A stretch of DNA of 64,000 bases from Sulfurihydrogenibium subterraneum DSM 15120 (GTDB taxonomy: Bacteria > Aquificota > Aquificia > Aquificales > Hydrogenothermaceae). A program made the position numbers and the translations under genes. Under the pieces are notes generated by a model. It worked only from the letters and a program-made list of their open reading frames with translations, had not been told where the DNA came from and did no database searches. The stretch is from NCBI RefSeq assembly GCF_000619805.1, contig NZ_JHUV01000010.1, positions 62,001-126,000 of the forward strand, in the 5' to 3' direction. Shown here piece by piece: positions 1 through 64,000 of this stretch. The first letter of the stretch is position 1. Every line of letters begins with the position of its first letter.

Positions 1-1
1 T

Positions 2-1474
<1,473 letters not shown>

Positions 1475-2464
1475 CTACTTTGTGTATATATCCGTAATAA
1501 ATTTTAACACTTTATCTTTTAAAGGTAAAACTTTCATAAATTTTTTCTTAAGTTTTTCAAACTGTTCTTTGTACTCTTGATACTCTGGTTCTTTTACTAA
1601 AAGTTCAAGCTGGTCTATTATGTCGTTTGCTTCTTTAAAGTTTTTCTTTTCAATAAGTTCTTCTACAGCTTCTATAAGTACAGGTACGTATTTAGGTTCT
1701 ATTTTTAGGTTGTAATCTATCTGAAGTCCTTTTATAAAGTTTTCAGCTGCTTGAACTTTTTTACCTTCGTTTAACTGTTTTTTTGCAAGTTCAAAGTAGT
1801 ACTTTGCTATATCTATAAAATACTGTATTTCTTCTGGAACAAGTATTACTGCTTTTTTAAGGTTTTCTATTGCATCTTCGTAAAGTCCAAGATGGGCTAA
1901 AGAGTGGGCTTTATAAACGTAAGCATCTACAAAGTACTTATTTTTTTCTATAACTTTGTTAAACTGTTCTATGGCTTGTTGATACTTTCTTGCGTTATAT
2001 AGTATTTTTCCCAGTGAGTAGTAGTATCTGTCATCTCCTTCTTGACCTGATACTTTATTAAGGTATTCCATAGCTTTTTGGTCGTTTCCATGCATAAGCT
2101 CTATTTGAGCTAAAAGTGAGTATGCTTCTTTTATTTTGGGGTCTATTTTTATTGCTTCTTCAAGGTCTTTTTTTGCTTCTTCAAACTCTCCTTTTTGTAT
2201 GTAAACTTTTCCTCTTTCAAAGTAAGCCTCTGCATAGTTAGGTTTTAATCTGATTGCCTCTGAAAGATGAACTATTGCCACTTCAAGACTTTCTTGGTTA
2301 AGGTCGTGGGTCGCAACTTTTCCCCTCCAAAAATGTACTTCTGGAATATCTGGATTTAGAAGGAGAGCTTCATCTAAAAGTGTGATAGCCATCTCAAAGT
2401 TTTCGTTTTCATAGTGGTAGATGGCTTTGTTAAGAAGATGGTAAGCTTCACCTGCTGATGTCAT
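1475..2464 (-). CDS. Tetratricopeptide repeat protein
   Basis: A 329-residue soluble protein built almost wholly of TPR helix pairs. About six 34-residue units lie between residues 7 and 215, with the family pattern A-x-x-x-L-x-x-A-I-x-L-x-P. The rest, to about residue 310, is helical and more divergent. TPR arrays are protein-interaction scaffolds; the partner cannot be deduced here. There is no signal peptide. An AGGAGG ribosome binding site precedes the ATG, and the gene leads a probable two-gene operon with serS. Nothing supports a specific function beyond the repeats. Confidence 0.85.
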   Translation of the reverse strand: MTSAGEAYHLLNKAIYHYENENFEMAITLLDEALLLNPDIPEVHFWRGKVATHDLNQESLEVAIVHLSEAIRLKPNYAEAYFERGKVYIQKGEFEEAKKDLEEAIKIDPKIKEAYSLLAQIELMHGNDQKAMEYLNKVSGQEGDDRYYYSLGKILYNARKYQQAIEQFNKVIEKNKYFVDAYVYKAHSLAHLGLYEDAIENLKKAVILVPEEIQYFIDIAKYYFELAKKQLNEGKKVQAAENFIKGLQIDYNLKIEPKYVPVLIEAVEELIEKKNFKEANDIIDQLELLVKEPEYQEYKEQFEKLKKKFMKVLPLKDKVLKFITDIYTK

Positions 2465-2512
2465 GGTTAGTGCCTCCTTACTTTGTGTTTTATATAAGAT
2501 AACACATTTTTA

Positions 2513-2521
2513 TGTTAAAAT
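2513..2521 (+). promoter_or_regulatory. Extended -10 promoter element upstream of tamB
   Basis: TGTTAAAAT fits an extended -10 box (TGn plus TAAAAT) ending 9 bp before the tamB ATG at 2531. Transcription would start at about 2527-2529, leaving almost no leader. I see no Shine-Dalgarno sequence between the box and the ATG, so the mRNA may be leaderless. Prediction from sequence only. Confidence 0.4.
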
Positions 2522-2530
2522 TTTATTTAA

Positions 2531-5500
2531 ATGAAAAAATTCTTAAAGAAAAAAGTTTTAGAAAATAAAGCTATTAAGTTTATACTTAAAATATTAACAG
2601 AAGCTTTTTTTATAGTTTTTCTAATTATTTTACTCTTTTTAGCTGTTTTTTACGTTATTTCAAGTTATCAAGAGATATTGAAAAAATTTGGTGTTTACGT
2701 TGAAGATGATTGTAATTTAAAAAATAGTAAACTAATCTGTAGTTTTATACATATCACAGATAAAAAAGAGTACGATGTAAAACTTGAAAAAGTTGAAGGA
2801 GAGTTTAACTTTTACAACCTTTTAAAGTTTAAGACTTTTGCAAATCTAAAAGTAAATAAACTTAGTGGAAAATACATAAACGACTTAACAGCTCCCCCTT
2901 CTGAAAGTTTTAAGTTTATATTTCCTACATATCTTTTCACATCTTACGTAAATATTGATTTAAAAGATGGAAGCTTTTTTGTAGAAAATGTAGAAAAAGG
3001 TATAAACTTAGATATAAAAAACATCTCTGCCTATAACAACCAAAATTTTGTTTACCTTAAATCTCAGCCGATTTTGACGTTTATTAAAGATAAGAACAGC
3101 TACGACCTGACTCTTACACCAACAGGAAGTTATCAAGTAAAACTCTTTCCTAAAAAAATGATAGTTGAAAATATAAAACTCTTTTACAACTCTGTATATG
3201 CAAATATAAAAAATATTTCTCTTTTTGAAAATAAGACTATTGACCTATCAGCAAGTTTAAACGCTCTAAGTTATTCTTACAAAGATATTAACCTGTCAGG
3301 ATTAAAAGCGGATTTAAACCTTAAAGTCAAAAAAGATACAGACTTAAAATTTGATGGATTTTTAACTCAGCTGAGTTATCAAAACACAAGACTTTTAAAC
3401 AGTAAATTCAAAGGAGAAGTTAACTTTAAAGAAGGAAAGTTAGACGGTAAAACAGAACTTAACATTAGCTCTTTACTGTCAGAAGGCATACAACTTAAAG
3501 ACTTGTTTTTATACTCTGATATAAAAGATAAAGATGGTCTTGTTGTAAAAGGAAAGTATGACTTAAAGTTAGCTACTGGAGATTTTGAATACATTGATAA
3601 ACTTAAAAAATTAAAGTTAGAAGCTGACATACCTTCAGTTAAAAAAGTTTTATCTGCTTTACCGATAAAAAGAAATCAAATTTTAGATTCATTAGATGGT
3701 AAACTAAAGTTATCAGCTGATTACTTTGTAGATAAAGAATTTTCAGATATAACGGTTAACTCTAAAGACTTTACAATTTTAGGACTAAATTACGATTCTT
3801 TATCTGGAAAAATAAATCTATCATTAAAAGAGAAATTTATTAACGCAGATTTAAAAGGCTTAAGTAAAAATCAAACTTTAAGTTTAAAAGGACTTTTAAA
3901 AAACTTTCACGACTTAAAAAATCTATCTTACGATTTTGACATTAATGCTACAAACTTTATTCTTGAAAATCTTTCATATTTAAAAAATATCCCAATAAAA
4001 GCTAACTTAAACGCAAATGGGAAAATTTATGGAGATGTAAACAATTTCCACATAAAACTTAGTGGTAATGCTCCAACTTTCTCTTACGAAGATATAAACC
4101 TTAAAAACTTGATTTATGATTTCTCTTTTGAAAACGACTTAATTAAAGTTAACGCAAACAGTGGAGAAGCTTTAAAATCTAACCTTACATACGACTTAAA
4201 AAATGAAAAATTAAACCTAACTTTAAACGTAAACAGGCAGTTTGACCTTACGCCAATACATCCGTTTTTATTAAAACACTCTAAGGAAGTTTTTGAAAAA
4301 GTATTGCCAAAAACAGCAGAAGGAAGTATTTACATAACGTCAGTCAAAAAAGATTGGAATGTAGATTTAAATCTAAACTACTACCAAGTATACTTAAAAG
4401 ATATTGAAAATACAATTGAAGGTAGTCTATCAGGAAAGTTAAATCAAAATGATATAAATTTAGCCTTAAGCTTTAACAAAGATAACTTAACTTTTAAAAA
4501 CTACACATTGAAAAAGATTTTAGGAAATGTAAGCCTTTTAAATAAAAATCTAAAATTCTCTGTAAAAGCAGAAGGATTAGAAAGATACAAAAACTTTGGT
4601 CTTTCAGCTTCTGGAAGCTACAACTTAGATAAAGAGATTTTTAATCTATCTGTATCGTCAAACTTAGAAAATGAAAATTTACAGCTTAAAGCAGATTTAA
4701 GTGCAGAAGGAACTCTTAACGATTACAAAGGCAAACTATCTACAACTATCAAAAATCAAAAGCAGGTAAATCTAATATTTGATTTTAAAGGAAATAAAGA
4801 TAGACTGCTGGCTTATGGTAAAGATGCTAAAATCTCACATAAAGACTTAAGTTTTAACTTAGGAGAATCTGTAATTACAGTAAATTTTAACAGACAAGAC
4901 CTTCAAAAAAGCTATGGGGTAGCTATTTTTAAAAACGTTGTCGTAAAAGAAAAAGATATAACTTTAGTTAGTTTTTCAGATTTAAAGATAAATTACACAG
5001 ATAAGAAAATTTTTGCAGATAGACAGCTGTTTACAGGAACATTTAAAGGAATGGCAGAAAGGTTTTTATATGATTTAGAAAATAACCTGTTAGACGTTGC
5101 AGTAAGTGGAGATATGGATAAAAATTATGTAGCTCAAATCATTCAGTATGTGAACTTAGATGGAAAAGTAAAGTTTGCAATGGCTTATAAAGGTAAGCCT
5201 GAAGATGTACTTGAAAAAGCATCTTTTAAACTTTATGGAGATAACATCCGTATTAGAACGCCTTACACTTTAAACGTTATATCCTTTGACAAGTTTGATA
5301 TAACATTAAAAGACAATCTTTTGATAGATATAAAAGGTAGAACAAGGTCATCTTACGGAGACAGTAGTATAGCTATAACAGGTAAATATAACTTAAGGAA
5401 AAGAGAAGGCAGTGTATCTGTAATATCTGAACTTCTTCCTATAAAGTATGAAAATATTTATAACGGTGTTGTTTCTACAAATACAGATATAAAGCTTATC

Positions 5501-6334
5501 CAAGACAAAATTTATATAAACTCTAACACACTTACAACAGGAAAAGCAAGAGTAGAGCCTGAATACTTTAGTAAAGAATCTGGAAGTAAACCTGAAATTT
5601 TAAAAAACGTTTATCTTAATATAAAAGTCTCTACCCTCTCACCTATCTTTATAGAGGGAAGCTGGGGAAGAGCTTACGGAGAAGGAAAGTTTGATGTTAA
5701 AGGGACAGCTGAAAAACCTATAGTCAACGGTAATTTTAGAATATCTTACGGTAAGATAGACTTTCTAAAAAATAGGTACAACATTGACTTTATAGATGTA
5801 AAGCTAACAGACAGTAAAACTTACGTAAACGGAAAACTATCAACAAACGTATCTGGAACTTACATATACGTTAACGTATCTGGAGAAGCTGATAATCTAA
5901 AGTACGACTTTTTCTCTACTCCGCCTAAGTCAAAAGATGAGATATTAACATTACTGCTTATCAAAAAAACGCCAGAACAACTTGCATCATCAGGGCTATT
6001 TTCGGTAGTTGGAAGTGTGGTAAAGCTACTTGTGCCGTTTAAAAGTACGGGAGAAGAAGAGGAAGGACTTTTTGGAACAGGATTTAATGTAAATGTTTTG
6101 CCTACTTATAACCCTGTACAGGGCATTACTTTTAGTGTTTATGTACAAAAGTATTTAACAAGAAAGATATATTTAGGATTTTCAAAGCCTGTTTCTACTA
6201 CAACTATTATAAACCAGTATGGATTTTATGAAGCAGGATACAGACTTACAGAAAGAAGCTCATTTGTCTTAAGGCTTTATGATAATAAAGCAAAATCTGC
6301 TGACTTAACATTTACCCTTCCTTTTGATTTTTAA
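2531..6334 (+). CDS. tamB: TamB-family translocation and assembly module protein
   Basis: Large inner-membrane-anchored periplasmic protein of the TamB/AsmA-like group, thought to bridge the inner and outer membranes and to act in outer-membrane protein assembly or phospholipid transport. The 1267 residues compare with 1259 in E. coli TamB. One membrane helix lies at about residues 24-47. About 1000 residues of repetitive beta strand with alternating polar and hydrophobic residues follow. The conserved DUF490 C-terminal end has the signature FSTPPKSKDEILTLLLIKKT and a terminal beta-rich region ending in Phe. No TamA gene is adjacent. The start is set by the membrane helix. No ribosome binding site precedes the ATG (see the promoter entry). 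Confidence 0.88.
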   Translation: MKKFLKKKVLENKAIKFILKILTEAFFIVFLIILLFLAVFYVISSYQEILKKFGVYVEDDCNLKNSKLICSFIHITDKKEYDVKLEKVEGEFNFYNLLKFKTFANLKVNKLSGKYINDLTAPPSESFKFIFPTYLFTSYVNIDLKDGSFFVENVEKGINLDIKNISAYNNQNFVYLKSQPILTFIKDKNSYDLTLTPTGSYQVKLFPKKMIVENIKLFYNSVYANIKNISLFENKTIDLSASLNALSYSYKDINLSGLKADLNLKVKKDTDLKFDGFLTQLSYQNTRLLNSKFKGEVNFKEGKLDGKTELNISSLLSEGIQLKDLFLYSDIKDKDGLVVKGKYDLKLATGDFEYIDKLKKLKLEADIPSVKKVLSALPIKRNQILDSLDGKLKLSADYFVDKEFSDITVNSKDFTILGLNYDSLSGKINLSLKEKFINADLKGLSKNQTLSLKGLLKNFHDLKNLSYDFDINATNFILENLSYLKNIPIKANLNANGKIYGDVNNFHIKLSGNAPTFSYEDINLKNLIYDFSFENDLIKVNANSGEALKSNLTYDLKNEKLNLTLNVNRQFDLTPIHPFLLKHSKEVFEKVLPKTAEGSIYITSVKKDWNVDLNLNYYQVYLKDIENTIEGSLSGKLNQNDINLALSFNKDNLTFKNYTLKKILGNVSLLNKNLKFSVKAEGLERYKNFGLSASGSYNLDKEIFNLSVSSNLENENLQLKADLSAEGTLNDYKGKLSTTIKNQKQVNLIFDFKGNKDRLLAYGKDAKISHKDLSFNLGESVITVNFNRQDLQKSYGVAIFKNVVVKEKDITLVSFSDLKINYTDKKIFADRQLFTGTFKGMAERFLYDLENNLLDVAVSGDMDKNYVAQIIQYVNLDGKVKFAMAYKGKPEDVLEKASFKLYGDNIRIRTPYTLNVISFDKFDITLKDNLLIDIKGRTRSSYGDSSIAITGKYNLRKREGSVSVISELLPIKYENIYNGVVSTNTDIKLIQDKIYINSNTLTTGKARVEPEYFSKESGSKPEILKNVYLNIKVSTLSPIFIEGSWGRAYGEGKFDVKGTAEKPIVNGNFRISYGKIDFLKNRYNIDFIDVKLTDSKTYVNGKLSTNVSGTYIYVNVSGEADNLKYDFFSTPPKSKDEILTLLLIKKTPEQLASSGLFSVVGSVVKLLVPFKSTGEEEEGLFGTGFNVNVLPTYNPVQGITFSVYVQKYLTRKIYLGFSKPVSTTTIINQYGFYEAGYRLTERSSFVLRLYDNKAKSADLTFTLPFDF

Positions 6335-6407
6335 AACCTGTTTTTTAACATAGTTTTTTAGATTAACAAAATTGTAAAATCTTTTAAAACCTGTTAAGGA
6401 GTTTAGA

Positions 6408-7049
6408 TTGAAACTTGTAGAAACTGATTTAGTGTTTTACTTTGAATACGAAAATAAAAAGTCTAAAGATTTTGGATATGTTTTTAATGTAGGACTGCCA
6501 AAAGGAGAGTCTGAATACTTTTTGGCAACCGAAGAGATAATAAAAAATAAGCCAGATTATTTAAAACATCTAAAAAATGTAAAATGGGCTATTTATGATA
6601 AAAACTTTGAAAGAAAGACAGATTATCACTGTTGGATACATACAGCTGGACTGATAAAAGGGCAATCTATCTACTATAAGGTTGAAGAAAATGGTAAAGA
6701 AGCTCTTTTTACCTTAAATGGTCAAAAAACAGAATTTTTTGAAAAGATAAGAGATAGAGGAGCTCTAACTGGAGAAAGTAATTACTTTTGGGGAAAGAAA
6801 AACGGAAAGTTTGCCATTTACGATGTAAACACGGGAGAAAAACTTACAGAAGACTTCAAGTCATCTGTTTTAGCAGGAGTTATTTTAGGGAAAGGGACAT
6901 TTTTTGTAGGGAGCTACGGAGAAGAGATTTTTTACATATTTGATTTAAAAACAGGGGAAAGATTGACAAAAGCCTTTGATGAGCATAAACTTATTGAGAT
7001 TTTAAAACACGGAGATTTAGAAAGAGCGGTAGATGAGATTGGAAGGTAA
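6408..7049 (+). CDS. Uncharacterised protein with four internal G-x-S/G-x-Y/F-F repeats
   Basis: I do not recognise this 213-residue soluble protein. It contains four imperfect repeats, each opening with a block like GLPKGESEYF, GLIKGQSIYY, GALTGESNYF or GVILGKGTFF (residues about 31, 81, 122 and 162). Each is followed by hydrophobic strands and, in three cases, an AIYDxN or IFDLKTGE turn. The layout resembles WG-type or beta-propeller-like strand repeats. The TTG start at 6408 is supported by AAGGAG just upstream. Its stop lies 4 bp before the preferred mtaB start. There is no signal peptide or membrane segment. Function unknown. Confidence 0.75.
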   Translation: MKLVETDLVFYFEYENKKSKDFGYVFNVGLPKGESEYFLATEEIIKNKPDYLKHLKNVKWAIYDKNFERKTDYHCWIHTAGLIKGQSIYYKVEENGKEALFTLNGQKTEFFEKIRDRGALTGESNYFWGKKNGKFAIYDVNTGEKLTEDFKSSVLAGVILGKGTFFVGSYGEEIFYIFDLKTGERLTKAFDEHKLIEILKHGDLERAVDEIGR

Positions 7050-7053
7050 AAAG

Positions 7054-8370
7054 TTGAAGGTGGCTTTTGCAACCCTTGGCTGTCGTATGAACCAGTTTGA
7101 GACGTCAGCATTAGAAGACCAGTTTAGTTTAAAAGGTTATGACATTACAGACTTTGAGTCTGTAGCGGACATTTATATAGTAAACACTTGCACCGTTACA
7201 AATGACGCGGACAGAACTTCAAGAAAAACATTAAGACAGGCAAAAAGGAGAAATCCTAACGCTATCGTCGTTGCAACAGGTTGCTATGCCCAAGTATCTC
7301 CACAAGAGCTTGCAAAAATACCAGAGATAGATTTAGTAATAGGAAACTCTCACAAAACAGCAGTTTTAGAGATAGTAGAAAACTACATAAACGAAAAGTT
7401 TGAAAACAAAGTTTTTATAGATAACATCTTTAGGGAAAACGATTTTAAAACATTTTTTATATCAACCTTCTACGAAGGGTCAAGACCAATACTTAAAGTC
7501 CAAGAAGGTTGCAACAGTTTTTGCTCTTTTTGTATAATTCCTTTTGCAAGAGGAAAAGTAAGAAGTGCAAAGATACAAGATGTTGTAAACCAAGTAAAAT
7601 TCCTTGTGGATATAGGTTATAAAGAGATAGTTTTAACAGGAACTCAACTATCCCAGTTTGGATATGACCATAAAGAAGGCTACCTTTTAGACCTTTTAAA
7701 ACAGCTGATAAAGATAGAAGGACTTTACAGAGTAAGACTTTCATCTATGGGAATAAACGAGCTTGACGACAATTTAATAGACTTTTTAACAACTCAAGAG
7801 AAGATAGCCCCACACTTCCACCTGTCTATCCAGTCAGCTGACGATAAGGTTTTAAAAGATATGAAAAGAAACTATACTGTAAAAGAGTACATAGAAAAAG
7901 TTGAAAAAATATTGAAAAAAAGACCTGATACCGCTATTGGAACAGATATAATAACAGGATTTCCAACAGAAGATGAAACAGCTTTTAAAAACACTGTAAG
8001 GAATGTAGAAGAAATACCTTTTGCATACATTCATGTATTTACCTACTCTATGAGAGACAACACTTCTGCAGTAAAGTTAGGAGACAAAGTCCCGCCACAA
8101 GTTAAAAAAGAAAGAACAAAATTGCTTAGAGAGATAGGAGGAAGGAAAAGTATAGAGTTTAGAAAAAGATTTTTAGACAAGGAACTTGAATTTTTAATAA
8201 TATCAGAAAAAGAAGACTACAAAGTAGGTTTAACAGGAAATTATATCCACGCAAAGATAAGAACAGAAGAACCTTTAAACTCAGTTATAAAAGCTAAACT
8301 TACAAAAGTAGGCTATGAAAGGGAAGACAATTTAGCTATTATAGGAGATAGCTATGCCGATACTAACTAA
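7054..8370 (+). CDS. mtaB: tRNA (N6-threonylcarbamoyladenosine(37)-C2)-methylthiotransferase MtaB
   Basis: Radical-SAM enzyme that adds a methylthio group to t6A at position 37 of ANN-decoding tRNAs. Counting from the upstream in-frame ATG at 7033, the N-terminal UPF0004 domain has Cys17, Cys53 and Cys84 for the auxiliary [4Fe-4S] cluster. The radical-SAM motif C-x3-C-x2-C is Cys160, Cys164 and Cys167. A TRAM-like tail follows. I prefer the TTG at 7054, which sits 7 nt after a clear GGAAGG and gives MKVAFATLGCRMNQ, the usual family N-terminus. The ATG at 7033 has no good ribosome binding site and would overlap the previous gene by 17 bp. The 3' end overlaps the next gene by 17 bp. Confidence 0.93.
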   Translation: MKVAFATLGCRMNQFETSALEDQFSLKGYDITDFESVADIYIVNTCTVTNDADRTSRKTLRQAKRRNPNAIVVATGCYAQVSPQELAKIPEIDLVIGNSHKTAVLEIVENYINEKFENKVFIDNIFRENDFKTFFISTFYEGSRPILKVQEGCNSFCSFCIIPFARGKVRSAKIQDVVNQVKFLVDIGYKEIVLTGTQLSQFGYDHKEGYLLDLLKQLIKIEGLYRVRLSSMGINELDDNLIDFLTTQEKIAPHFHLSIQSADDKVLKDMKRNYTVKEYIEKVEKILKKRPDTAIGTDIITGFPTEDETAFKNTVRNVEEIPFAYIHVFTYSMRDNTSAVKLGDKVPPQVKKERTKLLREIGGRKSIEFRKRFLDKELEFLIISEKEDYKVGLTGNYIHAKIRTEEPLNSVIKAKLTKVGYEREDNLAIIGDSYADTN

Positions 8371-8776
8371 AGATGAAGAAATTAAAGAAGTTTTACAAAA
8401 CAGCAGAACTGTGGCGGTTATAGGGATATCAAACGACCCTTCAAAACCTAGCTACTTTGTTAGTGAGGTAGTTAAATCTTACGGTTTTAAGATGTACTTT
8501 GTAAATCCAAAGTACGAAGGGCAAGAAATATTAGGAGAAAAAGTTTACAAATCAATACTAGACATTCCAGATGAGATAGACATTGTAGATGTTTTTAGAA
8601 GACCTGCAGATGTTGTATTTACAGCTGAAGAAGCTTTAAAAAAAGGTTTTAAAACTTTTTGGTTTCAGCCTGGAACTTACAATCCAGAGGTTGCAGAAAA
8701 GTTATCAAATCTGGGTTATAACGTTATCTACGACAGATGTATGAAGGTAGAATGTCAAAGATTACTTAAAAAGTAG
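8354..8776 (+). CDS. CoA-binding protein (YccU family)
   Basis: A 140-residue single-domain Rossmann protein of the CoA_binding_2 family. The start [25 protein letters not shown] is the nucleotide-binding loop, and the CMKVEC near the C-terminus is the conserved family end. The in vivo role is not established; members bind CoA through a disulphide or ligand interaction. An AGGAGA site precedes the ATG, and the gene overlaps the end of mtaB. It lies 10 bp before folE, so it belongs to the same transcription unit. There is no membrane segment or signal peptide. Confidence 0.87.
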
Positions 8777-8786
8777 GAGAGTAAAG

Positions 8787-10406
8787 ATGGCTATTGATAA
8801 AAACAAGATTGAGCAAGCAATTAGGTTATTTTTAGAAGGAATAGGAGAAGACCCAAATAGAGAAGGTCTTAGAGATACACCAAAAAGAGTTGCAAAGATG
8901 TGGGAAGAGTTTGAAAACCACAGAGAGTTTAACATGACTATCTTTGAAGATGTTGGAAGTTATGATGAGATGGTCGTTATTAGAGATATACAGTTTTTCT
9001 CTTTATGTGAACACCACTTACTACCATTTTTTGGTAAAGCCCACGTTGCCTACATACCTGATAAAAAAGTGTGTGGATTGTCTAAAATTGTTAGAGTTGT
9101 AAATAAATTCTCATACAGACCACAAGTTCAAGAAAGATTAACTGCAGAAATTGCAGAATTTTTAGAAAAAGAGCTTCAACCTAAAGGTGTTGCGGTAGTA
9201 ATGGAAGCAGTTCATCTTTGCTATTCTTCAGATACAGAAATACTGACTGATAAAGGGTGGAAATATTTTAAAGATTTAGATATAGAGGATATGGTAGCTC
9301 AAGTCAATCCTAATACATTAGAAATTTCATTTGTAAAACCAGTATACTACATTAAATATCCATTTAAAGGCATGATGATTAATTTTAGGAGTAAGTCTGT
9401 AGATTTATTAGTATCTCCAGACCATAAAATGCTTTATTCTACAGAATGGATATTTTACAAATCTAAAAATAAAAGATGGATTTCTAAGAAAGCCTATGAA
9501 ATCAAAGACATCCCTAAAATTATAATCCCTCAAGCAGGAAGAATGCAAGGAAAAGAATTAGAATACATAGAAATTGAAGAAGACTATGATAAGGTTTATT
9601 TTGGAAATATAGCAACGAAAACTAGAAAGAAAGTAAAAATAAAAGCTGATACTTTTATTAAGTTTTTAGGTATTTATCTTTCTGAAGGCTCATATCACAT
9701 AAAGAGTAAAAAAGAATATAAAGTAAGAATAGTTCAAAAGATGAACACCTCTTCCGCTAACGAAATAGAAAAAGTTTTAAAGGAATTACCTTTTAATTAC
9801 AAAGTCTATCAAAGAAAGAATGGAACAGTAGAATATGTAATAAATTCAAAAGCTTTAACTAAATATGTGGAAAAATTTGGAAAATCTGCGGACAAGTACA
9901 TACCAGAATTTATTTACTCACTATCAGAAAGACAGAAAAAATTGTTCTTAGATTATTTTATATTGGGAGATGGACATCTAAAGTCTGATGGAAAAACTTT
10001 TCATTTTGTAAGCAAATCAAAAAAACTCATTGATGGTATTCAAGCAATTTATGCAACATTAGGAGTAGCAACAACTGTTTACGAACATAGATATAAAAAT
10101 GGAAAAGTTTACTACAGGTTAGAAACAAGGAAAGATAAAAGAGGAAGGGACAAGTACTACTCTATGGTTAGAGAAGTAGAAGATGTTCCTTATAACGACT
10201 ATATATATTCTGTAACTGTTCCAGAAGGTTATATATTAGTTAGAAGAAATGGCAAAATAGCAATATCTGGAAATTGTATGGCTATGAGGGGAGTTAGAAA
10301 TCCAGATTCAGTTACGGTAACGAGTAAGTTAACAGGAAGATTCCTTGAATGTCAAAAAACAAGGGAAGAGTTTTTAAACTTGATAAACTCCCATAAAAAG
10401 TTATAA
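8787..10406 (+). CDS. folE: GTP cyclohydrolase I with in-frame intein (FolE precursor)
   Basis: FolE converts GTP to 7,8-dihydroneopterin triphosphate, the first step to folate and to queuosine/pterins. The 539-residue precursor is the normal enzyme (187 residues after splicing) split by a 352-residue intein at codons 145-496. The N-extein carries the LCEHHLLPF motif with zinc ligands Cys74 and His77. The C-extein starts [17 protein letters not shown], and its first Cys becomes residue 145 after splicing. That Cys corresponds to the third zinc ligand (Cys181 of E. coli FolE), so the enzyme cannot be active before splicing. The ATG follows a GGAGAG site. Neighbours are housekeeping genes of the same strand. 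Confidence 0.95.
9219..10274 (+). mobile_element. FolE intein with LAGLIDADG homing endonuclease
   Basis: This is an in-frame protein-splicing element of 352 residues inside folE. It starts with Cys1 in a block-A sequence ([20 protein letters not shown]). It has a block-B VSPDHKML with His69, and two LAGLIDADG-type helices at about 149-157 (FLGIYLSEG) and 242-252 ([11 protein letters not shown]). It ends ...KIAISGN, followed by Cys as the +1 extein residue. The two helices imply a homing endonuclease that may still be able to spread the element; activity cannot be judged. The usual penultimate His is Gly (SGN), a less common C-terminal splice junction. Boundaries rest on the rejoined FolE motif HL-CMAMRG. 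Confidence 0.93.
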
Positions 10407-10439
10407 TAGTTTAATTAAAAAACTAAAGAGGTTATTAAA

Positions 10440-10877
10440 ATGCTAAATGATAAAGATTTGATGAAAAATCCTTTTATGACAAACGAAAAATTTGCCCAGC
10501 AGTTTGACTTTTTAAAGGAAGAAGGAGAGTTTGATAGAATATTAAAAATACTCACAGTCCCAGCAAGAAGTGGTATATACCTATCAAGGTTTGATATTAA
10601 GGATATAGGTTTAGCTTTGGGAATTAGCGTCCCAGTTAGAGAAAGAAAAGAGATGTTAAAAGACCTTTTTTACTACTCAAAACAGATAGATAAAATGAAA
10701 GAGTTTTTAGATTTACTTATTCAGTACACAAATGCAAAAATTAGCCAGTATAGAGAGCTCCAAGAAGCTTTTCCAAAAACAAGTCAAATAATACAAGGAT
10801 GGATTGACAAAGCGGAAAAGTTAATCTCATTCATAGAAAACCTTAAAAAAGAAATTGATATATACAAGGCAGTTTAA
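10440..10877 (+). CDS. Uncharacterised helical protein
   Basis: A 145-residue protein I do not recognise. It is predicted soluble and mostly alpha-helical, with Lys/Glu/Ile-rich segments and a long amphipathic C-terminal helix (about residues 90-142). There are no Cys residues, signal peptide or membrane helix. An AGAGG site precedes the ATG at 10440. Its stop codon overlaps the ATG of the following nucleotidyltransferase gene, so the two are translationally coupled. A link to tRNA 3'-end processing is suggested by position only. Confidence 0.7.
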   Translation: MLNDKDLMKNPFMTNEKFAQQFDFLKEEGEFDRILKILTVPARSGIYLSRFDIKDIGLALGISVPVRERKEMLKDLFYYSKQIDKMKEFLDLLIQYTNAKISQYRELQEAFPKTSQIIQGWIDKAEKLISFIENLKKEIDIYKAV

Positions 10878-12306
10878 TGCTTGGTATAGATAGACTTCTA
10901 CAAAAGATTTTCAACAAAAAGAAAGATGAAGAGTTAGACTTACAGATTAAAGAAAACTACATACACGGCCTTATATTTTATAACTCTTACTTTGATATTT
11001 TAGTAAAAGCCCTTCCACGAGGTTCGTTTTGCTTTATAGTTGGAGGATGGGTAAGAGACAGACTTATCAACAGACCACTGGGAAAAAATATAGATATAGA
11101 CTTTATCGTTACAGCTCCTCCCATGGAAGTGGCAAAAAATTTAAAAAAATACATAAACGGCTCTATCTTTCAGTTTGAAAAAGAAAAAACAGTTGCAACA
11201 TTTATCTTTCAAGAAAACGAATACAACTACAGATTTGATTTTTCATATCTTGATATATCAGATATTTTAACATCTGATTTAAGTTATGAAGAAAAAGAAG
11301 AAAAAATATTAGATAGACTTATACAAGACTTACTTAGTAGAGACTTTACTATAAATGCAATAGCTGTTAACTTTGATGATACTTCTGGACTTAGTGCTTC
11401 CCACACTACACTTATAGACCCTTCAAACGGTTTTAAAGATATTCAGGAAGGTATTGTAAAACCTATATCCTTTGAAAATATAATCAAAGACCCAGTTAGA
11501 ATACTTAGAGGATACAGACTTGCATTAGAGTTAGAGTTTAAGTTAGATAAAGAGTTTGAAAAATTTGTAAAAAACAATACAGACCTTTTAGAAAAAAGCC
11601 CTAAAGAGCGTATCAGAGATGAGTTATTAAAAATATTGTCAAATGAAAACTCCTACTCTACATTAGAAAAACTTAAAGAAAATAAAGTTTTATCAAAAGT
11701 AATTTCTCAAGGCTTAGAAGAACTATCAACTTATAAAAACACAGAAGAAATATTAAAAAAAAATTTGATTTTATAGATGAAAGACTTAAAGAAGATTTTG
11801 GAAAGATTTACTTTTATCAAAGTTTTACAGATATAACTTTTTTAAAGTTGACAGCCCTCTTATTTAACCTTGATGAGACTGAGTTTGAAAAAGTGTGTAA
11901 AGAAAAACTTCTCTTACCTGAAAAAGTGTATAGATTTATGAAGCAGACAAGGAAGGCATCTGTAGAGATTTTAAAAGGTCAGTATAGAGACTTTTTTCAA
12001 ATGAACCTCTTTTGGTATAATTATAAAGATGTAGCAATTTACAGTTTTATAATAGTTTTAAGTGTTAAAGCTCAGATAAAGGACTTTATAATCAATATTC
12101 AAAAACATTACTTTCAAAACTACTTAGGTAAAATAGTAGACAAACCACTTTTATCTGGAAGTGAAATAATGAGAATTTTAAATTTAAAGCCTTCTAAAGA
12201 AGTGGGAATTATAAAAGAAAAGTTAATTTTAGCTCAGCTTAAAGGAGAAGTAAAAACGAAGGAAGAAGCAATAAAATATTTACTAAACTTGGAGGTAGAA
12301 TCGTGA
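10877..12306 (+). pseudogene. CCA-adding enzyme / poly(A) polymerase family gene, frameshifted at an A9 run
   Basis: Class II tRNA nucleotidyltransferase family. The first part, 10877-11776 (299 residues), has the head domain: GGWVRD at 56-61, the metal-binding D-I-D at 73-75, RDFTINAIA, and the neck motif DPVRILRGYRLALEL. The reading frame then breaks at nine adenines (11755-11763). The continuation (KFDFIDERLKEDFGK...) runs in the -1 frame to 12306, adding about 180 residues. One extra A, or a -1 shift, would restore a protein of about 476 residues. It may be a sequencing error, a broken gene, or a product of slippage. Aquifex aeolicus is known to use separate CC- and A-adding enzymes, so this may be one of two such genes. 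Confidence 0.7.
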
Positions 12307-12893
12307 AGAAATTTTCAGCTGTTTTATTAGCAGGATTGTTGTTTAGCTGTGGAGAGGTGCAAAAAGTAGAAATTCCGAAAGACAAGGAAGAAAAGATTGT
12401 GCAGGTAGGAGACAGTGCGTCAATGAAACTTCTAAAAAGTTTAAAAAGTGAGCTTATGAGTGCTATGCAAAAAGGTGGTTTAGACGAAGCTGTAACTGTT
12501 TGCAACAAAAAAGCTATGGAAATTACATCTCAGATAGAAAAAGAAACAGGGTACTCAATGAAAAGAACTACTTTTAAGTATAGAAATCCAGCTAATGCAC
12601 CTGATAAGTATGAGGCAGAAGCTCTAAAATACTTTGAAGAAAACATAAAACAGGGTAAAATGCCTTCTTACTACATTCAAGCATTAAATGATAACGGAAA
12701 AGTTGTGTATAGATATTACAAACCTTTAAAAGTTGAAGGAGTTTGTTTAACTTGCCACGGAGACCCTAATCTTATGGATAAAAAGTTAGTTGAAAGAATC
12801 AAAACTCTTTATCCTAATGACAAAGCTGTAGGATACAAAGAAGGTGATTTTAGAGGATTAGTTAGAGTATCTATTCCTGCTGATAAGATATAA
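12303..12893 (+). CDS. DUF3365-type haem-binding lipoprotein
   Basis: A 196-residue exported protein. An N-terminal signal sequence ends in a lipobox, LLFSC, with Cys16 as the lipidated residue. A single c-type haem motif CLTCHG has Cys148, Cys151 and His152, and the surrounding sequence resembles the DUF3365 (Tll0287-like) sensor or redox domain. It should sit in the periplasm on a lipid anchor, as an electron carrier or redox/ligand sensor. The GTG start lies after GGAGG and overlaps the preceding stop (GTGA). A terminator follows, so it ends the transcription unit. The precise role is unknown. Confidence 0.82.
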   Translation: MKKFSAVLLAGLLFSCGEVQKVEIPKDKEEKIVQVGDSASMKLLKSLKSELMSAMQKGGLDEAVTVCNKKAMEITSQIEKETGYSMKRTTFKYRNPANAPDKYEAEALKYFEENIKQGKMPSYYIQALNDNGKVVYRYYKPLKVEGVCLTCHGDPNLMDKKLVERIKTLYPNDKAVGYKEGDFRGLVRVSIPADKI

Positions 12894-12903
12894 TCTATTA
12901 TAT

Positions 12904-12928
12904 AGGGGGCATTAAAGCCCCCCTTTTT
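12904..12928 (+). terminator. Rho-independent terminator after the haem lipoprotein gene
   Basis: GGGGGC at 12905-12910 pairs with GCCCCC at 12917-12922 around a 6-nt loop, followed by five T. It separates the plus-strand unit from the convergent ferredoxin gene, whose stop is at 12940. Confidence 0.85.
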
Positions 12929-12939
12929 ATTTAAAGAAT

Positions 12940-13164
12940 TTACTCTTCTACTACTTCAGTAACTAAAGCACCAGATGGGCACTCTTCAGTTACTTCAAGA
13001 ACTCTTTGTGCTAACTCTCCTTCTATGATAGCGCCATCTCCACCTACTTCTGCTTTAACTTGAGCTGTACCATCTCCAGAGTCTTCGTATACTTCTGGAA
13101 CTTCATCGTAGCAAAGAGCGCATGCTGTGCAGAGATCTTTGTCAACTTGAACTTTTACCTTCAT
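12940..13164 (-). CDS. [4Fe-4S] ferredoxin
   Basis: Small electron carrier of 74 residues with Cys12, Cys15, Cys18 and Cys62 in the C-x2-C-x2-C...C-P arrangement of single-cluster ferredoxins of the Thermotoga/Desulfovibrio type. It is acidic, as expected for a ferredoxin. I place the start at 13164, because an AGGAGG lies 6 nt upstream and the protein then begins MKVKVQVDKDLCTAC. An upstream in-frame extension to 13230 has no support. The gene is monocistronic between tgt and a convergent terminator. Its redox partner cannot be told from the context. Confidence 0.93.
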   Translation of the reverse strand: MKVKVQVDKDLCTACALCYDEVPEVYEDSGDGTAQVKAEVGGDGAIIEGELAQRVLEVTEECPSGALVTEVVEE

Positions 13165-13230
13165 AACAAACCTCCTGTAATAAAATTTATTAGGCTCAAA
13201 TAGTATAACCCAATATATGTCAATTTTCAA

Positions 13231-14382
13231 TTATAACAATGTTTGAATATTTGAATAGTATCTGTCTAAAAACTCTTTCTTAAATATTGAAAAACTACTA
13301 TTCTTTATAGCTTGTCTTACATCTTCCATTAATTTTAAGTAAAATCTTAAATTGTGTATAGTTCCTAAGATGTAAGCGGTTATTTCTTCAGCATTATACA
13401 GATGTCTTAAGTATCCTTTTGAAAAGTTTTTACAGGTATAACAATCACACAAAGGGTCTACAGGAGTGTCGTCAAGTTTGTACTTTGCCGATTTTATATT
13501 TATCTTTCCAAAGTGGGTAAAGAGGGTTCCATTTCTACCGTTTCTGGTTGGTATTACACAGTCAAACATATCAATGCCTCTGTCTATAGCTTCAAGAAGG
13601 TCCTCTGGCGTTCCAACTCCCATTAAATATCTGGGTTTATTCTCAGGAAGTAAAGATGCTACAACCTCTGTCATAGAGTACATAAACTCTTTGGGCTCTC
13701 CTACGGATAAGCCTCCTATAGAGTATCCATCCATATCAAGGTCTATAGTTTTTAGCGTGCTTTCTTTTCTTAAATCTTCATATACTGAACCTTGAATTAT
13801 TCCAAACAGAGCTTGGTTAGGATTTTTCTTGGCTTGTTTAGACCTTTTTAGCCACCTAACTGTCCTTTCTAAACTTTCTTTTGCATACTGATGGCTACAA
13901 GGGTAAGGAGGGCATTCGTCAAGAGGCATCATTATATCACTGCCTATAATCTCTTGAATTTCTACTACAAACTCAGGGGTAAAAAAGTGCCAAGACCCAT
14001 CTAAATGAGACTTAAACTTAACTCCTTCCTCTGTTATTATAACTTGCGCTTTTTGCTTTCCTTCCTTTTCTTTTCCTGCAGATAGAGAAAATACTTGATA
14101 TCCACCACTGTCAGTTAAGATAGGTTTTTTCCAAGAAGAAAAGTTGTGAAGTCCATTAAACTTTTTTAAAACTTCTAATCCTGGTCTTAAGTAAAGGTGG
14201 TAAGTGTTTCCTAATATAATCTGGGCTTTAATATCTTCTTCAAGATGTTTAATTGTAGTAGCTTTTACAGTTCCTTGAGTTCCTACTGGCATAAAAATAG
14301 GTGTTTCTATCTCGCCGTGAGGTGTGTATATTTTACCAAGTCTTGCATTACCGTCTTTTTTTATAAGCTGAAATTTAAACAT
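13231..14382 (-). CDS. tgt: tRNA-guanine transglycosylase
   Basis: Exchanges guanine-34 for preQ1 in GU(N)-anticodon tRNAs during queuosine synthesis. The 383 residues match the bacterial family. It contains DSGGYQVFSLS with the general-base Asp, the nucleophile region DCVIPTRNGRNGTLFT, and the zinc site CDCYTC with a downstream His (GYLRHLYN). The gene lies 3 bp downstream of hisS on the minus strand, so co-transcription is likely. A PTPS/QueD-family gene elsewhere in this window (50 kb) fits the same pathway. No defects seen. Confidence 0.96.
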   Translation of the reverse strand: MFKFQLIKKDGNARLGKIYTPHGEIETPIFMPVGTQGTVKATTIKHLEEDIKAQIILGNTYHLYLRPGLEVLKKFNGLHNFSSWKKPILTDSGGYQVFSLSAGKEKEGKQKAQVIITEEGVKFKSHLDGSWHFFTPEFVVEIQEIIGSDIMMPLDECPPYPCSHQYAKESLERTVRWLKRSKQAKKNPNQALFGIIQGSVYEDLRKESTLKTIDLDMDGYSIGGLSVGEPKEFMYSMTEVVASLLPENKPRYLMGVGTPEDLLEAIDRGIDMFDCVIPTRNGRNGTLFTHFGKINIKSAKYKLDDTPVDPLCDCYTCKNFSKGYLRHLYNAEEITAYILGTIHNLRFYLKLMEDVRQAIKNSSFSIFKKEFLDRYYSNIQTLL

Positions 14383-14385
14383 TCT

Positions 14386-15615
14386 TTATATTCTGTCCTT
14401 TAGAGCTTCTACAACATCTTCAGGAGTGTAAAATATCTCTTGGTTTCCTGTTTTCATCTCTTTAAGCTCGTACTTGTCTGATACAAAAACTACAAAATCA
14501 GATTTTAATTTATCTGCAGTTTTAAGCATAGATTTTAAACTTCCTTCTTTTAAGAGTGTTTCTGTCTTTAACCCGTTATTTCTTAGAGATTCTGCAAAAG
14601 AGAGAGCTTGGATGTTGTAATCTGGTGTGATAGGTAGGACAGTTATTAGTGGTTTTTCGGCAGGTAAGTCTTTCACAAGTAAAATAAGTCTCTCTATTCC
14701 AGCTGCAAAGCCTAAGGCAGGTGTAGGAGGTCCTCCAAGTTGCTCTACAAGGTTGTCGTATCTACCTCCAGCTGCTACTGTCCCTTGGGCTCCTATCTGG
14801 TCTGTTATAAACTCAAAAACAGTATCTGTGTAATAGTCAAGACCTCTTACTAATCTTGGATTTTCTGTAAATTCCACATTTAACGCTTTTAGGTACTCTT
14901 TTAATTGTGTAAATCTTTTTTCTGATTCTTCTGTTAGAAAGTCTGTTATTTTTGGTGCATCTTTTGTTATTTGTTTACAGCTTTCTACTTTACAGTCTAA
15001 AACTCTTAATGGGTTTGTGTTTATTCTGTTTTTACACGTTTCACATAGATTGTTTTCATACTGTTTTAAGTAATTTACAAGCTCTTGGGTGTAATTCTTC
15101 CTTGATTGAAAATCTCCAAGAGAGTTTATCTCAAGTCTAAAATCTATTTTTAATTTTTTTAATATTTTATAAACCATACTTATTAATTCTGCGTCTGCTG
15201 TAGCAGAAGATGTTCCAAAGATTTCAGCTCCTATCTGGTGAAACTGTCTATATCTTCCTGCTTGAGGTCTTTCGTATCTAAACATAGCTCCTTCGTAAAA
15301 GAGTTTGTGGTATCCTCCTTCCGCGTACATCTTTTCTTCTATGTAAGCCCTTACACAGCTTGCAGTTCCTTCAGGACGTAGTGCAACTTCTCTACCACCC
15401 TTGTCTAAAAATACGTACATCTCTTTTTGGACTATATCTGTAGCTTCTCCTACTGACCTTTTAAAAAGTGATATATCTTCTACAAAAGGAAGTATTATCT
15501 CTTTAAAGTTGTATTTTTCAAAAGTTTCTCTAAATGTGTTAACTATGTATCTGTACTTTTTTGCGTTTTCTCCGTAGATATCTTGAAATCCTCTGACTTT
15601 CTGTATCTTATTCAA
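14386..15615 (-). CDS. hisS: Histidyl-tRNA synthetase
   Basis: Class II synthetase charging tRNA-His. Motif 2 (YEGAMFRYERPQAGRYRQFHQIGAEIFG) and the histidine-binding signatures GLDYYTDTVFEF and AAGGRYDNL are intact, and an anticodon-binding domain occupies the last ~90 residues. I choose the TTG at 15615. It lies 5 nt after GGAGG and just past the thiS stop, giving MNKIQKVRGFQD. A GTG at 15627 would add four residues and overlap thiS. Position suggests one minus-strand unit fabI-thiS-hisS-tgt. Confidence 0.96.
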   Translation of the reverse strand: MNKIQKVRGFQDIYGENAKKYRYIVNTFRETFEKYNFKEIILPFVEDISLFKRSVGEATDIVQKEMYVFLDKGGREVALRPEGTASCVRAYIEEKMYAEGGYHKLFYEGAMFRYERPQAGRYRQFHQIGAEIFGTSSATADAELISMVYKILKKLKIDFRLEINSLGDFQSRKNYTQELVNYLKQYENNLCETCKNRINTNPLRVLDCKVESCKQITKDAPKITDFLTEESEKRFTQLKEYLKALNVEFTENPRLVRGLDYYTDTVFEFITDQIGAQGTVAAGGRYDNLVEQLGGPPTPALGFAAGIERLILLVKDLPAEKPLITVLPITPDYNIQALSFAESLRNNGLKTETLLKEGSLKSMLKTADKLKSDFVVFVSDKYELKEMKTGNQEIFYTPEDVVEALKDRI

Positions 15616-15616
15616 A

Positions 15617-15820
15617 TTAACCTCCACCTACAAAATGAACTATCTCTACTTTATCTCCTTCTTTTAGTTTGTAGGTATCAAACTGGTCTTTTGGTATTAC
15701 ATCAAAACCTACTGCTACAGCGATGGCAGAAGATTTTATTCCTAAAATTTTTATCAGCTGTGATATAGTTAACTCATCTTTATCAAACTCTTTTTCTACA
15801 CCATTTACTATCAGCTTCAT
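15617..15820 (-). CDS. thiS: Sulfur carrier protein ThiS
   Basis: A 67-residue ubiquitin-fold protein that carries thiocarboxylate sulfur for the thiazole of thiamine. It ends in VGGG, supplying the obligatory C-terminal Gly-Gly that is adenylated and thiolated. The line KLKEGDKVEIVHFVGGG is typical of the family. It sits between fabI (9 bp) and hisS, with no thiG or thiF next to it. ThiC is encoded about 35 kb away in the same window. MoaD-type carriers share the tail, but the length and sequence favour ThiS. Confidence 0.88.
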   Translation of the reverse strand: MKLIVNGVEKEFDKDELTISQLIKILGIKSSAIAVAVGFDVIPKDQFDTYKLKEGDKVEIVHFVGGG

Positions 15821-15829
15821 TTTAAACCC

Positions 15830-16600
15830 TCACATTCCTATAATGTTATAACCTGCATCTACGTATAATATTTCTCCTGTTATTCCTGATGCAAGGTCTG
15901 AACATAGAAATAGTGCGGCGTTTCCTACCTCTTCTATACTTACAGCTTTTCTTAAAGGAGACCTTTCTATAGCCACTTTTTGTATATCTCCAAAGTCAGA
16001 TATTCCCATTGCAGCTAACGTTTTAATAGGACCTGCAGATATACAGTTTACTCTAACTTTTTTTAACACCCCTAAATCTCTTGCCAAGTACTTGACAGAA
16101 GCTTCTAAGGCTGCTTTTGCAACCCCCATAACGTTATAGTTGTAAATTACTTTTTCAGCTCCGTAGTAGGATAAAGTAAGGAAGCTTCCACCTTCATTTA
16201 TAATAGGAAGAAATTCCCTTGCTATTGCTGTAAAAGAGTAAACACTTATATCCATTGCCTGTAAAAACGATTCTCTATCTACTTTGTAGTAGTAATCTTT
16301 TAAATACTCTTTATTGGCGTAAGCAATAGAGTGAACGATTATGTCAATGCTTCCCCACTTTTCTTTAACAGTGTTTACTAAGTTTGTAATTTCTTCATCT
16401 TTTGACACATCACACTTTACAACTAAATCTGCGTTAAACTCTTGGGCTATAGGTCTTACTCTTTTTTCTATTCTTTCATCTAAGTAGTTAAATCCTAAAG
16501 TAGCTCCATTTTCGTAAAATACTTTTGCTATACCGTAGGCTATACTTTTGTCGTTAGCTACTCCAAGGATTAATGCTTTTTTGTTCTCTAAAATCTTCAA
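15830..16600 (-). CDS. fabI: Enoyl-[acyl-carrier-protein] reductase (NADH)
   Basis: Short-chain dehydrogenase of type II fatty-acid synthesis that reduces trans-2-enoyl-ACP. The N-terminal cofactor loop is GVANDKSIAYGIAK, the FabI form of the Rossmann motif. The catalytic Tyr-x6-Lys is present in YNVMGVAK, followed by RVNCISAGPIKTLAA. I place the start at the TTG at 16600, 6 nt after a perfect AGGAGG; the protein is then 257 residues. An ATG at 16621 lies upstream of that site and is unlikely. The 5' end overlaps the 3' end of the DUF2628 gene by 47 bp. Confidence 0.93.
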   Translation of the reverse strand: MKILENKKALILGVANDKSIAYGIAKVFYENGATLGFNYLDERIEKRVRPIAQEFNADLVVKCDVSKDEEITNLVNTVKEKWGSIDIIVHSIAYANKEYLKDYYYKVDRESFLQAMDISVYSFTAIAREFLPIINEGGSFLTLSYYGAEKVIYNYNVMGVAKAALEASVKYLARDLGVLKKVRVNCISAGPIKTLAAMGISDFGDIQKVAIERSPLRKAVSIEEVGNAALFLCSDLASGITGEILYVDAGYNIIGM

Positions 16601-17072
16601 CTTTATCCTCCTGTAAACCAAAATCTATAATTGACGAAGCTATGAGATACATAAGTCCTATTGCTACGGCGGTTGATAAACTTGTTCCACCTGACCTGGC
16701 TATTTCTACTGTTTTTTGTCTTTCGTCTTGAATACTTTCCTTTATATGTTTTATCTTAGATTTTGCATACTGGTAATAAAGATAATTTCCAAACATTCCT
16801 ATAAACACAGATATTAGAATATTGGTTATTCCTATAACCAAAGGGTGTGTCTTCATGACTACCTGTACATATTGAAGTATTAGGCTAAATACGATGAAAC
16901 CAAAAGCATGGGGATACATTTTTCTGTATCCAAACCATAAAAGTCCAAAGAAAAATGCCGACCAGTTCCAGCTTATCTTATTTTCTTCTCCAAGCTCTTC
17001 CCATTTTGCTATGTAGTAATCTGCGTTTTTACCTACAAACAGCCGTAGCTCTTCCCTTTCCTCTATCGTCAT
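16554..17072 (-). CDS. DUF2628 membrane protein
   Basis: A 172-residue membrane protein. The WNWSAFFFGLLWFGYRKMYPHA block at about residues 35-56 is the DUF2628 signature. Two further hydrophobic spans follow at about 56-75 and 80-105, plus a C-terminal one at about 135-150. The function of the family is unknown. Its start overlaps nothing, and its end overlaps the fabI ribosome binding site and first codons, so translation of the two may be coupled. Confidence 0.82.
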   Translation of the reverse strand: MTIEEREELRLFVGKNADYYIAKWEELGEENKISWNWSAFFFGLLWFGYRKMYPHAFGFIVFSLILQYVQVVMKTHPLVIGITNILISVFIGMFGNYLYYQYAKSKIKHIKESIQDERQKTVEIARSGGTSLSTAVAIGLMYLIASSIIDFGLQEDKVEDFREQKSINPWSS

Positions 17073-17612
17073 TTAACTTCCCATAGTTGCTTTTTCGTTT
17101 TCGTTGTATATTGCTTCCCAGCCTACAGGTGTTTTGAAAACTCTTATACATTTTATTTTTCTATTTTCATCAAGTTCAAACCAATGTCTTGCTCCTGCTG
17201 GTACAACTATTAACTCTCCAGCTTCTACATGGATATCTACTATATCATCTTCTATTTTTACAGGGAATATTCCACTGCCATCAACTACAAACCTTACTTC
17301 ATCATCTATATGGTGATGCTCTCTTTTAAACTTTTCCATAAGTGCATCTAAATTAGGTGTTTTGTCTGATAAAACTACTATATCCTCTGTGATGTATCCC
17401 ATCTTTTGTTTTAACTCATCTAACTCTGGTTTGTACGCTTCAATTATTATCCTTTGATTTTCTTCATCTATGTCGTAATTTTTTCTAACTTCTTCATCAA
17501 GTCTGTCTATTCCCCATCTATCGTAGATAACACCGTACTTTTCTAAAAAAGACTTTATTTCTTCTGGATTTTCTATAACTCTACCACTTTTTCTAAAAAC
17601 TAACTTTGCCAT
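17073..17612 (-). CDS. mtnD: Acireductone dioxygenase
   Basis: Cupin metalloenzyme of the methionine salvage pathway. It oxidises acireductone to the keto acid precursor of methionine (Fe form) or to an off-pathway product (Ni form). The metal site H-x-H-x3-E is visible in HHHIDDEVRF, with the later His in PAGARHWFEL. The 179 residues match the family. It directly follows mtnB (14 bp), so the two salvage enzymes form an operon. Other pathway genes (mtnA, mtnC, mtnN) are not in the window. Confidence 0.93.
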   Translation of the reverse strand: MAKLVFRKSGRVIENPEEIKSFLEKYGVIYDRWGIDRLDEEVRKNYDIDEENQRIIIEAYKPELDELKQKMGYITEDIVVLSDKTPNLDALMEKFKREHHHIDDEVRFVVDGSGIFPVKIEDDIVDIHVEAGELIVVPAGARHWFELDENRKIKCIRVFKTPVGWEAIYNENEKATMGS

Positions 17613-17625
17613 GTTTATGTCCTCC

Positions 17626-18273
17626 TTACCATATGTCTTTAGTGGATTTAAATAATATAAGATTTTTCATAAGCTCGAATATAAACTCAAATGCTTCAAC
17701 GTGCCTTTTTGCCTCAAACTCGTTTCTTCCCCAGCAGTATATACCGTGGGTTTTTATTAAAACCGCTGGAACTTTTGGATTTATAACCTTTCCTGTTTCT
17801 TGGGCTAACTTATTTAAATCAAAGTAGTTTTCCACTATTGGAACTTCTATCTCTGCGTTTTCTTCCCATATGTCTAATGCTTTTATCATTTCTAAGTCTT
17901 TTATTTTTACTTTTGAATCTTGTGCATAGATGTAGGATATAAAGTTGTTGTTTGGGGTGTGTATGTGGATAACACACCCTGCATCTGTTTTTTGATAGAT
18001 GTAAGAGTGTATCATAGTTTCTGCAGATGGTTTCATTCTTGTTTTTTCTATGGGCTTTCCATCTTTATCAACAAACATTACATCTTCATGGCTAACGGTA
18101 CCTTTATCTTTTCCTGAGGTCGTAACTGCAAAGATAAGAGGATCATCGTGGAGTTTGTAAGAGAGATTTCCACTTGTTGCAGGAAACCAGCCTTTGTTGT
18201 AAAGTTTAATTTTTAAATCATTTAAAACGTTAACAGCTCTCTGCTTTTCTTCCTGATAAAGTCTCTCTGGCAT
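17626..18273 (-). CDS. mtnB: Methylthioribulose-1-phosphate dehydratase
   Basis: Class II aldolase-fold zinc enzyme that dehydrates 5-methylthioribulose-1-phosphate in methionine salvage. The ATSGNLSYKL, TTSGKDKG, MKPSAETMIH and CVIHIHTPNN blocks give the phosphate loop, the catalytic Glu and the zinc His residues. A third His is in IKTHGIYCWG. The 215 residues fit the family. Related fuculose-aldolase enzymes share the fold, but the adjacent mtnD argues for MtnB. About 90 bp of noncoding DNA upstream should hold the promoter of the mtnBD unit. Confidence 0.93.
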   Translation of the reverse strand: MPERLYQEEKQRAVNVLNDLKIKLYNKGWFPATSGNLSYKLHDDPLIFAVTTSGKDKGTVSHEDVMFVDKDGKPIEKTRMKPSAETMIHSYIYQKTDAGCVIHIHTPNNNFISYIYAQDSKVKIKDLEMIKALDIWEENAEIEVPIVENYFDLNKLAQETGKVINPKVPAVLIKTHGIYCWGRNEFEAKRHVEAFEFIFELMKNLILFKSTKDIW

Positions 18274-18362
18274 AAAAGACCTCTAAGTGCGTTTGTAAAA
18301 ATATATTTTATCATAATTCCTTAAATATAGAATAATAAGAAATTATTTGTTTAATAAAGATG

Positions 18363-18665
18363 TTAATGAGTTAACAAACTAAAGTTATTTACAATCTTTT
18401 TATATTTTGCTAAATCTGACACAATATCAGGAATATAGTTTCTTTTACCTAAGTCAAATGTTTCTTTTGTTAAAACAGAAATAATATCTGAAAGGTCTTC
18501 TCTTTTGTTCCAGTCAAATATTTCTAAGGCTATGATATTGTCATTTTCATCATAATCTATAACAAACCCTTCATTTTCAAAATGTTCACTATCTACTGGA
18601 TTTTTGCCTAAAACTCTTATGGTAGCTATATCGGTTTCAGGATCGTAATGGAATTCTAACTGCAT
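18363..18665 (-). CDS. DUF2283-domain protein, possible antitoxin-like partner
   Basis: A 100-residue acidic protein. The start MQLEFHYDPETDIATIRVLG and the FVIDYDENDNIIALEIFDW core are the DUF2283 pattern. Such proteins are often paired with a small basic DUF4258-type protein and have been suggested to be toxin-antitoxin-like modules; that role is not established. The start overlaps the end of the upstream gene by 10 bp, so the pair is co-translated. Confidence 0.8.
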   Translation of the reverse strand: MQLEFHYDPETDIATIRVLGKNPVDSEHFENEGFVIDYDENDNIIALEIFDWNKREDLSDIISVLTKETFDLGKRNYIPDIVSDLAKYKKIVNNFSLLTH

Positions 18666-18931
18666 AGTCCTCTCCTTTTTAAACCTCTATCAAAAAATAC
18701 TGTCATAACTATTAATATATTATCTTTTTTCTCAACAACAACCTTTAAACATCTCCCGTTTATCTTCTTTATTCTATTTTCCCTGTTGGCTATCTTGTCC
18801 TGAAAAATAAAGTCAGGATTTTGTATGGCATCCATTACAGTATCCAAAGTAATATCTAAAGGAGCTTCGGATTTTCTAATGTTAAATTGTTTCCAAAAGT
18901 GCTCTGTAAAAACTATTTCGTATTTTTCCAT
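18656..18931 (-). CDS. DUF4258-like small basic protein
   Basis: A 91-residue protein with a RelE/HigB-sized compact alpha/beta layout: helix (FWKQFNIRKS), a helix plus strand around VMDAIQNPDFIFQD, then three strands including GRCLKVVVEKKDNILIVMTVFFD. The end carries basic residues (RGLKRRG). This resembles DUF4258 or a RelE-superfamily fold. Pairing with the following DUF2283 gene suggests a two-gene addiction-type module. Assignment is tentative; no toxin activity can be shown from sequence. Confidence 0.65.
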   Translation of the reverse strand: MEKYEIVFTEHFWKQFNIRKSEAPLDITLDTVMDAIQNPDFIFQDKIANRENRIKKINGRCLKVVVEKKDNILIVMTVFFDRGLKRRGLCS

Positions 18932-19061
18932 AAAGCTACCATTATATAAATTCCATATATTGCAAATGTTTATATTGGAAAAATTAGTATTTTATCATAA
19001 TCTTGATTTGTAGCGGAAAAGGGTCTATTATAAAGTGCATAAATACATATTTTAACAACTT

Positions 19062-20285
19062 TTATCTACCATAAAGATTCATCAGGTCAAAAATCCTGAG
19101 GTTATACTGGTAAAGTATAGAGGTGTAAGATAGTTGAGTGTTTAGGTAGTTTGATTGGGACTCTAAGACTTCTAACGTGTTTGCGATGTTTGCTTTAAAT
19201 CTCTCAGTAGATAGTCTCATAGACTCTTTTGCAACTTTTAAGTTTTCTTCTTCTGCTTTTAGTTGATTTTCGAGAGCTTGAAGGTCTATCTTTGCCTTTT
19301 TTATCTCTGTTTCTACTTGTTTTATTTTATCTTGGAGCTGTATTTCATACTTTGACTTGTCTGTTTTTGCCTGTAAAACTCTGCTGTCTTTTGCCATACC
19401 ATCAAAGATGTTCCAGTTTAAAGAAAGGCCCAAGTTATAACCTTTTTTCCATACTTCTGTAGTTGAAGGGAATTTAACCTGATTGTTAGTCTGGTAATTT
19501 GCAAATAATGATAAGTTAGGATAGTTAGCTGATTTTTGGTACTCTACCTGTTTTTCAGCCGTTTGTATTTGAGATAGTAAAACTTTTATTTCTGTATTGT
19601 TTTTAATGTCTTGGTTTTCCTGCGGAATTTCTAACTTTTGAAGACTACCTTCTGGTGGCGTAATATCGTCTAACATTAGAAATCTTTTTAGGTCTTCTAT
19701 AGATTTTTCATAGTTTGCTTTTGCAAGTTGGTAGTCTGATACTGCAGTTTGGAGCTGAGAAGAAGCTCTCATGTAGTCATACTTTGCAAGTAATCCTGCT
19801 TTATACTTTCCTTCAACATATTTAAAGTTTTCTTCCCAGTATTTTAAGTTTTCCTGTTTTATCTCCATAACTTGTTTGTAATAAAGACTTGTTAAAAATA
19901 ATCTTCTTGCTGTGTCTTTTACTTTTTGAATTACGTCTTGTTTTATTGTTTTTTGAAGTTCTAAACTTTGTTTTGAAAGTTGTAAAAGATTTAACACTTG
20001 GTAATCAAATATTTTTTGTGTTAATCCTATCTTTGCCGAGTATTGATTTTTAGGTGTAAAACCAGAAATGTAGTTAGGATCCCATCTTGTGTAAGTTCCA
20101 GTTAAGGCTACTTGTGGATATATATTACTGTAAGCTTCTTTTATTTGATACTTTACTTTTTCTATGTCTTTGTCTGAAAGTTTTATGTTTGTGGCGTTTT
20201 TTTCTGCAATAGATAAAACTTCATCGTAAGTAATAGCAAAGGAACTGGAAAAGGATATTAAAAATGTAAATAGTATTCTTTTCAT
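19062..20285 (-). CDS. TolC-family outer membrane efflux protein
   Basis: Outer-membrane channel of a tripartite pump. The 407 residues start with a signal peptide (cleavage after about ISFSSSFA, residue 17). The two repeated OEP halves are rich in long amphipathic helices with Gln/Lys/Glu-rich coiled coils. The start overlaps the end of the adaptor gene by 4 bp. With the adaptor and the divergent RND pump it should form one efflux complex from inner membrane to outside. The substrate is unknown. Confidence 0.92.
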   Translation of the reverse strand: MKRILFTFLISFSSSFAITYDEVLSIAEKNATNIKLSDKDIEKVKYQIKEAYSNIYPQVALTGTYTRWDPNYISGFTPKNQYSAKIGLTQKIFDYQVLNLLQLSKQSLELQKTIKQDVIQKVKDTARRLFLTSLYYKQVMEIKQENLKYWEENFKYVEGKYKAGLLAKYDYMRASSQLQTAVSDYQLAKANYEKSIEDLKRFLMLDDITPPEGSLQKLEIPQENQDIKNNTEIKVLLSQIQTAEKQVEYQKSANYPNLSLFANYQTNNQVKFPSTTEVWKKGYNLGLSLNWNIFDGMAKDSRVLQAKTDKSKYEIQLQDKIKQVETEIKKAKIDLQALENQLKAEEENLKVAKESMRLSTERFKANIANTLEVLESQSNYLNTQLSYTSILYQYNLRIFDLMNLYGR

Positions 20286-21388
20286 TTTACTCCCTCTGGT
20301 TGTTGTACTACTTTAACTGGCATTCCATCTCTTACATTCATAAGATTAGACACTATAACTTTATCGTAAGGTTTTAAATCTCCAGACAGATAGACATAAC
20401 CATATTCCTGTCTTAAAACGTTAACTAAAACTTTTTGAGCTTTTGAATCTACAACTTTGTAAACAAAATTTTCATTACCTGCAAGTTGGACTGAATCTTC
20501 TGGTAGTTTATAACCTTCTACTTTGTCAACTAAGATTTTAGCCTTTCCATACATGTTTTCTTTCAGTAAGCCATCTTTATTGTCAAGTAAAACTTTCACA
20601 ACAACTAAATTATTTTCATCTAATGAAGATGATATATAGTCTACTTTACCTTTCACAGTGCCTATTCCGTCTACATCTATCTCAACCTCTTTGCCTAAAG
20701 AAAGATTTTTTACATACTGTTGAGGAAGTTCAAAAACTGCCCATATAGGATTTAGCTTTAGTGTGTAAAACATTTCCTTTTGACTGTCAACGTAATCTCC
20801 TATACTAACATACCTTTTATCTAAGTATCCATCAAATGGAGCTCTTATAATAGTTTCATTTTTCTGTCTTTTATACTCTTTTAAGGTTGCTTTTGCAGAG
20901 TTTAATTGATTTAAAGCTACTTCCATATCTGTTTTTGCATTGTCTAACTCTTCTTTTGCTATCAGCTCTTTTTCATAAAGCTGTTTTCTTCTTTCGTATA
21001 TTGCTTTTTTGTTTAGGTAATTTGCTTCAAGCTGGTTTATAACTGCAAGTTGAGATTCTACTTGATAATCTTCTTTTTCAGGTTGGACAACTGCTAATGG
21101 CTGTCCTGCCTTTACAAAGCTTCCTTCTTCTACAAATATCTTTTCAACTCTTCCACTTACTTGCGGTTTTAGTTTTGCAGAGGTTTTTGCTTGTAAAATT
21201 GCATTTGCAGTGTAGTATATAGGCACTTCTTGTTTTTCTGGAGTGATAACTTTGACAACAGGAGCTGGTTTTTGAGGTTTTTGATCTGTTTGACTTTTTG
21301 ATTTTTTCTCTATAGATTTAATTATAAGTAAAGCTACTGCAATGATAGCTACAACCGAGATAGCAGTAATAATAACTTTTTTGTTCAT
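20282..21388 (-). CDS. RND efflux periplasmic adaptor (membrane fusion protein)
   Basis: A 368-residue HlyD/AcrA-type adaptor. One N-terminal membrane helix (about residues 5-24) is followed by a biotinyl-lipoyl half (KPQVSGRVEKIFVEEGSFVKAGQPL), a coiled-coil hairpin (about 105-175), the second half (IIRAPFDGYLDKRYVSIGDYV) and beta-barrel domains. It connects the RND pump to the TolC-type channel. The gene is divergent from the pump gene across a 71-bp region with inverted operator-like repeats. Confidence 0.93.
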   Translation of the reverse strand: MNKKVIITAISVVAIIAVALLIIKSIEKKSKSQTDQKPQKPAPVVKVITPEKQEVPIYYTANAILQAKTSAKLKPQVSGRVEKIFVEEGSFVKAGQPLAVVQPEKEDYQVESQLAVINQLEANYLNKKAIYERRKQLYEKELIAKEELDNAKTDMEVALNQLNSAKATLKEYKRQKNETIIRAPFDGYLDKRYVSIGDYVDSQKEMFYTLKLNPIWAVFELPQQYVKNLSLGKEVEIDVDGIGTVKGKVDYISSSLDENNLVVVKVLLDNKDGLLKENMYGKAKILVDKVEGYKLPEDSVQLAGNENFVYKVVDSKAQKVLVNVLRQEYGYVYLSGDLKPYDKVIVSNLMNVRDGMPVKVVQQPEGVK

Positions 21389-21398
21389 AACTTCCTCT

Positions 21399-21449
21399 CT
21401 TGACTGATTTGTCAGTCATATTATAAAATAAAGAGACAAAACAGTCAAG
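21399..21449. promoter_or_regulatory. Symmetric operator-like repeats in the divergent RND promoter region
   Basis: CTTGACTGATTTGTC at 21399-21413 recurs as its reverse complement at 21435-21449 with 14 of 15 bases identical. Each copy begins 11 bp from the nearest start codon (21388 minus, 21460 plus). The left copy is also a perfect palindrome, TGACTGA-TTTG-TCAGTCA (21401-21418), of the kind bound by TetR-family repressors. The AT-rich stretch between the copies should hold the overlapping promoters. A TetR gene lies at 27.4 kb; whether it binds here is inference. Confidence 0.65.
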
Positions 21450-21459
21450 GAGTTTATAG

Positions 21460-24400
21460 ATGTATAGATTTTTTATCAGAAGACCGATAACAACTTGGAT
21501 GTTCATCTTGTCCTTTATAATAGCTGGGCTTTATGCTTTAAAGTATATACCAGTAGATAGAAACCCAGACGTTGACTTCCCAGTAGTATCAATAAGCACA
21601 ACCTACGCAGGAGCAAACCCATACGTAATAGATACTAACATAACAAGGAAGATAGAAGATGAACTTGCAACTATAAGTGGTATAGAAGCTATAAATTCTT
21701 CAAGCTATACAGGAGTATCAAGGATAACTGTAACATTTGACCTTGATAAAGATATAGACATTGCAGCCCAAGAAGTTAGGGATGCAGTTAACAGGGCTCA
21801 AAGACAGTTTCCTCCTAACACAGACCCTCCAGTGGTAAGAAAGGTAGATACATCTTTAGCTCCTATTATGGCTATTCTCCTTCATGGATATGCAGATTAC
21901 GGTACTTTATCTTACCTTTCAGATAAAGTTTTAAAAAGAGAGTTTGAAAGGGTTCAAGGTGTTGGTGAAGTTGATTTAGGAGGATTTAGAGACTATGTAA
22001 TGTGGGTTAGAATAGACCCTTTAAAGCTGGCAGGGTTTAAACTGACTCCTAAAGACGTGATAAATGCATTAACATCTAACAACGTGGAGATTCCGTCAGG
22101 AAGAATTGATAGTAAAGACAGAGAGTACGTTTTAAGAGTTTACGGTAAGGGAAGGTCTCCTCAAGAGATAGAAAACATAATAATAAAAAATAATGTAAGG
22201 ATAAAAGATGTAGGCAGAGCAGAGTTTACGTTCGATGAAAAAAGAGGATTGGTAAGGTTTAAGGCGTTAGATTCAAAAGAGGCAGAACCTGGTATAGCTA
22301 TAATCATATACAAACAGTCAAAAGAAAACACTGTGGCGGTAGCCAAAAGAGTTATAGAAAAGATGAACGAGCTTAACAAACAGCTCCCACAAGGTTTAAG
22401 ACTTGATATAAACTATGACGCTTCTACCTTTATAGAAAGAAGTGTAAACGATGCTCTTCACGAAATTGTACTTGGATCTATACTTACTGCCTTTATGGTC
22501 TTTTTATTCTTAGGAAGCTTTAAGATGACATTTATACCTTCTATGGCTATTCCTGTATCAATCTTAGGAGCAATAACAGCCTTATTTTTCCTTGGACAGT
22601 CTTTAAATACTTTTACACTACTTGGCTTAGCTGTTGCGGTTGGACTTGTTATTGACGATGCTATAGTCGTAATGGAAAGTATATACAGAAGAAATGAAGA
22701 AGGTTTAAAATCAGTAGAAGCTGCAGAAAAAGGAACAAGGGTTGTTATATTTGCTTTACTTGCATCTACAGCTTCTCTAATTGCTATTTTTGTGCCAGTA
22801 TTATTTTTAAAGAGTGTTATAGGAAAGTTTTTCTTTGGTTTTGCTTTAACATTGATAGTTGCAATTGCTATATCTTACATAGTTTCTTTAAGCTTTACTC
22901 CTATGATTTCAGCAAGACTGGTTGAAGTAGGAGAAAAGAATATCTTCCAGAGAGCTTACGATAAGTTTGAAAACTGGTTTGATAAAGCCTTAAGATGGTC
23001 TTTAAATAACAAAGTTATAGTTTTAGCAATCTCTTTGGCAACGGTAATAATCGGTTTTAAGCTGGTATCTATCACTCCAAAAGAGTTTACGCCTACTGTT
23101 GACGAAGGAAGGTTTTTAGTAAGGTTTGAAACACCTACTGGGTCTTCTTTTGATTTTGTTGATAAAAAGGCCAGAGAGCTTGAAAAAATAGTATCAAGCA
23201 ATCCCTATGTACTGCGTTATGGAGTTGCTTTTGGTGAAGGTATTGCAGGAAGACCTACGGTTAACGGTGGAATATTCTTCATAACCCTTAAAGATAGGTC
23301 AACAGGCAGACCACATCAAAAAGTTATTATGGATCAATTTAGAAAAGCCTTTGCAAAAGTAAGTGATGTTAGAGCTATAATAGATATCCCTTCTGCAGTA
23401 GGACCAAGAAGTGGTAGGTCAGCTGATATTATGTACGTAATAAAAGGAACAGATTTAAATGAGCTTGCAAAAGTATCTTCTCAACTTGAAAGTAAACTCA
23501 GACAAACTCCTGGTTATACAGACATAGACACCGACTTAAGAATAAATCAGCCTGAAGTAAGAATTGAAATAGATAGAGATAAAGCTTTAAATTTAGGAGT
23601 GTCAGTAGAAGATATAGCAAACACTCTTAACTTTTTATTTGGTAAATACAAGATAGGAACTTATGAAAAAGGGTCTGAAAGTTATAACTTCTATATGAAA
23701 GCTGATGAATCCTTTTTAACAAGCTTTGATAATCTATCTAAGATTTATGTAAGGGCAAAAGATGGGTCTTTAGTACCATTGTCATCTCTTATTACTTACC
23801 AGCTTGCACCTGGGTATAACGTTATAAACAGGTATAACAGACAGTATGCAGTTACACTTTATGCAAACGTGACTGGTGGTAAATCTGTAGGAGAGGGTGT
23901 TGTAGAAGTTGAAAATATGATAAAACAAGTCCTACCAGCAGGCTATACTTATGAAATAGGTGGTCAAACGAAAGAGTTTAAAAGGACGTTTGACTATTTA
24001 GGGATAGCTTTATTAGTGGCTATAATAGCTGTTTATATGGTCTTAGCTTCTTTATTTGAAAGTCTTATTCATCCTTTTACTGTTTTATTAACACTTCCTT
24101 TTGCTGTATCAGGTGTTTTTGGTTTAATCCTACTTACAGGACAGACCTTAAACGTAACTTCTTACATAGGAATAATACTTTTAATAGGACTTGTAACGAG
24201 AGATAGTGTTTTATTTATAGAAAGAATAATTCAGCTGAAAAAAGAAGGCTTAGACACTTTAAGTGCAATCCTACAAGCAAGGAAAGAAAGACTAAGACCA
24301 ATCCTTATGACAACCTTAACCATATTTGCATCTTTGATACCTGTATCCTTAGGGCTAACAGAAGGGTCAGAGATGAGACAACCACTTGCAATAGCGGTTA

Positions 24401-24510
24401 TAGGTGGACTGATAACAGCATTACCACTTAGTCTTTTCGTAATACCTATAATGTACATAATCATTGACAAAATTAGATTTTTAGTAAAAAAGGTGGATAA
24501 AAACAGTTGA
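21460..24510 (+). CDS. RND-family efflux pump, hydrophobe/amphiphile exporter type
   Basis: Inner-membrane proton-driven exporter of the HAE-1 group, 1016 residues, within the usual range of about 1020-1050. Twelve membrane segments and two large periplasmic loops are evident. The proton relay Asp-Asp is at 399-400 in GLVIDDAIVVMESIYRR. In the TM10 region, the Lys of AcrB (K940) is matched by GLVTRDSVLFIERI, where an Arg is nearby. An AAGGAG site precedes the ATG. The adaptor and channel genes are divergent, so one regulator can control all three. Substrates are unknown. Confidence 0.95.
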   Translation: MYRFFIRRPITTWMFILSFIIAGLYALKYIPVDRNPDVDFPVVSISTTYAGANPYVIDTNITRKIEDELATISGIEAINSSSYTGVSRITVTFDLDKDIDIAAQEVRDAVNRAQRQFPPNTDPPVVRKVDTSLAPIMAILLHGYADYGTLSYLSDKVLKREFERVQGVGEVDLGGFRDYVMWVRIDPLKLAGFKLTPKDVINALTSNNVEIPSGRIDSKDREYVLRVYGKGRSPQEIENIIIKNNVRIKDVGRAEFTFDEKRGLVRFKALDSKEAEPGIAIIIYKQSKENTVAVAKRVIEKMNELNKQLPQGLRLDINYDASTFIERSVNDALHEIVLGSILTAFMVFLFLGSFKMTFIPSMAIPVSILGAITALFFLGQSLNTFTLLGLAVAVGLVIDDAIVVMESIYRRNEEGLKSVEAAEKGTRVVIFALLASTASLIAIFVPVLFLKSVIGKFFFGFALTLIVAIAISYIVSLSFTPMISARLVEVGEKNIFQRAYDKFENWFDKALRWSLNNKVIVLAISLATVIIGFKLVSITPKEFTPTVDEGRFLVRFETPTGSSFDFVDKKARELEKIVSSNPYVLRYGVAFGEGIAGRPTVNGGIFFITLKDRSTGRPHQKVIMDQFRKAFAKVSDVRAIIDIPSAVGPRSGRSADIMYVIKGTDLNELAKVSSQLESKLRQTPGYTDIDTDLRINQPEVRIEIDRDKALNLGVSVEDIANTLNFLFGKYKIGTYEKGSESYNFYMKADESFLTSFDNLSKIYVRAKDGSLVPLSSLITYQLAPGYNVINRYNRQYAVTLYANVTGGKSVGEGVVEVENMIKQVLPAGYTYEIGGQTKEFKRTFDYLGIALLVAIIAVYMVLASLFESLIHPFTVLLTLPFAVSGVFGLILLTGQTLNVTSYIGIILLIGLVTRDSVLFIERIIQLKKEGLDTLSAILQARKERLRPILMTTLTIFASLIPVSLGLTEGSEMRQPLAIAVIGGLITALPLSLFVIPIMYIIIDKIRFLVKKVDKNS

Positions 24511-24562
24511 CAAAAACAATAAAATCATATAAAAAACTATACAAAACTATAAAGAGCTAAAG

Positions 24563-26101
24563 ATGATAACCCTACACTGCAAACTAACTTTCGAAAATGA
24601 TAAAGACAGACAAACATTAGAAGACCTAATGAGAAAATTTTCATCTTGCTATAGATACGCATTTAATAGACTACTTGAAGGACACACAAGAAAAGACCTT
24701 AAAAAACATCTACAAAAACTATTTAACCTAAACTCAAGATACTGCGACGATGCAATATTCAAAGCACAAAGCCTCATAAACCTATGTAAAGAAACAGGAC
24801 AAAACCCACAAAAAGTTATATTCGGCGGTAAAAGACTATTTCAGCTCCTTAAAAACAAACACCTAAACGGAAAAGACAGAGAAAAAATAAAACAAAAATG
24901 GCAAGAAAGAAGAAAAGCATGTCTACACTCAAGAGGAGACAAAACAAAAAAAGGCAATCTCAACACAAGAATAGAGTTTGAAAAAGACAGTCTAATACTT
25001 AGGATAAATGTAGGAGAAAAAAACTGGATAAAAGCAAAAATAAAAAGGACAGTAAACAGACCAAGCGATAAATGGACAAACTTTATAGCAGATTTACTAC
25101 AAGCAGAAAAAACAAAAGAATACTTCCCATACTCAGTAGAGATAAGAAAGATAAACGATAACTTCTATGCATTCATAAGCTACGAAGAAGAATTACAAAA
25201 AGAACCGATTATAACAAAAGAAAACGGAGTAATAGGAATAGACGTAAATGCAAGCCCATTTCACATAGCAATAGCAACAGTGAAAACAGATGGCAACCTA
25301 CAAGCAGTAGAAAGAATATCACTACATAAGTTAATAAACAAGACAAAAAATCAAAGAGAATACCTATCTTGGCAGATAGCACATCAGATTGTAGAGTTAG
25401 CCATAATACAAGACAAAGCAATAGCGATAGAGAGATTAAAAGAGATAAAAAAAGGAAACAAAGGAGATGGAAATAAAAAGCTGAGAAAAAGATTACAACA
25501 ATGGATATACAAAGGGATACTTGAGAAGATAAAAGCACTTGCTAAAAGAAAACAAATAGAGGTAATAGAAGTAAACCCAGCATATACATCAGTAATAGGG
25601 TCATTAAAGTATGCACCGCAGTATAACTTAGACAAAGACACAGCAGGATCATTTGTAATAGGAAGAAAAGCATTAGGATATAAAGAAAGTTTGCCAAAGA
25701 ATTACGAAAAACTAATAACAGACAAAGAATATTTAAACTTTGCGATAGAGAGACTACAAGAAGAAAAACAAAAAACACAAGAAAGATTAAAAGAAGAGAA
25801 AAACCAATACAAGAAAAAACCACTCAAAAGCAAGATAGATGAATTGAATAAGCAATTAAAAATAATACAAAGCCTTTACAGTGAGCCACAGACCCAAGAA
25901 TTTGTCAACCTGAGGAAGGAACAGATGAGGGGCTTGTATTGGGCAAGCTACAAACTGTGGCAAGTTGTAAAGGTAGCCCTTGCTATCCCTATTCTTGGTA
26001 AGTCTCTTAACAGAGATTTATCACCCTTAAAGCCAATACTGGTAAATGGGGAGTGGGATAGGGTAGCGAGTAAATCGTGTTTCAAAACCAATTTAGCATA
26101 A
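24563..26101 (+). CDS. TnpB-related RuvC-fold nuclease without zinc ribbon
   Basis: A 512-residue protein of the IS605 OrfB/TnpB superfamily, in the longer TnpB-related branch. The RuvC centre looks complete: Asp227 in GVIGIDVNASP, Glu290 in AIAIERLKEI, and Asp357/Asp359 in NLDKDTAGSFVIGRKALG. The CxxC...CxxC zinc ribbon that normally sits between the second and third motifs of TnpB is absent; the stretch reads VNPAYTSVIGSLKYAPQYN. TnpB proteins are RNA-guided DNA nucleases; that activity here is inference. The last codons fall within the downstream inverted repeat. Codons are dominated by ACA, ATA, CAA and AAA. The start follows a weak AGAG site. Confidence 0.85.
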   Translation: MITLHCKLTFENDKDRQTLEDLMRKFSSCYRYAFNRLLEGHTRKDLKKHLQKLFNLNSRYCDDAIFKAQSLINLCKETGQNPQKVIFGGKRLFQLLKNKHLNGKDREKIKQKWQERRKACLHSRGDKTKKGNLNTRIEFEKDSLILRINVGEKNWIKAKIKRTVNRPSDKWTNFIADLLQAEKTKEYFPYSVEIRKINDNFYAFISYEEELQKEPIITKENGVIGIDVNASPFHIAIATVKTDGNLQAVERISLHKLINKTKNQREYLSWQIAHQIVELAIIQDKAIAIERLKEIKKGNKGDGNKKLRKRLQQWIYKGILEKIKALAKRKQIEVIEVNPAYTSVIGSLKYAPQYNLDKDTAGSFVIGRKALGYKESLPKNYEKLITDKEYLNFAIERLQEEKQKTQERLKEEKNQYKKKPLKSKIDELNKQLKIIQSLYSEPQTQEFVNLRKEQMRGLYWASYKLWQVVKVALAIPILGKSLNRDLSPLKPILVNGEWDRVASKSCFKTNLA

Positions 26102-26122
26102 GACGATTTGAAACACGATTTA
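26071..26122 (+). repeat. Perfect 16-bp inverted repeat at the tnpB 3' end
   Basis: TAAATCGTGTTTCAAA at 26071-26086 is exactly inverted at 26107-26122, with a 20-nt loop. The tnpB-like stop codon (26099-26101) lies in the loop, so the last ten codons or so come from the repeat. There is no T-run after it, so it is not a simple terminator. It may be a transposition hairpin, the 5' end of the guide RNA, or a transcription/processing signal. Confidence 0.85.
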
Positions 26123-26235
26123 GGGTTAGCTCCTGTTTCTTGGGACAGGGGCTATGGTGGGAGCAAAATACCGCCAGCTGGGGAGAGCTCCCATCTGAAG
26201 AAGGCGGAATACAAATACCCCAGCCCAGAGTGTTA
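26123..26235 (+). ncRNA. Candidate TnpB guide RNA (omega-RNA-like) scaffold with interlocking stems
   Basis: A GC-rich block in very AT-rich DNA. Stem 1: 26128-26136 with 26145-26153 (9 bp, one G-U). Stem A: 26156-26164 with 26187-26195 (9 bp, one G-U). Stem B: 26171-26175 with 26203-26207 (CCGCC/GGCGG). Stem C: 26177-26183 with 26218-26224 (GCTGGGG/CCCCAGC, perfect). A, B and C open in that order and close in that order, so all three cross each other as a compact pseudoknot. Position at the 3' end of a tnpB-like gene is where guide RNAs of TnpB lie. Transcript limits are unknown. Confidence 0.6.
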
Positions 26236-26268
26236 GTTTTATACACTTTGGATAACCAGGTATAAACC

Positions 26269-27432
26269 ATGCACGATTTTGAATTTCACAACCCAACTAA
26301 GATAATATTTGGAAGAGGAAAAGAAAACCTTATAGGTAAAGTGTTAAAGGAAGATGGTATTAAAAAAGTATTGTTTGTTTACGGACAGTCTTCCATAAAA
26401 AAAACTGGCTTATACGATAGAGTTGTAAACAGTCTTAAGGAGAACGCAGTAGATTTTGTAGAACACGGTGGAGTAAAACCTAACCCTGTTTTATCCCACA
26501 CAGGGGAAGGAATAGAGAAGGCAAAGAGGGAAAAAGTAGATGCAATTCTATCTGTAGGTGGCGGGTCGGTTTTAGACGAGGGTAAAGCTATAGCAGTAGG
26601 AGCTGTAGCAGATAAAGATGTATGGGCGTTTTTTAAAGGAGAGCCTATAACAAACGCTTTACCAAACTATACTATCCTTACGTTAGCAGCAACTGGAAGT
26701 GAGATGAACGGTTATGCAGTTATAACAAACGAAGAAACACAGGAAAAGTTGTCTATATCTTCAATTTTGATATATCCAAAAGTATCAATTCTTAATCCAG
26801 AATTAACCTTTACAGTATCTCCACAGTATCAAGCTTATGCAGCTGTAGATGCGATAGCACACACTATAGAGTGGTACTTTACCTGCACTGTTTGTCCTAA
26901 CTTACAAAATAGACTTGTTGAAAGTATAGTTAAAACTGTGATGGAAACTACAGAAAAAATACTTGAAAACCCACAAGACTACAATGCCAGAGCTGAGTTT
27001 ATGTGGGCTGCCACTCTTGCACTTAACGGCACAACGAGGACAGGTTATGCAGGAGGTGTTTACGTAAACCACATGATTGCTCACTCTCTTGGAGCTCTTT
27101 ACGACTTACCTCACGGGGCTTGTTTATCTATTGTAATTCCTGCTTGGATGTGGTGGTACAAAGATAAAAATCCAAGTCAGTTTGAAAGATTTGCAAAAGA
27201 AATCTTTGGATTAAACAACAAAGAAGAAGGAATTAAAGCATTAAAAAGATGGTTTAAAAAGATAGGATCTCCAGTAGCTCTTCAAGATGCAAACATACCT
27301 TCATCTGATATAGATAAGATAGCAAACCACGTTTACCACACAACAGCAGTTCTTTGGGGATTAGATAAAGTCTACACAGTAGATAAGATAAAAGAGATTT
27401 TATACCTTGCATTAAGGAGTAATGTAGAGTGA
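26269..27432 (+). CDS. Iron-containing alcohol dehydrogenase
   Basis: NAD(P)-dependent group III alcohol dehydrogenase of the BdhA/YqhD type, 387 residues. The coenzyme loop GGGSVLDEGKAIA is at about 98-110. The metal ligands sit in AAVDAIAHTIEWY (Asp and His), NHMIAHSLGALYDLPHGACLS (two His). A butanol- or aldehyde-reducing role fits the subgroup; the substrate is not determined. An AGG lies 8 nt before the ATG. It overlaps the TetR gene by 4 bp and so leads the regulator-exporter operon. The structured RNA block ends just upstream. Confidence 0.92.
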   Translation: MHDFEFHNPTKIIFGRGKENLIGKVLKEDGIKKVLFVYGQSSIKKTGLYDRVVNSLKENAVDFVEHGGVKPNPVLSHTGEGIEKAKREKVDAILSVGGGSVLDEGKAIAVGAVADKDVWAFFKGEPITNALPNYTILTLAATGSEMNGYAVITNEETQEKLSISSILIYPKVSILNPELTFTVSPQYQAYAAVDAIAHTIEWYFTCTVCPNLQNRLVESIVKTVMETTEKILENPQDYNARAEFMWAATLALNGTTRTGYAGGVYVNHMIAHSLGALYDLPHGACLSIVIPAWMWWYKDKNPSQFERFAKEIFGLNNKEEGIKALKRWFKKIGSPVALQDANIPSSDIDKIANHVYHTTAVLWGLDKVYTVDKIKEILYLALRSNVE

Positions 27433-28007
27433 AAGTAGAAACAAGAGAAAAACTCTTAGAGTCAGCAAAAGAACTTTTTTCAAAAAAAGGCTACTACGAG
27501 ACAAAAATATCAGACATAGTAGAAAAGTCAGGCGTAGCTCAAGGGACTTTTTACATCTACTTTAAAAGTAAAGAGGAGATATTTTTAGAGCTTGTAAAAT
27601 CACTTCACGAAGACCTTATAAAAAAACTTGAAAAATATATAACCTTAGAAAAAGAATGTGAAGTTTTAATAAAAGATTTTGTAAAAGAGTTTTTAACAGA
27701 AGTTTACACAAACAAAGAAATAGCAGATATATTCTTTTCTCAGCTCCTTGGACTAAACCAAGAGTTTAAAAAACTTTACATAAAAAAGATATCAGACATA
27801 CAAAACCTTATTTTTAAAGTATTAAACAGATTTTTCCCAGAAGAAGAAAGTCAGATTTTATCAACGCTAATACTTGGGTTTATCAGGCAGATATTTTTTA
27901 ACTGCTTAACAAACAAAAATTTAAGTTTAGACAAGATGCTATCAAAAGCAGAAAAAGGAATTGATATAATTTTTCAAGGAGTATACTCGGAGGGACGAAA
28001 AAGTTGA
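27429..28007 (+). CDS. TetR-family transcriptional regulator
   Basis: A 192-residue repressor. The N-terminal helix-turn-helix (residues about 5-50: RE...LLESAKELFSKKGYYETKISDIVEKSGVAQGTFYIYFKSKEEIF) is textbook TetR. The C-terminal helical ligand domain is divergent. The GTG start overlaps the adh stop (GTGA). It is followed directly by the TolC-EmrA-EmrB genes, so control of that exporter is likely. The TGACTGA palindrome in the RND promoter 6 kb away is a second possible target. The ligand is unknown. Confidence 0.93.
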   Translation: MKVETREKLLESAKELFSKKGYYETKISDIVEKSGVAQGTFYIYFKSKEEIFLELVKSLHEDLIKKLEKYITLEKECEVLIKDFVKEFLTEVYTNKEIADIFFSQLLGLNQEFKKLYIKKISDIQNLIFKVLNRFFPEEESQILSTLILGFIRQIFFNCLTNKNLSLDKMLSKAEKGIDIIFQGVYSEGRKS

Positions 28008-29263
28008 AAAAGTTAATATTTTCTTTAATATTTATCTCATCTGCAAACGCCATAACACTGCAGGAAGCTGTAAATAAAGCATTAGATAACAATAAAGAGC
28101 TTCTTTCTTACAAACAGCAGATACAAACTGCAAAATTACAGCTAAAAGTAGATGAAACCCTTTACCTTCCTACCATTTACACCCAAGTATCCCAGAGCTT
28201 CTACAACCAAACACCTATGACAAAAATACCAAACTTCCCAGTATCATTTAAACAGTCAAACAGAGAGTTTTTAAAGTTTGATGTAGGTTTTTCCCAGTAT
28301 CTTTATACTGGAGGCTTGACCCAGTCTAAAATCCGAGCTTCAAAATATAACTTAAAAGCTACAGAAGCTCTCTACAAGGAGAAAGAAAACCAGTTAAAAG
28401 CAGAGGTTATAAAAGCCTACATAGATGTTTTTATATCAAAATCTTTGATAGATATTTATAAAAAAGAGCTTGAAGCTGTAGAATCTATATACAAACAACA
28501 GGAAGGTTTTTTTCAGCAAGGAATTATAACAAAAGTAGACCTGCTTCAATCTAAAGTAAGACTATCAGAGGTAAAAAGAGACCTTCAACAAGCAGAAGGT
28601 AATTATAAAATAGCCTTATCAAGACTTTCCCAGCTTATAGGGGAAGATGTAAAAGATGAAAACTTTGAGCCTGTAAATATAGAGGTAAAGGATATTCCAA
28701 ATTTAGACACACTAACAGAAACAGCTTATCAGAAAAGAAAAATACTTGATTTTTACAAAGAAAACATCAATCAAGCAGAAAAATTGATAGACATAGAAAA
28801 GTCAGCATTTTTACCAAAAATATTTTTACAAGGAGATTACATATACACAAACCAAAGCCCTTACTTAGACCCAAAAGGAAACTTCCTTTTAACTATAGGA
28901 GCTTCTATAGAATTTCAGACAACACAACCTTACTACAAAATGCTCCAAGCAAAATCCAACGCCAAAAAGTTAAGGTTTGACCTTCAAGACACAAAAGAGA
29001 AAATTAAGTTAGAGTTAAAAACAGCCTACGAAAACTACATCACAGCTAAAGAAAACTACAAGGTTGCATTAGAAAGTCTTGAATATGCAAAAGAGTACTT
29101 TGAACTTGTAAAAGAGCAGTACGCTAACCAGCTTGCAACAAACACAGACCTTTTAAACGCAGAGAGCTCCCTAACAAGAGCCTTAGAAAGTAAAGAAATA
29201 AACTACTACAACCTTCTAAAATCTTACATAGACATTAAAAAAGCTGTAGGGGAAGATTTATAA
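28004..29263 (+). CDS. TolC-family outer membrane efflux protein
   Basis: A 419-residue outer-membrane channel subunit. A signal peptide ends at about residue 16 (MKKLIFSLIFISSANA), followed by two OEP repeats with long amphipathic coiled coils. The TTG start overlaps the TetR stop by 4 bp, and its TAA overlaps the ATG of the adaptor gene. It should serve the EmrAB-like pump encoded next. It is distinct from the RND-linked channel at 19-20 kb. Confidence 0.92.
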   Translation: MKKLIFSLIFISSANAITLQEAVNKALDNNKELLSYKQQIQTAKLQLKVDETLYLPTIYTQVSQSFYNQTPMTKIPNFPVSFKQSNREFLKFDVGFSQYLYTGGLTQSKIRASKYNLKATEALYKEKENQLKAEVIKAYIDVFISKSLIDIYKKELEAVESIYKQQEGFFQQGIITKVDLLQSKVRLSEVKRDLQQAEGNYKIALSRLSQLIGEDVKDENFEPVNIEVKDIPNLDTLTETAYQKRKILDFYKENINQAEKLIDIEKSAFLPKIFLQGDYIYTNQSPYLDPKGNFLLTIGASIEFQTTQPYYKMLQAKSNAKKLRFDLQDTKEKIKLELKTAYENYITAKENYKVALESLEYAKEYFELVKEQYANQLATNTDLLNAESSLTRALESKEINYYNLLKSYIDIKKAVGEDL

Positions 29264-30399
29264 TGAATGGAAAAGGAAAGAAGATAGGACTTATTATAGT
29301 AGTAGTTTTAATACTGGTTTTTCTTATTTACGCAGTTAGATGGATAAACCACAGAATGAAGTATGCAATATCCGACGCTGTTTTTGTAGAGTCTGAATAT
29401 CTTTCAAACATTGGCTTTTACAGAGTTTCAGGAAAGATAATTCAGCTTTACAAAAAAGAGTCTGACCAAGTAAAAGCAGGAGAAGTGATAGCAAAGATAG
29501 ACGATACAGACTACAAGCTACAAGTTCAAGCGTTAGAAAAAGAGATAGAATCTTTAACGTATCAGAAAAAACAACTTGAAAACCAGCTTGAAAGAGTGGC
29601 AAAAGAAACAGATATAAACGAAAGTATAACAGCTTTAACAGTTCAAGAGCTAAATAAGAAATTAGAAAGTTTAAAAGCTCAAAAAGACCAGATAGAAGCC
29701 CAGCTTAAATTAGCTCAAAAAGACGAAGAAAGGTACAGAAACCTTTTAGAAAAAGGACTTGTTTCTAAAAGAAAGTATGAAGAAGTAAAAACAAATCTTG
29801 AAGTTTTAGAAAAACAAAAGTTAGCAGTAGAAAAAAATATAGCTGAGCTTAAAATTTCCATAGAAAAATCTAAAAAAGCTGTAGAGTATGCCCAAACACA
29901 GAAAAGTATAACCCAAGAGATACAAGACCAAATAAACTCAGCAAATAGTCAGATAGAATCTTTAATTAAAAAGAAACAAGACCTTGAAAATCAGTTAAAG
30001 TACACAGAGTTAACAGCTCCATTTAATGGTGTTGTTGCTAAAAAGTTTGTTTCTATAGGTGATGTAGTTAAAGCAGGACAACCTGTTTACGCTATATTAA
30101 AATCAGACAGTTTCTACGTAAAAGTACTACTTGAAGAGACTAAATTAGAAGGTGTAAAAGTTGGTAATAAAGCTTACATAAAGTTAGACGCTTACCCTGA
30201 CAAAACCTTTGAAGGTGTTGTTGAAAGTATAGACGTTGCTTCAGCTGCAAAGTTTGCATTAGTTCCAAGGGATATATCAGCAGGAGAGTTTACAAAGTTA
30301 GCTCAAAGAATACCTGTAAAAATAAAGATAATCAAAGGAGATATGTCTTTACTTAGAGTTGGATTAGGTGGTAAAGTAGAGATAGAAAAAATCAGGTGA
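29263..30399 (+). CDS. EmrA/HlyD-type secretion adaptor
   Basis: A 378-residue membrane fusion protein. One N-terminal membrane helix (about residues 7-26) is followed by a lipoyl half with GKIIQLYKKESDQVKAGEVIAKID and a coiled-coil hairpin from about 85 to 245. The second lipoyl half is LTAPFNGVVAKKFVSIGDVVKAGQPVYAI. The long coil is typical of the EmrA group that works with DHA2 pumps. It is co-translated with the channel gene (TAATG) and lies 4 bp before the pump gene. Confidence 0.93.
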   Translation: MNGKGKKIGLIIVVVLILVFLIYAVRWINHRMKYAISDAVFVESEYLSNIGFYRVSGKIIQLYKKESDQVKAGEVIAKIDDTDYKLQVQALEKEIESLTYQKKQLENQLERVAKETDINESITALTVQELNKKLESLKAQKDQIEAQLKLAQKDEERYRNLLEKGLVSKRKYEEVKTNLEVLEKQKLAVEKNIAELKISIEKSKKAVEYAQTQKSITQEIQDQINSANSQIESLIKKKQDLENQLKYTELTAPFNGVVAKKFVSIGDVVKAGQPVYAILKSDSFYVKVLLEETKLEGVKVGNKAYIKLDAYPDKTFEGVVESIDVASAAKFALVPRDISAGEFTKLAQRIPVKIKIIKGDMSLLRVGLGGKVEIEKIR

Positions 30400-30403
30400 A
30401 CAA

Positions 30404-32008
30404 ATGGAAGATACAAGACCGATTTATGAAAGGATAACAAACTTAGAGAGAGCTTTAATAACTTTTATAGTTATGAGTGGAGCCTTTATGGCTATCCTAG
30501 ATACTACAATAGTTGACGTTGTCGTTCCTAAGATGATGGGACCTCTTCAAACAGACCTTTACGGTATTCAATGGGTTATAACCGCTTATATGATTGCTTC
30601 AGCTGTAATGCTAATACTTTCAGAGTGGCTTGATAAGGTAATTGGTCTTAGAAAGGTCTTTATAGCTGGGATAGTTCTTTTTACAGTTTCTTCTTTTATG
30701 TGTGGTCAAGCTCAAAACTTAGACTGGATGATTACTTCAAGGGTTTTTCAAGGTATAGGAGAAGCTCTGATAATGGCTACAGCTCAAACAATACTTTTTT
30801 CTGTATACCCACTGGAAAAGAAAGGTATGGCTATGGGAATATTTGGACTTGGTGTAAGCTTTGCTCCTGCTTTAGGACCTACATTAGGAGGATACATTAC
30901 AGAGTATTTAGATTGGAGATGGGTATTTTTTATAAACATTCCATTTGGTATTTTAACAACTATCTTAGCTATATTTTACCTGCCTGAAACGAGTATGATA
31001 AGAGAAAAGGCAAAACTAAACTTTGTATCTTACTTTTTCTTATCTGTTTTTACAATATCACTTTTGATTTTTCTATCTAAAGGACAACAGCTTGGCTGGT
31101 TTATGTCAGATACAATTGTTTACCTTTTTATAGTATCTATACTGTCTTTACTTTTATACATTTTATCTGAAATCCTCTCAAAAGAGCCATTGATAGATTT
31201 TAGAATATTTCTTATAAAAGAGTACTTTGTAGGATTTTCTGTTTTCTTTTTACTACTTGGATTTTCAATGTATCAGGTTTTTTACTTGCTACCTCTTTAC
31301 TACGAGAACCTGAAAGGACTATCAACCTTTGACGCTGGATTACATATACTTGCTTTTGCAATGTTTATAGCTATTTTTTCACCTGTTGCAGGAATACTTT
31401 CAGACAAATGGAACGAAAGGTATGTTTTATACATAGCAACTGTTATATATCTTGTTTCTTCTATTTTTATCCTTCCAAATCTTGACTATTACACCCCTAA
31501 AATTAGAGCTGCAGTTATGACCATACCCCTTGGAATATCAATGGGAATGTTTTTTGCTCCTGTGACTACGTTAGCACTTAGGAAGCTTGGAGAGAAAACA
31601 TCTTTAGGAACTGGACTTATGCACTATGGAAGGTTCGTAGGAGGGTCTTTTGGAACTGCAATAGCTACAAACGACCTATACAGACACCAGTGGGAACATT
31701 TTGAAGGTATTAACGCAATGCAAAACAATACCTATGTTCAAAGTTTTATAGATAAAGTAAAAGAGAGTTTAGTATCTTTACCAGACCAGATAGCAGAAGC
31801 AAAGGCAAAAGCACTACTTTACAGTGTTGAATATCTACAAAGTTTAAACTTTTCATTTCAAGATACTTTTTTCATAGCTGGACTGTTTGGTTTGTTTGGC
31901 TCACTACCTGTTATATATATGTTTATAACGGATATGATTCATAAAAATTCAAACTCTAATAAATTTATGAATGTAGAACAACGAGAGAAAAGCTACAAAA
32001 GTACCTAA
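30404..32008 (+). CDS. DHA2-family MFS multidrug exporter (EmrB-like)
   Basis: A 534-residue proton-driven exporter with about 14 membrane segments, as expected of the 14-TMS DHA2 group. The motif-1 region is LDTTIVDVVVPKMMG and the motif-C region is GLGVSFAPALGPTLGGYI. With EmrA- and TolC-like partners it forms a tripartite system across both membranes. The last 60 bp overlap the convergent MFS gene on the other strand. The regulator is probably the TetR protein encoded first in the operon. Confidence 0.92.
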   Translation: MEDTRPIYERITNLERALITFIVMSGAFMAILDTTIVDVVVPKMMGPLQTDLYGIQWVITAYMIASAVMLILSEWLDKVIGLRKVFIAGIVLFTVSSFMCGQAQNLDWMITSRVFQGIGEALIMATAQTILFSVYPLEKKGMAMGIFGLGVSFAPALGPTLGGYITEYLDWRWVFFINIPFGILTTILAIFYLPETSMIREKAKLNFVSYFFLSVFTISLLIFLSKGQQLGWFMSDTIVYLFIVSILSLLLYILSEILSKEPLIDFRIFLIKEYFVGFSVFFLLLGFSMYQVFYLLPLYYENLKGLSTFDAGLHILAFAMFIAIFSPVAGILSDKWNERYVLYIATVIYLVSSIFILPNLDYYTPKIRAAVMTIPLGISMGMFFAPVTTLALRKLGEKTSLGTGLMHYGRFVGGSFGTAIATNDLYRHQWEHFEGINAMQNNTYVQSFIDKVKESLVSLPDQIAEAKAKALLYSVEYLQSLNFSFQDTFFIAGLFGLFGSLPVIYMFITDMIHKNSNSNKFMNVEQREKSYKST

Positions 32009-33067
32009 TAAAAATGGAGCATTACTTGAAAAATAATCCCATAAATATCCACTTACAAATGAAGATATGAAGCTACTTACACCAATAACAAAGTGATAAA
32101 CTCCAAAAACAAATCCTTTTCTAAATTTAACCCTTTTACCAACGGTAGCCCATACACCTATTTCTAAAAAAGCCTCTCCAACAGCAAGAGTTATAAGCCC
32201 TAGGGGAGGAAAGATAATTAAAAGAAGATTAGAAAGTATAAATATTACGACTGTAATGTAAAGAAAATTTTTCAAATTTAAACTATCATATACTCTACCT
32301 GCAAAATATGTAGAAACCAGCAATACAAAACCAAATATTAAATACATTCCTAAGGCAAAAGATTCACTCTTAAGAAAATCGTAAACTTTCAAAATAAAAA
32401 AAGAATATCCAAAGTTTACAAAAGAAAACAGAAAGAAAAAAATTAATATTGAAGGTTCAAATATTTTCCAAGATATTTTTTTCTTCTCTACCTTTTTATC
32501 CAACTTTATAGATGTAAAGAAAACTAAAAAGAAAGTAAAAACAACAAATGTTCCCAGTATCAAGAAATACACGTACCTGTATCCAAACTTATTCAATAAA
32601 ATCAAAGAAATCAAAAAGGCTAAAAATATACCGATTAACTCTCCTAAGTTTTCAAAGATTTTATTTAAACTAAAAATCTTTCCCATTTCTTTTTTATACA
32701 CAGTAGACAGAATTTTATCTTTAACAGGAATAAAAATTCCTTCTCCAATACTTTTAAACAACACTGATATTAGAGCATCAGCCCATTTTGTAGAAAAAGC
32801 CATATAAACGTACGAAAACAGTAAGGACGATAAACCAAAAGAAAGAAGCTTTTTCTTATCTTTTATATCTGATAAGTATCCACCAAAAATTTTTATGAGA
32901 TTGGAAAATGCTTCACCTAATCCATCTATAAGTCCAACAATAACCATCGATGCGGAAAAATACTTAACCAAAATAAAAGGTAGTAAAGTTTCGTAAACTT
33001 CTGTTGAAACTGTTATAAAAAATGTAGCTAAGTTTATGTATATGATAGTTTTTTTACTTAACTTCAC
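31949..33067 (-). CDS. MFS transporter, small
   Basis: A 372-residue membrane protein with about 11-12 hydrophobic spans and an MFS motif-A-like loop (GGYLSDIKDKKKLLSFGLSS). There is a long charged central loop (KLDKKVEKKKISW). The substrate is unknown. Its 3' end overlaps emrB-like gene sequence by 60 bp on the opposite strand. The start lies 61 bp from the divergent herA gene. Weak features beyond the family. Confidence 0.8.
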   Translation of the reverse strand: MKLSKKTIIYINLATFFITVSTEVYETLLPFILVKYFSASMVIVGLIDGLGEAFSNLIKIFGGYLSDIKDKKKLLSFGLSSLLFSYVYMAFSTKWADALISVLFKSIGEGIFIPVKDKILSTVYKKEMGKIFSLNKIFENLGELIGIFLAFLISLILLNKFGYRYVYFLILGTFVVFTFFLVFFTSIKLDKKVEKKKISWKIFEPSILIFFFLFSFVNFGYSFFILKVYDFLKSESFALGMYLIFGFVLLVSTYFAGRVYDSLNLKNFLYITVVIFILSNLLLIIFPPLGLITLAVGEAFLEIGVWATVGKRVKFRKGFVFGVYHFVIGVSSFISSFVSGYLWDYFSSNAPFLLGTFVAFLSLFYIHKFIRV

Positions 33068-33079
33068 CTTCTTCCCCTG

Positions 33080-33088
33080 TGCTATAAT
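33080..33088 (+). promoter_or_regulatory. Extended -10 promoter for the herA-lipB unit
   Basis: TGCTATAAT at 33080-33088 is a perfect extended -10 box. Transcription should start at about 33095, with the herA ATG at 33128 after an AGAGG site. No clear -35 is needed for this promoter type. Confidence 0.5.
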
Positions 33089-33127
33089 GAAAGAATAATT
33101 ATACTACTTCACAAAGAGGCTAAAAAT

Positions 33128-34693
33128 ATGGAAAAAATAGGCATCTGTGTAGGAACTACAAGCCCAAACAGAGTAATGTTTATATCTCAAAACCCCATAA
33201 AGTTAGGTCAGTTTGTAAATTTAAGATACACAGAAAACGGTAAAGAAAATAAATTACTTGGAATGGTTATAAACGTTCAAAGGAAAAACACATACATTCC
33301 AGAAGACCTACCAAGTATAAACAACTACGAAAGACTGTTTCAAGAAAGTGCAAAAGATACAAAAGTAATAGGAGAAATTCAAATATTGGGAGAAATTATA
33401 GAGACCCAAGACCAAGTCTTTTTACAGCTCCAGAGAGTCCCACCACTTCCAGCGTCAGAAGTTTTAAAACCTGACCTTAAAGTGTTAGAAAAACTCTTTG
33501 GTGCAAAAAGTAAAAGCCACATAAGAATAGGAAAACTACTGGCAGAAGATGAAGAAATCCCTGTTTACATAGACGTAAATCAGATAGTTTTAAGACATCT
33601 GGCTATTTTAGCAATTACAGGAGCTGGAAAGTCAAACACAGTATCAGTTTTACTTGAAAACATAGTTAACTTAAAAGGAACAGTTGTAGTATTTGACTTT
33701 CACGGAGAATATACAAAATCAGAATTTAAAAGAGATGGTAAAAATGTTGTAAATGTAATAAAACCAGTAGTTGACCCAACTACCCTTGATATAAGAGATT
33801 TTGCAAAACTTATAGGAATAAAGTACAATGCAACAGTTCAATTTAGATACTTTAAAATTGCCGTTGATAGAGTAATACAGAGAATCCAAGATGAAAAAGG
33901 AAACGACTGGAAAAGATGGATAAATACAGATGAGTTTTTCTACAGATTAGAACAAGAGCTTGAAAGCTGGTTAGATGACGATAACGATGACGTACCTATT
34001 AAAGGAAAAATAAGAGAAGACTCATTATACGAGGTTATAAACAAATTAAACGACACTCAAAATGAGCTTAGCCACATAATAAAAATAGGTGCAAAAGATT
34101 TAATAGAAAACATTCAGGCAGGAAAGATAAACGTATTTGACCTGTCAGAAGTAGATGAAGATGTAGCAGATGCAATAGTGTCAAACATACTAAAACACGC
34201 TTTAGAAGAAAGGAAAAAAGCGGTAAGAGGAAAAGATTCTAAACTTGAAAAGCCTATACTTGTAGTAGTAGAAGAAGCTCACATTCTTGCAGGAGATAAA
34301 ATAGATACAGACTCAAAATACTATATGATGAGAATAGCAAGGGAAGGAAGAAAGTTTGGACTGGGACTGTGTATAGTAACCCAAAGACCAAAAGGATTAG
34401 ACAAAGAGATACTGTCTCAGATGAATAATATGATTATCTTAAAGTTAGTTGAACCAGAAGACCAAAAACACGTCCAAAGTGCAAGTGAAGCTCTATCTTC
34501 GGAGTTGATGAGCTACCTTCCATCTTTAAACCCTGGAGAAGCCATAATAATAGGAAATATGACAAAACTACCTTTACTGGTAAAAATTGACAAAGCAAAA
34601 GGAAAACTACAAGGAAACGATATTCCAGTTGTAGACCTATGGACTATTACAGAAGAAAAAAGAGGAGACCTTCAAGCTTTAGATGAGTTTTAA
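33128..34693 (+). CDS. HerA-like hexameric DNA translocase ATPase
   Basis: A 521-residue FtsK/HerA-superfamily ATPase. A beta-rich HAS-barrel-like N-terminal part is followed by Walker A TGAGKSN (164-170), then LVVVEEAHILAG as Walker B with the catalytic Glu. Helical DUF87 features (REGRKFGLGLCIVTQRPKGLDKEILSQMNN) precede a C-terminal sensor part. HerA proteins act in DNA end resection with NurA and Mre11-Rad50. No NurA-like gene is adjacent; a Rad50/SbcC gene lies 11 kb downstream. The start overlaps nothing and lipB follows with an 11-bp overlap. Confidence 0.88.
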   Translation: MEKIGICVGTTSPNRVMFISQNPIKLGQFVNLRYTENGKENKLLGMVINVQRKNTYIPEDLPSINNYERLFQESAKDTKVIGEIQILGEIIETQDQVFLQLQRVPPLPASEVLKPDLKVLEKLFGAKSKSHIRIGKLLAEDEEIPVYIDVNQIVLRHLAILAITGAGKSNTVSVLLENIVNLKGTVVVFDFHGEYTKSEFKRDGKNVVNVIKPVVDPTTLDIRDFAKLIGIKYNATVQFRYFKIAVDRVIQRIQDEKGNDWKRWINTDEFFYRLEQELESWLDDDNDDVPIKGKIREDSLYEVINKLNDTQNELSHIIKIGAKDLIENIQAGKINVFDLSEVDEDVADAIVSNILKHALEERKKAVRGKDSKLEKPILVVVEEAHILAGDKIDTDSKYYMMRIAREGRKFGLGLCIVTQRPKGLDKEILSQMNNMIILKLVEPEDQKHVQSASEALSSELMSYLPSLNPGEAIIIGNMTKLPLLVKIDKAKGKLQGNDIPVVDLWTITEEKRGDLQALDEF

Positions 34694-35264
34694 AATCATT
34701 GATTTAGGTATTGTAGATTACTTAGAAGGCTATGAAGAGATGAAAACTATTCATTCTAAGGCTGTAGAATCAGGAGAAAACTATCTTATACTCTGTCAAC
34801 ATTATGATGTTTACACAGTAGGAGAGAATGAAAAGGAAGAGAACTTCCCCGTTCCTGTAATAAAAACAGACAGAGGAGGCTCTATAACTTTCCATGGAAT
34901 TGGACAGCCTATTTTTTACTTTGTTTTTAGGGTAAACAGTCCAAAGGTATTTTACAGAAAAGTAATAAAATCTTTTGATGAAGTCTTTAAAGCTTTGTCG
35001 GACAAAATCTATCACGATTTTAAAAATCCTGGTTTTTACATAGAAAATAGGAAGTTAGCTTCGCTAGGGTTTAGATACTCAAAAGGCTATTCTCTTCACG
35101 GTGTTGCAGTAAATCACAGTGTAGACCTTGAAAAATTCAATATTATAAAACCTTGCAATTTAGAAGGCTACAGTGCTACTTCATTAATAGCAGAAGGAAT
35201 AAACATAGATATAGATACTTTAAAAAGTGAAGTAGTTAAGAAGCTGTATCAAAATTTTCGGTAA
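34683..35264 (+). CDS. lipB: Octanoyltransferase
   Basis: Transfers octanoate from acyl carrier protein to lipoyl-dependent enzymes. The 193 residues carry DRGGSITFHGIGQ (RGG at 64-66, His71) for substrate binding. Lys124 in RKLASLGF is the conserved lysine, and Cys158 in IKPCNLEG the catalytic thiol. The gene overlaps herA by 11 bp and the convergent signalling gene by 29 bp. Short loops give a slightly small protein but all key residues are present. LipA is not in the window. Confidence 0.92.
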   Translation: MSFKIIDLGIVDYLEGYEEMKTIHSKAVESGENYLILCQHYDVYTVGENEKEENFPVPVIKTDRGGSITFHGIGQPIFYFVFRVNSPKVFYRKVIKSFDEVFKALSDKIYHDFKNPGFYIENRKLASLGFRYSKGYSLHGVAVNHSVDLEKFNIIKPCNLEGYSATSLIAEGINIDIDTLKSEVVKKLYQNFR

Positions 35265-37218
35265 TTTTATCTTTAGGTTCACTTATGTAATAACCCTGAG
35301 AGTAGTCTATACCTAACTCTTTTACTTTTTCAAAAACTTCTTTACAGTGGACAAATTCTGCAATTGTTTTTATACCTAATTTTTTTGCAAGGTTTACTAT
35401 GTTTTCTACTATTATTTGAGAGTTTTTATCTTGGTGTATGTTTTTTATTAATGACGCATCTATCTTTATATAATCTACGTCAAGCTTTAATATGTAAGCA
35501 AAGTTTGAATATCCAGAACCAAAATCATCTATAGCCACTTTAGCTCCAAATTTTTTTACATTTTTTATAAATCCAGATACATTTTCGTAGTTTTCAATAC
35601 CTTCTGACTCTAATATCTCAAAGGTTATTTTTAAATCTTTTTCCCTTAAAGTTTTTATAATTTCAGTTGATATTTCCTCGTTTAGTATGTCTAAAACAGA
35701 TAAGTTTATAGAAATCTCATAATCTGTTGCATACTTTACAGCTTCTTTGAACACTTTTTTTGTTATAGCAGTATAAAGTTTAGATTTTTTAGCAATATCT
35801 AAAAAGTAATAAGGACTATAAATCATATCATCTATTTTTACTCTTATAAGGCTTTCATATTTTCCTAACTTATTTGTTTGATTGTTTAAGATAGGCTGAT
35901 AATAAACTAAAAATCCATCTTCATCTATAGCTTTTTTTAGATTTCTTACCCATGATATGTTGTTTTGATAAACCTCTTGAATTTTTAAAGTTTCATCGTA
36001 ACAAACAAAATTTTTCTTATTTTGTTTTGCATACTTTAAGGCCATATCAGCTTTTTCTAAAGCTTTTGTTTCGTCTTTACTTCCTTCTGCAGCTCCTATA
36101 GTAATGTCTAAGTTTATAGATAATCCTTCAACTTCGAAAGGTTTTGATTGAACTTGGTGAAGAATCTCATTTACTAAAGATTCAAGGAAAGTTTTTGGAT
36201 AAAATCTGTCTATTAGTATTAAAAATTCATCACCAGATAATTTATAAACGTTGAAGTTATGTTTTTCTGCAATCTCTTTTAATCTTTTTCCTAAAGCATT
36301 TAAGAGTTTATCACCTATATCCACTCCATAAACATCATTTATCTCTTTAAATGAATCTATGTTTATAACAAGGATTCTATAATCTGTTAGATTTTTTAAA
36401 TCTTCCATAAGCTTAATCCTGTTTGGAAGATTAGTTAATTTGTCTAAATAAATCAACTGTTTTTCTAAAGATTTATCTTTTTTTATTCCAATAATATTTG
36501 ATATTTCACCATTTTCGTCATATAGAGCAAATGCAAAAAGCTCTACATCTTTATATTCACCAGATTTTGTTTTGATTCTAATTTCTCCTAAATAAGAACC
36601 TTTGGATTTAACTTCTTGAAATATTTTTTCTAAGTCTTCTTTTTTTAAATGAATAGAAGGAGTTTTTCCAATAAGTTCTTCGATAGAGTACCCTATTAAA
36701 TTTTCATGGGCTTTGTTTTGTTCCAGATAATAACCATTTTTATCTAAAATAGCAACTGCATCACTAATATTCAAGAAAATACTGTATATAAGTTCATACC
36801 TTTTTTCTAAATATGTTTTGAGTCTCTGAAGTTGCTTGTTTATATTATCTAAATGAGTTAAGTCTCTTGCATTTACTATAAGATACTCTATATCTCCCTT
36901 TTCATTGTAAAGGGCATTTACGTTTTTAACTACATGAACCAGTGTTCCGTCTTTCCTTCTAAAAACAGTCTCTTGGTCTAAACATTTTCCAGTTGATTTC
37001 ACAGATATCATACAAGCGTTATAAATACTTTCTTCTGTTGCAATTTCTCGTATATGTCTTCCTATAACCTCTTCTTTACTGTAGCCTAAAATTTCTGTAA
37101 AAGATTCATTTACATAAAGGATTTTACCGTTTAAATCTATCGTAAAAATAATATCTGGAGAGTTATCTATTATTTTACATAAAAGCTCAAAGTTTTGTGC
37201 TGTATCTTTTAAAAACAT
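35236..37218 (-). CDS. PAS-PAS-GGDEF-EAL cyclic-di-GMP protein
   Basis: A 660-residue soluble signalling protein. PAS domains span about 10-120 and 140-255, a GGDEF domain about 255-410 and an EAL domain about 425-655. The cyclase motif is SGDEF, a slight change from GGDEF. The phosphodiesterase motif is YESLIR rather than EALLR, with the first Glu kept. The remaining EAL residues (N in INLS, E in LESEG, DDFGSG, K in DYIKID, E in AEFV, Q in SQGYY) are all present. It may be an active phosphodiesterase, with or without cyclase activity. No membrane segment is seen. Monocistronic. Confidence 0.93.
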   Translation of the reverse strand: MFLKDTAQNFELLCKIIDNSPDIIFTIDLNGKILYVNESFTEILGYSKEEVIGRHIREIATEESIYNACMISVKSTGKCLDQETVFRRKDGTLVHVVKNVNALYNEKGDIEYLIVNARDLTHLDNINKQLQRLKTYLEKRYELIYSIFLNISDAVAILDKNGYYLEQNKAHENLIGYSIEELIGKTPSIHLKKEDLEKIFQEVKSKGSYLGEIRIKTKSGEYKDVELFAFALYDENGEISNIIGIKKDKSLEKQLIYLDKLTNLPNRIKLMEDLKNLTDYRILVINIDSFKEINDVYGVDIGDKLLNALGKRLKEIAEKHNFNVYKLSGDEFLILIDRFYPKTFLESLVNEILHQVQSKPFEVEGLSINLDITIGAAEGSKDETKALEKADMALKYAKQNKKNFVCYDETLKIQEVYQNNISWVRNLKKAIDEDGFLVYYQPILNNQTNKLGKYESLIRVKIDDMIYSPYYFLDIAKKSKLYTAITKKVFKEAVKYATDYEISINLSVLDILNEEISTEIIKTLREKDLKITFEILESEGIENYENVSGFIKNVKKFGAKVAIDDFGSGYSNFAYILKLDVDYIKIDASLIKNIHQDKNSQIIVENIVNLAKKLGIKTIAEFVHCKEVFEKVKELGIDYSQGYYISEPKDKITENFDTAS

Positions 37219-37222
37219 ATAA

Positions 37223-39283
<2,061 letters not shown>

Positions 39284-39316
39284 ATTTATAAGTATCATCT
39301 TTAAGAGGTAAACTCT

Positions 39317-40345
39317 ATGGCTACTGTAGAAGAGAGAGTAGATAGACTTGAACATCTTGTAGAAGATTTAGCAAAAGTTTTAGAAGCAAACTTTGAAAGA
39401 GTTTACGACATACTGCTTAAAAATGAGCTTCTAACCAAAGAAAGATTTAGAGAATGGGAAAAACGTTTTGAAAGAGAACGATTAGAGTGGAACGAAAGAT
39501 TTGAAAGAGAAAGAAAACAACGGGAAGAGGAAAGAAAGAAAGACAGAGAAGAATGGCTGAAAAAACTTGAAGAGGAAAGAAAACAAAGAGAAGAAGAAAG
39601 AAGAAAAGACAGGGAAGAATGGCTGAAAAAACTGGAAGAAGAAAGAAAACAAGGAGAAGAAGAAAGAAAGAAAGACAGGGAAGAGTGGCTGAAAAAACTG
39701 GAAGAAGAAAGAAAACAAAGAGAAGAAGAGAGGAAAAAAGACTGGGAAGAATGGAACAGGAAGCTGGAAGAGGACTTTAAAAAGTGGAATGAAAAACTGG
39801 AAAAAGAGAGACAAGAATGGCTGAAAAAATTAGAAGAAGAAAAAAGAGCGTGGGAAGAAAAATTTGAAAAAGAAAAAGAGATTGCAAACAAGAGATGGGC
39901 TGAGATTAGTGATAGACTTGGAACTTTAGTAGAAGATATAGTAGCACCAAACATAAGAACTATCGCTCAGAAATATTTTAGCTGTGTTGATGTTGAGTTT
40001 GAAGGTATAAGAGTCAAAAAGCAAAATACTATAGATAAAAGTAAAAGAAGAGAGTTTGACTTTATAGTAGTCTGTGAAGAAGTTGTAGTGTTAAATGAGA
40101 CAAAATCAAAACCAAGAGCTGAAGATGTAATAAAATTTGCAGAATTTATCAGTAGTAAAAAATTTTTTGAATACTTCCCAGAGTATAAAAATAAAAAACT
40201 TATCCCAGTATTTTCTTCAATATACTTAAGTGAAGATATAGTAAACCTTTTGACAAAAAATGGTATATACGCCCTTGCTTTTAAAGGGTCTGAAATGGAT
40301 TTACTAAACTACAGTGAGGTAAAAAAAGGCTTTGAGAAAAATTAG
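39317..40345 (+). CDS. Coiled-coil protein with 22-residue tandem repeats and PD-(D/E)XK-like C-terminal domain
   Basis: A 342-residue protein of the DUF3782-like group. The N-terminal ~200 residues are an extremely charged coiled coil, including four tandem 22-residue repeats at residues 65-152 (start ERKQREEERKKDREEW). The C-terminal ~130 residues have REFDFIVVCEEVVVLNETKSK, the D...E-x-K spacing of the PD-(D/E)XK nuclease fold. Function is unknown; such proteins may be nuclease-like or structural. The start follows AAGAGG; the end overlaps nadE by 14 bp. Confidence 0.8.
   Translation: MATVEERVDRLEHLVEDLAKVLEANFERVYDILLKNELLTKERFREWEKRFERERLEWNERFERERKQREEERKKDREEWLKKLEEERKQREEERRKDREEWLKKLEEERKQGEEERKKDREEWLKKLEEERKQREEERKKDWEEWNRKLEEDFKKWNEKLEKERQEWLKKLEEEKRAWEEKFEKEKEIANKRWAEISDRLGTLVEDIVAPNIRTIAQKYFSCVDVEFEGIRVKKQNTIDKSKRREFDFIVVCEEVVVLNETKSKPRAEDVIKFAEFISSKKFFEYFPEYKNKKLIPVFSSIYLSEDIVNLLTKNGIYALAFKGSEMDLLNYSEVKKGFEKN
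39509..39772 (+). repeat. Four tandem 66-bp coding repeats
   Basis: Copies lie at 39509-39574, 39575-39640, 39641-39706 and 39707-39772, each encoding 22 residues (three coiled-coil heptads plus one). The first three are nearly identical at the DNA level; the fourth has diverged at its end. Expansion or contraction would keep the frame and lengthen or shorten the coil. Confidence 0.9.
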
Positions 40346-42056
40346 AGTAGCACTTGGACAGATAAACCCAATTGTTGGTGATTTTGACTATAACCTGCAG
40401 AAAATTTTAGACTACATAAAAAAAGCTAAAGATTTACAGGTAGATATTATAGCATTCCCAGAACTTGCTTTAACAGGATATCCACCAGAAGACCTTATTT
40501 TAAAGCCTTCCTTTATTGAGAAAAATCTACATTACATAAAAAAAATAGCAGAAAATGTTGAAGATATAATAGCTATAGTTGGCTTTATTGATAAAAAAGA
40601 AGACATATACAATGCAGCTGCAATTATACATAATAAAAATATAATCGCCACATACCACAAACAGTTTTTACCTAACTATGGAGTTTTTGACGAAAACAGA
40701 TACTTCCAAAAAGGAAATGGGTTAACAGTATTTGAGATAGAAGGTTATAAGTTTGGAGTATCTATATGTGAAGATATTTGGTATCCAGAAAATCCTATAA
40801 ATACTTATGCAGTGGAAGGTTGTGAAGTTGTTTTCAACATTAACGCATCACCTTACAGTGAGGGAAAAGTTAAGAAAAGAGAAGAGCTTTTAAAAGTTAG
40901 GTCAAGGGATAACCTTGTATCAATTGCTTACGTAAATCTTGTCGGTGGACAGGATGAGCTTGTTTTTGATGGAAACAGCTTTTTTGTAAATCCAAACGGA
41001 GAAATCCTTGCTAAAGGAAAGTCTTTTGAAGAAGACTTAATAGTTGCAGATATAGATTTAGATGAGATATTTAGATATCAGTTAAGAGATAACAGACTAA
41101 AAAATTTAAGGTCTGAATATAAAAGGTCAGAAAATGTAAAATTTATAAAACTTGATTATCAGATAAAAGAAAAAATAGTCAACATAGAACAAAAAATAAT
41201 CCTTGATACATCGGAAGTAGAAAACACGTATAACGCCCTTGTTTTAGGACTTAGGGACTATATAACAAAAAACGGATTTAAAAAAGTCGTAATAGGTCTT
41301 AGTGGAGGAGTAGACAGCTCCTTAGTTGCAACTATTGCAGTAGATGCCCTTGGTAGTGAAAACGTAAAAGGTGTGCTTATGCCTTCTCCTTATACATCAA
41401 AAGAGTCTATTGAAGATGCCCTTGAGCTTGCTAAAAATTTAAATATAGAAACTTTTACCATTCCTATAACAAACATTTTTCAGACTTACTTAAACGAATT
41501 TAAAGAGATTTTTAAAGGATTAAATCCAGATACAACAGAAGAAAACCTTCAGGCAAGAATAAGAGGAAATATCCTTATGGCTCTTTCTAACAAGTTTGGC
41601 TGGATAGTCCTTGCAACAGGAAACAAAAGTGAGATGAGTGTAGGATATTCAACACTTTACGGTGATATGGTAGGAGGCTTTGCGGTTATAAAAGACGTTT
41701 TAAAAACAAAAGTTTATCAGCTTTGTGAATATAGAAACAGCATATCAAAGGTTATTCCTGACAGAGTTTTAACAAAACCACCTTCAGCAGAGCTTAGACC
41801 TAACCAAACAGACGAAGCAGAGCTTGCACCTTACCATATCTTAGATGAGATAATAAAAATGTACGTAGAACAAGATTACTCTGTAGAAGAGATTATAAAA
41901 GCTGGATTTGACGAAAAAACAGTTAAAAAGATTGTAAAACTGATAGATGCAAACGAGTATAAAAGAAGACAGTCTCCAATAGGTATAAAAATAACAGAGA
42001 GAGCTTTTGGAAAAGATAGAAGAATGCCAATAACTAACAGATTTAGAGAAATATAA
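40332..42056 (+). CDS. nadE: Glutamine-dependent NAD synthetase
   Basis: Converts deamido-NAD to NAD with ammonia from its own glutaminase domain. The 574 residues have an N-terminal CN-hydrolase domain with the catalytic triad Glu (FPELALTGYPPED), Lys (YHKQFLPNYG) and Cys (SICEDIWYP). The synthetase domain has the P-loop SGGVDSSL and the LATGNKSEMSVGYSTLYGDMVG motif. The TTG start at 40332 overlaps the preceding gene by 14 bp, and its TAA overlaps the next ATG, so translation is coupled. Confidence 0.95.
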   Translation: MRKIRVALGQINPIVGDFDYNLQKILDYIKKAKDLQVDIIAFPELALTGYPPEDLILKPSFIEKNLHYIKKIAENVEDIIAIVGFIDKKEDIYNAAAIIHNKNIIATYHKQFLPNYGVFDENRYFQKGNGLTVFEIEGYKFGVSICEDIWYPENPINTYAVEGCEVVFNINASPYSEGKVKKREELLKVRSRDNLVSIAYVNLVGGQDELVFDGNSFFVNPNGEILAKGKSFEEDLIVADIDLDEIFRYQLRDNRLKNLRSEYKRSENVKFIKLDYQIKEKIVNIEQKIILDTSEVENTYNALVLGLRDYITKNGFKKVVIGLSGGVDSSLVATIAVDALGSENVKGVLMPSPYTSKESIEDALELAKNLNIETFTIPITNIFQTYLNEFKEIFKGLNPDTTEENLQARIRGNILMALSNKFGWIVLATGNKSEMSVGYSTLYGDMVGGFAVIKDVLKTKVYQLCEYRNSISKVIPDRVLTKPPSAELRPNQTDEAELAPYHILDEIIKMYVEQDYSVEEIIKAGFDEKTVKKIVKLIDANEYKRRQSPIGIKITERAFGKDRRMPITNRFREI

Positions 42057-43249
42057 TGGATTTACATTATCTGTTTTTATCATTAGCAGTAATAATATTT
42101 GTAGGAAGGGTTTTAGGAGATTTATTTAATAAGTTTGGTATTCCGTCAGTTTTAGGTGAGATTTTAGCAGGAATCATACTTGGAACAAGTGTTTTAGGTA
42201 TTATTCAAATAAACGATGCAATAAAAGTCTTAGCAGAGATAGGTATAATCCTTCTTTTGTTTAAAGTAGGTCTTGAAGCTGATATTCACCAACTTAAAAA
42301 AGTCGGAATTTCTGCATTTGTAGTTGCAACGGTAGGAGCTACTCTTCCAATGGTATTTGGAAGTCTGATAAGTTATTACCTTTTTAACCTTCCCCTTGCA
42401 ACATCACTGTTTATAGGAGGAACGTTAACTGCAACAAGTATAGGTATCACAGTAAAAGTCTTAACAGACCTTGGTAAGATGAATCAAAGATTTGCTCAGA
42501 TAGTTTTAGCCGCAGCTGTGTTAGACGATATTTTTGGAGTGATAGTTTTAGCAGTACTTTACGAGTTTGCAAAAAAAGGAACTGTTGATTTAGCAGGAAT
42601 TTTTACAATGGTTTTTTACATTGCCACATTCTTCATACTTGCACCTATAATAGCTAAAATTCTTGCTAAGTTAATTAATATCTTTGCCATAAAGTTAAAA
42701 AGTGAAGAGTTTATTCCAGTTGCTGTAATGTCTTTAATTTTCTTTTTTGCGTTTTTATCTCACGAAGTTGGATCACCTGAGATATTAGGGGCATTTACAG
42801 TAGGCCTTGCCCTTTCGCGAAGATTTGTAATACCTTTTGCAATGTTTTTAAAAATAGAAGAAAAAGAAAAGATGGCACAAAAAGTAGAACATTCAATAGA
42901 CCCTCTTGTAGCAATACTTACACCTATATTTTTTGTTTCAATAGGACTTAGTTTAAACTTAAAAGCAATTGACTTTACATCTTTAGAATTTTGGAAGCTC
43001 TCTACTGTTTTACTTGTGGTTGCAATACTTGGAAAGGTTTTATCAGGATTTTTTGTAAGAGGAAGTAAAAAAGAAAGACTACTTATAGGTTTTTCAATGC
43101 TTCCACGGGGAGAAGTAGGTTTAATATTTGCAGAGCTTGGAAAACAATCAAAACTGTTCGATGACCTACTTTACGCTGTTATAATATTTGTAGTAGCTTT
43201 TACAACTTTAATAGCACCTATAATACTAAAACAGATTGCTAAGGATTAA
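42056..43249 (+). CDS. Cation/proton antiporter, CPA2 family
   Basis: A 397-residue inner-membrane protein with about 12-13 membrane segments and the Na/H-exchanger domain: EILAGIILGTSVLG, LLLFKVGLEAD, VLDDIFGVIVLA with the Asp-Asp pair, and FFVSIGLSLNL. It should exchange Na+ or K+ for protons. The C-terminal TrkA-N domain of KefB/C is missing, so it resembles NapA-type members. It is translationally coupled to nadE (TAATG) and lies 3 bp from the EVE gene. Confidence 0.9.
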   Translation: MDLHYLFLSLAVIIFVGRVLGDLFNKFGIPSVLGEILAGIILGTSVLGIIQINDAIKVLAEIGIILLLFKVGLEADIHQLKKVGISAFVVATVGATLPMVFGSLISYYLFNLPLATSLFIGGTLTATSIGITVKVLTDLGKMNQRFAQIVLAAAVLDDIFGVIVLAVLYEFAKKGTVDLAGIFTMVFYIATFFILAPIIAKILAKLINIFAIKLKSEEFIPVAVMSLIFFFAFLSHEVGSPEILGAFTVGLALSRRFVIPFAMFLKIEEKEKMAQKVEHSIDPLVAILTPIFFVSIGLSLNLKAIDFTSLEFWKLSTVLLVVAILGKVLSGFFVRGSKKERLLIGFSMLPRGEVGLIFAELGKQSKLFDDLLYAVIIFVVAFTTLIAPIILKQIAKD

Positions 43250-43252
43250 AAA

Positions 43253-43645
43253 ATGGAAAACTACTATTTACTCAAAACAGAGCCTACAGAGTATTCATAT
43301 GACGATTTAGAAAGAGAAGGTAAAACAGTCTGGAACGGTGTCAAAAACCCGCTTGCCCAAAAGTTTATAAAAAGTATGAAAAAATCAGACAAGGTTTTTA
43401 TATACCATACAGGAAACGAAAAAGCTATTGTAGGACTTGGAGAAGTTATGTCAGATCCTTACTTAGATGAAAATAATCTTTATGTTGTAGATATCAAACC
43501 TTTAAAAAGATTAAAACCTTTAACTTTAAAAGAGATAAAATCTATGCCAGAATTTAAAGATTTTTACTTAGTAAAAATGCCAAGGTTAAGTGTAATGCCT
43601 GTGCCAGAGAATCTGGTAAAATTAATATTAGAAAAAACAACCTGA
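43253..43645 (+). CDS. EVE domain protein
   Basis: A 130-residue EVE (PUA-related) domain protein of the thymocyte nuclear protein 1 family. Signatures are YYLLKTEPTEYSYDDLEREGKTVWNGVKNPLAQ and the FIYHTGNEKAIVGLGEV strand. EVE/PUA folds bind modified bases in DNA or RNA; the specific ligand here is unknown. It lies between the antiporter (3 bp) and MTH1187 gene (9 bp) and appears co-transcribed. Confidence 0.92.
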   Translation: MENYYLLKTEPTEYSYDDLEREGKTVWNGVKNPLAQKFIKSMKKSDKVFIYHTGNEKAIVGLGEVMSDPYLDENNLYVVDIKPLKRLKPLTLKEIKSMPEFKDFYLVKMPRLSVMPVPENLVKLILEKTT

Positions 43646-43654
43646 GGTTAAGGT

Positions 43655-43969
43655 ATGTCATTTTTAGTTGAGTTTTCAATGTTTCCTACAGATAAAGGAG
43701 AAAGTGTAAGCCAGTATGTAAGCAGAATAATAAATATGATAGACAGCTCAGGCGTACCTTACAAACTAACACCTATGGGAACAGTTTTTGAGACAAACAC
43801 AATGGAAGAAGCTCTCAACATAATAAACCAAGCGTATAAACAACTTGAACCAGACTGCAACAGAGTTTATACAGTTATAAAGATGGACATAAGAAAAAAT
43901 ACAGAAAACAGAATAGAAGGAAAAGTAAAATCAGTAGAAGAAAAGTTAGGTAAAGAAGTGAGAAAATGA
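43655..43969 (+). CDS. MTH1187-family thiamine-binding-type protein
   Basis: A 104-residue ferredoxin-like-fold protein of the MTH1187/YkoF family (COG0011), with FSMFPTDKGESVSQYVSRI and TPMGTVFETNTMEEAL blocks. Some members bind thiamine. The window also has ThiC under a TPP riboswitch and ThiS, but not next to this gene. It overlaps the start of rad50/sbcC by 4 bp. Confidence 0.88.
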   Translation: MSFLVEFSMFPTDKGESVSQYVSRIINMIDSSGVPYKLTPMGTVFETNTMEEALNIINQAYKQLEPDCNRVYTVIKMDIRKNTENRIEGKVKSVEEKLGKEVRK

Positions 43970-46620
43970 TACTTACAAGACTTACTTTAAAAAACTTTTT
44001 AGCTCACGAAAACACACAGATAGAGTTTTCCCAATCTGGTATTACGGCTATAATAGGAGAAAATGGCTCTGGTAAAACATCTATTTTGGAAGGAATTATG
44101 TTTGCCCTTTTTGGAAGGTCATCTAAAGGAAATCAAGCAGATTTAATCAAATGGGGAAGAAGTAAAGCAGTAGTAGAACTTGAATTTATAAAAAACGGCA
44201 TTACCTACAAAATAGTTAGAGAGTTAGATAAAAAAGGTAAAAATGTATCCTCAACCTCACTACTTTACAAAGTAGAAAATGGTAGAACAATATTGGAAAG
44301 ACAAAAAAACCTAAAACAAGAGCTTCCTAAAATAACTGGTATATCAGAAAAAACATTTTTAAACTCAGTCTTAATAAGACAAGGAGAGATAGAAGGCTTT
44401 ATAAAACAAAAACCATCAGACAGAGAAAAAACAATTGAAGAAATCTTAGACCTTCACCTTTACGCTAAACTATTAGAAAAGTACGCAGATAAAAGAAAAA
44501 ATTATGAAAAACAGTTAGATATACTAAAATCAGAAAAAATAGACAAACAAGCAATAACAGACCAGATACAAGTAATAACAGACCAGATAAACCAGTTAGA
44601 GACTATCTTAAACCAACTAAACCATCAAAAACAAAATTTAGACCAAGAGTTAAAACAGATAGAAGATAAAATAATCCTATATAACCAGTTAGAAAATGAA
44701 AAAAAACTAATACAAGCAAACCTTAACAATATAAACCAAAAAATACAAGAGATAAACAAAAAACTTGTAGAAATACAGAACATAAAACAACAGCTTCCAG
44801 AATTACAGAAAAAAGTTATACAACTCCAAGACCTTGAAGAACTTTATAATAAGCTACAAAAATTAGAAAATCTTTACATTAGATTATCCCAGATAGAGAA
44901 AGATTTAGAAGAAATTCAGCAAAAGATAGACTTTAAACAAAAATTCCAGCCTATTTATCAGCAGATTATAGAAAAACAACAAAACCTTATACAACTATCC
45001 CAAGAAATTATCAAGTTGGAAAACATTAAGGGAGAGATTGGACAGATTGAGAAACTTATAACAGAAAAACAAAAAGACCTTCAAATAAAAAAACAAAAGT
45101 ACGATCAAATTGTAAAACAGTTATTACAGTATTATTCAAAATTTCAGCAACTGTTCTTAAATCCACACATGGTAAACGAGCATATAAACCAAAACAAATT
45201 CAAGATAGAATACCTTACAAATGAGCTTGATATAATTAAGCAAGAGAAAACAAGTATAGAAGCCGAAGGCAAACAGCTGAAAGAAAGATTATCAAATCTG
45301 TCCTCAATTCAAGGCGATTGTCCAACCTGTGGAAGACCCCTAGAAGAACATCAAAAACAAGAACTTATAAACGAAATAAACAAAGTATTAGAAGAAAAAA
45401 GAGTTAAACATAAACAGCTCTCCCAGAAACAAAAAGAGATAGAAGAAGAGTTAAAAAAACAAAAAGAGATAGAACAGCTCCTTAACCAGCTAAAACCCAT
45501 ATACGACAGTATTAAAGAAGTAGAAAACGAAATATCAACTTACACAGCAAAACTAAAAGCAAAACAACACCAAATAAAGGACTTAGACCAGTTAAAACTC
45601 CAAAAGGATGAGATAGAAAAGTTTATATCAGCTCACACACAAGACTTTGGATACTACCAAAAAATACTACAAGAAAACCTTAAAGAAATTAAAACAAATC
45701 TAATAGAAGAAAAAAACACAATCTTAAAAGATATAGAAAACATAGGTTTAAAAGTTGAACCAGTACAGATAAAGCAAGAAATTTCTCAAATTAGCCAACA
45801 AATTCAGCAGTTAAAACCTTACAAAGATAGATATAATCAGCTTCTGCCTAAAATAAACGAAGAAGACATTTTAAAAAATCAACTACAAGAGAGCGAGAAT
45901 ACTAAAAACCAATTAGAAAAACAGCTACAGGAAACAAAAAATAAATTACAAAATTTAGACATTAAAACCATTCAAGAGGAAAGAGAAAAGATAAAAACTC
46001 AAATAGAAGAAAAAAATAAAGAAATATCAGAAAAAAATCAGCAATTTGGACACCTGCAAGGTCAAAAAAGTATATTAGAAGACACATTAAAAAAAGCTCA
46101 AGAACAAGAAGAAAAAATAACCCAGATATCAGAAAAAGTTAAAAAGTACTACAAAGTAGAAAATGCTATTGATCAGATACAAAAACTCTTAAAAGAAAAC
46201 GCTATATACAACCTTCCCAAAATTACAGAAGAGATATTCAACAGATTTGGATTTAATCAGTTTATTAACCTTAAGTTTTCAGAAAAGTACGATATTGTTT
46301 TAACAGCAAACGCAGTCTCATCTTCTAACGTAGAAGTAAACATAGATGCTTTAAGTGGTGGACAGAGAGTGGCACTTTCAATTGCTTTAAGACTTGCCAT
46401 AGCAAAACTACTCAATGAAAAAGCAGACTTTTTAATATTAGATGAACCTACAATATTTTTAGATGATGAAAGGAAGAAAGAGCTTGTTGACCTCTTTGGA
46501 GAGCTAAAAGAAAATAACTTTATAAAACAACTTATAATAACAACCCACGACGAAGAGTTAGAAGGCTGGGCTAACGTAATATATAAAGTAAAAGACGGCT
46601 CTGTAGAGCTAATAAGCTAA
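43966..46620 (+). CDS. Rad50/SbcC-type SMC ATPase
   Basis: An 884-residue DNA-repair ATPase. Walker A (GENGSGKTS, residues 31-39) is followed by long coiled coils and a zinc hook CPTCGRPL (Cys452 and Cys455). The return coil leads to the signature LSGGQRVALSIALRL and Walker B FLILDEPTIFLDD with the D-loop and a TTHDEE switch. It should pair with Mre11/SbcD nuclease, which is not adjacent. The coil is rich in Gln and Lys. Its stop lies 1 bp from the flgL stop on the other strand. Confidence 0.93.
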   Translation: MILTRLTLKNFLAHENTQIEFSQSGITAIIGENGSGKTSILEGIMFALFGRSSKGNQADLIKWGRSKAVVELEFIKNGITYKIVRELDKKGKNVSSTSLLYKVENGRTILERQKNLKQELPKITGISEKTFLNSVLIRQGEIEGFIKQKPSDREKTIEEILDLHLYAKLLEKYADKRKNYEKQLDILKSEKIDKQAITDQIQVITDQINQLETILNQLNHQKQNLDQELKQIEDKIILYNQLENEKKLIQANLNNINQKIQEINKKLVEIQNIKQQLPELQKKVIQLQDLEELYNKLQKLENLYIRLSQIEKDLEEIQQKIDFKQKFQPIYQQIIEKQQNLIQLSQEIIKLENIKGEIGQIEKLITEKQKDLQIKKQKYDQIVKQLLQYYSKFQQLFLNPHMVNEHINQNKFKIEYLTNELDIIKQEKTSIEAEGKQLKERLSNLSSIQGDCPTCGRPLEEHQKQELINEINKVLEEKRVKHKQLSQKQKEIEEELKKQKEIEQLLNQLKPIYDSIKEVENEISTYTAKLKAKQHQIKDLDQLKLQKDEIEKFISAHTQDFGYYQKILQENLKEIKTNLIEEKNTILKDIENIGLKVEPVQIKQEISQISQQIQQLKPYKDRYNQLLPKINEEDILKNQLQESENTKNQLEKQLQETKNKLQNLDIKTIQEEREKIKTQIEEKNKEISEKNQQFGHLQGQKSILEDTLKKAQEQEEKITQISEKVKKYYKVENAIDQIQKLLKENAIYNLPKITEEIFNRFGFNQFINLKFSEKYDIVLTANAVSSSNVEVNIDALSGGQRVALSIALRLAIAKLLNEKADFLILDEPTIFLDDERKKELVDLFGELKENNFIKQLIITTHDEELEGWANVIYKVKDGSVELIS

Positions 46621-46621
46621 A

Positions 46622-47563
46622 TTACTTAAAAAAGTCCAATAAAGATAGTTGTCTGTTTTGGTTGAATACAGATATAAGTGCTTGGTATGCAACCTGTGCC
46701 TTTTGTAAGTTAGTAATAGCCTCTGCTGATTCTGTATCTTCAAGTTTTGAGATAAGGTCGTTGTTAAACACTTTATTTTGGTCATTTATTGTTTTTAAAT
46801 CTTGTATAGTTTTTATTTGAGTTCCTATTACAGACCTATACTGCATAACTGTATTTAAGCCAATATCAAAAGCCTCTAAAAGTTTTACATTTTGACCATT
46901 TACACTAATGGTAGCAGTGTTTAAATCTCCAAGACTTCCAACCCCGCTTATAGCGTTGTCTATTATATTGACTATCTTGTCTATGGTTTCTGTTAATATC
47001 ATTTTGTTAGTATCGTTGTTTACTCCTAAGTAAACCTTTCCGTTAAATGTAGTGTTGAGCTCTACACCTGGAGCTACAGGTACTTTTGTTTCTGTAGTTT
47101 CACCTTGGTAAGTTCCATCTGGTGCAAATGGGTCAGTTTGAGTTTTAACACCTCCAAATATAGCTGTGTCTCCTATTTTAAAGTTTGCCTGTTTTATAAT
47201 GTAATCTTTCATATTTACAAAGTAATCTCTTAACACTTTTGCGTCTTCTTTATCTAATACACCTGTGTTTAGCAGTCTTACAATCTCTACTCTTAACTCT
47301 TGTCCTGCTTCTACTATGGAGTTAAGCTGTGTTTCTGCAGAATCTAATACATTAAGGACAAAATCCATATTTCTGCCGTATCTTTCTATATCCTGATTTA
47401 TAGTTTTTAAACGAAGTGCGCTAACAGTTGCTACAGTGTCATCGGAAGGAGAAAGTAGTTTTTTACCTGTAGATATTTGTTTACTATACTTTTCTATCTC
47501 ATTTTGTCTTATTTGGTCGTTTTTTATGTAGTTGTCATATTTTAATAAATCAGTAATTCTCAT
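46622..47563 (-). CDS. flgL: Flagellar hook-filament junction protein FlgL
   Basis: A 313-residue hook-associated protein 3, secreted by the flagellar type III system to join hook and filament. It has the flagellin-like N-terminal helix (RITDLLKYDNYIKNDQIRQNE...KQISTGKKLLSPSDD) and a matching C-terminal helix (QVAYQALISVFNQNRQLSLLDF). The central domain is short. It lies 64 bp downstream of flgK on the same strand, the usual pair. Confidence 0.9.
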   Translation of the reverse strand: MRITDLLKYDNYIKNDQIRQNEIEKYSKQISTGKKLLSPSDDTVATVSALRLKTINQDIERYGRNMDFVLNVLDSAETQLNSIVEAGQELRVEIVRLLNTGVLDKEDAKVLRDYFVNMKDYIIKQANFKIGDTAIFGGVKTQTDPFAPDGTYQGETTETKVPVAPGVELNTTFNGKVYLGVNNDTNKMILTETIDKIVNIIDNAISGVGSLGDLNTATISVNGQNVKLLEAFDIGLNTVMQYRSVIGTQIKTIQDLKTINDQNKVFNNDLISKLEDTESAEAITNLQKAQVAYQALISVFNQNRQLSLLDFFK

Positions 47564-47627
47564 ATCATACCTCTTTTAAAAGGTTTATTCTTTATTTTAT
47601 TATCGTGTAAATTTTAAAAATTTTTAA

Positions 47628-49079
47628 CTATTTTACAAGGTTTAATACAGTTTGCATAAGCTCATCTGTAACTGTTATTACTCTTGCAGAAGCCTGATAA
47701 GACCTTTGGAGTTTTGTTAAGTTAATAAGCTCTTCATCCATGTTTACGCCAGTTATACTTTTCATCTTTTCTGTAATTGCATCGTATAGATACTTGTTAT
47801 TTTGTTGCTGTTGTTTTACATAGGAAGATGTTGAAGATAAGTCTGCAACCAACTTCGTGTTGTAAAACTCTGCCAATGTATGGTCTCTTATATAGGTATA
47901 ATTGTTAGAATCGTTAAGAGAAGACTGTAAAGCAGATTCTTCCGCAGGTGTTAAAACTGGCTGAGATGGGTTTGTATACAATACTCTTATGTTATTTTTT
48001 AAACCCAACAGGTCTTTACCGTTTGTGTTATCTGAGTTGAGATATGTATTATCTTGTGCAAGTGCTATCTGTTTTGGGTCTGTAATGTTTAAGTATATGT
48101 TTGAAGCATCTATTTTAGTGGAAGATTTTGATGGGTCTATTGTAAAAAAGTCTAAACCTGTACTTCCATCAAGTCCATAGCCTTTTCTGTGGACTTTGTT
48201 AAAAACTGTTGCAAAAACTGTTGTAAAGTCATTGAGTTTATTTAATTGGTCGTTTATTGACCTAATTCCTTTTAGATTTCCTCCTAATTGACCGTTTTGA
48301 ATCTCGTTTGTTATATCAGCTACACCATTCCATTTTACTATTGGATTACCATTTGTATCTGTTTCAAAAGATAAAGGTGTGTTTTGTATGCCTACTACAA
48401 GTCCGTATCCTTTTGCTGTAAATACGTTTACAGTGTTATCTTCGTTAAACACAACTTTAGTATCTATTAAATCACTTAGCTGTTTTATAAGTTTGTCCCT
48501 TTCGTTTAAATACTCGTTATTTGCTTCAATATCTAACGTTTTTGTTTTTATTGTCTGGTTTAGTTTTGCAAGTTGGTCTGTTATTTGATTTATCTGTGTT
48601 ATCTGGTCTCTTACTTTTAAAGTAATATCTTGTTTTTGATTGTCTAAGCTATCGTTTATACTTCTTATTTTTCCTATTAAAGTCTGTGCGTTTGCCAAAA
48701 ACTGAGACCTTGCTGCTATATCGTCAGGTTTTATAAGCATGTCGTTTATTGAATTGAAAAAGTTATTTAAATCTGTTGAAAAACCACTTTCTAAAGCATC
48801 GTTAAACAGATTTTCTACTGTAGATAAAATTTCAGAGTAAGAGTTATTAGAGTTTAGTTGTTGGTTTAGCTCAATAGACCTATTAAAAAGAGACTGGTCA
48901 AAAACTCGGATTATCTTATTCATAAAAACGCCACTTCTTGGAAGGTCTTGGAAAACAGGAATCTCTCTGTTATAACCTTCTGTTGTAACGTTAGATATAT
49001 TTTTATTTGTTGAGTTTATACCTCTTTGAAATGTTAGTAAGCTCTGTCCTGCTGTTGATAAAATTCCGAGTAAAGACAT
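47628..49079 (-). CDS. flgK: Flagellar hook-associated protein FlgK
   Basis: Hook-filament junction protein 1 of about 483 residues. The N-terminus is MSLLGILSTAGQSLLTFQRGINSTNKNISNVTTEGYNRE, the classic FlgK start, and the C-terminus ends in the LTKLQRSYQASARVITVTDELMQTVLNL helix. I set the start at 49079, because GGAGG is just upstream and the family starts there. An in-frame extension to 49187 adds 36 unrelated residues without support. It heads a flgK-flgL unit; other flagellar genes are outside the window. Confidence 0.94.
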   Translation of the reverse strand: MSLLGILSTAGQSLLTFQRGINSTNKNISNVTTEGYNREIPVFQDLPRSGVFMNKIIRVFDQSLFNRSIELNQQLNSNNSYSEILSTVENLFNDALESGFSTDLNNFFNSINDMLIKPDDIAARSQFLANAQTLIGKIRSINDSLDNQKQDITLKVRDQITQINQITDQLAKLNQTIKTKTLDIEANNEYLNERDKLIKQLSDLIDTKVVFNEDNTVNVFTAKGYGLVVGIQNTPLSFETDTNGNPIVKWNGVADITNEIQNGQLGGNLKGIRSINDQLNKLNDFTTVFATVFNKVHRKGYGLDGSTGLDFFTIDPSKSSTKIDASNIYLNITDPKQIALAQDNTYLNSDNTNGKDLLGLKNNIRVLYTNPSQPVLTPAEESALQSSLNDSNNYTYIRDHTLAEFYNTKLVADLSSTSSYVKQQQQNNKYLYDAITEKMKSITGVNMDEELINLTKLQRSYQASARVITVTDELMQTVLNLVK

Positions 49080-49150
49080 AATCTTGCCTCCTGATAGTCT
49101 TATAATATTATTATCGCATTTTTTTGAAATATTTTTAAAAGGATTGAAAA

Positions 49151-50035
49151 ATGGAGAGATTTTTAGGTATAGACATTGGTGGGACATTTTTAAAGGTTGC
49201 TTTTAAAGAAAATGGTGAAATCAAAACAGAAAAGATAGCAGTTAAGGAAATTCAAAAAAAAGAGTCTTTTTTAGAAAATTTAAGAGAAGTTGTTAAAAAG
49301 TATAATCCTAATAAGATTGGAATTGCTATAGCAGGGCTTGTTGATAAAAAAACTGGTCTTTTAACAAACTCTCCAAATCTTAAATTTTTAGAAGGGTTAA
49401 ATCTTAAAGAGTTTATAGAAAAAGAGTTTAACATTGAAGTTTTTATAGAAAATGATGCAAACGTTGCAGCTTTTGGAGAGTACGTTTACGGTAATGGTAA
49501 AGGTAGTAAAGTCTTGGTTTGTCTAACATTGGGAACTGGTCTTGGTGGTGGATTGGTAATAGACGGAAAGATATTTTCTGGCGTGTCAGGAAGTGCTATG
49601 GAGATAGGTCATATAACTGTTGAAAAAGATGGATTTTTGTGCCACTGTGGAAGAAAAGGCTGTTTAGAGAGTTATGTATCTTCTTATGGGCTTGAAAGAC
49701 TCTACTGTCTAATCTCTGAAGAGAAAAGGAGCTCCTTTGAGATTATAAACCTTGCAAAACAAAACGATGATAAGGCTATCCAAACTTTTGAAATTTTCAC
49801 AGATTACCTTGCAATAGGTATAATGAACATCGCTCACATTTTTAATCCAGATACAGTTTTACTTTCTGGTGGAATTATTGAAAACTATTCAGACGTTTTA
49901 ACTCTTACTAAAAGTAAAGTTGAGAAACTGGTATTCCCTCTTCCACTTAGAGATTTACATATTAACTCTGCTAAACTTGGAAGCTGGAGTGGTGCTTACG
50001 GAGCTCTTGCACTGGCTGAAGTTTACTCTTCGTAG
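49151..50035 (+). CDS. ROK-family sugar kinase
   Basis: A 294-residue ROK protein. The ATP-binding phosphate-1 motif is GIDIGGTFLKVA and the phosphate-2 motif LGTGLGGGLVID. The ROK zinc site is CHCGRKGCLESY with upstream GHI. No helix-turn-helix domain is present, so it is an enzyme rather than a repressor. Glucokinase is the most likely activity, but substrate preference cannot be read off. It overlaps the convergent QueD-family gene by 13 bp. Confidence 0.9.
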   Translation: MERFLGIDIGGTFLKVAFKENGEIKTEKIAVKEIQKKESFLENLREVVKKYNPNKIGIAIAGLVDKKTGLLTNSPNLKFLEGLNLKEFIEKEFNIEVFIENDANVAAFGEYVYGNGKGSKVLVCLTLGTGLGGGLVIDGKIFSGVSGSAMEIGHITVEKDGFLCHCGRKGCLESYVSSYGLERLYCLISEEKRSSFEIINLAKQNDDKAIQTFEIFTDYLAIGIMNIAHIFNPDTVLLSGGIIENYSDVLTLTKSKVEKLVFPLPLRDLHINSAKLGSWSGAYGALALAEVYSS

Positions 50036-50370
50036 TACTCAGCTCCTCCTTCTTCTGTTTCCCACACTACAACTTTAACAAGTGTTGGATACTTTTTCTT
50101 AACTTGGTCGTAAATGTACTTTGCTACATTTTCAGCACTCGGAGAAAAGTCATATATATCGTTCATACATTTGTAATCAGGAAGTATTTCCTTAAGTAAA
50201 TCTTGTATTTCTAAAAAGTCGTAGCCCATTCCTCCGTTGTCTAATGTATCTGCTTTTATGTAAAGTTCTACCATCCAAGTATGACCGTGCAATGGTTCAG
50301 GTTTTCCGTGATAGTTGGTTAGAAAGTGAGCTGCGTTAAATTTCTGTCTTACTCTTACAATGTATGGCAT
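50023..50370 (-). CDS. PTPS/QueD-family pterin synthase with PTPS-III motif
   Basis: A 115-residue member of the 6-pyruvoyltetrahydropterin synthase/QueD family. Zinc His residues are at 15, 28 and 30 (FNAAHF and LHGHTW). The catalytic Cys of QueD/PTPS is absent; instead Glu25 lies in EPLHGH, the E-x-x-H-G-H form described for PTPS-III. PTPS-III enzymes make 6-hydroxymethyl-dihydropterin from the FolE product and can replace FolB. A queuosine role (QueD) is possible because Tgt is present. The gene is monocistronic and faces the TPP riboswitch. Confidence 0.88.
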   Translation of the reverse strand: MPYIVRVRQKFNAAHFLTNYHGKPEPLHGHTWMVELYIKADTLDNGGMGYDFLEIQDLLKEILPDYKCMNDIYDFSPSAENVAKYIYDQVKKKYPTLVKVVVWETEEGGAEYYEE

Positions 50371-50466
50371 AATTTTTTACCTCTTTATTTTGTATTTATG
50401 ACTTTTTACATATAAATTAACTTGAAACATTTATAACATAGTTATATATTTATTTGCAACAAGTAC

Positions 50467-50556
50467 CGCGGGGGTGGTTATCCGTTTTATGGATAGCCTG
50501 AGAGTATACCCCTTGAACCTGACGCAGGTAATCCTGCCGTAGGGAAGCGGGCGTGG
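50467..50556 (+). promoter_or_regulatory. TPP riboswitch aptamer
   Basis: The conserved thi-box is clear: CGGGGGTG opening, CTGAGA at about 50498-50503, ACCCCTTGAACCTGA, then CAGGTAATCCTGCCGTAGGGAAGCGGG. It binds thiamine pyrophosphate and controls thiC 65 bp downstream through a hairpin that covers the ribosome binding site. Confidence 0.96.
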
Positions 50557-50557
50557 A

Positions 50558-51977
<1,420 letters not shown>

Positions 51978-51984
51978 TCTATAT

Positions 51985-52009
51985 CCCCCTTTATGGGGGG
52001 TTAAATAAT
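51985..52009 (+). terminator. Hairpin terminator after thiC
   Basis: CCCCC at 51985-51989 pairs with GGGGG at 51995-51999 around TTTAT (with one extra G), followed by an AT-rich TTAAATAATTT tail. It separates thiC from the convergent mgtA-type gene. The T-run is broken, so termination may be partial or bidirectional. Confidence 0.65.
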
Positions 52010-54463
52010 TTACACTTTCATAATTCTGTAAAACTTCAACTTTACAAACTCAACAACCACTATGTAAACAAAAACAATAAGTAGAATCAACGCTATAATA
52101 TTTAAAGGCAGTGACTTTATTTCTAAAATCTCTCCAAGTGGTGTGTAAGGAATAATAAACGTAAAAGAAATTATAGCAATTATAGAAAAAGTTAAGTATT
52201 TACTTGACTTGGATTTGTAAAATCTACTTTTTGTCCTTAAAATTATCATAACTAAAAGTTGAGTAAGCATTGCTTCAACAAACCATCCACTTCTAAAATA
52301 CTCAGGAGAAAGATGAAATATAAAAAGTAAGACTCCAAAAGTTATATAATCAAAAATTGAGCTAATTAAACCAAATATAACCATAAAACTTTTTATAAAG
52401 TTAAAATCCCACTTTTTTGGAGTGTTTATCCAGTCTTCATCTACATTATCGTTTGGTATTGTTATAATGGCAAAGTCTGTCAAAAAGTTAGACGCTAAAA
52501 CCTGCTTTGGTAAAAGTGGTAAGAATGGTATAATAAAGGAAGCTCCAGCCATACTGAAAATATTTCCAAAGTTTGAACTCGTTTGCATAAATATGTATTT
52601 TAAAGTGTTTATAAACGCTTTTCTTCCTTCTAACACACCATCTAAAAGAACTTTTAAACTTTTTTCCAGCAAGACTATGTCGGCTGACTCTTTTGCTATG
52701 TCAACTGCGTTGTCTACAGAGATTGACACGTCAGCTGATTTCATAGGTGGAACGTCGTTAACACCATCTCCGATATAACCTACAACGTTTCCTCCTTTTC
52801 TTAAAGCTTGTATTATATCCTCTTTCTGAGAAGGAGTAAGCTCTGCAAATATATCATACTTTTCTACAACCTTAACCAGAGCATCTGGATGAATGTTATG
52901 TAAATCTTCTGAAGTTAAAACGTTATTTAAGTTTAACCTCTCTCCTATGTGTTTTGCAACAAATCTGTTATCACCTGTTAAAATTTTCAGCTTTATACCT
53001 TTCTCTTTCAGCATATTTATAGTATATAAAACATCTTCTTTAAGTGGGTCTTCAAATATTAAAAATCCTAAAAATATCATTTTTGACTCATCTGAAAAAT
53101 CTATTAAATCTTTATCAATAAACTTATAAGCTACTGCTAAAACTCTATAACCTTCTTTAGAAAAATCTTCTAAACTGTTTAAAATTTTTTCTTTATATTC
53201 ATCTGTTAATGGGCTTACTTTGTCATTTATTTCAACAAACTCACAAACCTGTAGAATGTTTTTAACAGCTCCCTTTGTTATTAAAAGGTTTTTACTATCA
53301 GGAGTCTTTACAAATATTGAAAGTCTTTTCCTGTTAAAGTCGTATGGGATTTCGTCTAACTTTTTATAAGCCTCAATATCTAAACTCTTGTAAGAGATTA
53401 AGGCTTCATCTATCGGATTTTTAAATCCAGTTTGAAAGTAAGCATTAAGATAAGCAAGTAATAATAATTTCTCACTTTTTTTGTTGTTTAAATCTTTGTA
53501 TGATGCTAATTTCATAATTCCTTGGGTAATTGTACCTGTTTTATCACTGCATAAAACATTCATACTTCCAAAGTTTTCTATAGAAATTAACCTTTTTACT
53601 ACAACCTTTTTACCAGCCATTTTCTTTGCACCAACAGAAAGGGCAACAGTAACGATAGCAGGAAGAAGGGTAGGAGTTATTCCTATTGATAAAGATAAAG
53701 CAAATAAAAATGATTCAACAACAGGTCTATGGAAGTAAACGTTTACAAAGAAAACAATCAATATTAAAACAAAGGCTATTTCCGTTAGAAGATAACCAAA
53801 TCTTCTTAAATTTCTTTCAAAGTCAGTTTCATATTTTAATTGACTGTATTTAGACGCAATTTTTCCAAACTCTGTATCTTTTCCCGTAGCTGTACATAAA
53901 GCCTTTGCAAAACCGCTTACTACATAACTTTCTCTGTAGACTTTATCTCCATTTTGCTTTTCAACAGGGTAGGATTCTCCTGTTAAAATAGACTCATTTA
54001 CAAATAAATCTTTTGACTCTACAATTATACAGTCAGCTGGAACAATATCCCCAGCTGTAAGTAGCACTATATCACCAACAACTATCTCTTCAATGGGTAC
54101 ATCCTTTTTTTGACCACTTCTTATTACTGTTGCTTTAACTTTTACTAAAGACCTGAGACTTTCAATTGTTTTATGAGCTGACCTTTCTTGAAAAAAGTCA
54201 ACTACTCCACCAAGAAATAAGATAAGGACTATTATCAAAGATTCAAACTTGTCTCCTAAAATGTAAGATATTAAAGAAGCAAACAGAAGTAGTAGAATAA
54301 AAGGATTTTTAAACTGATTTATAAAAAGTTTTAAATCAGAAAAACGATCTTCTTCTTTTATAGTGTTATAACCGTATATCTTTAATCTTCTTTTACTTTC
54401 CTCTTCGGCTAAACCTTTTTCAATATCAGTATTTAGTTTCTTTACAAGTTCTGCTATATTCAT
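52010..54463 (-). CDS. MgtA-type P-type ATPase (Mg2+ import)
   Basis: An 817-residue P-type ATPase of the P3B group. The phosphorylation site is CSDKTGTITQG (Asp at about residue 310). The actuator loop is ILTGESYPVEK, and the nucleotide/phosphatase motifs are KILTGDN and GYIGDGVNDVPPMKSADV. The SSNFGNIFSMAGASFIIPFLPLLPKQVL segment is typical of MgtA/MgtB. It is about 80 residues shorter than E. coli MgtA, mainly at the N-terminus. Magnesium is the likely ion. No mgtA leader is apparent. Confidence 0.88.
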   Translation of the reverse strand: MNIAELVKKLNTDIEKGLAEEESKRRLKIYGYNTIKEEDRFSDLKLFINQFKNPFILLLLFASLISYILGDKFESLIIVLILFLGGVVDFFQERSAHKTIESLRSLVKVKATVIRSGQKKDVPIEEIVVGDIVLLTAGDIVPADCIIVESKDLFVNESILTGESYPVEKQNGDKVYRESYVVSGFAKALCTATGKDTEFGKIASKYSQLKYETDFERNLRRFGYLLTEIAFVLILIVFFVNVYFHRPVVESFLFALSLSIGITPTLLPAIVTVALSVGAKKMAGKKVVVKRLISIENFGSMNVLCSDKTGTITQGIMKLASYKDLNNKKSEKLLLLAYLNAYFQTGFKNPIDEALISYKSLDIEAYKKLDEIPYDFNRKRLSIFVKTPDSKNLLITKGAVKNILQVCEFVEINDKVSPLTDEYKEKILNSLEDFSKEGYRVLAVAYKFIDKDLIDFSDESKMIFLGFLIFEDPLKEDVLYTINMLKEKGIKLKILTGDNRFVAKHIGERLNLNNVLTSEDLHNIHPDALVKVVEKYDIFAELTPSQKEDIIQALRKGGNVVGYIGDGVNDVPPMKSADVSISVDNAVDIAKESADIVLLEKSLKVLLDGVLEGRKAFINTLKYIFMQTSSNFGNIFSMAGASFIIPFLPLLPKQVLASNFLTDFAIITIPNDNVDEDWINTPKKWDFNFIKSFMVIFGLISSIFDYITFGVLLFIFHLSPEYFRSGWFVEAMLTQLLVMIILRTKSRFYKSKSSKYLTFSIIAIISFTFIIPYTPLGEILEIKSLPLNIIALILLIVFVYIVVVEFVKLKFYRIMKV

Positions 54464-54518
54464 AATTTAATTTTAAAGAAAATAATTTAAAAAACAATTC
54501 AAATTACGTTAAGGTTTT

Positions 54519-55901
54519 TTAACTTTTTCCTAAAATACTGTTTTTATAGCCATAGGAAAAGTAAATTAAAATACCAATGATTGTCCAGATAAAAAATCTC
54601 ATCCAAGTATCAAATGGTAATCCAGCCATAATAAACATTAGGAAGATAAGGTTTAAAGGCAGTAGTAGGTTTGGATAAGGGACTTTAAAAATAGGTTTTA
54701 TATCTGGTCTATTTCTTATAACGATCGCAGCAACTCCTACCATAAAGTAAGCAAAAAGTGTTCCTATATTTACCATTTCAGCAAGTATTTGCAAAGGTAA
54801 AAATCCAGCCAAAACAGACAAGAGAGCTCCTCCTAACATAGAAGCTTTATAAGGTGTGTTAAATTTTGGATGTATGTCTGCAAAGGTTTTAAAGAAAAGT
54901 CCATCTCTTGCCAGTGAGTATAACACTCTTGTAAATCCAAGACCCATAACTATCATGACACTTGTTATTGTGATTACAGCTCCTATAGAAATAAAATCTG
55001 CAACCCATTTTTCATTTACTTGATACATAGCGTATGCAAGAGAGTCAGGTTTATCTTTGTAAGAGTAATACGGAAGTATACCAACCAGTATAAAAGAAAC
55101 CGCTATGTATAGAAAAGTACTTATACCTAAGGATAGTATTAGACCTTTTGGGAGGGTTTTTTGTGGGTCTTTTGTTTCTTCTGCCAGCGTTGATACTGCA
55201 TCAAAACCAAGATACGCAAAAACTATCAAAGATGCAGCAGTCCAGACACCCTCCAACCCATAAGGAAGGAAGTTAGATGTTATATTTTCAAGTTTTACGT
55301 ACTTTATTCCAATAAATATAAAAACTATCAAGATAGTAATCTTAAGAAGGACTATAAAAAAGTTAACCCTCGCACTCTCTTTTATACCTATGGTTAATAA
55401 AGTAAAAACCCCAAGTAAACCTAAAAATGCAAATAAGTCTACAACTGTCCCTTTTGATGGGTCAAATGCACCACTAAACTCTATAGGAAGTTTAAAACCA
55501 AAGTTATTTTCCAAAAATGTTCTTAAGTAGCCAGACCAACCTGTTGCAACTGCCGCAGCTGCTACGCCGTATTCAAGTAAGATATTCCAAGCAACAAGCC
55601 AAGCTATTACCTCTCCCAATGTAGCGTATGTATAACTGTAAGCACTACCAGAAACAGGAAATGCTGAACTAAACTCTGCATAAACCAAAGCAGTTATACC
55701 AATTGCAATTGCAGAAAGTATAAACGATAAAATTATACCTGGACCAGCATAGGTAGCTGCTGCCTGCCCTGTAATAACAAAGATACCAGCTCCTATGATC
55801 CCACCTACTCCTATAAAGACTAAATCCCATAAACCAAGACTTCTTTTTAGTTTTGTATTATCTATCTGATTATAATTTCTTTTTCTGAAAAAATCTTTCA
55901 T
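54519..55901 (-). CDS. APC-family amino acid permease
   Basis: A 460-residue inner-membrane transporter with about 12 membrane segments and the APC signatures [15 protein letters not shown] near residue 35 and [27 protein letters not shown] near the sixth segment. It belongs to the cationic amino-acid (CAT-like/YfnA) branch. The substrate is not known. The start lies close to a long AT-rich intergenic region that also holds the EAL remnant. Confidence 0.9.
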
Positions 55902-56050
55902 TTATACCTCCTCTTAATTTCCTTAAGTAAAATTTTAGCACAATTAAAAATCAACATATATATTAAAAAACGTTAATTTTTTCTTAAAAATAATTTAACT
56001 TTTTAGTACTACACTTTTAAAAGATGTAATTAAAAGGGAGTTTATTACTT

Positions 56051-56173
56051 ATGACAGAAGTAGAAGATATTATAGAGAAACTGTACTTTTTATATCAACC
56101 TATTGTTAATATAAGAACTGGAGAGATTTATGGATACGAAGCTTTAATTAAAAGCAAGAATGACTTTAGATAA
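56051..56173 (+). pseudogene. N-terminal remnant of an EAL (c-di-GMP phosphodiesterase) domain
   Basis: A 40-codon frame with GGGAG upstream of the ATG encodes the very beginning of an EAL domain: LYFLYQPIVNIRTGEIYGYEALIKSK, with the EAL motif itself as E-A-L. It then stops (TAA at 56171). The rest of a ~240-residue domain is missing, and nothing in the following 85 bp restores it. It is either a truncated gene or a small free-standing peptide. It fills part of the 357-bp gap between the permease and the next gene; the remainder is AT-rich with no other feature I can see beyond the promoter given below. Confidence 0.75.
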
Positions 56174-56225
56174 AATTTTAAAAATTCTTTCAATGTAAAA
56201 TCAAATATTTTCAAATTTTTGATAT

Positions 56226-56231
56226 TATAAT
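56226..56231 (+). promoter_or_regulatory. -10 box upstream of the O-antigen ligase-like gene
   Basis: TATAAT at 56226-56231 in an AT-rich stretch would start transcription near 56238, about 21 bp before the TTG start at 56259. No clear -35 is visible. Confidence 0.4.
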
Positions 56232-56258
56232 ATACTCTTATTTTTTAGTAGGGGGCTT

Positions 56259-57431
56259 TTGTTGAAAAACAAAGAAAACTTACTTATAGTACTTTTTGCA
56301 TCTGCGTATATATCAATATCATTGTTTACAGCTCTTATAGTGTTATTTTTAGTTTACGAAATTTATAAAATAGCTAAAAAGGAAATAAAAATCTATGGTG
56401 AGTTAAAACTTCCTTTATTTATGATAATTACTCCTTCATTATTATCTACCGCAATATACGGTAATCTGAAAGAGTTTACAGGAGTATTAGGTCAAACCTT
56501 CTTTAACATCTCATACTTTGCAAAAGATTTATTTAATCCTACAGAAAGACTCTTTTATAAAGTTAATCTCACAGTAGTTATTTTTTGTACAATAGAAGCT
56601 GTAATAACTGTGTTTAATTACTACAGAGGTTTAGAACAGCCTATATGGGGTGGTGTTTTTGAGATAGGTATAGTATTTGCTTTAGGTAGTTTATCAAGTT
56701 TTGTTATGCTTCTGTTAGAAAAAGAAAACTTTAAAAGAGGAATTTATCTACTTTTATTTTTAATCTTTACTTTTTTAGTCTTTTATACAGGAAAGAGAAA
56801 TCCAATACTGGGAATATTTTTTTCTTATTTAGTTTTATTTGTTATTCTGCTTAAATTTTCACATGTGGGAAAAAAAGTCTTATACACACTATCAGGGTTG
56901 TTTTTTGTTGTAGTCTTGGCAGGAACTTACGTTGCCTTTGAAAAGTTTCCAAAGTATAGAATTTTAGTTGAAGCTGTAATCACAGGAAAAACTCTTTCTC
57001 AGCAGGAGTTAAACGAGTTTTCAAGTTCAAGGTGGGAGATAGGTAAAAAGGGTTTAGAGGTCATAAAAAAAGACTTTGAGAATAAAAACATCATTCCTAT
57101 ACTTATAGGACACGGTTATAATGCAGGGTCAAGGTTAGACCCTCCATCTCCTGTAGGAAGGTCGTATGAGTCTATCTTTTTAATATCAGAGTTTATCAAT
57201 ATTGGTCTAATTGGACTTTTAGGACTTATATTTTTAATGTACAAGTATTTTAGGTTTGTCTTATCGATTAAACTTCAAAATAAAAATCAGATAATAGCTT
57301 TGCCGTTTTTGGTATTTCCAACATACTTTTTAGTAGGGGGAATTTTTAGTGGAATATGGGACGCAATACTTCCTCTTTACTTTTTAATGTTTGGAATTGC
57401 TGAAAATTACTTTAAAGTGGAAAATCAATGA
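56259..57431 (+). CDS. O-antigen ligase/polymerase-like membrane protein
   Basis: A 390-residue integral membrane protein with about 10 hydrophobic spans. A large loop near residues 240-310 contains SSRWEIGKKGLEVIKKDF and a GHGYNAGS segment, reminiscent of the periplasmic loop of WaaL/Wzy-type glycan ligases and polymerases. The family call is by topology and motif only. The start is TTG (two in a row at 56259 and 56262) with a weak ribosome binding site. It converges on and overlaps by 7 bp a glycosyltransferase gene, in an envelope cluster. Confidence 0.6.
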   Translation: MLKNKENLLIVLFASAYISISLFTALIVLFLVYEIYKIAKKEIKIYGELKLPLFMIITPSLLSTAIYGNLKEFTGVLGQTFFNISYFAKDLFNPTERLFYKVNLTVVIFCTIEAVITVFNYYRGLEQPIWGGVFEIGIVFALGSLSSFVMLLLEKENFKRGIYLLLFLIFTFLVFYTGKRNPILGIFFSYLVLFVILLKFSHVGKKVLYTLSGLFFVVVLAGTYVAFEKFPKYRILVEAVITGKTLSQQELNEFSSSRWEIGKKGLEVIKKDFENKNIIPILIGHGYNAGSRLDPPSPVGRSYESIFLISEFINIGLIGLLGLIFLMYKYFRFVLSIKLQNKNQIIALPFLVFPTYFLVGGIFSGIWDAILPLYFLMFGIAENYFKVENQ

Positions 57432-58549
57432 TTTAAAACTTTTTTATAGACAGTGATGAGCTTTTCCATCGTTTTATTTATATCAAAATTTTCTTTAACA
57501 AATCGCTGAATTTTATCGGCTTCCACTTTTTCTAAGTTTTCTGATAGATTTATTACTTTATGTATAAAATCTAAACTATCTTTACAAAGTAAGTCTTTAT
57601 AATAACAAACCTCTGGAAAAGCGTTTTCGTTATAAGCAACTACAGGAAGACCGCAAGCTTGAGCTTCAATTAGAGAAAATCCAAATGTATCAGTTTTAGA
57701 AGCTGTAACAAATATATCAGATATTTTATAAAGTTTGATTATTTCTTGTCTATCCTCTACATAATCTATAACTGTAAAATTACCGTCAAGTTGGTCGTAA
57801 ATTTCTTCTTTAAGTACTCCATCTCCCACAAGTAAAAAGTGAAATTTTTTTGGTCTTAAAAAGTTTAAAGTTTTAAATATCTTTAGAAGTTGGGGAAAAT
57901 TTTTGTCGGGTGAAAATCTTCCAACGTATATCAAAACGATTTTATCTTCTTCTATTGCATACTGGTATCTTAAAGATTTATTTACCTGAGAGTTCATAAA
58001 AACATCTAAATTTATACCGTGAGGTACTACTTCAACGTTATAAATACCTACAGTATTAAGATACTTTTTAGCGTAAAGAGAAGGAGCTATTACTAAATCC
58101 ATCTCAACATAAGTTTTATATACGTACTTTCTAATTAATGGTCTTATTAGATTTTTACCTTTTAGTAAATTATTTGACACTTTTTCTAAATCAGAGTGAA
58201 AAAAACCCAGTACTTTAAAGCCTTTTTTCTCTTTAAGATAGTTAACTACTGATGGAATTAAAAAAGGAGATCCAATTTCAACTATATCAGGCTCTATCTC
58301 TTCTATAATCTTAGCTAATTTAACAGGATTTACAATTAATCTGTAGTTTTTTGAAAATAAAAGCTGAGGAGACTTAAGAGTTATAACTTTTGTTTTTTCT
58401 TTGTAGTAAACACTGTCTTCTTCTGACGGAATTAATAAAGTGTGTTGTATATCTTCAAACTTTGAAAAATAATTTATCTTGTTGTTTATGTAAGTTTTTA
58501 TCCCCCCTCCCCTATTACTGTAAAAGTGAGTTATATCAAGTATTTTCAT
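57425..58549 (-). CDS. GT4-family glycosyltransferase
   Basis: A 374-residue retaining GT-B glycosyltransferase. The N-terminal half has SNRGGGIKTYINNKINYF as acceptor-side loop. The C-terminal half has VYVGRFSPDKNFPQLLKIF-like (IYVGRFSPDKNF) and the E-x7-E region SKTDTFGFSLIEAQACGLPVVAYNENAFPEV. Sugar and acceptor are not known. It overlaps the small upstream gene by 4 bp and is the last of the minus-strand envelope unit. Confidence 0.9.
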   Translation of the reverse strand: MKILDITHFYSNRGGGIKTYINNKINYFSKFEDIQHTLLIPSEEDSVYYKEKTKVITLKSPQLLFSKNYRLIVNPVKLAKIIEEIEPDIVEIGSPFLIPSVVNYLKEKKGFKVLGFFHSDLEKVSNNLLKGKNLIRPLIRKYVYKTYVEMDLVIAPSLYAKKYLNTVGIYNVEVVPHGINLDVFMNSQVNKSLRYQYAIEEDKIVLIYVGRFSPDKNFPQLLKIFKTLNFLRPKKFHFLLVGDGVLKEEIYDQLDGNFTVIDYVEDRQEIIKLYKISDIFVTASKTDTFGFSLIEAQACGLPVVAYNENAFPEVCYYKDLLCKDSLDFIHKVINLSENLEKVEADKIQRFVKENFDINKTMEKLITVYKKVLNH

Positions 58550-58788
58550 TTAGACAAACTCTTTGTTATTATTTTCACTAATTTTTTGTGATACAGTTTG
58601 AAACCATAAGATGTTTTTTGATAAAGATTATACTGTTTTGCTATCTTCCCAATCATTATTAGGCTGATGTATTTTTTAGTCTTTTTTATTACCTCTTTTT
58701 GTATGTCTGTAGCTATCCACCACTCACTATCTTTTAATTTTACTGTAGGTGTAGGGTCAACTGGGTAATAGCTTTTTCTTGATTTCAT
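58546..58788 (-). CDS. Small unknown protein between two glycosyltransferases
   Basis: An 80-residue basic protein (many Lys), not recognised. The middle IQKEVIKKTKKYISLIMIGKIAKQYNLYQ is amphipathic and could be a membrane-surface helix. It overlaps both neighbours by 4 bp, so it is translated together with the PHP-GT fusion and the GT4 gene, and is probably real. Confidence 0.6.
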   Translation of the reverse strand: MKSRKSYYPVDPTPTVKLKDSEWWIATDIQKEVIKKTKKYISLIMIGKIAKQYNLYQKTSYGFKLYHKKLVKIITKSLSK

Positions 58789-61091
58789 ACAAATACCTCC
58801 TGATTTATTTTTGAAAGTTTTCCAAGGGATAACAGTTTTAACATCTCTATAAGAAGCTCCCTCTCGTCAAAGTTTTGGATGTACTGTAAAATGTTTTTCT
58901 TAATGCTGTTTCTGAGATTTTCATTGTTTATCAGTCTTTCTAAAATAATTTTGTACTCATCTGGATTGTTGTCCTTTACAATAAAACCTGTTATTTCATC
59001 TACGATGTTTTCTTTAGCCCCACCTTTATCTGATAAAAGTGGTATAAGTCCGCTTGCCATAGCTTCTAAAACGACGTTGCCAAATGTGTCAGTTGTACTT
59101 GGGAATAAGAAAAAGTCTGCACTTGCGTAAGCTTTAGCTAAGTTTTCACCTTCTAAAAACCCTGTAAAAGCTATTTTACCTGAGTAAGTCTCCCAGAGCT
59201 CCTTTTTATACGGTCCATCTCCAACTATTACAAATTTAACCTTTGGATTGTTTTTCATTCTTTCGTAAACTTCTATAAATACGTCTAAATCTTTTTCTTT
59301 AGATACTCTTCCTGCATATAACACTACAAACTGGTTGTTGTAATCTTTTATGTAATTTTTCCAGAAATTTTTGTCTCTATAAGAAGGGTTAAACTTTTTA
59401 GTGTTTACTCCTCTTTTAAATACAACCATTTTATTCTCATCTATACCTAACTCTTTAAGTTTTTTGTAGTATTCATTTGAAGGAACTAACACTCTGTCTG
59501 CAGAGTTGTAAAATAGTTTTATTAATGAAGCAGATAAATTAGCTATTGTATGGTCTTGGGTGTATCTGTAAACGTACTCTGGAAAATCTGTGTGATAAGC
59601 ACTTACAAAAGGAATGTTTAAAATTTTTGATATTATTAGCCCGTATATTCCCATTACTCCGGGTGTTGCACTGTATATAACGTCAAAGTTTTCTGATTCT
59701 ATGTAGTCTAAAACTTCAAGAAGGTTTGGTATATTTATAGGAATATCTTCATACTCTGGCAGGTCAAAAGTTAAGAGAGGCTCAAAGTTTTTTATGTAAT
59801 TACTATCAAACTTTTTTTTGTGAGATATTAAAAACTTAACGTTATAACCCTCTTCTTGAACTAACTTGAAAAGTTTTTGAGTAGTCCTTGACACACCGTT
59901 AATTTCAAAAAAGGTATCGGTTAGGTAGGCTACTTTACCTTCTGAGTGTCCATTTCCAAAAAACTCTTTATGAAAGTTAATGGAAGTGTGTTTTTCTTCA
60001 GCTCTCTGTTTGTAAACAGAAAGATAAACCAAGTACACACTTGAAAAGATTAAAGCTTTACCTAAATACATACTGATTTTATCAAAATCAAAGCTCTTTT
60101 GATTTCTTATCTGATTTAAGGTGTATGGTAGTAAATTTGAGAAAAAGTTGAATATATTTTCGTGATTGTCTTTACTTATATCTCCTTTAAACTTTATAAC
60201 GTTTTCTATAAATACAGATGCAGAGTTTCTACCTAAAATTTGGTCTAATATTGAAGATGATTGTGGCTTTGGGTCAAAAAGGTTATCAAGTAAATAACCT
60301 AAGTTGCCTAAACTATAACTTCTTTTAATACCTTCTTTCCCTATGTTCATTACCATGTGAGTTAATTTTTTTGGGTTACCGTAATCTCCCTCGTAATACG
60401 TTTTTCCTGATAGTATTGCCTGCTTTAAATCTTCTAAAGTATTTCCTTCCGCTACTGTGTAGCCTGTTCCTATGTCCATACCTCCGTGGTCATCTGACCC
60501 TCCAGTGAAGCTGATGTAATCTCTGGTTCTTTTGAAAATGTTGTGTTTATTTGCTAACTCTTCTAATTTTTCCTGTGTAAAAGATTTTGCTATTTTTTTT
60601 GTGATGTAAGCTGACGTTTTAGACCTTGTTCCGTTGAGTATCTCCCAGTTATCAAACAAAAGTGCAAATTTTTCTATATGTTCTCTTTTTAGCTTTCCGT
60701 CCATATTGTATAGAGGATGGGCTAATATGTGAACTATGTTATTTTTTTGTAGATAATCAACCAATTCGTAAATGTTTCCCCTTAGATGCTGTATGTCTTT
60801 ATGCTGTTTTTCGTTTATGTCTATTGCTATAATGTGGACTTTACATCTATCTTCTGGAAAGTAAGTGGTTATCTCTTCTGATATAAATGTATCAGGAAGA
60901 TGTGCTATTTCAAGGCAACCGTCTATCGTATCGTGGTCTGTGATGGTTATAAGTGTCATTCCTCTCTCTTTCAAGGTGTTATATAGTTTTATAGGTTTGA
61001 CGTAGCTCTCACTTATTTTTAGTTTTTGAGAGAAATACCCTCCTGGTTTATTTGATGCTTCAGAATGTAAATGTAGGTCTACCTTTATCAT
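58785..61091 (-). CDS. PHP-domain and GT4 glycosyltransferase fusion
   Basis: A 768-residue two-enzyme protein. Residues 1 to about 250 form a PHP metal-dependent phosphoesterase: DLHLHSEAS, TITDHDTIDG, HIIAIDIN, ILAHPLYN and GGSDDHGGMDIG supply His/Asp metal ligands. A helical linker to about 380 follows. The rest is a GT4 transferase (VAYLTDTFFEINGVSRTTQKLF, VVLYAGRVSKEKDLDVF, TDTFGNVVLEAMASGLIPLLSDKGG) like those making glycolipids or phosphatidylinositol mannosides. Coupling a phosphoesterase to a glycosyltransferase suggests a product phosphate is removed, but this is inference. Confidence 0.9.
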   Translation of the reverse strand: MIKVDLHLHSEASNKPGGYFSQKLKISESYVKPIKLYNTLKERGMTLITITDHDTIDGCLEIAHLPDTFISEEITTYFPEDRCKVHIIAIDINEKQHKDIQHLRGNIYELVDYLQKNNIVHILAHPLYNMDGKLKREHIEKFALLFDNWEILNGTRSKTSAYITKKIAKSFTQEKLEELANKHNIFKRTRDYISFTGGSDDHGGMDIGTGYTVAEGNTLEDLKQAILSGKTYYEGDYGNPKKLTHMVMNIGKEGIKRSYSLGNLGYLLDNLFDPKPQSSSILDQILGRNSASVFIENVIKFKGDISKDNHENIFNFFSNLLPYTLNQIRNQKSFDFDKISMYLGKALIFSSVYLVYLSVYKQRAEEKHTSINFHKEFFGNGHSEGKVAYLTDTFFEINGVSRTTQKLFKLVQEEGYNVKFLISHKKKFDSNYIKNFEPLLTFDLPEYEDIPINIPNLLEVLDYIESENFDVIYSATPGVMGIYGLIISKILNIPFVSAYHTDFPEYVYRYTQDHTIANLSASLIKLFYNSADRVLVPSNEYYKKLKELGIDENKMVVFKRGVNTKKFNPSYRDKNFWKNYIKDYNNQFVVLYAGRVSKEKDLDVFIEVYERMKNNPKVKFVIVGDGPYKKELWETYSGKIAFTGFLEGENLAKAYASADFFLFPSTTDTFGNVVLEAMASGLIPLLSDKGGAKENIVDEITGFIVKDNNPDEYKIILERLINNENLRNSIKKNILQYIQNFDERELLIEMLKLLSLGKLSKINQEVFV

Positions 61092-61158
61092 CTCTACTTC
61101 CTCCTAACTTGTTATCAAGATTTTAGTTATAGAGTTTTAAGTTATTATTAAAAAAGGG

Positions 61159-61860
61159 TTAATTTTTGATAAAATTTAAAGTATCTTTTAAGAAGATAAA
61201 TTCAAAATCATGACTGTCTAAAATGTCCTTTACAAGTTTCAGCTTCTTTTTATTAAGGACATCTACTGGGTGTAGTGCTATTCTGATAACTACAGGATTT
61301 AAAAGTTTTAGGATAGAAAAATGTCTTTTAAATGAAATAACTGACAAGGTTTCTATAAAACCCCTTGAACCAAAAGATAAAACAGGGGATAGTATCTTTT
61401 TATTGTTTTCTAAGTCATATACGAACCTTCTGTCTGTAGTAAATTTAAAGCCGTATTTTTTTAGCAGTTGAAAATCTGATTTTTTCATAAGCCAAGCAGG
61501 TGGTATAAAGCCTTCTGGGTTGTATCCTAAACTTTTTAACATCTCTAAACCTTTTTTTATTCTTTCTTCAGTATCTTGATAGTAAGCAAACTCTCCCTCT
61601 TGGTTTGTAAGCAGGTCTTTATAGCTATAAAACTTTCCAGATTTATGTGTGTATCCGTGAAGGACAACTTCGTTATCTTTTATATTTTCATATAACCACT
61701 GTTTTATCTCAAATAAACTGCCTTTTTCGTGATAAAAAGGTATAAGTAAAAAAGTTAAATTTTCTACACCTAAATTGTTTAAAAACTCTAACAACTCTTC
61801 AATCATTTCAAGGTTTGATTTGGTTATATCGTGGATAGACACGTTTAGTTTGTATAGCAT
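61159..61860 (-). CDS. DUF2334 polysaccharide-deacetylase-like protein
   Basis: A 233-residue protein of the DUF2334 group, a deacetylase-like (NodB-fold) family. NVSIHDITKSN, VVLHGYTHKSG with the His-x3-His metal site, FIPPAWLMKKSD and IALHPVDV match the family strands. No signal peptide is evident, so it acts inside the cell. Removal of N-acetyl groups from a glycolipid sugar is plausible. It overlaps the plsC-like gene by 16 bp. Confidence 0.85.
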   Translation of the reverse strand: MLYKLNVSIHDITKSNLEMIEELLEFLNNLGVENLTFLLIPFYHEKGSLFEIKQWLYENIKDNEVVLHGYTHKSGKFYSYKDLLTNQEGEFAYYQDTEERIKKGLEMLKSLGYNPEGFIPPAWLMKKSDFQLLKKYGFKFTTDRRFVYDLENNKKILSPVLSFGSRGFIETLSVISFKRHFSILKLLNPVVIRIALHPVDVLNKKKLKLVKDILDSHDFEFIFLKDTLNFIKN

Positions 61861-62639
61861 CTTAATATTTCTGAGTGTAAGTATTTTGAAAGTTCTTTTC
61901 TGTCTTTAAAATCTTTAGGATTTATCGGTTTTAAAAACACAACCTCAACTTCAACACTTTTAACGTTTAGTAAAAAGTTAAAAACGTGATTAAAAAGTTT
62001 CATATCTCCGTAGTAATAGATAAGGTCTCTGTTTTTTTCATTTAATTTTTCTCTATTTACAGCCTTATACTTTATACAAGTAGGAGCTATTTTTACTCCA
62101 ATTTGAAAAGCTAACTCTACAAATGATGATTTAAAAGGTAAAACAGTCTCACCGTTTGAAGTAGTTCCTTCTAAGAATATAACTAAGTTAAAACCTTTTT
62201 CTAACACCTCTTTTAACATTTCTATTTCTCGTTTTATACCATTTTTAGATTGTCTATCTATAAATACACTTCCTCCATACTCTGCTATCTTTCCAAATAA
62301 AAAGGTGTTTTTTACTTCATAAGTTGACACAAAAAGATTTTTATCACTGTTTTTTAAAATAAGAATGTCTAAATAAGATAGATGGTTTGGCGTAATTATG
62401 TAGCTTTCTTCAGGATTTAGGTTAAAGTTATTTATGTAAACTTTTATATTAAAAAGTTTTAAAGCTAAGTCTCTGTAAAAGTTGCTATTTTTTATAAGTT
62501 TATGTAATCTTTTTCTCTTATCTACGGTAAAAAAGTAGATAAAGGTTGAAGATAAAAAAAATAAAAAAGTTAGGACTAAAAAAATGCCAGCTCTGTATAA
62601 AAATCTAATGTATTTCACTTTTTTTATACTTTCTTTCAA
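61845..62639 (-). CDS. 1-acyl-sn-glycerol-3-phosphate acyltransferase-like (PlsC/OlsA family)
   Basis: A 264-residue membrane-bound acyltransferase. An N-terminal hydrophobic helix (about residues 13-35) is followed by NHLSYLD (the H-x4-D active site) and the substrate motif FLEGTTS (usually FPEGTR), with VFIDRQSK between them. It may acylate lysophosphatidate or, given its partner, lyso-ornithine lipid (OlsA). It overlaps the OlsB-like gene by 35 bp and the DUF2334 gene by 16 bp. Confidence 0.88.
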   Translation of the reverse strand: MKESIKKVKYIRFLYRAGIFLVLTFLFFLSSTFIYFFTVDKRKRLHKLIKNSNFYRDLALKLFNIKVYINNFNLNPEESYIITPNHLSYLDILILKNSDKNLFVSTYEVKNTFLFGKIAEYGGSVFIDRQSKNGIKREIEMLKEVLEKGFNLVIFLEGTTSNGETVLPFKSSFVELAFQIGVKIAPTCIKYKAVNREKLNEKNRDLIYYYGDMKLFNHVFNFLLNVKSVEVEVVFLKPINPKDFKDRKELSKYLHSEILRCYTN

Positions 62640-63441
62640 AAGTTTTTGTCAAATTATCTGTGTTTAAAACTGTTAGAAAATCAATACACTGAAACTCTCT
62701 ATCTAATGCAGGATAACTACACACAGAAGATCCTGCATTTAGGTATGCTTTTAAAAGTGATGGAATTAAGTCTTTTGCTTTTTCTAAGTCTGGATTCAGC
62801 TGTTGTAAAAAGTTTAAATATTTGTCAAACTTTGGCATGACATAATCGGGCTTTACTTCACAGAGTAGATTTTCGTTAAAATAGTTTTTTCTAAGATGTA
62901 AGTATAGATACGCAGCTTCTACTGGGTCTGTTATGTAAACACTCGAACAACCAAATAGATATTTAGAGTCTGTTTGTTTTACGTAATCAGCTATACCTTT
63001 CCATAAAAGTGCAATTGTGATACCGTTTCTATGGTCTTTCTTTATTGCAGCTCTACCCATCTCTAAAATATTTCCGTTTAACTTTTTTATGTTGTCTATG
63101 TAAAACTCTGTTTCTGAGTAAAACTTGTTAGAAAAAAGAGAAGATATTAATCTATAAGTACCTATTGGTTTACCTGTTTTTTTGTCAATAATTATTATGT
63201 GGTCTGCTAAAAGGTCGAACTCGTCAAAGTCTATAGGAATAAGTTTTTTCTTACCTTCTAAAAATACTTCAAACCTAAGTTTTAGTAAATCTAAAAGCTC
63301 GTTTTTTGTTTGAGCTGTCTTTACAATGTAGGAGTTTGTTTCTATGTGTATGTTTACTTTACTTTTTAAATTTTTTATTTTGTACTTATAAAAGTTTATA
63401 GGTATGTTTTTAACTTTTTTTATCTTATTTATAGCTATCAT
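62605..63441 (-). CDS. OlsB-like GNAT acyltransferase
   Basis: A 278-residue acyl-ACP-type N-acyltransferase resembling OlsB/hemolysin-like proteins. Conserved points include LRFEVFLEGKKKLIPIDFDEFDLLADH, the turn GTYRLI, EMGRAAIKKDHRNG with the coenzyme loop, and GCSSVYITDPVEAAYLY. OlsB makes lyso-ornithine lipid from ornithine; with the PlsC-like gene it could form an ornithine-lipid pathway. A different lipid-linked amine is also possible. It is 15 bp downstream of a DUF2934 gene. Confidence 0.85.
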   Translation of the reverse strand: MIAINKIKKVKNIPINFYKYKIKNLKSKVNIHIETNSYIVKTAQTKNELLDLLKLRFEVFLEGKKKLIPIDFDEFDLLADHIIIIDKKTGKPIGTYRLISSLFSNKFYSETEFYIDNIKKLNGNILEMGRAAIKKDHRNGITIALLWKGIADYVKQTDSKYLFGCSSVYITDPVEAAYLYLHLRKNYFNENLLCEVKPDYVMPKFDKYLNFLQQLNPDLEKAKDLIPSLLKAYLNAGSSVCSYPALDREFQCIDFLTVLNTDNLTKTFERKYKKSEIH

Positions 63442-63456
63442 GTTAAAGCCTCCTTT

Positions 63457-63633
63457 TTAGACTTTCTTTTTAGTTGGTCTTTTTTTCAGTAAATCTTTAT
63501 CTTTTAGATACTGGATAACAGTGTTCACTATCTCTTCAGCATCTTTCCAGTTTTGCAAAGTTCTATCATCTGTCTTTCCTGTAATTTCCCAAATTTTTAA
63601 AGCAATTTTCTCAACTATCTCTCTGTTTTCCAT
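63457..63633 (-). CDS. DUF2934 small protein
   Basis: A 58-residue protein with the DUF2934 pattern (IALKIWEITGKTDDRTLQNWKDAEEIV: I-W-E, then N-W-x-x-A-E). Function is unknown. The ATG at 63633 has an AGGAG site a few bases upstream and the gene ends 15 bp before the OlsB-like start, so it heads the minus-strand lipid operon. Confidence 0.75.
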   Translation of the reverse strand: MENREIVEKIALKIWEITGKTDDRTLQNWKDAEEIVNTVIQYLKDKDLLKKRPTKKKV

Positions 63634-63749
63634 CTTGTCAGCTCCTTACTGATTTTTTATTGATTTTAGACAATAAGATTTAATTTTTGTTTAAGGTAAT
63701 GTTAAAAATTTTTAGTTTAAAGTTAATGAAATTTAAAAATTTTTTGCTT

Positions 63750-63755
63750 ATAATT
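63750..63755 (+). promoter_or_regulatory. -10 box upstream of the last small gene
   Basis: TATAAT at 63750-63755, with TG four bases upstream, would start transcription near 63762, 23 bp before the ATG at 63785. No clear -35 is visible. The 151-bp gap (63634-63784) is otherwise AT-rich and also must hold the promoter of the divergent DUF2934-lipid operon. Confidence 0.4.
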
Positions 63756-63784
63756 ATCTTTAAAAGAAAAAGAAGGAGTCTACA

Positions 63785-63988
63785 ATGGACAGATTAGATG
63801 ATATTCTTTCAGAAATAAAAAGTCTTGAAAAAAGATACTCTAAATATCTAAAAGAAAAAGAGAGAGTTAGAAAAAGACAGCAAGACGTCCACTTTACTCC
63901 AAAAGATAGAGAAATACTAATAGAAAGTTTTGTTATAGCTAACATTGTTGAAAACTTGATAAGTAAAGCCATTTCAAAATTAGTATGA
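63785..63988 (+). CDS. Small basic helical protein, unknown
   Basis: A 67-residue basic coiled-coil-like protein (LDDILSEIKSLEKRYSKYLKEKERVRKRQQ, then a hydrophobic C-terminal helix). Not recognised. A GAAGGAG site precedes the ATG and a -10 box lies upstream. It is complete, with its TGA at 63986-63988 just before the window edge; the neighbouring gene to the right is outside. Confidence 0.65.
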   Translation: MDRLDDILSEIKSLEKRYSKYLKEKERVRKRQQDVHFTPKDREILIESFVIANIVENLISKAISKLV

Positions 63989-64000
63989 AAAAGTTTGATT

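What the first reader, a model, noticed from the sequence alone, without database searches (positions are those of the whole stretch)
24563..26268. TnpB-like nuclease without zinc ribbon next to an interlocking GC-rich RNA scaffold
The sequence shows a tnpB-like gene with an apparently intact RuvC centre (Asp227, Glu290, Asp357/359) but no CxxC...CxxC ribbon. It is followed by a GC-rich block whose three stems (26156-26164/26187-26195, 26171-26175/26203-26207, 26177-26183/26218-26224) all cross one another. TnpB proteins are known to be guided by RNAs from the 3' end of their elements, and pseudoknots occur in such RNAs. That this pair forms a guided nuclease of a divergent branch, perhaps domesticated because tnpA is missing, is inference.
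Basis: partly seen in the sequence, partly recalled or inferred. Interest (0 to 1): 0.85.

Follow-up and report, generated by a model that had tools for sequence, protein, structure and literature searches.

The report
Jumping gene that targets ribosome-binding sites
This is a small mobile DNA element carrying a likely RNA-guided cutting enzyme and its guide RNA; in these heat-loving bacteria it inserts into the ribosome-binding site just before genes, and its knotted guide-RNA scaffold also occurs by itself, without the enzyme, just before housekeeping genes in many relatives.

Summary
In detail: the three stems are at the stated coordinates, cross one another and are real. In 26 copies 98.4% of pair cells form, with many compensatory changes in stems A and C. 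The 512-aa protein keeps Asp227/Glu290/Asp359 and has no zinc ribbon. The block is the 3' scaffold (omegaRNA) of an IS607-family element: every copy compared has it, nearly all end in CCAGG, where unrelated flank (the guide) begins. Some relatives keep an IS607 tnpA; the window copy has lost it. It is a mobile-element copy, not evidently domesticated.

Two things go beyond the finding. (1) All twelve insertion sites tested have an empty orthologue reading GGAGG at the insertion point (19 of 20 orthologues), 5-12 nt before a start codon: the target is the Shine-Dalgarno sequence. 31 of 34 right ends lie 1-12 nt before a start codon; 22% of genomic GGAGG motifs do. (2) The same triple pseudoknot occurs without tnpB in 40 Aquificota genomes, 28 times in one; 61 of 62 checked end at a start codon, and no Rfam family matches. 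These look like miniature omegaRNA elements, some kept as 5' leaders. Nuclease activity and leader function are untested.

The parts
24492..24496 (+). Left flank GGTGG, the drifted Shine-Dalgarno/TAM of the insertion site (GGAGG in the sister genome's empty site)
   Evidence: empty orthologue L085 reads aaaaagggagg|tgtagaagATG
24497..26260 (+). The mobile element: IS607-family, tnpA lost, tnpB plus omegaRNA (1764 bp)
   Evidence: copies share sequence between these ends only; flanks differ
24497..24562 (+). Left end (ATAAAAACAGTTGACA...); it supplies the last codons and stop (TGA 24508-24510) of the upstream RND permease gene. Full elements have tnpA here
24563..26101 (+). tnpB-like gene, 512 aa, RuvC D227/E290/D359, no zinc ribbon; in-frame TAA at 26099-26101 where most relatives stay open into the omegaRNA
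26132..26149 (+). omegaRNA hairpin P1 (26132-26136 with 26145-26149)
   Evidence: 100% paired, two pairs with compensatory changes
26156..26195 (+). Stem A of the triple pseudoknot (26156-26164 with 26187-26195)
   Evidence: 8 of 9 pairs with changes on both sides
26171..26207 (+). Stem B (26171-26175 CCGCC with 26203-26207 GGCGG)
   Evidence: invariant; outer pair CG in 49 and GC in 12 stand-alone copies
26177..26224 (+). Stem C (26177-26183 with 26218-26224); a conserved A-rich linker AATACAAATA lies between the 3' strands of B and C
   Evidence: 6 of 7 pairs with changes on both sides
26225..26251 (+). Terminal hairpin P5 (26225-26233 with 26243-26251)
   Evidence: 97.4% paired; also seen in Thermus relatives, by eye
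26256..26260 (+). Right end CCAGG; GG is the presumed IS607 crossover dinucleotide and part of the new ribosome-binding site of the next gene
26261..26280 (+). Predicted guide (about 20 nt; length inferred), running across the start codon (26269) of the Fe-alcohol dehydrogenase gene
   Evidence: guide position by analogy with ISFba1 and ISXfa1 (PMC11061315, PMC10711439)
26269..27432 (+). Host gene whose ribosome-binding site was split: iron-containing alcohol dehydrogenase

Best explanation
The locus is a tnpA-less copy of an IS607-family element that encodes a ribbon-less TnpB and, at its right end, the omegaRNA scaffold: hairpin P1, three mutually crossing stems A/B/C, hairpin P5 and ACCAGG. 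Shown by sequence: these ends, the linkage of scaffold and gene in every full copy compared, an IS607 tnpA in some relatives, and insertion directly after GGAGG, which in these low-GC genomes mostly means the Shine-Dalgarno sequence of a gene. Inferred: the serine recombinase TnpA crosses over at GG. TnpB binds the right-end transcript, scaffold plus about 20 nt of downstream flank as guide; with GGAGG as TAM it cuts the empty ribosome-binding site left in a sister chromosome, so that repair copies the element back. The element's own CCAGG, at the same distance from the start codon, becomes the replacement (weaker) ribosome-binding site, which lets insertions before essential genes be tolerated. 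Internal deletions give miniature elements (about 0.14-0.5 kb: left end, omegaRNA, right end) that lie at the same kind of site; some have been retained as structured 5' leaders (nap-like gene, rpoA and others).
For: Block present in every full copy compared; 34 distinct right ends, nearly all ...CCAGG| followed by unrelated DNA. Covariation of the crossing stems. IS607 transposase directly upstream in G012 and G019 (224 bits, cut-off 110). For 12 insertion sites, 20 orthologous sites in sister genomes were read: 19 have GGAGG at the insertion point (alignment offset at most 1-2 nt); the exception, L086 (adh in G035), reads aagtaggaag|taggaaaaATG. 31 of 34 right ends lie 1-12 nt before a start codon against 83/380 GGAGG motifs overall and 66/152 noncoding ones. 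tnpB is under purifying selection, dN/dS 0.13-0.36. GGAGG precedes the left end in 3 of 4 Thermus copies, in a phage contig (L136) and at the four left ends found among Aquificaceae loci. IS607 TnpBs with TAM AGGAG are known active nucleases (PMC11061315); ISXfa1 crosses over at GG (PMC10711439). Stand-alone copies: 61/62 end at a start codon against 11% of random positions, their structure covaries, and some have both ends (L048, L112, L113, L196, L198; L215).
Against: No activity, transcript or cleavage data. The window copy is single in its genome, has a drifted TAM (GGTGG), an early stop and no matching tnpA in its genome, so it may be inactive. The AlphaFold model is only moderate (pLDDT 71.6, pTM 0.49); its best structural match is a Cas12f1, with low TM-scores and no TnpB among the top 50. 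Origin of the stand-alone leaders from the element is inferred: many lack a recognisable left end, and capture of a host leader by the element is not excluded.
Confidence: 0.88

Rival explanations
1. Host leader captured: the A/B/C pseudoknot is originally a host 5'-leader RNA of Aquificota (a cis-regulatory or mRNA-stabilising element) that an IS607 TnpB element picked up as its scaffold, so the stand-alone copies are ancestral and not derived.
For: Thermus and viral-contig relatives L134/L137 show P1 and P5 but no A/B/C by eye, and two Aquificaceae copies also lack A/B/C, so A/B/C behaves as a module. 40 genomes have the RNA but no tnpB of this family. nap-like leaders are conserved across 12 species of two genera.
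Against: Orthologues of leader-bearing G091 genes in sister genomes mostly have a plain GGAGG ribosome-binding site and no leader. Several stand-alone copies keep element ends. A phage copy whose protein is 46% identical to the window's has A/B/C inside the element.
Confidence: 0.2
2. Domesticated RNA-guided regulator: as in TldR, this TnpB has been taken over by the host to bind the start region of the downstream gene and regulate it.
For: Single copy in the window genome; the guide spans a start codon.
Against: RuvC residues intact; multicopy in sister species at different sites; the window's site is empty in a sister genome.
Confidence: 0.04
3. The block is conserved only as the C-terminal coding part of tnpB, and the stems are a by-product.
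For: The reading frame stays open through the block in most copies checked.
Against: Compensatory changes follow the stems; stand-alone copies without the gene keep the structure; the window copy has a stop before the block and keeps every stem.
Confidence: 0.02

Closest known systems
IS607-family TnpB with RAGATH-18-derived reRNA (ISFba1, Cell Res 2024, PMC11061315)
   Same: IS607 family, AG-rich TAM at the left end (AGGAG or GAGGG there, GGAGG inferred here), right-end RNA with hairpins and pseudoknots, guide from the right flank
   Different: About 390 aa there against 512 aa here; no Rfam match here, RAGATH-18 included; three mutually crossing stems here; the terms ribosome, start codon and downstream gene do not occur in that paper
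ISXfa1 TnpB (NAR 2023, PMC10711439)
   Same: IS607 crossover at GG; the right-flanking nucleotide belongs to the RNA scaffold; G-rich TAM (GGG)
   Different: Studied there in connection with the Fanzor lineage; no ribbon-less branch or start-codon targeting was found in the passages read
NCBI 'IS200/IS605 family accessory protein TnpB-related protein' (TIGR01766 with TIGR01765), e.g. Thermus thermophilus plasmid copies
   Same: Same protein family (about 41% identical), no zinc ribbon in those aligned, P5 and CCAGG right end, GGAGG at the left end of three of four
   Different: A/B/C pseudoknot not seen in Thermus; the Thermus copies read do not sit before a start codon
TldR (nuclease-dead TnpB regulators)
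   Same: TnpB-type protein with right-end-type guide RNA
   Different: RuvC intact here; no evidence that the host has fixed the protein

Membership tests
IS607 family element | IS607-type serine-recombinase TnpA | tested here: met
   Met for the family (NF033518, 224 bits, cut-off 110, directly upstream of tnpB in G012 and G019); absent from the window copy and its genome
IS607 family element | Insertion at a GG dinucleotide without longer target-site duplication | tested here: met
   Empty sites GGAGG|flank in sister genomes, element between GGAGG and flank
TnpB RNA-guided nuclease | RuvC D-E-D triad | tested here: met
   D227, E290, D359 invariant in 13 relatives
TnpB RNA-guided nuclease | Zinc ribbon between RuvC-II and RuvC-III (usual, not universal) | tested here: not met
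   No cysteine in that stretch, nor a CxxC pair in the aligned relatives
TnpB RNA-guided nuclease | Right-end structured RNA followed by flank as guide | tested here: met
   By sequence and covariation only; no transcript data
TnpB RNA-guided nuclease | Guided cleavage of DNA next to a TAM | not testable with these tools
   Needs biochemistry; TAM inferred as GGAGG from insertion sites
TnpB RNA-guided nuclease | Over the NCBIfam guided_TnpB cut-off | tested here: not met
   62.8 bits against a cut-off of 100, E 3.4e-17
RAGATH-18 reRNA / any Rfam family | Covariance-model match | tested here: not met
   Only a TPP riboswitch elsewhere in the window at gathering score; chance-level hits at relaxed threshold; none in 11 stand-alone loci
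TldR | Loss of RuvC catalytic residues | tested here: not met
   Residues intact

The most novel reading that the evidence does not exclude
A guide-RNA scaffold of a transposon nuclease has become a large family of 5'-leader RNAs in one bacterial lineage: miniature omegaRNA elements seeded by insertion into Shine-Dalgarno sequences now control translation or mRNA stability of housekeeping genes (28 in one 1.5-Mb genome without tnpB of this family), recognised by a common trans factor or acting as a common structural leader.
Probability: 0.35. Interest if true: 0.9.

Novelty: new variant of a known kind. Interest (0 to 1): 0.7.

Why it matters
It shows a TnpB element whose target motif is the ribosome-binding site itself, so the guide is the start of a gene and the element supplies a substitute ribosome-binding site: a simple explanation of how a nuclease-armed transposon can sit before genes such as guaB, adk, trpS, lexA, ftsH, hslU and rpsM in compact genomes. 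It links omegaRNA, so far seen mainly as a nuclease guide, to stand-alone 5' leaders with a triple pseudoknot that no Rfam family describes, in many Aquificota genomes. That makes it testable whether guide RNAs of transposons become cis-regulatory RNAs. A ribbon-less, thermophilic TnpB with a G-rich TAM is also of practical interest.

Tried and rejected
Rfam at gathering and relaxed thresholds: no family. PDB sequence search: one weak Cas12f1 hit. The genome-contig scan found one relative only, so the work moved to the genome search. A strict DNA pattern of the core found nothing in viral contigs, although a protein search finds one phage copy (L136). A Python parser for A/B/C was too strict (7 hits) and was replaced by model-based alignment. 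In alignment A8 (nap-like leaders) the apparent changes in stem A are mostly register shifts of four rows, so I use A8 only as evidence of conservation. Literature: a genome-wide Aquificales ncRNA survey (PMC4227106) does not describe this motif in the sections read; the paper library is open-access only and supplements were not read, so absence of a report is not proof. The second DNA match at 26071-26122 is a local inverted repeat, not a second copy.

Full report
What was checked. The ORF 24563-26101 codes for 512 aa and belongs to the TnpB-related proteins (TIGR01765, TIGR01766, guided_TnpB below cut-off). D227, E290 and D359 are invariant in 13 relatives down to about 41% identity; D357 is not. 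There is no cysteine between E290 and D359. The AlphaFold model is moderate (pLDDT 71.6, pTM 0.49) and its best PDB match is Cas12f1 (8hr5, E 9.5e-8), with low TM-scores.

The block. The window genome holds one copy, but sister genomes hold many: five full copies in G034, several in G036, G038 and G039, and single or few copies in other genera. In every full copy compared the block lies behind tnpB, and nearly all of the 34 distinct right ends read CCAGG, after which unrelated DNA follows. On an alignment of 26 copies that was not fitted to any structure, the three crossing stems plus hairpins P1 and P5 form in 98.4% of cells (shuffles 87.1 +/- 0.6; slid structures 32-51%), with 118 doubly changed cells against 33.7. 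Stem A differs almost completely in sequence between groups yet pairs nearly throughout, and stem C changes as well (GCTGGGG/CCCCAGC, GTCAGGG/CCCTGAC, GCAGACC/GGTCTGC). A phage contig (L136), whose protein is 46% identical to the window's in alignment A3, has its own version of stem A. Stem B is invariant among these copies, which by itself says nothing; in the stand-alone copies its outer pair switches between C-G (49) and G-C (12).

Ends and target. Comparing occupied sites with orthologues in sister genomes gives the insertion point. For example guaB: empty ...caacaggagg|tttttagtcttgc, occupied ...caacaggagg|TTAAAAACAG...TTTACCAGG|tttttagtcttgc. Twelve occupied sites were compared with 20 orthologues; 19 have GGAGG at the insertion point (alignment offset at most 1-2 nt), and one (L086, adh in G035) reads aagtaggaag|taggaaaaATG instead. 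Downstream genes are, by their translations, adh, leuC, trpS, ftsH, metE, adk, rpsM, guaB, hslU, lexA and two others. 31 of 34 right ends lie 1-12 nt before a start codon; of 380 GGAGG motifs in 464 kb only 83 do, and 66 of the 152 noncoding ones (start-codon calls are mechanical). So both target choice and selection against disruptive insertions are likely at work. In GC-rich Thermus three of four copies read also follow GGAGG, but not before start codons, which says that the motif, not the start codon, is what is recognised. For the window copy the left flank has drifted to GGTGG while the sister's empty site is GGGAGG; the element's left end supplies the last codons and stop of the RND permease gene (24508-24510), and its right end lies 8 nt before the ATG of the alcohol dehydrogenase gene.

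Which family. In G012 and G019 an IS607 transposase (224 bits, cut-off 110) lies directly before tnpB. In the window's genus only G036 has a full IS607 tnpA, 41% identical and elsewhere in its genome. G034's copies carry what looks like the first codons of tnpA joined to tnpB (by eye), which reads as an internal deletion. dN/dS of tnpB is 0.13-0.36, so the protein has been under selection.

Stand-alone RNAs. A covariance model built from the 26 copies (with P1, A and P5 pairs only) finds hits in 78 of 136 Aquificota genomes, while tnpB of this family at E <= 1e-20 is in 44; comparing the lists, 38 have both, 40 the RNA only and 6 (G092-G097) tnpB only. One genome, G091, has 28 hits and no tnpB of this family; it has five other TnpB-like loci. 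In 62 stand-alone hits, stems B and C, which the model does not contain as pairs, form in 100% and 99.0% of cells; over the whole structure 468 cells are doubly changed against 123.5 in shuffles. 61 of 62 end within -6 to +15 nt of a start codon of an ORF of at least 60 codons, against 11% of random positions. By translation the genes look mostly like housekeeping genes (nuoB, hfq, rpsT, rpmF, rpsK, rpoA, rho, ndk, ilvC, ftsH, glyA, infC and others). Orthologues in sister genomes mostly have an ordinary GGAGG ribosome-binding site without the leader (glyA in G069 and ftsH in G093 do not show it, and the porB row was not framed on its start). Some stand-alone copies have recognisable left and right ends (L048, L112, L113, L196, L198, about 0.3-0.5 kb; L215, about 0.14 kb). 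A nap-like leader is kept nearly unchanged in 12 species of two genera while the sequence upstream varies. No Rfam family matches.

How it most likely works. Shown: element ends, target motif, RNA structure, linkage, IS607 kinship. From the literature: IS607 TnpBs cut DNA with AG-rich TAMs guided by right-end RNAs (PMC11061315), IS607 crosses over at GG and the flanking nucleotide joins the scaffold (PMC10711439), and TnpB can process its own mRNA into the guide RNA (PMC10278001, title and abstract only). Inferred: the same for this ribbon-less branch, with GGAGG as TAM and the first ~20 nt around the start codon as guide; the right end's AGG acting as a substitute ribosome-binding site; miniature derivatives acting as guides in trans where tnpB is present, and surviving as structured leaders where it is not. 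Whether the leaders regulate anything is open.

Limits. Many genomes are fragmented, so absence of tnpB in some is uncertain. In model-fitted alignments (A7, A8) pair counts for A and P5 lean towards the model and their columns may be out of register between rows; A1 does not have that problem.

Noticed in passing
G091 loci L208, L211, L215, L219, L222, L224, L226, L228, L230, L232, L234-L251: 28 stand-alone triple-pseudoknot RNAs in one 1.5-Mb genome; cores at metE (L228), hfq (L230) and rpsT (L232) look nearly identical by eye although flanks differ, which suggests recent copying or gene conversion
   Followed up: partly
L176 (G000:C1:13802-13925): The window's own genome has one more, weak copy (27 bits) just before rpoA; similar rpoA leaders occur in G036, G038 and G014
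   Followed up: partly
L136, IMGVR_UViG_3300022514_000030: A 172-kb viral contig carries the element, inserted after GGAGG 7 nt before an ATG
   Followed up: partly
L170, L172 (G086, G082) and Thermus L081-L084: Element copies whose right end has P5 and CCAGG but no visible A/B/C pseudoknot: A/B/C looks like a removable module
   Followed up: partly
window 26071-26122: Inverted repeat (AAATCGTGTTTCAAA / TTTGAAACACGATTT) just before the omegaRNA, with the window's premature stop inside it; part of it is shared with G034
   Followed up: no
window 50460-50563: TPP riboswitch (62.4 bits)
   Followed up: no
window genome G000: Further TnpB-like loci of other clades elsewhere in the genome (seven places outside the window element)
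   Followed up: no
L198 (G065:C10:39410-39546): Stand-alone copy with both ends before a gene that, by its N-terminus, may be a type III CRISPR (cmr/csm) gene
   Followed up: no
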